Notes under the pieces: generated by a model
The model's database searches: none
Told to the model about the DNA's origin: nothing
The model's input: the letters and a program-made list of their open reading frames with translations, nothing else
Translations under genes and position numbers: made by a program
From: a virus
Length of the DNA: 27,959 nt
IMG/VR virus record: IMGVR_UViG_3300047564_001330
Span: 1 to 27,959 of that record
Direction: 5' to 3' (one strand)
Shown here: in pieces, positions 1 through 27,959 of the stretch
Layout: each line of letters begins with the position of its first letter
Position numbering within the stretch: position 1 is the stretch's first letter

Positions 1-704
1 CCCGCACCAGCGCCAGCGATAGCCGCACGGAGCAACGTATCTTTTAAGCTGCGATCATTAGCGGCACTTGCAACTGCGGAGCCAGCCGCTGCCGGAAGAA
101 TTGTTCCAAGAAAGCCAGCGCCGGGGATTAGAGCGGAGCTAAGAATAGGGAGGCCAACATCCATGATAGGGCCAAAGATTTTGCCGAGCAGGGTGCGGTC
201 TGAGTTATACTTGTTTGTCCCGATTACCTGATCGCCACCGGGGCCAGTCTGAACAAGCTGCCAGTCGGCTTCACGGCCAAGTTCGGTGTTCAGGCGGTTC
301 GCCTGTGTCGCAAGATCAAGCAATCCCTGCTGGCCCGTCCCTGTGCCAAGAACCTGACCAGACTTAGGGCTGACAAGGCGGTAGGAGGCGTTCGCATCCG
401 GCGTAAGATACCGAATGTCCTGTGCCTTTTCCTTTGTATCGTAATAGCCGGAAGTGCCTTGGAAGTTTACCGGGATCGTTCCGAAGGCCTCAAAGTATTC
501 TGCGGGATTTTCAAAGGCATACTGCCTTTCAGGGTTAGCCATACCATAGGCCAGCGAGCGATCCATAAACGCCATGCGCTTTGCGTCTTCAAGCACACGA
601 TTAAGGCGCGCATCATCGAGATAATTAACGTCAACGCCCTTGAGCAACTCAGGGGCCATCGACTGGATTTGCGAGATAATAGCGTTGCGTGGATTAGTCG
701 CCAT
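1..704 (-). CDS. Virion protein, N-terminal part (truncated by window edge)
   Basis: Open from an ATG at 704 to the window edge, giving 234 residues of an unfinished protein. The start overlaps the portal stop codon by one base (TAATG), so the two are translationally coupled. The N-terminal 150 residues are soluble and mixed in composition. From about residue 185 there is a long Gly/Ala/Leu/Ile stretch (for example GKIFGPIMDVGLPILSSAL) that looks membrane-active or like an internal or scaffold virion segment. Position directly after the portal suggests a structural or assembly role, but I do not recognise the family. Confidence 0.8.
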   Translation of the reverse strand, partial: MATNPRNAIISQIQSMAPELLKGVDVNYLDDARLNRVLEDAKRMAFMDRSLAYGMANPERQYAFENPAEYFEAFGTIPVNFQGTSGYYDTKEKAQDIRYLTPDANASYRLVSPKSGQVLGTGTGQQGLLDLATQANRLNTELGREADWQLVQTGPGGDQVIGTNKYNSDRTLLGKIFGPIMDVGLPILSSALIPGAGFLGTILPAAAGSAVASAANDRSLKDTLLRAAIAGAGA

Positions 705-3070
705 TACATCATCCCCTGTTCTTGGGCTGCGATCTGGGCCATCTGTTCGGCGGCCATCTGGTCAGCGAAGGCTTGATCCTGCGCTGCTTGTGCGGATTGC
801 GCAGCTTGAACCGACTGAGCCTGTGCGGCCATTACAGCGCGTTCGACTTCAGCCTGTTGGCGGATCAGTTCACGATCACGCTGCATCAGCGCTTCGATGT
901 TAGCCGTGTTGACCTGAGTGCCATACTTGGCTTCGATCTCAGCGGACTTCAGGATAACCTCTGCATCCAACTTATCGCGCTCACGATCATCCTTCAGAAG
1001 CATATCCTGACGCTGCAATTCAAGTTCAGCGGCCTTCTTCTGAATGTCAGCCTGAATGCTCTGCGCCTGAACCTGTGCCAAAATCTCTTCTGGGGTCGGC
1101 TGCGGAGGCGGAGGAGCGGGCGGCTGGAAGCCCTGCGGGTTCGTGAAGAACTGCGTAACGTCCTTGAAGCCAGCAACAGCCAGCATCTGCTCAAGCGTGT
1201 TGTAGTAGCCTTCCAGATTGACCAGCGGGTTGTTCATCGGGCCGAGTTGCTGCAACAGCATTTCCTGCTTCTGAGCAATGACGTTCAGGAAGCCCATCTT
1301 CTGCTGATCGGAGCCAGTGCCAAGGGCCACGTTGACCACAACGTCCATGTTTGCGTCCCAAACGCGGGGATCGATAGGCACAAACTCATTGCGGAGGCGA
1401 ACCAGACGCGGCTTGTCCTGATGCTTCACCAGCAACTTGAGCGCCTTCTCCATCATCGACTTGAAGCCAGTCTCGGCAAAGATGCGGCAGATTAGTTCAA
1501 TATGCTGCTGAGATGCCGTCACAGTCGCGTTAACAGCCGTTGCAGTGGAATTAGACAAGGCGTTGGGGTCAAGGCCAGCAGAAGCCTTCGTGATGCCTGT
1601 GCGGCTTTCCTTTACCGCGTCCATGTATTCCAACATCGGGAACGCGGCCTGAGACACGTTCGGCGTAACGAACGGCTGCACAGCGCCCTGAGACTTCATG
1701 CGGATGATGCCACCGACTTCGGTGTTCAGAACGTCCTCAATCGACACCTGACCTTCGACAACACCCATGCGGGGATAGATCGACTGGGCCAAGCTATCGA
1801 GCGTGTTACGCATAATCGACGACTTGATGCGCTGAATGTCCATCACAACGTCAGCAACGGACATACCGAAGAACGTGTGCGGCTCAGGATCGGGGCAGAA
1901 GTCAAAGAAGGGATGTGCGTCAACCGCTTCTTCGTGCAGCAACTTATACGCAGTTCCGCCAACGCAGACCTTGCGCAATTCAGCAATGCCGTCCCCGTCT
2001 ACGTCAATGTAGAGATAACCCTCGATGTAGAGAACCTTGCGGCTGGCAACGTCCGTGCGCCCAGCACCAAGGATGGTAGCCTGAGGGTTGCGGTCAAACG
2101 CTTCCTGATTGCCTTCGAAGTCGTCCTGCGTCTCAAAGCCAAGCTGCTCAACCTCGTCCTGCTCATAGCCCATAGCTACAAGCTCGGAGACAGTCATATA
2201 CCGACGATGGCCGATAAAGTCGAAGTCGTTGATGGACTTGGCGCGGCGGTCAATCAGTAGTTCTTCGGGAGGAAGCGCGGCAATATTAAGTCGGCCTTCT
2301 TTCGTCCGGCGAACAACCTTGGCACTGTAGGTCGGCACTTCGATAACAGTGACGATCCCTTCAGGGGTTGCCATTTCCTGCTCTGCGTATTCGACTTCAA
2401 CTTCTTGAAGTTCAACATCAGGGTCAGACATGAGAACAAGATAGCCGTTCTCATCAATGCCTTCGATCTCATAGGTTTCAACCTTCTCAGTCTCATCCCA
2501 CCAAATCTTGCCAAAGCCGTTCTTGCGGATGAGAGCATCCTTGAACATCGCATAGGCGTGGATGAAGAGGTTGTTGTCCCGCGTCAGGCAGTAATTGACG
2601 TAATCCGTGGCCTGATCGGCGATTTGGATGTCCTCAGCCCGATTGGGGGCATACTCAACAACGCGGGACGAGCCGAAGAATACACGCATAATCGAAGGAA
2701 GAATAGCCTGAACAGTATCTCGAACGTCCATTGAGACGACCTGAGAGCGGCCTTCCTCTTCGTTGCCGAAGGGTTCACCCTTGTAATACTGGCCAGCCAG
2801 AGCGCGCTCGGGAGAGATAACGTCATCAATGTATGACTCAGCGTCATCGATCTCACCGCGGACGATGTTCTGGATTTCCTCCTCGGACATGGCTTCGTTC
2901 TCAGGCATTTCTACCTCGAACTCGCCGTCCTCAATGGAGACTTCCATGCCTTCAGACATATCGCTGCTTTCGCCTTCGCTGTTTGCGTTAGGCACACCAG
3001 TGTCCTGATAGCCGTTTGAGGCGTTAGCCACTTCAGCCTTCGAGGGCTTGCTGTTCTTGCGATATGCCAT
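704..3070 (-). CDS. Portal protein (P22-like)
   Basis: A 788-residue protein placed two small genes after the large terminase. Length and layout fit P22-type portals (about 725 residues), the dodecameric channel through which DNA enters and leaves the capsid. An acidic N-terminal tail (residues 1-60) is followed by a helical region with the text SPERALAGQYYKGEPFGNEE, then the body with DVRDTVQAILPSIMRVFF near residue 115. The last 130 residues are Gln/Ala-rich helix, as expected for the barrel and crown of a long portal. The ATG at 3070 follows the DUF6496-like gene by nine bases. The family call rests on recognised sequence style plus synteny. Confidence 0.88.
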   Translation of the reverse strand: MAYRKNSKPSKAEVANASNGYQDTGVPNANSEGESSDMSEGMEVSIEDGEFEVEMPENEAMSEEEIQNIVRGEIDDAESYIDDVISPERALAGQYYKGEPFGNEEEGRSQVVSMDVRDTVQAILPSIMRVFFGSSRVVEYAPNRAEDIQIADQATDYVNYCLTRDNNLFIHAYAMFKDALIRKNGFGKIWWDETEKVETYEIEGIDENGYLVLMSDPDVELQEVEVEYAEQEMATPEGIVTVIEVPTYSAKVVRRTKEGRLNIAALPPEELLIDRRAKSINDFDFIGHRRYMTVSELVAMGYEQDEVEQLGFETQDDFEGNQEAFDRNPQATILGAGRTDVASRKVLYIEGYLYIDVDGDGIAELRKVCVGGTAYKLLHEEAVDAHPFFDFCPDPEPHTFFGMSVADVVMDIQRIKSSIMRNTLDSLAQSIYPRMGVVEGQVSIEDVLNTEVGGIIRMKSQGAVQPFVTPNVSQAAFPMLEYMDAVKESRTGITKASAGLDPNALSNSTATAVNATVTASQQHIELICRIFAETGFKSMMEKALKLLVKHQDKPRLVRLRNEFVPIDPRVWDANMDVVVNVALGTGSDQQKMGFLNVIAQKQEMLLQQLGPMNNPLVNLEGYYNTLEQMLAVAGFKDVTQFFTNPQGFQPPAPPPPQPTPEEILAQVQAQSIQADIQKKAAELELQRQDMLLKDDRERDKLDAEVILKSAEIEAKYGTQVNTANIEALMQRDRELIRQQAEVERAVMAAQAQSVQAAQSAQAAQDQAFADQMAAEQMAQIAAQEQGMM

Positions 3071-3079
3071 AGTTTCGCC

Positions 3080-3256
3080 TTACTTCTTTTTCGATTTGCC
3101 AGCTTCAGAAAGCGCAATGGCAATCGCCTGTTTGCGTGAAGAAGCCATCGGAGCCTTCGCTGGGCCTTTGGGGTTTACGCCAGCGTGAAGAGTGCCACGC
3201 TTGTATTCGCCCATTACCTTGGCGATCTTCTTGGCGGCTGCGTCAAGTTTTTTCAT
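3080..3256 (-). CDS. Small basic DUF6496-like protein
   Basis: A 58-residue lysine-rich protein. It carries the hallmarks of the DUF6496 family: KIAKVMGEYKRGTLHAG in the N-terminal half and SRKQAIAIALSEAGKSKKK at the C-terminus. Its ATG overlaps the TGA of the upstream gene by four bases (ATGA, 3253-3256), and it ends nine bases before the portal start. The function of the family is not established. High charge and position between terminase and portal suggest a nucleic-acid-binding or packaging accessory protein; that is inference. Confidence 0.82.
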   Translation of the reverse strand: MKKLDAAAKKIAKVMGEYKRGTLHAGVNPKGPAKAPMASSRKQAIAIALSEAGKSKKK

Positions 3257-3555
3257 TTAGACTTCCCCTTGTTGCGAGCGGAGATGGCTTTAGCTTTCGA
3301 TCTCGCGTCTGCTTTAGATGACGCACCCCACGCTTGCAGAGATAGTAGTAGGCGGGTCGGTTCGCCTTTCGCATTACGCTCCGGCCCCGGCATATTGCCC
3401 ATACGCGCTAGAAATGATGCCCTCCGAGGATTGTCACCAGATTTAACAGGCGGCTTCAGGTTCATGCCTTCTGCCTTGGCAGACGCACGGCCCTTAGCGT
3501 TTAGGCCACCAGACGGGGACTTCCCTTCTTTACGCTGCCAAGCAGGAGTTTTCAT
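3253..3555 (-). CDS. Small basic DUF6321-like protein
   Basis: A 100-residue basic protein starting MKTPAWQRKEGKSPSGGLNAK, with LKPPVKSGDNPRRASFLARM in the middle and a Lys/Arg/Ala-rich end. This text is typical of DUF6321 proteins seen near phage packaging genes. A TTG one codon upstream keeps the frame open, but the ATG at 3555 overlaps the terminase TGA by one base (TGATG) and is the natural start. No catalytic motif is visible. It probably binds DNA or virion components; function unknown. Confidence 0.8.
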   Translation of the reverse strand: MKTPAWQRKEGKSPSGGLNAKGRASAKAEGMNLKPPVKSGDNPRRASFLARMGNMPGPERNAKGEPTRLLLSLQAWGASSKADARSKAKAISARNKGKSK

Positions 3556-4865
3556 CAAACAATACCACGAATGTTGCGTTTAATTGGTGCTGTATAGCCC
3601 ATTTGCTCTCTATGCGCTATGGCAAAGTATCTCGCCGCGTCTGCGTAGTGCGAAGTCCAGTCGTGATACGGGTGCGACTGAAACTCTTGCCTCTTATCGT
3701 CATAGATGCGGCGATACATTCGCAGGGCCTCGATCCCGGTCTTGCAGTTGTCCTTATCGAACCACGAGCGCGGCAGGAGCAACCTAAGCGCCTGTATGCC
3801 GTCCATGATGTCCATGCGCGGCGCAATCTCAATGTTGCGTAGACCAAGTTCCTGCAAAACCTCAAGGCGGCTCTTCCCTGTTCCCAGTTCTCGCACCCTA
3901 ACGTCATGCGGAAGATAGTGATTGCCCCAGATATAGGGCTTGTCCTGTAATTGCTTTACATACCAGTCAAGGCCAGCGCCTTCACCCTTCAGGCAATCGA
4001 TCCAACGTGTCTCACCGCCGTGCGCCTGAACAAACCAGATAACAGTCGAGTCAGACATACCCAAGTCCCACGCGGTATGCACTGGGAGGGCCGGATCGTA
4101 AGGCACTGACGTAATGCGGCCAGCCTGATCCATCTCGCTAAACTCTTTGCCGTAATAGGCTCCACGGATAGCCGCTTCAAAGCTGCACTCGTATTCCTGT
4201 GCAAACTCTTCCTCGCTCATCATCCGTCGAGCGTCATTCAGTTCCTTTTGGTCAAGCAGCCCGGTGTCAGTGGCCTTCAGCATCAGGCGCGACCAGTCTT
4301 CGTCGTTCTCTGCGTTCTGCCACAGGTCGTAAAATGTATTCTTACCCTTCGGTGTTCCGATAAAGATCGCCCAGCCTTTGCGGTCAGACAATGCGGGGCG
4401 GATCACCTGCGTCCAGACAGTAGGGTTCATATCCCCAAACTCATCGAGAACGCAGCCATCAAGATAGATACCACGGAGGCGGTCTGGGTTGTCAGCGCCG
4501 TAGATACGGATACGAGCGTTGTTGTTAGGCAGCTCTACCCAAAGTTCTGATGCGTTAACCCTGCGCTCCGGGCCGAAGCATTCTGTATGCTCAAGCAGGT
4601 AAGACCAAGCGATGTCCTTGGCTTGGTTTAACTGGGGAGCGATATAGGCGAAGCGAGGGTTGGGTTTAATACAGCAGGACGCTTCCTTGATGATATCATT
4701 GACGCAAGCAACAGTCTTACCAGCGCGTCGATGGGCAACAACAATAGCCCAGCGCGTCTCACGTTCATGCAATGGCATAAACTGGATGCGTGGGCGATAA
4801 TCACACTCTATGTCGGTGAGAGTATCTTCAACCTCTACGGGGGCTTCTACCTCGGGGCTTTCCAC
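3555..4865 (-). CDS. terL: Terminase large subunit
   Basis: A 436-residue packaging motor. The N-terminal ATPase shows a Walker A AHRRAGKT at residues 44-51, a Walker B with catalytic acid VLDE at 139-142, and a coupling-type IGTPKG at 169-174. The C-terminal RNase-H-like nuclease begins near AWDLGMSDS (Asp267) and has further acidic residues in LPHDVRVRE and HDWTSHYADAARY. The start is GTG at 4865, preceded by GGGGAG seven bases upstream and overlapping the small subunit by 19 bases; the first in-frame ATG would cut into the ATPase domain. It works with the preceding small subunit and docks on the portal. Confidence 0.95.
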   Translation of the reverse strand: MESPEVEAPVEVEDTLTDIECDYRPRIQFMPLHERETRWAIVVAHRRAGKTVACVNDIIKEASCCIKPNPRFAYIAPQLNQAKDIAWSYLLEHTECFGPERRVNASELWVELPNNNARIRIYGADNPDRLRGIYLDGCVLDEFGDMNPTVWTQVIRPALSDRKGWAIFIGTPKGKNTFYDLWQNAENDEDWSRLMLKATDTGLLDQKELNDARRMMSEEEFAQEYECSFEAAIRGAYYGKEFSEMDQAGRITSVPYDPALPVHTAWDLGMSDSTVIWFVQAHGGETRWIDCLKGEGAGLDWYVKQLQDKPYIWGNHYLPHDVRVRELGTGKSRLEVLQELGLRNIEIAPRMDIMDGIQALRLLLPRSWFDKDNCKTGIEALRMYRRIYDDKRQEFQSHPYHDWTSHYADAARYFAIAHREQMGYTAPIKRNIRGIV

Positions 4866-5143
4866 ACCAAAGCTCCCCTTACAGCGATCTTGCCTTCAAT
4901 GTCAGCGTTAACCTGAAGCGGAAGAAGTTTCGGATAGATCGTCCCCCAGAATACTCGCTCATTGCCAGCATTCTCTCGCGCCCATTCAACTAATCTATCT
5001 GCTCCACCCAAACGCTCAGCAGCCTCAGCAATTACAGACTTTGCGAGGCTTGTCGTTTTATTGGGCGAACCCTTTGGCCGACCGGGGCCGGGGCCGGGAA
5101 GGTTTCCAAACTTATTCTCAGTTTCTTTAACTTCCTGTTCCAT
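4847..5143 (-). CDS. terS: Probable terminase small subunit
   Basis: A 98-residue protein immediately upstream of, and overlapping, the large terminase. The N-terminal GPGRPKGSPNKTT followed by a helical segment (SLAKSVIAEAAERLGGADRL) and YPKLLPLQV is a layout common in short DNA-recognition subunits of phage terminases. It would select viral DNA for packaging and stimulate the large subunit. No classical HTH is obvious by eye, so the call depends mainly on position and the GRPKGSPNK signature. The ATG start is at 5143. Confidence 0.75.
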   Translation of the reverse strand: MEQEVKETENKFGNLPGPGPGRPKGSPNKTTSLAKSVIAEAAERLGGADRLVEWARENAGNERVFWGTIYPKLLPLQVNADIEGKIAVRGALVWKAPR

Positions 5144-5148
5144 CCGCC

Positions 5149-5262
5149 CTATTTCGTATTTGTTGCCTTCTTTGTCAACTTAACCTTCTTATCAGCGCCG
5201 CAGTCACACCAAGCTCTGATGTCTCCAAGGCGAACAATCGCGCAGTTAGGGTCGTGCTTCAC
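5149..5262 (-). CDS. 37-residue Cys-motif protein
   Basis: A tiny ORF starting with GTG at 5262, overlapping the upstream stop by four bases (GTGA). It encodes KHDPNCAIVRLGDI followed by CDCGADKK and a lysine-rich tail, and ends five bases before the terminase small subunit. The pattern H-x3-C-x11-C-x-C could bind one zinc ion. The same pattern occurs at the C-terminus of the Lar-like protein at 6355-6675. Function unknown. Coupling on both sides and the motif support it being real. Confidence 0.72.
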   Translation of the reverse strand: MKHDPNCAIVRLGDIRAWCDCGADKKVKLTKKATNTK

Positions 5263-5453
5263 TCGTCGTCTCCGATATAATCGAGTATACGCTTAAACGC
5301 CTTTATGTCCTTCTTATAAGCCCTCACATCCTCTTCATGGGTTATTGGGTTCATAAGCGCTTCCTTTGACCAGTTGATATGAACCTTGATCCACCTGCGG
5401 ACGATCTGATCCACGCAATCGATCTCTACTGGCACGATAATCTTATCAACCAC
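5259..5453 (-). CDS. Hypothetical protein, 64 residues
   Basis: Starts with GTG at 5453 and overlaps the preceding gene by eight bases (GTGGTTGA); GGTGAA sits just upstream. The sequence (VDKIIVPVEIDCVDQIVRRW) is mixed alpha/beta with a charged helical C-terminal half. No domain is recognised. It belongs to the run of small coupled accessory genes upstream of the terminase. Confidence 0.7.
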   Translation of the reverse strand: MVDKIIVPVEIDCVDQIVRRWIKVHINWSKEALMNPITHEEDVRAYKKDIKAFKRILDYIGDDE

Positions 5454-5628
5454 GCTTCACCGCCTTTTCCCATCCATCCTTCAGATGTCCATAATCCCTT
5501 GGCTCCGTGACGTAGGAGTATTCACCGCAAATACCGCATTCATCTGGATGCCACGTTGCGATGCCGCATTCCCTGCGTCCGTATTCCTCTCCGCAGTTTT
5601 CGCATATCCATGCCGGGTATTCAGTCAT
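5446..5628 (-). CDS. Small zinc-finger-like protein
   Basis: A 60-residue protein with Cys9-x2-Cys12, Cys21, His27 and Cys31-x2-Cys34 (ICENCGEEYGRRECG, WHPDECGICG), a layout able to hold zinc. The remainder is short and charged. The ATG at 5628 overlaps the upstream stop by four bases (ATGA). Proteins of this kind are common in phage accessory regions, where they may bind nucleic acid or a host protein. The specific role is unknown. Confidence 0.75.
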   Translation of the reverse strand: MTEYPAWICENCGEEYGRRECGIATWHPDECGICGEYSYVTEPRDYGHLKDGWEKAVKRG

Positions 5629-5816
5629 TCCACGCCCCTCAGAGCTTGAAGCTCAGTGTATATCCACTGTAGCGTTACATCGTCGTCTAAATCCATGACG
5701 GCGCATATCCAACCCAATCGGTCTTTGATGCGCTCAATCTCCGCAGAGTGCGCCGCAATGAGGGCATTTTTCTCGCGGATGATTTCTTGGGCTTCCCATT
5801 GGGTCACGCCGTTCAT
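5625..5816 (-). CDS. Small coiled-coil protein
   Basis: A 63-residue protein dominated by a heptad-like helix (EIIREKNALIAAHSAEIERI). The text SAEIERIKDRL resembles segments in neighbouring genes at 6159-6362 and 6355-6675. The ATG at 5816 overlaps the previous gene by four bases. Probably an oligomerising accessory protein; no function can be assigned. Confidence 0.7.
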   Translation of the reverse strand: MNGVTQWEAQEIIREKNALIAAHSAEIERIKDRLGWICAVMDLDDDVTLQWIYTELQALRGVE

Positions 5817-6166
5817 TCCGTCTCTCCCAGTGCTGCGCGGGCGATGTCCGATTGCTTCGAGCCAAGCGAAAAGTCGCCGCTCAAGTCTGTCCGTAAGCGG
5901 GCTATCTGCGTTAACGCCTCACGCAGCTTCTCGTTGTCTGCTATTTGTTTATCGACCTGATGTTGCAGCCGCATATTTTCATCACGATAAACTTGAGCGT
6001 TCATGAAAAGAACCGGCAAGTTCTGGCAATCAGTCAGACTGTTCTCACGAAAGTTCATCTTCACTGTTGCGACAAGCTTATGCTCACCCTTATGTGGTAA
6101 ATGGTGCTTTCCGTAGATTTCATAAGTGTGCGGACCAACTTGGTCCACGCGATTAAGCTCAACCAT
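5813..6166 (-). CDS. Hypothetical protein with C-terminal coiled coil
   Basis: The frame is open further upstream, but the ATG at 6166 is chosen: GGGAG lies seven bases before it and it gives an eight-base overlap (ATGGTTGA) with the preceding stop. The 117-residue product begins MVELNRVDQVGPHTYEIYG, a beta-rich region, followed by a helical segment (RLQHQVDKQIADNEKLREAL). The C-terminal DIARAALGETE tail is often seen at the ends of small phage coiled-coil proteins. Function unknown. Confidence 0.68.
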   Translation of the reverse strand: MVELNRVDQVGPHTYEIYGKHHLPHKGEHKLVATVKMNFRENSLTDCQNLPVLFMNAQVYRDENMRLQHQVDKQIADNEKLREALTQIARLRTDLSGDFSLGSKQSDIARAALGETE

Positions 6167-6362
6167 TCTCATTCTCCCGGATCGGTAACTTTCCGGTATT
6201 TCCGGATAGTTCACCCAACGCCTCCCGCAGCCGCTCAATCTCTGCCGCTTGGGCTTCGATGCGGTCGGCGGCATTGCGCTCAAGCCGCGCTTGCTCTGCA
6301 CCTACTTTGCCAGATGCTGACCACCGCAGCCGCTTCACCAGCGTCTTGTCATCGTCAGTCAC
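6159..6362 (-). CDS. Small coiled-coil protein
   Basis: Start GTG at 6362 is preferred over GTG at 6368: GGGGAGG is seven bases upstream, and it gives the eight-base overlap GTGACTGA with the previous gene. The 67-residue product has a basic N-terminus (TLVKRLRWSASGK) and a heptad helix (RIEAQAAEIERLREALGEL). The helix shares text with the adjacent Lar-like gene, in DNA as well as in protein. No catalytic features. Likely an oligomeric accessory protein. Confidence 0.68.
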   Translation of the reverse strand: MTDDDKTLVKRLRWSASGKVGAEQARLERNAADRIEAQAAEIERLREALGELSGNTGKLPIRENENG

Positions 6363-6675
6363 AATCACACCTCCCCGGCGTCATGGCTGGCGCGTTTGAT
6401 GTCGCGCAGTCAGATGCGTGTTCTTGCTTGCCAGACAGTTCGATATACGCAGCGGCTAGCAGTTCGCGGAGATGTTCTATCTCTGCCGCTTGTGGTTTGG
6501 TGCGGCGGTTCCACACAGTTGCAGCGATCTCCGGGCTATCGTGGTGGCAAGTCCCGCACCCGCAATTGTCGTCAAGGCATTCGATATGCCATGTCTCGCC
6601 AACCCACTTGTTTTGATGATGGAAAACCTTTGGCTCACCTCCGCAGAACGGACATGGTTTTAAATCGTCAGTCAC
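6355..6675 (-). CDS. Lar-like zinc-ribbon protein
   Basis: Start GTG at 6675, with GGAGGG eight bases upstream and an eight-base overlap (GTGACTGA); an ATG far upstream would run through the previous gene. The 106-residue product starts MTDDLKPCPFCGGEPKV and has Cys residues in a C-x2-C ... C ... CGCGTCHH layout and VWNRR, the pattern of Lar-family (restriction alleviation) proteins. A coiled-coil segment (AAEIEHLRELLAA) and an H-x3-C-x12-C-x-C tail follow. Rac-prophage Lar modulates host type I restriction. A similar role here is plausible, but homology of the fold does not prove it. Confidence 0.75.
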   Translation of the reverse strand: MTDDLKPCPFCGGEPKVFHHQNKWVGETWHIECLDDNCGCGTCHHDSPEIAATVWNRRTKPQAAEIEHLRELLAAAYIELSGKQEHASDCATSNAPAMTPGRCDCD

Positions 6676-6997
6676 GGCCAAAGCCCTCCTCCCAAAGTTC
6701 GATGGCGCGGAGAGCGATAAGGTTTTCGTCGCCCCCATCGTATTCACCTATCCGCACCCTGTCCGCTGAGTGATTTGCGCCGATATGCTCCAATATCTGC
6801 GCTTCCGCTTCGCGGGCGCACAGCATCTTCCTATCGACTATCAATGGACGCTGCTCGTATTTCTGGATCATGTCGCAGAGGGCGCGGAACATGGGATGTC
6901 CATCGGACAGTTCGCGCAGTTCCGACAAAGAAAAGTCCTCATAATCAGACCGCTTCGCAGCTTCGATCAGCACCCAGTCTGGTGGTGTGTCAGTCAT
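6668..6997 (-). CDS. Hypothetical protein, 109 residues
   Basis: Starts MTDTPPDWVLIEAAKRSDYE and ends with a segment rich in Ile/Leu/Glu (LIALRAIELWEEGFG). The ATG at 6997 overlaps the stop of the upstream secreted protein by eight bases (ATGACTGA). The composition is soluble and helical. The opening DTPPDWVLIEAAKR is a style found in phage accessory proteins, but no function is known. Confidence 0.72.
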   Translation of the reverse strand: MTDTPPDWVLIEAAKRSDYEDFSLSELRELSDGHPMFRALCDMIQKYEQRPLIVDRKMLCAREAEAQILEHIGANHSADRVRIGEYDGGDENLIALRAIELWEEGFGRD

Positions 6998-7358
6998 TCC
7001 AAGAGTCCTCGCAAAATCCGCTTACAACGCCATCCATTATGCTATCAGGAACTGGCATCTCCCAAGTCTTTTTACCAGCTATGCTGCTGTTGCTGCCGTT
7101 GCGTTCGTAATACGCCCCCTTTACATCCATGTAAGTATGGGTCGGGCAATTGAACGCGCCAAGGATAATTGCGTATTCACCGCCTGATAGGTTGAGGCGA
7201 TACCATCCAGCAGTGAAGTCCTTTCCCTTCTGGATCGACCTTGTGTTAATCCATGCAGTTGTTGTGCCATCCCGGCTCTCTCCAACCTTTACCCATGAAG
7301 AGGCCAAAGCATCCGTTGGCAAGACTAGAGCGGCCAGCGCGATCAGAACTTTATTCAT
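6990..7358 (-). CDS. Secreted surface-adhesin-E-like protein
   Basis: ATG at 7358 is preferred to one six bases upstream because GGGGG lies six bases before it and it overlaps the preceding TAA by eight bases (ATGAATAA). The 122-residue product has a clear signal peptide (MNKVLIALAALVLPTDALA, probable cleavage after ALA). The mature part is beta-rich: SSWVKVGESRDGTTTAWI, then NTRSI, a conserved-type Cys in AFNCPTHTYMDV, and PDSIMDGVVSGFC. This layout fits the surface-adhesin E family found in many bacterial envelopes. An exported early phage protein might alter the periplasm or exclude other phages; this is inference. Confidence 0.75.
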   Translation of the reverse strand: MNKVLIALAALVLPTDALASSWVKVGESRDGTTTAWINTRSIQKGKDFTAGWYRLNLSGGEYAIILGAFNCPTHTYMDVKGAYYERNGSNSSIAGKKTWEMPVPDSIMDGVVSGFCEDSWND

Positions 7359-7470
7359 TTCCATCCCCCTTCATATCTTCCTCAAACCGGAGGCCGTAAG
7401 CGAACCCAAGACACCAGCCGCACAGAAACATCAGCGCTGCAATTCCAAGAACGATCCAACCGCTTATCAT
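7351..7470 (-). CDS. Single-pass membrane peptide, 39 residues
   Basis: Starts MISGWIVLGIAALMFLCGW, a single hydrophobic helix (about residues 4-25), followed by a short acidic tail ending GDGNE. AGGAGGG lies just upstream of the ATG at 7470. The stop overlaps the start of the adhesin-E-like gene by eight bases, so the two are probably translated together. Possibly an inner-membrane partner for the exported protein; unproven. Confidence 0.7.
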   Translation of the reverse strand: MISGWIVLGIAALMFLCGWCLGFAYGLRFEEDMKGDGNE

Positions 7471-7479
7471 AACACCCTC

Positions 7480-7698
7480 CTATCGAATTACCTTTACATC
7501 GTAGGCCCAGCCGATTGCATCTACCTGCTCCACCTCAGTCATAGGGCCGTGCAGCTTGTTGGTTTCCAGAATAGACTGGCAGAGCGCTTTGGAGCCTTCG
7601 AGCATTGCAGCGAAGTATTTCTCCCGGCTATCAGATCGGTCTGGCAAACGAGACACCGAGATCGGCTTTGTCCGCCGGATCATAATGGCGCTCTTCAT
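7480..7698 (-). CDS. Hypothetical protein, 72 residues
   Basis: Starts MKSAIMIRRTKPISVSRLPD at 7698, overlapping the upstream stop by four bases (ATGA). The N-terminus is basic; the central part is helical (KYFAAMLEGSKALCQSILE) and the C-terminus has an AIGWAYDVKVIR strand. No recognised domain. It ends nine bases before the membrane peptide gene. Confidence 0.68.
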   Translation of the reverse strand: MKSAIMIRRTKPISVSRLPDRSDSREKYFAAMLEGSKALCQSILETNKLHGPMTEVEQVDAIGWAYDVKVIR

Positions 7699-7820
7699 TT
7701 TACCAACTCCGCCTTGCGGTAGCTGCTGGTGATAACCTTATCGCCCTTCTTCTTTGCGGTGCGCTCGATGACGATAGGCTTTAGCCCCTTGAGGGCGAGA
7801 TAGTCACGATAGCTGGTCAC
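7695..7820 (-). CDS. Small basic protein, 41 residues
   Basis: The GTG at 7820 has GGGAGG seven bases upstream and overlaps the upstream stop by four bases (GTGA), so it is preferred to longer options that read through the neighbouring gene. The product is TSYRDYLALKGLKPIVIERT followed by a lysine-rich stretch and SSYRKAELVK. It may bind nucleic acid; function unknown. Confidence 0.6.
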   Translation of the reverse strand: MTSYRDYLALKGLKPIVIERTAKKKGDKVITSSYRKAELVK

Positions 7821-7915
7821 AGTGCGGCCTCCCATGCAAAAGCGATTGTGGCGCACAGTCCGATTGCGAACGTGCAAGCTGCGGTGAGAATGGTTTCTTT
7901 CCAAGTGGTCTTCAT
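7817..7915 (-). CDS. Tiny membrane peptide, 32 residues
   Basis: Reads MKTTWKETILTAACTFAIGL followed by CATIAFAWEAAL. This is one hydrophobic helix behind a short charged N-terminus. GGGAGA and an AGAAATG-type leader precede the ATG at 7915. The stop overlaps the next start by four bases. It is the second small membrane peptide within 600 bases. Function unknown. Confidence 0.62.
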   Translation of the reverse strand: MKTTWKETILTAACTFAIGLCATIAFAWEAAL

Positions 7916-7927
7916 TTCTAGTCTCCC

Positions 7928-8083
7928 TTACCAAGTATGGTTCTTGATGATGTCGATCAAATCTTCAACGACATCAGCCGCGAACATCCATTCCTTTTTG
8001 CCGTCAAACGAGTAGCGCATGTTAGCTACATCTTCCTGTATCAGCTTGATGACTTCGTTCAGCGATACCTGCTTGTCTTCCAT
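7928..8083 (-). CDS. Hypothetical acidic protein, first gene after a promoter
   Basis: A 51-residue protein starting MEDKQVSLNEVIKLIQEDVA and ending DVVEDLIDIIKNHTW, helical and acidic. Its ATG at 8083 ends a leader that matches the one before the rightward operon at 11701 in 24 of 25 bases. It is therefore probably the first gene of the cluster transcribed from the promoter at 8114-8141. No domain recognised. Confidence 0.7.
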   Translation of the reverse strand: MEDKQVSLNEVIKLIQEDVANMRYSFDGKKEWMFAADVVEDLIDIIKNHTW

Positions 8084-8113
8084 TTCTAAATTCCCTTCGT
8101 TTCTATGCAGCCC

Positions 8114-8141
8114 ATCCTAACGCCTAAAACGCATTGGTCAA
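8114..8141 (-). promoter_or_regulatory. Leftward promoter of the small-gene cluster
   Basis: On the minus strand TTGACC (8141-8136) and TAGGAT (8119-8114) are separated by 16 bases. The element lies in the only real gap of this region, upstream of the gene starting at 8083. It shares spacing, distance to ATG and leader with the promoter at 11643-11670. An AATGCAAT site lies just upstream, at 8148-8155. Confidence 0.65.
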
Positions 8142-8154
8142 TAGCTAAATGCAA

Positions 8155-8325
8155 TTATTTTTCATCTAATATGGTTTTCTGCCACATCACAATATCAAAA
8201 TCCGCTTCAAAGTCCCAAGTCTTCCAGCGCCACTTGGTAGGATCGATGCCTCGCTTGATCTGTCCGTTGCGGAAGATCACATCAACTCTCTCGAAGGGAG
8301 GGGTGCGTCCAGTATTCTTTGGCAT
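8155..8325 (-). CDS. Hypothetical protein, 56 residues
   Basis: From ATG at 8325 the product reads MPKNTGRTPPFERVDVIFRN and continues KWRWKTWDFEADFDIVMW. The PPFERVDVIFRNG opening resembles many small phage proteins that pair a beta strand with a Trp-rich core. The start overlaps the upstream HTH gene by 44 bases and has only a weak ribosome site. GTG at 8280, with GAGAGA upstream and no overlap, is the alternative, giving 41 residues. I favour the ATG because the conserved-looking PPFERV would otherwise be lost. Confidence 0.62.
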   Translation of the reverse strand: MPKNTGRTPPFERVDVIFRNGQIKRGIDPTKWRWKTWDFEADFDIVMWQKTILDEK

Positions 8326-8470
8326 TGCGTCTCACAATATCTATTCGCTCAACTGTTGCCTCGGATAGCCCGTGCTTTTCAGCAACAATTTTTCTCGTTG
8401 CTCCGGGCTTGGCGAGATCGTGATTGATCTGGTTGAGCTGGTTTAAAGTAATTGGCTTACCCCTTGGCAT
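8282..8470 (-). CDS. Small HTH DNA-binding protein
   Basis: A 62-residue protein. After MPRGKPITLNQLNQINHDL comes a helix-turn-helix of resolvase/transposase style: ATRKIVAEKHGLSEATVERI, about residues 24-43. GGAG lies five bases before the ATG at 8470. The small size, with little outside the HTH, suggests a DNA-binding regulator of phage genes. Target unknown. Confidence 0.68.
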   Translation of the reverse strand: MPRGKPITLNQLNQINHDLAKPGATRKIVAEKHGLSEATVERIDIVRRNAKEYWTHPSLRES

Positions 8471-8472
8471 GG

Positions 8473-8664
8473 TTACTCCGTTTCCTGTCTGATCGAGCGC
8501 AGATCGAGGTAATGGCGGCCAGTATCATCCTTTGCGATGACGTAGCGCTTTCCAGACTCCCTAACCCAACTGTTCTGATTGATCGTCGCGCAGTGAGCTT
8601 GCAGCATATCTAGGCCGTAGCGAGCGCCTTGGCCGTTGCTGAAATTGATTTTCTTATCGGTCAT
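8473..8664 (-). CDS. Hypothetical protein, 63 residues
   Basis: Starts MTDKKINFSNGQGARYGLDM at 8664, overlapping the methyltransferase stop by four bases. The text YGLDMLQAHC resembles YGLEMLVAHC in the ORF at 15342-15554; the two may share a fold. The C-terminal half is beta-like (KRYVIAKDDTGRHYLDLR). Function unknown. Confidence 0.68.
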   Translation of the reverse strand: MTDKKINFSNGQGARYGLDMLQAHCATINQNSWVRESGKRYVIAKDDTGRHYLDLRSIRQETE

Positions 8665-9599
8665 AATTCCTCTACCTTCTTAATCCGCTCTCCGATCCAG
8701 CGCATAACTGGGACGGCCATTGAGTTTCCTAATGCTTTGTAACGTGGCCCATCAGGGCAGTCATCTTCTGATTTGTTGCGCCATGGGATACGTGTGAAGT
8801 TGTCTTGAAACCCTTGAAGACGTTCGCATTCGATTGGGGTTATCCTCCTAATCGCAGGCTTTCCATCAATGAAAAATGGAACAGCAAAACCGCTCGCAAT
8901 ATCTGTTACCTCATTCCTATGACCGCCATGAGCAGTTAACGAGTTTATGATTGTTCGTTTATTGGTTGAGCCGAGGCTACAGCCTCCAAATGATGTTTCA
9001 CCATTTCCGTGAAAGTCACCTTTCTTCGCAGAGATCGGCGCAGTATCCCCCGACAAGCTGCCGCGCTGAAAAAGAACCGCTGCGGCACGGGCTGCGCCTC
9101 CAAGATATCCGATAACGAACACACGGCGGCGGCGTTGGGCCACTCCGAAGAACTGAGCGTCAAGCACTCTGTAGGCGAACCCATACCCGAGTTCGACCAA
9201 TCCCCCGAGAATGGAACCAAAGTCCCGTCCTCCATTTGATGACAAGACGCCGGGGACGTTCTCCCAAACCACCCATCTGGCCCGTGTTCTCTGAGCAAGT
9301 CTAAGAAACTCAAGCGCCAAGTTGCCACGATCATCATCCAAGCCTCCTCTGAGGCCAGCGACTGAGAAGGACTGACAAGGGGTTCCTCCGACAAGAAGGT
9401 CAATTGATCCATATTCATCTCCCTTAATTGTAGTGAAGTCCCCATGTAGAGGAACGTCTGGATAGTGGTGCGCCAAGACGGCACGAGGGAATGGCTCAAT
9501 CTCACTAAAGAAAGCTGGCTCCCAGCCTAGCGGATGCCATGCTGCCGTTGCCGCCTCAATCCCCGAGCAGACGCTGCCATAGCGAAAGCTATCGGTCAT
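8661..9599 (-). CDS. DNA (cytosine-5) methyltransferase
   Basis: A 312-residue complete C5 enzyme that transfers a methyl group from S-adenosylmethionine to cytosine in a specific site. Motif I is SVCSGIEAA (residues 9-17), motif IV GGTPCQSFS with catalytic Cys75, motif VI ENVPG (113-117), motif VIII QRRRRVFVIG (155-164), motif IX RRITPIECERLQGF, and motif X LGNSMAVPV (290-298). The target-recognition region, roughly residues 170-245, is short. No restriction endonuclease is adjacent, so it is an orphan enzyme, probably protecting phage DNA or tuning expression. The start overlaps the DUF1376 gene by 11 bases. Confidence 0.94.
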   Translation of the reverse strand: MTDSFRYGSVCSGIEAATAAWHPLGWEPAFFSEIEPFPRAVLAHHYPDVPLHGDFTTIKGDEYGSIDLLVGGTPCQSFSVAGLRGGLDDDRGNLALEFLRLAQRTRARWVVWENVPGVLSSNGGRDFGSILGGLVELGYGFAYRVLDAQFFGVAQRRRRVFVIGYLGGAARAAAVLFQRGSLSGDTAPISAKKGDFHGNGETSFGGCSLGSTNKRTIINSLTAHGGHRNEVTDIASGFAVPFFIDGKPAIRRITPIECERLQGFQDNFTRIPWRNKSEDDCPDGPRYKALGNSMAVPVMRWIGERIKKVEEL

Positions 9600-10281
9600 A
9601 TGATCCCTCCACTAATTTGATAAAGCTCTTCGGTTGAAGCAAGAAGTCGAAGTCAGCCTTCCACCCCCGATCATTTTCACCCCGAAGAAACTTTGAGCGA
9701 TAGATTGCGCCCATCGCCTTTGACCAGTCATCGCTGTCGTATTCAGCTATCCGGGCCTTGATATGCCTTCGTCTGGTTTCCGTAACCTTAGTCACCTTCG
9801 ATAGCCCACATTCCTGTGCCAGATCATTCCAAGCTGAGATAACATCGTCCACTGTCAGGTCATCCCCAGATGACACATCCTCGTTAGAGGATGATATATC
9901 TTGGTTATTGGTTATTGGTTCTTGGTTATTGGTTGGTTGAACGTCCGTTGAACGTCCGTTGAGCCGCCGTTGAGCAGATGCCTTGCCAGCGTTAGACGCT
10001 TTCTCTGATTTTTCGCGGAATTTGGCTATTTCTGCATCACATCTGTCATGTGTCCAGCGGTCATCCTCTCCAATGCAAAAGAAGTCCTGAAGCACCTGCG
10101 TTACCTCTGCAACGCATTCTCTCATACCGATCTGACGAGCGACTTCAGCCTCATCTCCATACACCTCACCATCCTTGAGGTAATATAGATCGAGCAGCCG
10201 TCGATACGCCAAGTCCTCTAGCAGTGAGAGGTGGCGCGTGTGGCTGGCGTAATCGCCAATATTAAATTGAAAATAGTGCAT
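9589..10281 (-). CDS. DUF1376-family replication protein
   Basis: A 230-residue protein starting MHYFQFNIGDYASHTRHLSL, the signature of DUF1376 (YdaU-like) proteins, which often occupy the replication-initiator slot of temperate-type phages. Residues 1-100 form the conserved domain. About 100-135 is a low-complexity linker encoded by tandem repeats. The C-terminal domain ends GWKADFDFLLQPKSFIKLVE, a style seen in replisome organisers. The ATG at 10281 overlaps the upstream TGA by one base and has AGGTG five bases before it; GTG at 10284 is the alternative. Presumably it loads or positions host replication machinery. Confidence 0.82.
   Translation of the reverse strand: MHYFQFNIGDYASHTRHLSLLEDLAYRRLLDLYYLKDGEVYGDEAEVARQIGMRECVAEVTQVLQDFFCIGEDDRWTHDRCDAEIAKFREKSEKASNAGKASAQRRLNGRSTDVQPTNNQEPITNNQDISSSNEDVSSGDDLTVDDVISAWNDLAQECGLSKVTKVTETRRRHIKARIAEYDSDDWSKAMGAIYRSKFLRGENDRGWKADFDFLLQPKSFIKLVEGSYDR
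9901..9969. repeat. Out-of-frame tandem repeats inside the DUF1376 gene
   Basis: The plus strand has four 7-base units TTGGTT(A/A/C/A) at 9901-9928, then partial TTGG units, then three 11-base units (TTGAACGTCCG twice and a degenerate TTGAGCCGCCG) at 9937-9969. They encode the Asn/Gln/Thr linker. Neither unit length is a multiple of three, so loss or gain of one copy would shift the reading frame. Confidence 0.85.
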
Positions 10282-10514
10282 CACGACACCTGCACAGGAA
10301 GTCGTTTATATTCGCCGCACCACATATCAGGAGCAACTGGCGGCCAGTATTTGCAATCAGGGCTAATCATAGGGGATCTTCTGCGACACTCCCCAGCTAA
10401 TACGCCAGTGCCTGATTGATAAAATCTGCAGGTATCGCAGCGTTTAGGGATGTATTCATCAACCTTAACGCCTTGCTCTTTTGGAGCGGAAATTGTAAGA
10501 ACTTTTCGTGTCAC
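10281..10514 (-). CDS. Small Cys-rich zinc-binding-like protein
   Basis: A 77-residue protein with Cys26-x2-Cys29 (KRCDTCRFYQSG), Cys43 in GECRRRSP, Cys54 and Cys66 in DMWCGEYK. This spacing is that of a common small phage Cys4 protein, probably holding one zinc or possibly another metal. It begins with GTG at 10514, with AAGGAAAGG eight bases upstream. It lies between the DnaA-like HTH gene and the DUF1376 gene and may serve replication; unproven. Confidence 0.75.
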   Translation of the reverse strand: MTRKVLTISAPKEQGVKVDEYIPKRCDTCRFYQSGTGVLAGECRRRSPMISPDCKYWPPVAPDMWCGEYKRLPVQVS

Positions 10515-10547
10515 GCGATTTGCCTTTCCTTAGAATCGCTTGGCTTA

Positions 10548-10585
10548 GGCGGGGATGGAAGCTGCTAACTTCCTCCTCGCCCGCC
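10548..10585. terminator. Intergenic hairpin in the replication operon
   Basis: Outer arms GGCGGG and CCCGCC enclose an inner GGAAG-ctgctaa-CTTCC stem. Read on the plus strand it is followed by TTTCTT, terminator-like, but no plus-strand gene precedes it. In the minus transcript it lies in the 85-base gap between the genes ending at 10600 and starting at 10514, where it may be a processing, attenuation or stability element. Confidence 0.45.
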
Positions 10586-10599
10586 TTTCTTAACACAAC

Positions 10600-10959
10600 T
10601 CAATCGTCATTCAAAGCGCCATATTTTGCCTTTGAGCGTTGACGCATTCCCAGATGATACTGGACCGTAGAGATGTCCATATCGAGGTAATTTGCGATCC
10701 GCTGGGCTGACCACTTAAACTCGTGATACATTATTTTCATCAGCTTGCGGCGCGCCTCAACGAACGGGCGATCCCGGCGCTTTGCGAACAAGTCCTCAGT
10801 CGTAAGACCAGAGGAAGAAAGCACCCGGGCAATTGCATCCTGCATCTTCTGGCTGATGAATGACGGCTTTGGCGGAATGGGTTTAGCCACTAGGATTTCA
10901 CGCACTGGCGGCTGCGGGCGGTATTGAACCTCTTGTCGATTATGCTTGATTGTTAACAT
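10600..10959 (-). CDS. DnaA-like helix-turn-helix protein
   Basis: A 119-residue protein. The N-terminal half is Pro/Lys-rich and probably flexible. The C-terminal part contains FVEARRKLMKIMYHEFKWSA and then ANYLDMDISTVQYHLG, an HTH resembling domain IV of DnaA, which recognises origin sequences. The ATG at 10959 has GGAGA about nine bases upstream. Position directly before the DUF1376 protein suggests a role in phage replication or its control. The ATPase domain of DnaA is absent. Confidence 0.75.
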   Translation of the reverse strand: MLTIKHNRQEVQYRPQPPVREILVAKPIPPKPSFISQKMQDAIARVLSSSGLTTEDLFAKRRDRPFVEARRKLMKIMYHEFKWSAQRIANYLDMDISTVQYHLGMRQRSKAKYGALNDD

Positions 10960-10961
10960 TG

Positions 10962-11390
10962 CTAAATATCTCCACTTCTACTATTATTGTCTTGCGCCTT
11001 TTTGGCGTGGCCGGGGCGTTGAGTTACTCCCTTCCTCCGCTCCGGCCTTATTTCCCTTAATTCATGGCTTGGGAATAGCGCTTTAAACAGAGCTTTACGG
11101 ATCGGCCAGTCGCGGCTGTCAACGGCTTTGGAAGAAGGCTTAACGTCCTCGACGATCTCGCGCCCGTTGAGCGTGTATTGAAAATCGGCTAGGTATCCAA
11201 GTCTCCGACCATTGTCGTGCTTGACCTGACGGCCATTGATGACAAACCAGAACTGGGGCCAGACGATGAGATCGTCAATATAACCCCGGCCCTGCATATC
11301 GTGAAGCTCATCGCAGCGCTTGGCCTCAGAGATACTGTCGTGCTTGTGGCCCTCAGCGCAGTAAGCCTTCTTAGCCTTCCACTTCTTCAC
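10962..11390 (-). CDS. DUF1064-like predicted nuclease
   Basis: A 142-residue protein. HDSISEAKRCDELHDMQGRG near the N-terminus carries the FDS-x2-EA-x-R pattern of DUF1064. GYLADFQYTLNGREIVEDVK supplies the acidic/Lys core (YxADF, EDVK) typical of restriction-endonuclease-like phage proteins, which are predicted to act on branched DNA or in DNA processing. It is the second gene of the leftward early operon; its ATG at 11390 overlaps the regulator gene by 20 bases. Confidence 0.8.
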   Translation of the reverse strand: MKKWKAKKAYCAEGHKHDSISEAKRCDELHDMQGRGYIDDLIVWPQFWFVINGRQVKHDNGRRLGYLADFQYTLNGREIVEDVKPSSKAVDSRDWPIRKALFKALFPSHELREIRPERRKGVTQRPGHAKKAQDNNSRSGDI

Positions 11391-11577
11391 TAGCAGCCCT
11401 TTCCTTAATCAACTCATCAAGAGCAATACTAGCTTTATTGAGAGTTGATAAGCGAGGGCTTTTGTTCCTCCAGTTGGTGAAGCTGGTAATAGCGATGCCA
11501 GCCTTCTCTACAATCGCCTTACGGGTAATCCCATGATACGCGGCCTTTGAGAGCAATTCTCGAACTTGAATTTCCAT
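11371..11577 (-). CDS. Small HTH transcriptional regulator
   Basis: A 68-residue protein. GITRKAIVEKAGIAITSFTN (about residues 16-35) is a Cro/CI-type helix-turn-helix. An upstream TTG keeps the frame open, but the ATG at 11577 has AAAGGAGA before it and is preferred. It is divergently transcribed from the recombination operon across a 123-base gap with an inverted repeat, the classical position for an autoregulating repressor that also controls its divergent neighbour. The size is closer to Cro than to CI, and there is no cleavable C-terminal domain. Confidence 0.8.
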   Translation of the reverse strand: MEIQVRELLSKAAYHGITRKAIVEKAGIAITSFTNWRNKSPRLSTLNKASIALDELIKERAASEEVEG

Positions 11578-11621
11578 GATGTCTCCTTTCGACAAACGTC
11601 ACTTAGGTTTAAAAAAAACGC

Positions 11622-11649
11622 ATTGCAATATATTTTTTGCTATTGCATT
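11622..11649. promoter_or_regulatory. Candidate operator: inverted repeat in the divergent control region
   Basis: ATTGCAATA (11622-11630) and TATTGCATT (11641-11649) form an imperfect inverted repeat with a 10-base spacer. The right arm overlaps the -35 of the rightward promoter; the left arm could cover a leftward -35 (TTGCAA, 11623-11628). The related AATGCAATT occurs at 8148-8156 by the second matching promoter. Likely binding site of the adjacent HTH protein. Confidence 0.55.
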
Positions 11650-11670
11650 CCTCAAATCAGGGCTTATGGT
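11643..11670 (+). promoter_or_regulatory. Rightward promoter of the recombination operon
   Basis: TTGCAT (11643-11648) and TATGGT (11665-11670) with a 16-base spacer, followed by a leader with GAAGGGAG ahead of the ATG at 11701. The -10 matches consensus poorly. The exact correspondence in layout with the 8114-8141 promoter is the main support. Confidence 0.62.
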
Positions 11671-11700
11671 GGCCTTGTTAGAAACGAAGGGAGTTTAGAA

Positions 11701-11868
11701 ATGCTTACAGCGGAATACACCAACGGCACATCAAAGATTAGCCCCATGCTCTGGCTTACCAAGCTGGAGAATGGTCGCCGCGAGTATGTGCAGGGCTACT
11801 CAGTCAACAACAAGCGTGAGGCCCGCAAGCTGGCGGCTGACTTCGGCGCTAAGTGCTGGAACTTCTAA
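11701..11868 (+). CDS. Hypothetical protein, first gene of rightward operon
   Basis: A 55-residue basic protein starting MLTAEYTNGTSKISPMLWLT and ending AADFGAKCWNF. The frame is open upstream, but the ATG at 11701 has GAAGGGAG before it and follows the promoter. It looks like a compact beta-beta-alpha unit, with VNNKREARKLAADFG the helix. As the first early gene it may be strongly expressed. Function unknown. Confidence 0.75.
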   Translation: MLTAEYTNGTSKISPMLWLTKLENGRREYVQGYSVNNKREARKLAADFGAKCWNF

Positions 11869-12044
11869 TGACAGACTTTGAGATCATAACCGCCTTGCTG
11901 GACGTTAAGCGCGATCAGCCATATGGCGACACCTGCTCATTCAAGCTGGGCTATCTGATGCAGGTCGTAGCCGAGATTGCCGACAAGCATCCGGCGGTTC
12001 GCTTAGAACTTATTTCACGCATTACAGAGACAAAGGGAAACTGA
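11868..12044 (+). CDS. Hypothetical protein, 58 residues
   Basis: Starts MTDFEIITALLDVKRDQPYG at 11868, overlapping the upstream TAA by one base (TAATG), which implies translational coupling. Helical, with GYLMQVVAEIADKHPAVRLE in the second half. It ends one base before the annealing protein gene. No recognised domain. Confidence 0.72.
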   Translation: MTDFEIITALLDVKRDQPYGDTCSFKLGYLMQVVAEIADKHPAVRLELISRITETKGN

Positions 12045-12045
12045 G

Positions 12046-12609
12046 ATGACAGAGCATAAAACAATCCTAGCGGCACTCGCTGCCGCTCTTCCTGAACTGG
12101 AAAGCGCAAAGAAGAACAAGGCCAATCCTGCGTTTAAATCAAAGTATGCAGACCTTGGCGCAATAATGGAAGCTATTGAGCCGATCCGTAAGCACGGGCT
12201 TTGGTTCCGCCAGTTTTCTCACGATCGTGATGGTGGAAGTGCAGTAGAGACATTTTACATTCATGATACTGGTGAGTTGTCTGCTGGTATTTATTTCGTC
12301 CCGGCAGAAAAGAACAGCGCACATGCGTATGGATCTGCAAACAGCTACGCTCGCCGCTATGGTCTACAGTTGGCGTTCGGTCTTGCGACAGAAGATGACG
12401 ATGGCAACGCCGCATCCGCCAAGCCGACTAACTATAACTCCCAGCGCATTGACCGGGATCAGCTTGAGGTTGTTCAAGACCTAATCATGCAGACGCAGTC
12501 CGACGTTGTCGCAATCTGCAAGAAGCTGAAAGTGAACGGCCTTAACGAGATGACGCAGGAGCAGTTTGATTATGTTGTTGGGGTTCTTGAAAAAAAGAAA
12601 ACTTCGTAA
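12046..12609 (+). CDS. erf: ERF-family single-strand annealing protein
   Basis: A 187-residue recombinase that anneals complementary single strands in phage homologous recombination. Family features in order are KKNKANPAFKSKYADLGAIM (residues about 22-41), RKHGLWFRQFSHD, an IHDTGELSAG strand, and GSANSYARRYGLQLAFGLAT followed by EDDDGN. The C-terminal 50 residues are a variable helical tail. AAGGGAAA precedes the ATG. With the exonuclease two genes downstream it forms a Red-like recombination pair. Confidence 0.92.
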   Translation: MTEHKTILAALAAALPELESAKKNKANPAFKSKYADLGAIMEAIEPIRKHGLWFRQFSHDRDGGSAVETFYIHDTGELSAGIYFVPAEKNSAHAYGSANSYARRYGLQLAFGLATEDDDGNAASAKPTNYNSQRIDRDQLEVVQDLIMQTQSDVVAICKKLKVNGLNEMTQEQFDYVVGVLEKKKTS

Positions 12610-12610
12610 A

Positions 12611-12799
12611 ATGAAGTCGCTTTCAAAGGTGGATAACGCACTTTTTGTGTTCGATGAAGGAATTCTAAAAGTCGGTGACATGAGTAGGGATCAGCTAATT
12701 CAGGCGCTAGAATGGGCGTTAGAAGCATCTGAACAAAACAAAAAAATTGCCGACAAGTTTAGTGAGCTTCTTGATTTGCGGAAAAATAGAAAGGGATAA
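12611..12799 (+). CDS. Hypothetical protein between annealing protein and exonuclease
   Basis: A 62-residue helical protein starting MKSLSKVDNALFVFDEGILK, with ALEWALEASEQNKKIADKF forming an amphipathic helix. The ATG at 12611 is one base past the annealing protein stop; its ribosome site is weak, so coupling is likely. It may help pair the annealing protein and exonuclease, but nothing in the sequence shows this. Confidence 0.65.
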   Translation: MKSLSKVDNALFVFDEGILKVGDMSRDQLIQALEWALEASEQNKKIADKFSELLDLRKNRKG

Positions 12800-12803
12800 G
12801 GAT

Positions 12804-13427
12804 ATGGAGCAGGGGACAGAAGAGTGGTTGCTGGCGCGTTGTGGCTCACTGGGGGCAAGCCAGATCAACGAGGCACTAGCGACCACCAAGGGGGGCTGGG
12901 GCGCTTCGCGAGAGAGCCTGAAAAATCGGATCATCGCGGAGCGCCTCACTGGGGTTCCAGTAGAAACCTTTACCAACGCAGCTATGCAATGGGGCAAGGA
13001 TAACGAAGATGCCGCTAGAAAGGCGTATGAGGCCCATACAGGCTCATTCGTTGATGAGATGGGTATCGCTTACCACCCAGTGCTGAAATACACTCACGCA
13101 AGCCCTGACGGCCTTGTTGGGGATGATGGGCTGATCGAGATCAAGTGTCCGAATACAACAACGCATATTGAGACGCTTCGATCCCAGAAGGCCCCGTCGA
13201 AATATATGAAGCAGATGCTTTGGCAGATGAGGTGTATTGATCGGCAGTGGTGCGATTTCGTGTCATTCGATCCGCGCCTTCCAGAGCATCTTAGACTTTT
13301 CGTTGTTCGCGTAGAAAGGGACGATGAGGCCATTGCTGAAATTGAAAAGCAGGTGGCTGAGTTTCTTGGTGAAGTGGAGCGTGACATTGAAGAACTGAAC
13401 AGGAGATTTTCTAATGACGCAGAATGA
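12804..13427 (+). CDS. YqaJ/lambda-exonuclease-type nuclease
   Basis: A 207-residue nuclease of the lambda-exonuclease family. Visible elements are EEWLLARCGSLGAS (residues 6-19), the catalytic SPDG ... LIEIKCP with Asp102, Glu112 and Lys114, and YMKQMLWQM with Gln137/Gln141. Such enzymes resect double-stranded DNA ends so that the annealing protein can load. ATG at 12804 follows AAGGGATAAGGAT. The longer open frame upstream overlaps the previous gene and lacks a ribosome site. Confidence 0.92.
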   Translation: MEQGTEEWLLARCGSLGASQINEALATTKGGWGASRESLKNRIIAERLTGVPVETFTNAAMQWGKDNEDAARKAYEAHTGSFVDEMGIAYHPVLKYTHASPDGLVGDDGLIEIKCPNTTTHIETLRSQKAPSKYMKQMLWQMRCIDRQWCDFVSFDPRLPEHLRLFVVRVERDDEAIAEIEKQVAEFLGEVERDIEELNRRFSNDAE

Positions 13428-13740
13428 AATGGTTCTTAGCTGGCTGAAGAAGGCCCCTATAGGCCCCATGCAAGCGCTCAATGAGCTTGGAGTGTATCGG
13501 CTTGCATCGCGCATTAATGACTTGCGGGAGGCTGGTAACGATATTGAGACTACATGGGATTACGTCATTGATCGTCATGGACACGAGCGCCGTGTTGCTC
13601 GTTACGTTTTGAAGGGAGAGGGCAATGGCTCTACCGCAAAGAATAAAGCAAAAGTCGGAAAAGGCGGATCGAGGGAAGAGGAGTCCAGCACATCGGGCTT
13701 GGGTTCGTGGCTTCGCTTGTTCAGCTTGCGGAAGAACTGA
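13414..13740 (+). CDS. HTH_39-type DNA-binding protein
   Basis: Residues 1-70 (MTQNEMVLSWLKKAPIGPMQ, then LGVYRLASRINDLREAG, then RRVARYVL) match the HTH_39 layout of small phage helix-turn-helix proteins. GGAG sits eight bases before the ATG. The last 38 residues (Gly/Ser/Lys-rich) lie out of frame over the start of the HNH gene, a 116-base overlap. They are probably a weakly constrained tail; alternatively the frame has been extended by loss of an earlier stop. Confidence 0.75.
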   Translation: MTQNEMVLSWLKKAPIGPMQALNELGVYRLASRINDLREAGNDIETTWDYVIDRHGHERRVARYVLKGEGNGSTAKNKAKVGKGGSREEESSTSGLGSWLRLFSLRKN

Positions 13741-13966
13741 CGCTATCGAGTGCGCCCACGTTCGTGTCGGAACGGACGGCGGGATGGGTATCAAGCCTTC
13801 AGACAGGTGGTGTATATCGCTCTGCAAAGACTGCCACAATCAGCAGCATATGCAGGGAGAGGAAACTTTCCAGAAGGCGCATGGTATCAATATGAAAAAG
13901 CTGGCAGAGGAGTTTTTCAAAGCCAGCCCTCACCGACACAAGTTAGAAACGAAAGAAGGAGATTAG
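13625..13966 (+). CDS. HNH-like zinc nuclease
   Basis: A 113-residue protein with FACSACG (Cys32, Cys35), IECAHVR (His45) and LCKDCHNQQH (Cys67, Cys70, His71, His75), the beta-beta-alpha metal layout of HNH/DUF968/Ref-like phage proteins. GGGAGAGG lies immediately upstream of the ATG at 13625. Its neighbours (exonuclease, NinB) suggest a role in recombination or repair rather than homing, since there is no split gene nearby. Activity is not certain from motifs alone. Confidence 0.78.
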   Translation: MALPQRIKQKSEKADRGKRSPAHRAWVRGFACSACGRTDAIECAHVRVGTDGGMGIKPSDRWCISLCKDCHNQQHMQGEETFQKAHGINMKKLAEEFFKASPHRHKLETKEGD

Positions 13967-13968
13967 AA

Positions 13969-14349
13969 ATGTCACAAGTCGTTCACCTGCGGGGGCAATA
14001 CCAGCGTGATTTAGCCAAGAGCCTCATCGACAAGGCTCCTGACAACGCAGTGGTAAAGATTAGCCCAGAGAAGCGGAGTGACGACCAGAACGCAAAGATG
14101 TGGGCCATGTTGTCTGACATCAGCCGTGCGAAGCCGGAGGGCCGTCATCATATCCCAGAAGTTTGGAAGTGCATCTTCATGGCCGCTTGTGGCCACGAGG
14201 TTTCATTTGAACACGGGATCGACGGAAAGCCTTTCCCATTAGGCTTCAGTTCATCCCGGCTGACCAAGGCCCAAATGTCAGACCTGATTGAGTGCATATA
14301 CGCCTACGGGGCGAAGCATAACGTAAAATGGAGTGATTACTATGAGTGA
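13969..14349 (+). CDS. ninB: NinB-like recombination protein
   Basis: A 126-residue protein. KRSDDQNAKMWAMLSDISRA (residues about 35-54), HHIPEVWKCIFMAACG and the C-terminal IYAYGAKHNVKW segment follow the NinB (Orf) layout. Lambda Orf binds SSB and single-stranded DNA and substitutes for RecFOR. An SSB gene lies two genes downstream. AGAAGGAGA precedes the ATG at 13969; the leader resembles those at 11701 and 8083. Confidence 0.88.
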   Translation: MSQVVHLRGQYQRDLAKSLIDKAPDNAVVKISPEKRSDDQNAKMWAMLSDISRAKPEGRHHIPEVWKCIFMAACGHEVSFEHGIDGKPFPLGFSSSRLTKAQMSDLIECIYAYGAKHNVKWSDYYE

Positions 14350-14578
14350 GATGGTTGCAGCAGAAGAGTTGCGCTTACTGATTGAACGCATCGAGCGCCT
14401 TGAAGAAGAGAAGAAAGGTATCTCCGACGACATTCGTGAGGTGTATTCGGAAGCCAAGTCACGGGGCTATGATCCCAAGATTATGCGGCAGATCATCAAG
14501 CTGCGGGCGATGGAAAGCCACGAGCGTCAGGAATGGGAAGCCGTTCTCGATACCTATATTTCAGCACTGGGGATGTGA
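14342..14578 (+). CDS. GapR/DUF2312-like DNA-binding protein
   Basis: A 78-residue helical protein: ELRLLIERIERLEEEKKGIS (residues about 10-29), EVYSEAKSRGYDPKIMRQII, then LDTYISALGM. This is the DUF2312 signature. In Caulobacter, GapR binds overtwisted AT-rich DNA ahead of replication and transcription forks. The ATG at 14342 has GGAG eight bases upstream and overlaps the ninB stop by eight bases (ATGAGTGA). The phage copy may act on phage DNA topology or interfere with the host protein. Confidence 0.9.
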   Translation: MSEMVAAEELRLLIERIERLEEEKKGISDDIREVYSEAKSRGYDPKIMRQIIKLRAMESHERQEWEAVLDTYISALGM

Positions 14579-14579
14579 G

Positions 14580-14963
14580 ATGCAGAAGATTACGATTACA
14601 GGCGGCCTTGGTCGTGACGCAGAATTGAAGCAAACCAAGGCAGGGGAAGATGTTCTTAGCTTCCCGGTTGGCGTGTCTCAGGGGTTTGGTGATGCCAAGA
14701 CGACTAACTGGTATCGGTGTAGCCTATGGGGCAAGCGGGCGCGAAACCTTCAGCAATATCTTCTCAAGGGGGCAAAGGTTGCAGTTGCAGGTTCGCTTCA
14801 ACTTGGCGAGTATGAGGGAAAGACACAACTTAACATTACAGTGGATGAGGTTGAGTTTATGTCCCGTGCTGACAACCAAAAGCCGCTTGACTCGCACAAT
14901 GTCGCAAAGGGTAACGGCTATCAGCCCCAGCCCCTTGATGACGATTTAGATGCGCAGTTTTAA
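14580..14963 (+). CDS. ssb: Single-stranded DNA-binding protein
   Basis: A 127-residue OB-fold protein: ITGGLGRDAELKQTKAGEDV, NWYRCSLWGKRARNLQQYL, KVAVAGSLQLGEYEGKTQLN, then a Gln/Pro linker and an acidic tip DDDLDAQF. It protects single strands and recruits partners through the tip. The tip lacks the canonical DDDIPF ending, keeping only acid residues and the final Phe. ATG at 14580 follows the GapR-like stop by one base. Confidence 0.9.
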   Translation: MQKITITGGLGRDAELKQTKAGEDVLSFPVGVSQGFGDAKTTNWYRCSLWGKRARNLQQYLLKGAKVAVAGSLQLGEYEGKTQLNITVDEVEFMSRADNQKPLDSHNVAKGNGYQPQPLDDDLDAQF

Positions 14964-14977
14964 GGATGGAGGAAACA

Positions 14978-15190
14978 ATGGCAAAGTTCCTGCCAGAAGC
15001 GCGTGAGAAAGTCGCAAAAGCCTATGTAGAAGGCTCAGTGGTGTATCGTGGCGTAATGGGAGGTCAGTGGGATCGTGGGGAGCTGGTTCAATCAGCCCTC
15101 CGCGAGATTATCAACGCTGGAGAGGATTATGCGCGGCTGCCTGAAGAGCTTCCGCCTGAAACTCCCCAGAATGCTATTGACGACGAGTGA
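14978..15190 (+). CDS. Hypothetical protein, 70 residues
   Basis: ATG at 14978 has GGAGG five bases upstream and is preferred to the one at 14966, which lies too close to its ribosome site. The product MAKFLPEAREKVAKAYVEGS is helical, with a Pro/Glu-rich acidic end. It is the last gene before a strong hairpin. No domain recognised. Confidence 0.72.
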   Translation: MAKFLPEAREKVAKAYVEGSVVYRGVMGGQWDRGELVQSALREIINAGEDYARLPEELPPETPQNAIDDE

Positions 15191-15193
15191 GGG

Positions 15194-15222
15194 GACGGGG
15201 GCAGCTAATAACTGCTCCCGTT
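15194..15222. terminator. Hairpin at the end of the rightward operon
   Basis: A stem of 10 base pairs (ACGGGGGCAG with CTGCTCCCGT, one G-T pair), loop CTAATAA, four bases after the stop at 15190. The following TATCTC is a weak T-run, so efficiency as an intrinsic terminator is uncertain. It could act in both directions, because a minus-strand ORF ends at 15221. Confidence 0.55.
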
Positions 15223-15343
15223 ATCTCAAATGAGAGCGCGGCCCTAACTTCTTGCGATGACGTAGACCAGTGGGTTGATGACGGCGCTTCTTGCGCTGCT
15301 GCGGCTGCCACGGGGTTTCTTTAGAAGAGGATTTTTTAGCCAT
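15221..15343 (-). CDS. Possible 40-residue basic peptide
   Basis: Reads MAKKSSSKETPWQPQQRKKR and continues RHQPTGLRHRKKLGPRSHLR, extremely rich in Lys/Arg. It would be the last gene of the leftward late transcript, ending at the hairpin, which supports it. Against it are the weak ribosome site and the overlap of its start with the plus-strand ORF at 15342. Could be a small DNA-condensing peptide or chance. Confidence 0.35.
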   Translation of the reverse strand: MAKKSSSKETPWQPQQRKKRRHQPTGLRHRKKLGPRSHLR

Positions 15344-15554
15344 GAAGTTCTACCCAACTATTAACTACGGAACCCGAATCCCTAATAATTTAAAATACGG
15401 CCTTGAGATGCTTGTTGCCCATTGCGTTGCGACTGGCAAGGAAACGATCGACCATGATTTTGTTATTTCATTTATAAAACAAACCCCATACGCAGAATAT
15501 GCCGATCGGTTTAAGCCTGAATATTTGCACAGGGCTATCGACGGCCAGCAATAA
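15342..15554 (+). CDS. Hypothetical protein, 70 residues
   Basis: Starts MKFYPTINYGTRIPNNLKYG and continues LEMLVAHCVATG, with a helical end (EYLHRAIDGQQ). AGAGGA is about ten bases upstream. It shares YGL(E/D)ML-x-AHC with the ORF at 8473-8664, which favours a real gene. The stop overlaps the end of the convergent late gene by 20 bases. It lies beyond the hairpin at 15194, so it needs read-through or its own promoter. Confidence 0.6.
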   Translation: MKFYPTINYGTRIPNNLKYGLEMLVAHCVATGKETIDHDFVISFIKQTPYAEYADRFKPEYLHRAIDGQQ

Positions 15555-16929
15555 TTTTAGCCATATCTTCAGTTAATATTCCGGAGCTAATTGCGCTTCT
15601 AAGGTATTTACCTGTATTCGCGGTATTGCTTTTCAATCCGCGGGCAGCAGCCTCCTCCGGAGTCCATTTTGTATTTTGGCCTGAGTATGCGAATGGATTT
15701 TCAATCCCATAAGCCTTCTGGAAGTTTGGCAAAATCTCAGCAACATTTATTTCATCTGCTAATATGCCAAGGGGTTTTCCGGCGAATCCGGCCTCATATG
15801 ATGGATGCCCAGATCGAGCAATCATTGCAGCCTCTGGATCAATCTCGCCAACATTTTGCAAGAAGTAACTTGGCTTATTAATTTGATTTGGATCGACGAT
15901 TGCCATTCTAGTCTGTTCAAGTGAGAGGCCACCCTCCCCCTTCAGCGCATCACTTAAAGCAGCCTGAACTTCCTTACGTTTTCCTCCGCTCAAAGCGCGG
16001 AATTGCTCATAACCTTTTGGATTATCGATCCCAGCAAACTTAGGGATATATTTTCCAATTAGCTTATTGACGCTGCTTTTATCGGCAGCCCCAAGAACCG
16101 CATCGGCATAAGACATCATTGTCTCGCCAGTCATTGTAGCAAAATCCGATCCAGCGCCAGCCATGCGGAATGGAAGAAACAGCGGCTTCTTTCCAGTATC
16201 CCTATAAAGCTGATTCGCAACATTTCTGATCGCTGTAACGGGATTTTTTGCAGATGCCCACAGAGCGCCTTCCGTGGTTGGATTGAACATAAAATCCTGA
16301 CCGCCCTGCAAATTGACGGGCAGATTTAGGTTCGTATTATTAATTCCAACTATTCTTTTACCGGCTGCCGTTCGATCGGCCATTGTTGATATAAATGGAC
16401 GTCCAATCAAATCTTCAACATTAATTTTTTCTGGGACTACGCTCGACCCAGTTTCTTCTAGATCAACAGTCATCTTATTGATCTCTGGAACGTCCCTTTT
16501 AATGATTTTATAAAGAGCAGGATCGAATGTCTCTTCAGCCAACTTTCGGGTTGTAGTGCTTCCAGCCTTACCCCCCGGAATAGCACCCAAAGCGGCTAGA
16601 ATGCCAAGGCCAGCAGCCTGACCAGAATTGCCAGCATTATACGCACGACGAGCGTCAACAAGGCTCAGAAGGCCGCCAAGAAGAGGAATGTTCTCGATCG
16701 CGGGGGTTAAGCGATTTGCAAACTCAGCGCCCCCACGAGTGTCGGGGGTTAGCAATTGGGAAAGTTCTTGAGCGGCAGTTGGGCGCGCACGAGAGATCGA
16801 ACCTTGCAACTTTTCGCCACGCTTGATCTTCCCAACTTCGCGACGATAGCCTTGCGTCAAATCACGCCTTGGAGAAGCGCCAAAGCCAAGAACATCAGCG
16901 ATTGAGAACTTACGCGGTGCTTGAGCCAT
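15535..16929 (-). CDS. Large virion-associated protein of unknown fold
   Basis: A 464-residue protein at the end of the late operon; the start overlaps the transglycosylase stop by one base (TAATG). Residues 1-60 are basic; about 85-125 is an Ala/Gly-rich hydrophobic stretch. The remainder looks like an enzyme-like globular domain with PLFLPFRMAGAGSDFATMTG, IGKYIPKFAGIDNPKGYEQF and an ARSGHPSYEAGF segment near residue 370. It could be an internal ejected protein or an effector delivered with DNA. I do not recognise the family. Confidence 0.8.
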   Translation of the reverse strand: MAQAPRKFSIADVLGFGASPRRDLTQGYRREVGKIKRGEKLQGSISRARPTAAQELSQLLTPDTRGGAEFANRLTPAIENIPLLGGLLSLVDARRAYNAGNSGQAAGLGILAALGAIPGGKAGSTTTRKLAEETFDPALYKIIKRDVPEINKMTVDLEETGSSVVPEKINVEDLIGRPFISTMADRTAAGKRIVGINNTNLNLPVNLQGGQDFMFNPTTEGALWASAKNPVTAIRNVANQLYRDTGKKPLFLPFRMAGAGSDFATMTGETMMSYADAVLGAADKSSVNKLIGKYIPKFAGIDNPKGYEQFRALSGGKRKEVQAALSDALKGEGGLSLEQTRMAIVDPNQINKPSYFLQNVGEIDPEAAMIARSGHPSYEAGFAGKPLGILADEINVAEILPNFQKAYGIENPFAYSGQNTKWTPEEAAARGLKSNTANTGKYLRSAISSGILTEDMAKIIAGRR

Positions 16930-17516
16930 TAGATCAACCCTGCCAGAATACCCATAGGTTTAGACTTCTTGCTGCGCTTCTTTTTACCAAGACCAGAGAG
17001 CAGCGATGCGAAGTTGCTTTCCGTTTCAGCTTCAATGTCGATGGCCTTTGGCGTGTAAGGCTCAGGATCAGCAAGGGTCATCTTCAGAGGCTTACCGGGC
17101 TGCGAACGAGCTAATGGTGAAGCCATTTTGTCCATGAGGTTAGTAGCGCCCACCATGCTCGTAAACTTGCGAACATAATCTTGGGTTTCCTTAAAACGAG
17201 GAACGCCGCCAGCCTTGCGAACATTGCCGGGGCCAGCGTTGTAAGCTGCCACAGCAAGGATCGGATCACCGAAGCGCTTCAGTAGTTTGGAGTAGTATTT
17301 TACACCGCCCTCGATGTTCTCAAGCGGATTATCAATATCAACGCCAAGTTCCTTAGCGGTATCAGGCATCAATTGCATTGGGCCACGCGCACCAGCACGA
17401 GACGGGCCTGTATTCTTTCCGCCAGAACTTTCGATCTGAAAGATGGCGCGAGCGTGAGATGCGGGGACACCATACTTCTGCGCCATTGCATCAACGTGAG
17501 CAGCGAGTTTCTTCAT
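16929..17516 (-). CDS. Virion lytic transglycosylase (SLT type)
   Basis: A 195-residue protein. Residues 10-115 form a soluble-lytic-transglycosylase domain: FQIESSGG with catalytic Glu29, GARGPMQLMP (43-51), the helix YYSKLLKRFGDPILAVAAYN, and AYNAGPGNV. The C-terminal 75 residues are basic. Set among probable ejection proteins, it most likely opens a local hole in host peptidoglycan during DNA entry, not during lysis. Start ATG at 17516 overlaps the upstream stop by one base. Confidence 0.9.
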   Translation of the reverse strand: MKKLAAHVDAMAQKYGVPASHARAIFQIESSGGKNTGPSRAGARGPMQLMPDTAKELGVDIDNPLENIEGGVKYYSKLLKRFGDPILAVAAYNAGPGNVRKAGGVPRFKETQDYVRKFTSMVGATNLMDKMASPLARSQPGKPLKMTLADPEPYTPKAIDIEAETESNFASLLSGLGKKKRSKKSKPMGILAGLI

Positions 17517-19141
17517 TATTGTCCCTGACGGCTTGTTGTTAGGCCAGCAACGGCTGCGGGGCTGAGAAGCGCACGGGAAGCAACGCCAACAGCCTGAGAG
17601 GCCTTGCTAGGCTGACGACCGAGAATTGATGCAATCGCTTTACGTCCCTGAGGAGTATATGGCGCGGCGATAAGAGCAATTGCTGCGGCCTGTTGCGGTG
17701 TAATCAATCCTTCGTAACCAAGTGCCTCTGCAATACCCTGTCCTCCAGCGGCGATGCCGCCAGTAAGAGCAACATTACGAGCAAGGCGCGTAGCAGTTCC
17801 GCTATCAGGCGTTCGAGACGGAATATTACGGCCAGCGCGAGCTAAATCAGCGTAAGGCCCACGGCGCTCTCCCTTACCAAATGCAGAAACAGCACGATCA
17901 AGAGACGATGGGGTGATCTTACCTTGAGCACCAGCAGCAGCCTTCTTCAATCGCGCCTGATGCGCCCACCCGGAGTTAATCTGACGAAGAGCAACCGCTT
18001 GCGCTGGATTTTGCTCAGCAAGAGCGTCCATCCACGTTTGACGTAGATTTGCAACGCCAGTGCCAAGGCGGCGCTCAAATGGATCAGCTGACTTCATGAA
18101 CACTTCTGAAGATTTACCAAGTCGGCTCAATGCGTCCTGAAGGTTTTTACCGCGGATAAATCCGTTTTCATCGGCTAAGTCTGTAATGCTATCCTTAATG
18201 ATAGCGAGCCAATCACGCTGCAAAGCCTTCCGGCTGCTTGGAACGCCAAGATCGTCAAATATCTGGCGAGACTTTTGAGCAAAGTCCTTTGTGACATTAA
18301 ACTCAAGGTTTGGCACGAGTTTGTTATAGGCTTGCTGCAACTTGCCCTTAACCCAGCCAACGGCCTCTTCGCCTTGGAGGTCTTTAGGGACGACACGGCC
18401 AACGAAACCAGCGGCGCGATTAAGGGCGGCCCGTTCAAACTCGTCACCAACTTGCTCACGAGCATACTGGACAAGATCACCAATGCCGGGAAGGCTTGTT
18501 GCTGCTTCTTCGAGTTTCTGAACGCCCCGACCGAGAAGGCTACCACCCTCACCAGCGATCATCCCTAAAGTCGGCGCGATACCTTCTTCTCGAAGTTGAC
18601 GGATTCCACGGCTAACAGTCGGAGCAATGGTTCCAGAGACAACGTCTGCAACAGGCTTTAGTGCGCCAGAAATAGCAGCGCCAGAAGCAACGTCACCAAG
18701 CATTTCTGGAACATCTTGAGCGCGAGACATAAGCGCACTAGCTAAACCACCTCCGAGGGCCGCCTGACCAATCGTAGCGGGAGCCGCTACAGCGCGGACG
18801 GGAAGAATGGCTGCCGTCCCGGCGATATTACCAAGCAACTGGCTAACAGGAGCAACATTCTGACGGCGCTGAATATCTGCTTCAGTAAGCGTCTGACGGG
18901 CCGTAGGAAGCCCAAGGGCCGCGCCAAGGCGGTTAATACCCTCAACACCCGGCAAACCCTCTAAGCGCGTTGCAAGAATATCTAAAGGCTCACGTGCGCC
19001 AAGATAAAGACCACGCAAAACGCTCTCATCTTGAGCGCCAGCATCAAGTTGCTGCTTTACAGCGTTATCAATGACATCATCAGGCGTTCCATCTGGAAAC
19101 TCCAAGACAGTGCCATCAGGAAGTTGCGCCTTAATTGCCAT
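17516..19141 (-). CDS. Probable internal/ejection protein, 541 residues
   Basis: Begins MAIKAQLPDGTVLEFPDGTP and then DDVIDNAVKQQL, a short N-terminal module found on several phage virion proteins. About residues 95-180 are Ala/Gly/Pro-rich and hydrophobic; the middle is helical. The last third has a further hydrophobic Ala/Gly segment (NVALTGGIAAGGQGIAEALG). Such proteins are packed in the capsid and ejected to form a channel. Assigned by composition and position next to the transglycosylase. Confidence 0.78.
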   Translation of the reverse strand: MAIKAQLPDGTVLEFPDGTPDDVIDNAVKQQLDAGAQDESVLRGLYLGAREPLDILATRLEGLPGVEGINRLGAALGLPTARQTLTEADIQRRQNVAPVSQLLGNIAGTAAILPVRAVAAPATIGQAALGGGLASALMSRAQDVPEMLGDVASGAAISGALKPVADVVSGTIAPTVSRGIRQLREEGIAPTLGMIAGEGGSLLGRGVQKLEEAATSLPGIGDLVQYAREQVGDEFERAALNRAAGFVGRVVPKDLQGEEAVGWVKGKLQQAYNKLVPNLEFNVTKDFAQKSRQIFDDLGVPSSRKALQRDWLAIIKDSITDLADENGFIRGKNLQDALSRLGKSSEVFMKSADPFERRLGTGVANLRQTWMDALAEQNPAQAVALRQINSGWAHQARLKKAAAGAQGKITPSSLDRAVSAFGKGERRGPYADLARAGRNIPSRTPDSGTATRLARNVALTGGIAAGGQGIAEALGYEGLITPQQAAAIALIAAPYTPQGRKAIASILGRQPSKASQAVGVASRALLSPAAVAGLTTSRQGQ

Positions 19142-19827
19142 TACATTCGGTTCCCAAATCGGTCGAACTTAATTACCTTCGGAGCCTTGGTTCCTCCCAT
19201 CATTGCGCGAGTGCGGTTGATATTAGGTGTAGGCTTCTTAACCTCAGAAAGACGGCTGTTGACGAAGCCAAGACGCTCATTGATAAGAGAGCGAAGACCA
19301 GTCAACTTTTCCTCAATCACCTCGTCCTTATCATCGGCGGTAGGCTTGAATGCTTCCAGCTTCTGGGCAAACTCACGCATATCTTGCGCGCCTTCACCCG
19401 GAACGCGAGTGATCTGGCTCGCCAATGAGTAAAGTTGGCTTGCAGCCGTGTTAAAACGGCCAACATCCTTTGAAACGTTATCACCGGGAAACGCGCCGGG
19501 AAAGTATTCACGGACAACACGCCACGGCTCTTTGCCCTTTAGGGAGCGTCCATAAATCTGTTCTGCGCGGTCAAGTTGTTTTGCAACGCTCGTCAATTGC
19601 GTTTTTGCTGATGCCAAGTCCTGATAGATTGCCTGTGTCGGTATATTGGCAGTTGCAGCAGCTGTTGCAGCTTCTGTCTGGGGCTTTAGACCAGCCTTAA
19701 TCGTTTCCGTTGCAGATGTTTCAGCACCAGCAACGGCTCCACGGAAACCGGGGGTCTCAGTGGGAGAAACTGGCTTCTGAAGAGCTTCTGGGCCAGCCTT
19801 TACAATCGGTGCGTCACGCCATCCCAT
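19141..19827 (-). CDS. Probable internal virion protein, 228 residues
   Basis: A helical, Ala/Thr-rich protein: MGWRDAPIVKAGPEALQKPV, a long central helix region (ASAKTQLTSVAKQLDRAEQI), and a basic C-terminus ending KFDRFGNRM. One-base overlap links it to both neighbours. It probably joins the 215-, 303- and 541-residue proteins in the ejection set. No named family recognised. Confidence 0.75.
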   Translation of the reverse strand: MGWRDAPIVKAGPEALQKPVSPTETPGFRGAVAGAETSATETIKAGLKPQTEAATAAATANIPTQAIYQDLASAKTQLTSVAKQLDRAEQIYGRSLKGKEPWRVVREYFPGAFPGDNVSKDVGRFNTAASQLYSLASQITRVPGEGAQDMREFAQKLEAFKPTADDKDEVIEEKLTGLRSLINERLGFVNSRLSEVKKPTPNINRTRAMMGGTKAPKVIKFDRFGNRM

Positions 19828-20474
19828 TATGGTTTACTCCGAATATTACCTTCAGGATCAACGAATGATGTCCCAGAAGGAAGTGCGTCATACTCTTCAT
19901 CGCTTGCAATCGTCGGTAGACGTTGGATGCGAGCGGTAGGGTTAATGATAGCGCCAGTGATTGGGTCACGCGGGCGGCCAAGGGGGTCAAATGCAAGGCG
20001 CTGCGGAGACTGCGGCTTGTTCTGCTCAATTACAAACTCAGAGAACTTTTCTGGAGACATAAGAGCGATAGCTCGCGCCAATTGTGGGTTAGTTTCTGAG
20101 AGTTGAGAAACATATTCAGCCTTCAAGGCATCTGTTTGGGCCTTCTCAGCAGCCGCCCTGCGAAGCTCTTGGATTTGCAACGCTCCCTGAACTTCGGCCA
20201 TCTTCTGCTGCTGGATGCCGCGAACAACGTCCTGCGGGTTGGTCTGGCTACCACGGGAAACCGATTTGAGAAGCGCGCCAAGGGCTGAAAGACGCTCTCC
20301 GCCAGTAAGCGAACCGCCAAGGTTTCCAGACATAATCTGAAGAAGGCGATTGGTTAGGTCTTCACGGCCAGTAGCAGTAGGATTTGCAGGAGTGGCGGCT
20401 CCACCCATTTCTGGGTTTGTGTCAAGGAACTGACGTTTATAGCCTGTGCGGGAAAGGTAATCTTCAAAAGCCAT
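19827..20474 (-). CDS. Probable internal virion protein, 215 residues
   Basis: Starts MAFEDYLSRTGYKRQFLDTN. A Gln/Ala/Glu-rich helix occupies about residues 80-130 (QQQKMAEVQGALQIQELRRA), and the C-terminus ends YDALPSGTSFVDPEGNIRSK, a terminal motif repeated in many phage virion proteins. Located in the ejection-protein cluster, with one-base overlaps on both sides. Function inferred from context. Confidence 0.76.
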   Translation of the reverse strand: MAFEDYLSRTGYKRQFLDTNPEMGGAATPANPTATGREDLTNRLLQIMSGNLGGSLTGGERLSALGALLKSVSRGSQTNPQDVVRGIQQQKMAEVQGALQIQELRRAAAEKAQTDALKAEYVSQLSETNPQLARAIALMSPEKFSEFVIEQNKPQSPQRLAFDPLGRPRDPITGAIINPTARIQRLPTIASDEEYDALPSGTSFVDPEGNIRSKP

Positions 20475-21385
20475 TAGATAAGCCCTCCGAAAATCCCCTT
20501 AAGCGCATTTAGCTTTGCCGAGTCATTGCTGAATAGGCTCTTAGCAGCGCCAGCAACGCCAAGAATATCACCAGCAGTGCCAAGGAAGCCCTGCCCCGGA
20601 GCCGTGCTGGTCGTTGTTGAGGAGGTCGTTGCAGGAATGCCGCTAATCCCAGACTGAAGGATTTTGAGCTGCTCCAGCGGATAGCCGCGCTGTGCAAGGA
20701 AGTCCTGATAGGCGAGATCGAGGTTGCCCTGCGCCATCTGACGCTGTGCCTGACCAGCCTGAGCCAACATCTGCTGACGAGCCTGTTCCTGAGACAGCGC
20801 CTGTGCGCCGAAGCCAGCCAACTGAGATGCGCCAGCCAACTGCTGCGTTGGGAGGTTCTGTGCGAAGCCAGCGGCCTGACCATAACCCTGCTGATAGAGG
20901 TTCGCCAAAGTCTGGGCGGTGTTCAAATCCTGCTCACCAGCTAACTGGGCTTCGTATACGCCACGGCGCTCGTTACCGAATGCGCGAGATGAGGCGATCT
21001 GGGCCTTGGTTGCAGCATCACGCTCTGCGCGGCTCTGAGCCAGTCGGCGCATCGTCGCATCTACAACGCTCTCCTGATACGGAGACATGAAGCCACGAAC
21101 GTCCTGCTGGAACTGAGCGGGAGAGTATCCAGCGGCCCTCTGAGCGGCCATAGTGGCCTGTTCAAGCTGAGGAGCGCCTACGCGGTTGGCAACAGCCTGT
21201 TCAGCCATCTGGAAGGCTTGCTGCTCCTGCGGGCGGAAACCTGCAATACGAGGCCCCTGATATGCCTGATACGGGATCGCAGCCACGTTCTGTGCGGCGT
21301 TGAAACCGCGTGTCATCAAATCCTGAACAAATGGATTAAGCTGCTGCGTGGTCGATTGTGTCGCAGTCTGACCGCCCTTGGACAT
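20474..21385 (-). CDS. Ala/Gln-rich internal virion protein, 303 residues
   Basis: Starts MSKGGQTATQSTTQQLNPFV. Residues 60-240 are almost continuous Ala/Gln helix (QQAFQMAEQAVANRVGAPQL, and so on) with FMSPYQESVVDATMRRL. The C-terminal 60 residues are Thr/Ser-rich, then Gly/Ala hydrophobic (GFLGTAGDILGVAGAAKSLF). This build is common in internal proteins of marine and soil podoviruses. Likely a DNA-ejection channel component. Confidence 0.78.
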   Translation of the reverse strand: MSKGGQTATQSTTQQLNPFVQDLMTRGFNAAQNVAAIPYQAYQGPRIAGFRPQEQQAFQMAEQAVANRVGAPQLEQATMAAQRAAGYSPAQFQQDVRGFMSPYQESVVDATMRRLAQSRAERDAATKAQIASSRAFGNERRGVYEAQLAGEQDLNTAQTLANLYQQGYGQAAGFAQNLPTQQLAGASQLAGFGAQALSQEQARQQMLAQAGQAQRQMAQGNLDLAYQDFLAQRGYPLEQLKILQSGISGIPATTSSTTTSTAPGQGFLGTAGDILGVAGAAKSLFSNDSAKLNALKGIFGGLI

Positions 21386-21387
21386 AC

Positions 21388-21756
21388 TTAAAGCTCCTTA
21401 GCCACAGTGGTGCTAACCTCTTTCCACCCTTGGCTCTCGAAAATCCTTACCCAACCCCGTCTACCAGATATTGACATTGAATTACAGCCAATAGTTTCTG
21501 CGTAGGCTCTTACCGACTTCTCCATTTCGAGAAGTTCGTCCAAATCTCCACCAGCCAAGAAAATGTGCATAATCTTACGCTGGGGGAAGATTTGTATTTC
21601 AGTTACAACCGCCGATCTCTCACCCGGCCAGAACTGAAAACTTCCGTTGACGATCCCATTCCAAATATCAGAAATGGAGTGCGTCCCCTTTGTGTATTCA
21701 AGCGCTGCGTCGATATACTTTTTGCAGCGGATAAAATCTTCAACGATATTCTTCAC
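21388..21756 (-). CDS. GNAT-like protein of the virion cassette
   Basis: GTG at 21756 gives a four-base overlap (GTGA) with the upstream stop and removes an implausible Cys-rich extension. The 122-residue product has SISDIWNGIVNGSFQFWPGE, VTEIQIFPQRKIMHIFLAGG, SVRAYAETIGCNSMSISGRR and GWVRIFESQGW. Similar small proteins with LAGGDL ... GRRGW occur beside tail genes in many podoviruses and look like a reduced N-acetyltransferase fold. Catalysis is not demonstrated. Confidence 0.78.
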   Translation of the reverse strand: MKNIVEDFIRCKKYIDAALEYTKGTHSISDIWNGIVNGSFQFWPGERSAVVTEIQIFPQRKIMHIFLAGGDLDELLEMEKSVRAYAETIGCNSMSISGRRGWVRIFESQGWKEVSTTVAKEL

Positions 21757-22865
21757 TGTTGCACCTGCGTCACAGCAACGTGGGCAGATGGTGCAGATGG
21801 AGCAAATGCCGTTGATGCTACATTTGTTGGCTGCAACCCTGTATCGTCCACCGCCCACATAAGTTCAACGTAATCGTTGGCAGCAAGGGACACGAAGTCA
21901 TTGATCTGCAAGACCAGATAACCGCCGCTATCCTTTAGGGAGCCAATGGCCGTGCTGGAGCCGATATTTGTTGTGCCGTTTTTCTTCAGCCACATCCAAC
22001 CAGATTTGATGTTGGAGTTAGCGGATGAGAACTGGATACGAGCAGCGAAGTTATAAAGGCCGCTGTGAGCCACTGTCAGGCGCGTTGTTGGGCTTCCTGT
22101 AAGGGAAATGCCCTCAGTGATGACTGTCGTATCCCATGCCAGCGCATAGGCCGTATTAGCCGCCGCTGGAGTGATCGATGCGTTCTTGGTGAACTGTCCG
22201 TTATAGTATTGCTGCTCAATCGTCGGGCGAATGAACAACTCGCCGTCCGTTGTTCCTACCTTCAACACAGCTGCAAGCGGAACAACGTTGTCAGCAGCAG
22301 TCGGCTTTACGTTCGTCAGGCCGCCAGCCGTTGTTGGAGATGCGTAGAGAATATCACCAACTGAGAAGCCGCTTGTGTTGACGTTCCTCAGATGGCCCCA
22401 AGTCTGACAGAAACCAACCTCACCGCTATCGGGAAGTTCGTGAGCCAATACGCCTAGAATGTAGAGTGTCGGAGTAGAGCCGTCAGCAAGGTATTTCGAA
22501 ACAGATAAAACGTTGTTTGTCCCAACGCCCGCAAAACCAACGACAGTTCCCTTAGCCATCGTTGAGCCAGTCATATTTTCTACACGGGCATAGGTATCAA
22601 GGCCGATCTGCTGAACAACGCCGTATTCCATGCCAAGGTCAAGGGTGCTGTCCGTGCTATTCCACGAAAGAGTCCCTTCGGCTGGCGTATGCGTGTCAGT
22701 CGTGACAAACGACATATCGGACGCAATCAGCTTGGCTGGCTGATACACGCCAACGTCATCGCCTTTTTGATATGAATTATTAACCACCTGCTCGATAAGG
22801 CGGTTAACCTGAGCCATTGTCTGTGAATTATATTCCACAGCAGGTGTCGGGATTTTAAGCCTCAT
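21753..22865 (-). CDS. Tail/virion protein with C-terminal jelly-roll-like domain
   Basis: A 370-residue protein. The N-terminal 70 residues probably attach to the virion (MRLKIPTPAVEYNSQTMAQV). Residues about 80-225 form a beta-rich module (ARVENMTGSTMAKGTVVGFA, RNVNTSGFSVGDILYASPTT). The C-terminal 140 residues resemble a C1q/TNF-like jelly roll (TVAHSGLYNFAARIQFSS, NDYVELMWAVDD). Such heads often trimerise and may contact the host surface. Overlaps the upstream gene by four bases (ATGA). Confidence 0.75.
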   Translation of the reverse strand: MRLKIPTPAVEYNSQTMAQVNRLIEQVVNNSYQKGDDVGVYQPAKLIASDMSFVTTDTHTPAEGTLSWNSTDSTLDLGMEYGVVQQIGLDTYARVENMTGSTMAKGTVVGFAGVGTNNVLSVSKYLADGSTPTLYILGVLAHELPDSGEVGFCQTWGHLRNVNTSGFSVGDILYASPTTAGGLTNVKPTAADNVVPLAAVLKVGTTDGELFIRPTIEQQYYNGQFTKNASITPAAANTAYALAWDTTVITEGISLTGSPTTRLTVAHSGLYNFAARIQFSSANSNIKSGWMWLKKNGTTNIGSSTAIGSLKDSGGYLVLQINDFVSLAANDYVELMWAVDDTGLQPTNVASTAFAPSAPSAHVAVTQVQQ

Positions 22866-24346
22866 CGACGACCACCCGGAACAGCGTTAAGTCGCTGCAC
22901 ACCAACACGCCAGTCAGTCGTCGGGCTTGTTGTCGTGACGCGCATCTTGATTTGCCGCCCGTTAAGCCGGACAGAAGTTGGATTAGTCAGGCTATATGGG
23001 CCGTAAGATGTTTCGCTGCCGTTGGGATAGTATCGGGTCTTAAATGTAGCAACAACGCCACCCTGATTTTTCTCGTCAGGGATCAGTTCGTTGATATACA
23101 TAATGTTATCACCGTTACCGATTTGAACTGGGCCGCTTTCTGCGAACGGAAGAACTCCATCGTAATTCAGGCCAACTTCGTGGTCATAAATATAACCGCT
23201 AGGATCAACCATAATCGGGTTGCGGAACACGCTACGGTCAGCGCCGCAGGTTCGAGCTAAACTTCCAACTGTCCAGTGGTTCTCAACATAATCCCATGCA
23301 ACGTAACTATCGTTCTCGTTGGAACTAGCAGAAGGATAGAACCACCAAACTTCGTTATATTGCGCGTTGTTGACTGCGTAAACTTTTGAAAGTTGGGTCG
23401 TGTTAATGTTGTTGAAAACGTAATCGTAAACTTCGCAAGGAAGCGGCTTTACATATCCATCGTAAATATGAAAACCCTTTTGCCCCATCCATACAGCGGC
23501 GTTATCTAAAACCGAAATGGCGTTCGGTGAAACAATCCCACAAGCGCGGCCCGCAATTTCAAACTGATAGACGAAAGGCTGCCCAACGTAGGTGCTGATG
23601 TGCGCGTCAATGTCCGTCAAGATGAGGTTTTGGCCGCGAACGCGCCGTCCGCAGAGGATTTTACCACCAGTCTGTAGAAGCTGAGAGCCAGCCAGATTTG
23701 TAGACGCAGGTGTCCATACAGTGTTGTCTTCGAGATCAGACCATTGGACTTTGCGAGCATTTCCGCCAGCGGCCAAAGCGAACAATGAGCGCTCAGCCGT
23801 AACAAGCAAGCCCTGACAGCTAGTTGGCGCGTTGGTGATTGCAGCGGCTGGAGTTGGAGTGGTTACATCCAATTGCCACTCATATAGCTTTCCGTCAGAT
23901 GTTGAACACCCAACGAGATACTCACCCCAAGTATCAAAACTCCAAGTTACTGCCGGGGTTACAGAACCAGTGTCAGGGCGAGGTGTGCCATAATAGCTAG
24001 TGCCATAAGTCCCAATCCCGTAACCAGCGCCCGCAGTAGCATCACCAGAACCCGCAACAAAACCAACAGGAGTAATGTCAACAATACCACTGGATTGCGT
24101 CATAACATAGAGTTTTGATGAAGTCCCGATCCCCGCAAAACGGATGCCGTTATTCGTCTTCCATGTGATGAAGCCACGAGCCTTACCGCTAACCGTGGTA
24201 TTCGTCCGCTTATCCCATCCCCCTACTGGGGCCATAGCACCCTCAGTCCACCGGACTAAGTTGGCATCATACCAACGCCCAGCAGACTGAAGCTCAGTGC
24301 CGCTGCGATAAACGCCGGGAGGGATATTCAGCGGAATAAGGGTCAT
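22862..24346 (-). CDS. Tail/head-completion beta-propeller-like protein (possible P22 gp10 role)
   Basis: A 494-residue protein starting MTLIPLNIPPGVYRSGTELQ then GRWYDANLVRW. It is rich in short beta repeats with Trp/Tyr (KTNNGIRFAGIGTSSKLYVM, SDGKLYEWQLD, YNEVWWFYPSASS). The C-terminal immunoglobulin-like segment contains RLNGRQIKMRV. Length and all-beta repeats fit P22 gp10-type DNA stabilisation or tail-hub proteins (about 470 residues). The functional match is inferred from size, position and style, not from a specific motif. Confidence 0.72.
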   Translation of the reverse strand: MTLIPLNIPPGVYRSGTELQSAGRWYDANLVRWTEGAMAPVGGWDKRTNTTVSGKARGFITWKTNNGIRFAGIGTSSKLYVMTQSSGIVDITPVGFVAGSGDATAGAGYGIGTYGTSYYGTPRPDTGSVTPAVTWSFDTWGEYLVGCSTSDGKLYEWQLDVTTPTPAAAITNAPTSCQGLLVTAERSLFALAAGGNARKVQWSDLEDNTVWTPASTNLAGSQLLQTGGKILCGRRVRGQNLILTDIDAHISTYVGQPFVYQFEIAGRACGIVSPNAISVLDNAAVWMGQKGFHIYDGYVKPLPCEVYDYVFNNINTTQLSKVYAVNNAQYNEVWWFYPSASSNENDSYVAWDYVENHWTVGSLARTCGADRSVFRNPIMVDPSGYIYDHEVGLNYDGVLPFAESGPVQIGNGDNIMYINELIPDEKNQGGVVATFKTRYYPNGSETSYGPYSLTNPTSVRLNGRQIKMRVTTTSPTTDWRVGVQRLNAVPGGRR

Positions 24347-24348
24347 AG

Positions 24349-24678
24349 TTACTCATCATCATCAGGAGAGAACGTAAATATGATCTCTATATCATCATCG
24401 TCTGCATTTTGCCATGCTTCTGCCATTAGGGCCGCATAAGCGATTGCATCCTCTGAACTGTCCTGATGCCAGTTAGGCGACTGGTGCTGCCGAGCGATCT
24501 TCAGGAGGAGCATAAATAGCCAACCCTCCTGCTCTGATAGGATGTTCCCAGTCAGGACATTGAACGCTGCAACAGTGGATGCCATGCTACGCTCGCCATC
24601 TGGGCTATCGTATTCCTTGCCGCGCTCAAGCATCAGGTCAGCGGCACGTTCCAGAAACTCAATTGCCGAGATCGTCAT
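24349..24678 (-). CDS. DUF6378-like protein
   Basis: ATG at 24678 is preferred because GGAGG lies about eight bases upstream; it overlaps the metallophosphoesterase by 20 bases. The 109-residue product has AADLMLERGKEYDSPDGERS, NVLTGNILSEQEGWLFMLLL and DAIAYAALMAE, the DUF6378 layout (helical, with conserved acid residues resembling small nucleotide-pyrophosphatase-like folds). The end is very acidic (DDDDIEI, SPDDDE). Function not established. Confidence 0.82.
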   Translation of the reverse strand: MTISAIEFLERAADLMLERGKEYDSPDGERSMASTVAAFNVLTGNILSEQEGWLFMLLLKIARQHQSPNWHQDSSEDAIAYAALMAEAWQNADDDDIEIIFTFSPDDDE

Positions 24679-25651
24679 CGCTATTTCCTCCGTCGTATAC
24701 ACATTGGCCCCGGAAATACGCTTTCTCATTTAGAACCTCCACGAGTTCAGGCGGAAGAAGCATTCCATCCTTGTAAGTCAGGACTGCAAATCCTGATGTG
24801 TGAGGAGAAGGGTTATTTTCAGCGTAATCAAACTGTGGGCCATGAGGATTAGCAAGCGTCCCCGTATCGACACCCCAACGGCGACCATTATAGTCCGCCC
24901 AAGGGGTCACAGCAAGGCGATGAAGATGCCCGGTAACAATCGAGCATCCAGCCTTCAAAGCGTTGTTATACGCGGCGTGAATGCCGTTGTGATAGCGGTG
25001 CTTAATCATCGTCGAGTTGTTGACCATCAGCGACCATGCAAAGTCCCAACGATCAAACTTATTCTCAAGGCGCTCTACAACGCCATCATACTCTGCGGCG
25101 TTAGTAACCAGCGCCCGATCAAAGCGCGCATCATGGTTGCCAACGTTCCAGAACTTACCGCAACCCTTGGGAAGCAGCATCTCGATCTCACTGAGGCGAT
25201 CTTGGCAAATCTCCATCTCTTCCTTGACGGATGGAAGTTCAGCCCAGCCCAAGGGAGCGTGACGCGATACTCTAGCGCCATCGAACAAGTCGCCATTTGC
25301 AACCACGGCTGCTGGCTTCAAGTCCTTAATGAGAAGAAGCAGCGCCTCATTAGCTACAGTGCGCGCCTGATTGGGCCACCAGTGAGCGTCCGAAAATATG
25401 ATGATCGTTCCGTCAAAGACGTTTAGTTGATTTTGCTTCTTATACGCACGACCAACGTCATCATGCGACCAAGCCCCGTGAGTATGGCCGCGAGGCTTTG
25501 ACTGGAGGAAGATACCTTTAGCGGCTAATTTTGTGCGCCGTGCGTAGATTTGGCGCTCTGCAAAGCCAGTTATTTCGTGCATTCGGCGCGGGCTTCCACC
25601 AGCTTCTTGCCACGCTTTAATAAACTCATCGTCTGTAAATGTCTGGGCCAT
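24659..25651 (-). CDS. HTH plus calcineurin-like metallophosphoesterase
   Basis: ATG at 25651 has GAGGGGAG six bases upstream. Residues 1-45 (TDDEFIKAWQEAGGSPRRMH, then GFAERQIYARR) form a helix-turn-helix-like unit. From about residue 80 a metallophosphoesterase follows: FSDAHWW (Asp88, His90), NGDLFDG (Asp121), GNHDAR (171-176), NGIHAAYNN, and TGHLHR (240-245). All usual metal-ligand motifs are present, so it should be an active phosphodiesterase or phosphatase. The substrate is unknown. Its place beside the lysis genes is unusual for a nucleic-acid enzyme. Confidence 0.88.
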   Translation of the reverse strand: MAQTFTDDEFIKAWQEAGGSPRRMHEITGFAERQIYARRTKLAAKGIFLQSKPRGHTHGAWSHDDVGRAYKKQNQLNVFDGTIIIFSDAHWWPNQARTVANEALLLLIKDLKPAAVVANGDLFDGARVSRHAPLGWAELPSVKEEMEICQDRLSEIEMLLPKGCGKFWNVGNHDARFDRALVTNAAEYDGVVERLENKFDRWDFAWSLMVNNSTMIKHRYHNGIHAAYNNALKAGCSIVTGHLHRLAVTPWADYNGRRWGVDTGTLANPHGPQFDYAENNPSPHTSGFAVLTYKDGMLLPPELVEVLNEKAYFRGQCVYDGGNSDDDLGN

Positions 25652-25664
25652 AATATGCTCCCCT

Positions 25665-25916
25665 CTATCGTTTTGACTTATTGGCTTCTCTCCAAGCCTC
25701 AACAGTCAACCTGTGACGTAGCGCACAATCACCATATTTTGCAATTATTTCAAGTTCCCAAATAGCGCGCTCTGGATCGGTAAGCAAATCTGGCACTTTT
25801 GGAAGCGGCTGACACTCACTCGCTAGGTTTGCCGGAGGCTGCGGCATTGGCGCGATTGAGACTGCCTTTGAGCAACCCGACAACACGAGCATCAGGAGCG
25901 CAATCAGCAGGAACAT
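25665..25916 (-). CDS. Outer-membrane spanin lipoprotein (Rz1-like)
   Basis: From ATG at 25916: MFLLIALLMLVLSGCSKAVS, a lipoprotein signal with lipobox LSGC (lipidated Cys15). A Pro-rich stretch follows (APMPQPPANLASECQPLPK), then a helical C-terminus. The first 101 bases overlap the Rz-like gene in another frame, the classic overlapped arrangement. Paired with Rz it would fuse inner and outer membranes at the last step of lysis. It is longer (83 residues) than lambda Rz1 because it runs past the Rz stop. The ribosome site is weak. Confidence 0.82.
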   Translation of the reverse strand: MFLLIALLMLVLSGCSKAVSIAPMPQPPANLASECQPLPKVPDLLTDPERAIWELEIIAKYGDCALRHRLTVEAWREANKSKR

Positions 25917-26175
25917 CCGGCAAATCGCGATAAATCTCGCGGATCGTTTGTCGCGTTCCGGCGACCACCATATCGGCTTGATTGCGCTCGGCTTCGTAAA
26001 GCGAAGAAACCTCATCAATTTTCCCCTGCATCTGTTTGCGCTGCTTTTCGGCCTTCTCAAGCGCAGCGGAATAGGCAGCATCACACTGCCAGTCTCTTAC
26101 TTTCCATCCGGCGGCGACACCAACAATAAGAGCGCCTCCCGCCACATACGCAAAGATCGGATTACTCGGCCCCAT
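25816..26175 (-). CDS. Inner-membrane spanin (Rz-like)
   Basis: A 119-residue protein. An N-terminal membrane helix (NPIFAYVAGGALIVGVAAGW, residues 5-24) is followed by a long periplasmic coiled coil (SAALEKAEKQRKQMQGKIDE, then ERNQADMVVAG). The C-terminus has DVPADCAPDARVV. This type-II topology and the embedded lipoprotein gene identify an i-spanin. It overlaps the holin end by 14 bases. Confidence 0.85.
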   Translation of the reverse strand: MGPSNPIFAYVAGGALIVGVAAGWKVRDWQCDAAYSAALEKAEKQRKQMQGKIDEVSSLYEAERNQADMVVAGTRQTIREIYRDLPDVPADCAPDARVVGLLKGSLNRANAAASGKPSE

Positions 26176-26383
26176 TTATCTTGCCCCATTCCCTGACTGC
26201 GAAGATTGTTGCACATGAAGCAATCGTCGCTGCCAAGTCGGTTAGAGAGATCGGCTCGCTGTTGATTAACGGGAGTGCGATTGCGTTTACAATAACGCCG
26301 CCAGCTATACCAATGCAAGTTATTGGCCTCCACCAGACGCGAACTAGCTCACGCGCCTTCTGCTCCATGTCGGAGAAGGTCAT
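26162..26383 (-). CDS. Holin
   Basis: A 73-residue protein with an amphipathic N-terminus (MEQKARELVRVWWRP) and two hydrophobic helices (ITCIGIAGGVIVNAIALPL, then LTDLAATIASCATIFAV), ending in a charged tail (REWGKINGAE). It lies between endolysin and spanin, and the ATG overlaps the endolysin stop by four bases. It would form the timed inner-membrane lesion that releases endolysin. Confidence 0.8.
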   Translation of the reverse strand: MTFSDMEQKARELVRVWWRPITCIGIAGGVIVNAIALPLINSEPISLTDLAATIASCATIFAVREWGKINGAE

Positions 26384-26910
26384 TTCGCCACCATTGCCTT
26401 GGCAGACGCTTCAACTTCATCAACTCGGCGAAGCCATCCCCTGCCAAACGTAGGAAATGTGTTCAATTTGCGGTAATAGGTGCGACGAGCGTCCTGAAAA
26501 CCATCAATCAGCGCATTTACACCCAATTCAACAGTCTTATTTGTTAGCGCTCTGAGCGTTTTAGGGCCGATTACGCCATCTTCGGCCACCCCGGCGATGC
26601 GTTGGAGGTATCGAGCTGAGCGATTAGTCCCAGCGTTCACCCCAAAGTCGAAAACGCACAGGTCAAGACCCTTCGGAAGGCCTTCACACTTCAAAACATC
26701 CCAGTATTTCTTGCGATAGAGCGGCCCAACAAGCGCTGGGGTCAGTTTTCGCATAATCTGCTCTGAAACCTTGTGGCCGATCCACTCTTCATAGACCTTT
26801 TTGGTTACGCCAAGGTTAGTCATGCCGCCGGGATCGCGGGGATGGTTAACAAACCCGCCCTCGTGATGCAGGATCACTTTCAAGCAATTGTTGAAATTGC
26901 CAGAGGCCAT
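26380..26910 (-). CDS. Endolysin, glycoside hydrolase family 108
   Basis: A 176-residue muramidase. The N-terminal GH108 domain contains VILHHEGGFVNHPRDPGGMT with catalytic Glu17, then NLGVTKKVYEEW, and LCVFDFGVNAG. The C-terminal part (YLQRIAGVAEDGVIGPKTLR) is the peptidoglycan-binding extension usual in this family. There is no signal peptide, so export depends on the holin. The start overlaps the upstream stop by one base. Confidence 0.93.
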   Translation of the reverse strand: MASGNFNNCLKVILHHEGGFVNHPRDPGGMTNLGVTKKVYEEWIGHKVSEQIMRKLTPALVGPLYRKKYWDVLKCEGLPKGLDLCVFDFGVNAGTNRSARYLQRIAGVAEDGVIGPKTLRALTNKTVELGVNALIDGFQDARRTYYRKLNTFPTFGRGWLRRVDEVEASAKAMVAK

Positions 26911-27128
26911 TACCGATCTGCCTTGTTATCCAACTTATCTTCGATCCGGCGGAGGTGCATCATTACCTCGTCGAACTTCTTGTCAATCGCGCTAAACTTC
27001 TCGTCGCCGTATTCCAGCTTAGTCTCAAGGATTGCTAACCGATTACTAAGTTGCGTCCAAACGCCAATTAGGCCGAAAATGCCAGCGATGACAGTTAGGA
27101 GCGTGTCGAGACCGAAGTTCATGTCCAT
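26910..27128 (-). CDS. XhlA-like membrane/coiled-coil protein
   Basis: A 72-residue protein from ATG at 27128; ATG at 27122, two codons on, is also possible, and a longer frame overlaps the previous gene without a ribosome site. Residues 4-25 (GLDTLLTVIAGIFGLIGVW) are one membrane helix, and the remainder is a charged coiled coil (KFDEVMMHLRRIEDKLDNK). Haemolysin XhlA-type proteins next to endolysins look like this and may assist the holin. Topology is inferred. Confidence 0.7.
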   Translation of the reverse strand: MDMNFGLDTLLTVIAGIFGLIGVWTQLSNRLAILETKLEYGDEKFSAIDKKFDEVMMHLRRIEDKLDNKADR

Positions 27129-27139
27129 ATCACCAAATC

Positions 27140-27469
27140 TTATGCTAATGGTTGAGATGGCCATTCAATGGCGAATGGGTCGCTTTGCGTTGTTATATCG
27201 CGCAATTCTTGACGATAAACAGCCCAAGCAAGATTATCGACAGGCGCGTCAGAAAGTTGCGTCCAATCGCTGGCCGCCAACTTTGCATTGCGTTCAGCCC
27301 GAATAACGGCCCATTGAGCGTCATAGTCAGGCGCAGGCTGTGTAAACTGGCCGTTTTTATACTCATCGCCAATAACTGCCGTGTCGCTGGCAATCCAATT
27401 GCTATCCAACGGCGCGTCAGAAATAGCGATATTTACGACTTTTTCGTTTTCAACGATTGCATACCGCAT
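27140..27469 (-). CDS. Tail fibre assembly chaperone
   Basis: A 109-residue protein starting MRYAIVENEKVVNIAISDAP, with a C-terminal AERNAKLAASDWTQLSDAPV and WAVYRQELRDI ... WPSQP. This R-N-x-L-L-x-x-(S)DWTQ ... YRQxLRDI pattern is that of Phage_tail_APC-type proteins, which help fold the fibre encoded just upstream. The ATG at 27469 has AAAGG eight bases before it and is preferred over the ATG six bases earlier. Confidence 0.85.
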   Translation of the reverse strand: MRYAIVENEKVVNIAISDAPLDSNWIASDTAVIGDEYKNGQFTQPAPDYDAQWAVIRAERNAKLAASDWTQLSDAPVDNLAWAVYRQELRDITTQSDPFAIEWPSQPLA

Positions 27470-27480
27470 GTTCATAACCT

Positions 27481-27959
27481 TTACCAAGAGTATACGCGGA
27501 CGTAGCCGTTGCCGCCAGTGCCGCCAGCGCCCGAAATATAGCCGTCTTGCGAAGCAGAGCCTCCCCCGCCGCCGCCAGCGATACCGCCACCACCGCCGTT
27601 TCCACCGTTAGCTGGCGCGGTGACAATAGTCGAACCGCCGCCGCCGCCAAACCCAAAGCTAACTCCATTCCCACCGTTAGCAGTGGCCCCCGATGCACCC
27701 GCGCCGCCGCCGCCAGTAGCGCCAATACGAGAACCTCCATCGCCGCCATTGCTAGATACGTTAGAAATATTAGAGCCGCCGCCGCCGCCAAAAGCATAAA
27801 GTTTTGTGCCAAAGGAACTATTGCCGCCAGTTGAACCAGCAGTTCCGTTGGTGCTATTTGCTGTCTGGCCCGCAGCACCAGCGCCACCAGCACCAATTGT
27901 AATGGTTTCAGTTGCACTAAGGTCAGATGCTTTAAACACGCGATAGGTATATGAACCAC
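27481..27959 (-). CDS. Glycine-rich tail fibre/receptor-binding protein, C-terminal part
   Basis: 158 residues of a protein whose start lies beyond the window. SYTYRVFKASDLSATETITI leads into a domain of repeated glycine runs (GGGGG, GGDGG, GGNGG) and ends GGNGYVRVYSW. The pattern resembles polyglycine-type domains at fibre tips, which pack as glycine helices with variable loops that choose the receptor. The tail chaperone lies directly downstream, which supports a fibre role. Confidence 0.8.
   Translation of the reverse strand, partial: GSYTYRVFKASDLSATETITIGAGGAGAAGQTANSTNGTAGSTGGNSSFGTKLYAFGGGGGSNISNVSSNGGDGGSRIGATGGGGAGASGATANGGNGVSFGFGGGGGSTIVTAPANGGNGGGGGIAGGGGGGSASQDGYISGAGGTGGNGYVRVYSW

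Follow-up and report, generated by a model that had tools for sequence, protein, structure and literature searches.

Why would a phage place nearly the same leader sequence, each copy behind a promoter of its own, in front of two different operons that point in opposite directions? We examined this in a virus fragment of 27,959 bp from IMG/VR (here called the window, i.e., the whole stretch of DNA that was analyzed), in which a predicted leftward promoter, PL, faces a cluster of small genes and a predicted rightward promoter, PR, lies between a small repressor-like helix-turn-helix (HTH) gene and an ERF/YqaJ/NinB recombination operon (Table 1). An initial annotation had proposed that the two stretches are matching promoter-leader modules carrying one shared early-expression signal.

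Table 1. Positions of promoter elements, leader cassettes and genes in the window
Feature	Position	Strand	Remark
Matched 65-nt stretches, GCTATTG to ATG	8145-8081; 11639-11703	-; +	Aligned
Portal gene	704-3070	-	On PL strand, beyond the small genes
Terminase gene	3555-4865	-	On PL strand, beyond the small genes
Related start cassette GGGAGACTAGAAATG	7913..7927	-	Promoterless, before 32-aa gene (7817-7915)
First gene behind PL, 51 aa (MEDKQVSLNEV...)	7928..8083	-	Without family match; relatives carry other small genes instead
PL leader/start cassette, 25 nt, TAGAAACGAAGGGAATTTAGAAATG	8081..8105	-	Near-identity to PR copy
PL -10 hexamer TAGGAT	8114..8119	-	Always 16 nt from -35
PL spacer, 16 nt, AATGCGTTTTAGGCGT	8120..8135	-	Unusually conserved, possible operator
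Shared 11-mer AAAACGCATTG inside PL	8126..8136		Candidate operator; same strand as 11615 copy
PL -35 hexamer TTGACC	8136..8141	-	TTGAC[CG] in 25/25 PL copies including window
Gene directly upstream of PL (MPKNTGRTPPFE...)	8155..8325	-	Constant neighbor, used to locate PL in relatives
Small HTH (repressor-like) gene, 68 aa	11371..11577	-	Divergent from PR; HTH assigned by eye; conserved in relatives
Shared 11-mer AAAACGCATTG upstream of PR	11615..11625		Candidate operator
PR -35 hexamer TTGCAT	11643..11648	+	TTGCAT/TTGCAA/TTGACA in 16 PR copies
PR -10 hexamer TATGGT	11665..11670	+	TATGTT/TATTGT/TATTAT in relatives, TAAAAG in L121; 16-nt spacer
PR leader/start cassette, 25 nt, TAGAAACGAAGGGAGTTTAGAAATG	11679..11703	+	Near-identity to PL copy
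First gene of PR operon, 55 aa	11701..11868	+	No assigned function
ERF-family ssDNA-annealing protein	12046..12609	+	PF04404, E 8.9e-23
YqaJ-family recombination exonuclease	12804..13427	+	PF09588, E 4.2e-26
Third cassette copy	13944..13971	+	Promoterless; spans end of HNH-like gene and start of NinB; kept in L009, L085, L123
NinB gene	13969-14349	+	

Alignment of the two stretches revealed 45 identities in 65 positions overall and 24 in the last 25, and together they form an inverted repeat (45 nt, 80%) that no other in the window exceeds in length or quality. With up to three mismatches, the 23-nt core of the leader cassette occurs in the window at these two sites only, compared to a chance expectation of 0.00 in 100 shuffles. 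Alignment and shuffles thus confirmed two modules of equal length with near-identical leaders, and the initially assigned hexamers hold for both (TTGACC-16-TAGGAT on the minus and TTGCAT-16-TATGGT on the plus strand). In the 40 nt 5' of the cassette, the PL and PR copies match at 21 of 40 positions, a level of agreement with the PR copy that is found for 16 of the 55,838 40-mers of the window, the PR copy itself counted. A scan for lone promoter motifs yielded 19 sites in 20 kb with 16.2 expected; PL was unremarkable in it and PR was not listed. Since single promoter matches are this unremarkable, relatives had to decide, and it is from them that support for the promoters comes.

Relatives, likewise from IMG/VR, were collected by searches that used the ERF and HTH proteins, the upstream neighbor gene of PL, and DNA patterns as queries, and about two dozen of them share the twin-promoter arrangement. 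PL was detected in 24 of the 26 loci encoding its upstream gene, in 22 cases directly behind that gene; it follows an inserted stretch in L113 and an inserted gene resembling an HNH endonuclease in L095, and it is absent from L119 and L120, the most distant of the 26 loci. The HNH-endonuclease-like gene of L095 (3774-4330) separates PL from its constant upstream neighbor, and promoter and cassette survive just behind it. PR was present in all 15 readable regions adjoining the HTH gene as well as in the window, with the copy of L123 read in a second register, TTGCAA-16-TATTAT. Many of the relatives are closely related to one another, which leaves no more than about 8 independent lineages for PR and about 13 for PL. 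Pairwise identities of the PR elements were calculated with one copy per group. At the DNA level, the only match of window positions 7900 to 11900 to isolated phages was in the cytosine methyltransferase region; the methyltransferase gene (8661-9599) is up to 79.5% identical in DNA sequence to that of Caulobacter phage DMCA. For terminase and portal, identity to isolates, e.g., Sinorhizobium phage phiM5 and Pelagibacter phages, is at most about 50%, and the relatives of the portal include phages of rhizobia and marine alphaproteobacteria.

The search of relatives for the same layout, as suggested by the initial annotation, recovered PL and PR in nearly all of those examined, usually with 58 nt between -35 hexamer and ATG. 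The spacer measures 16 nt in every copy of either promoter. The distance from -35 to ATG ranges from 56 to 60 nt at PR and from 56 to 61 nt at PL, with a mode of 58 for both and a single PL case of 85 nt with an inserted gene; the exactly equal length of the two modules is therefore usual, not strict. The GCTATTG anchor is partly coincidence, as relatives mostly carry GGTATTG at PL and CCTATTG or AGTATTG at PR, and a -10 of the form T-A-x-G-x-T describes the window copies (TAGGAT and TATGGT), but its G is not conserved in relatives (TAGGAT, TAAGAT, TAAAGT, TAAAGA, or TATGAT at PL).

At PR, mean pairwise identity is 0.85 for the -35 hexamer, 0.39 for the spacer, and 0.70 for the -10 hexamer. 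Because the hexamers stay while the spacer diverges, PR appears to be a sigma-70-type promoter under selection, with hexamers near TTGACA and TATAAT, a distance within 16 to 18 nt, and hexamers kept more strictly than the sequence between them; the host RNA polymerase would presumably transcribe from it. Some relatives come closer to the consensus, i.e., L122 with a perfect TTGACA (TTGCAT in others) and L123 with TATTAT. Against the sigma-70 reading, several -10 boxes are noncanonical (TAAAGA, TAAAAG). In most relatives a GTCAA, which reads TTGAC leftward, is located upstream of PR in the region of window positions 11617 to 11640, and it was lost from the window; this element could serve as -35 for the HTH gene.

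The spacer of PL behaves differently from that of PR. Its mean pairwise identity of 0.68 is level with that of the PL -10 hexamer (0.67), and a promoter alone does not explain such strong conservation. Because it is conserved too, the PL spacer seems to carry something more, possibly an operator; in L095, PL exists with a different spacer, TTGACGCACCCATCCAGACCTGTATGAT. Each promoter has one copy of the 11-mer AAAACGCATTG, a possible common operator, and the window contains no further copy. The shorter AACGCATT occurs three times, at 8128-8135 and 11617-11624 in the promoters and at 10111 within a coding region. PL and PR might constitute one regulon, with an operator that includes AACGCATT at both promoters and a phage regulator, perhaps the divergent HTH protein, bound to it. 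We regard this as a tentative and rather doubtful proposal, and one that would add to the explanation preferred below, not replace it. Besides the restriction of the 11-mer to the promoters and a PL spacer conserved beyond need, it is favored by the upstream region of PR, which in the window matches the PL core better than all 2,000 shuffles, and by the greater likeness of PR and PL sites from one phage relative to sites from different phages (P = 0.003, and 0.009 with the relatives thinned), although the latter test still partly carries phylogeny. The site is, however, no evident palindrome, the clade L126-L131 has the same AACGCATT with the helix FTKWKTRYPRL in place of FTNWRNKSPRL in the window, and L095/L122 keeps both promoters without AACGCATT at either. 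Across relatives, the recognition-helix residues of the HTH protein and the AACGCATT site showed no clean covariation, and the HTH-like protein had no match in Pfam or PHROG at a threshold of 0.001.

As originally described, one copy precedes the recombination operon and the other a cluster of small genes; the operon encodes ERF, the YqaJ exonuclease, and NinB, and the small genes have no family match. By analogy, the PR operon would be expressed early. For the small cluster behind PL, early expression is no more than plausible, because the same strand continues from there into the terminase and portal genes. PL could instead be active late or constitutively and serve the packaging and structural arm. 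This is unlikely, given that PL shares promoter type and leader with the promoter of the recombination operon and that small genes are repeatedly exchanged right behind it.

The predicted transcripts, which from a sigma-70-type promoter would start about 7 nt after the -10 hexamer (near 8107 on the minus and 11677 on the plus strand), begin about where the identity begins, so that the 25 nt of identity, start codon included, cover approximately all of the 5' leader. They contain a Shine-Dalgarno core, GAAGGGAG or the variants GAAGAGGA and GAAGGAG. Promoterless copies of the cassette were also found in relatives (L003 at 8619, L009 at 2146 and 7701, L085 at 7434, and L123 at 1980), and L103 keeps the PL promoter without a cassette. 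Because promoterless copies precede internal genes and PL can do without the cassette, we interpret the latter as a reusable translation-start element. Of the single shared module proposed at the outset, the two promoters and their common leader, kept despite replacement of downstream genes, remain, but promoter and leader are separable; and a leader that recurs at promoterless gene starts is better read as such a cassette than as a timing signal. Within a phage, leaders are no more alike than between phages, and we therefore rejected the idea that one module was recently duplicated or spread by gene conversion. In the PL leaders of L099, L101, L104, and L106, both TAGAAA repeats flanking the cassette read TAGACA, as if changing together. 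Bacterial genomes contained only five exact matches to the cassette, from Bacteroidales/Paludibacteraceae and one Clostridia MAG and all without a promoter, which we read as chance or composition.

Position directly 3' of both predicted start sites, together with the many kilobases over which the PL strand extends to late genes, would also suit a nut- or put-like antitermination or processing signal at the start of both operons. We consider this very improbable and rejected it: the leaders are unstructured, folding no better than shuffles (z-scores +0.3 to +1.1) and without a stem-loop or recognizable boxA/boxB, and the same cassette also adjoins internal genes, in every case with its end at the start codon. 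A leader peptide or attenuator coupled to the main gene is less credible still, since the in-frame ATG...TAG of both window copies (MGCIETKGI* and MVALLETKGV*), which ends 2 nt before the start codon, has an ATG that falls within the -10 box or borders on it and would thus be off the predicted transcript, and its reading frame is broken by indels in L100, L101, L121, and L122 and lacks an ATG or GTG there in L107-L112.

Behind PL, the promoter is fixed and its cargo changes, with small genes swapped or inserted directly downstream. The first genes fall into eight families that are unlinked at an E value of 1e-3, and nine first-gene proteins, drawn from families other than that of L141/L144, had no significant match in Pfam and PHROGs. 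Two of the first-gene types, MQMHFTAVRGS... and MSRIYGDPGD... (found in L108 and also in L114, L116, and L117), are homologous and share a GGENPY motif; by eye they resemble small proteins of the ribosome-modulation-factor type, but Pfam gave no match. L103 differs from L098 by an inserted 92-aa gene that is flanked by TCATT on either side and lies precisely at the junction of the promoter with the cassette of the former first gene. In L100 compared to L101, a 45-aa gene was inserted at this position, and two cassette-like starts now follow each other in tandem. From these two insertions only, we infer recombination through the cassette junction. A more far-reaching idea, speculative and in our judgment improbable as a whole, is that PL and cassette act as a docking port, i.e., an immediate-early promoter with interchangeable host-takeover or anti-defense genes, whose 25-nt cassette would double as ribosome-loading signal and as short homology for the phage ERF/YqaJ recombinases joining new genes.

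Taken together, the locus probably comprises two sigma-70-like promoters, each combined with a leader that is a standard translation-start cassette of the phage, with PL serving as a fixed port. PR would fire rightward, starting next to the repressor-like gene, toward the recombination operon, and PL leftward into small accessory genes, each followed by an unstructured leader of roughly 24 nt. The promoter would set transcription and the cassette, reused at other gene starts, would set ribosome loading; translation is presumably strong. At PL, whole small genes are swapped or inserted directly behind the fixed port. The arrangement is real, conserved, and ordinary in principle, and the interesting twist is the exchangeable gene port. 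PL thereby offers a sequence handle for small unannotated phage genes that are likely expressed from a signal of the recombination-operon type, and the locus illustrates, in a simple natural example, how a promoter and a ribosome-binding site evolve as pieces that can be separated and reused.

A search of the literature for twin promoters with the same leader found nothing on point, but several known systems are comparable in part. In phage lambda, the early promoters pL and pR fire in opposite directions, one of them beside the repressor gene, and CI and Cro bind OL and OR. The locus described here resembles this in opposite firing and in one promoter that lies beside a repressor-like gene and before recombination/replication functions. 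In contrast to lambda, PL is set apart by 3.5 kb and lies on the same strand as the repressor-replication genes, downstream of them, the shared operators are candidates only, and no nut sites were recognized. Lambdoid phages also carry boundary (linker) sequences between exchangeable genes, similar to the short repeat found here at junctions where whole genes are exchanged; here, however, the junction doubles as a translation-start cassette.

The SAS/ESAS of Cluster K mycobacteriophages are short asymmetric repeats with a Shine-Dalgarno core, conserved beyond 16S pairing, that are located just before the start codons of small unknown genes, often of different families, and sometimes overlap the stop codon of the preceding gene; they occur in 11 to 19 copies, are associated with 17-bp inverted repeats, and have the consensus GGGATAGGAGCCC (PMC3203893). 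The phage cassette has in common with them that it is a short asymmetric repeat around a Shine-Dalgarno core, is conserved beyond 16S pairing, and directly precedes the start codons of small genes from different families, at times overlapping the stop codon of the gene before. Its sequence, GAAGGGANNTTAGAAATG, does not fit the SAS consensus, about 3 to 4 copies are present per genome as opposed to 11 to 19, two of them lie directly 3' of conserved promoters, and 17-bp inverted repeats are absent.

In archaeal viruses, conserved early regulatory sequences, namely TATA/BRE promoters, precede anti-defense genes (PMC11065993). Those promoters stand before many single genes, whereas the promoter here is of bacterial type and occupies two sites, and with no known anti-defense homolog behind PL a role in defense is putative. 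Common to both is a conserved promoter before small, fast-changing genes without assigned function (PMC11065993). For archaeal viruses, such promoters have already been used as bait (PMC11065993), and PL, with eight unlinked families behind it already, is usable in the same way for new accessory genes in uncultivated phages.
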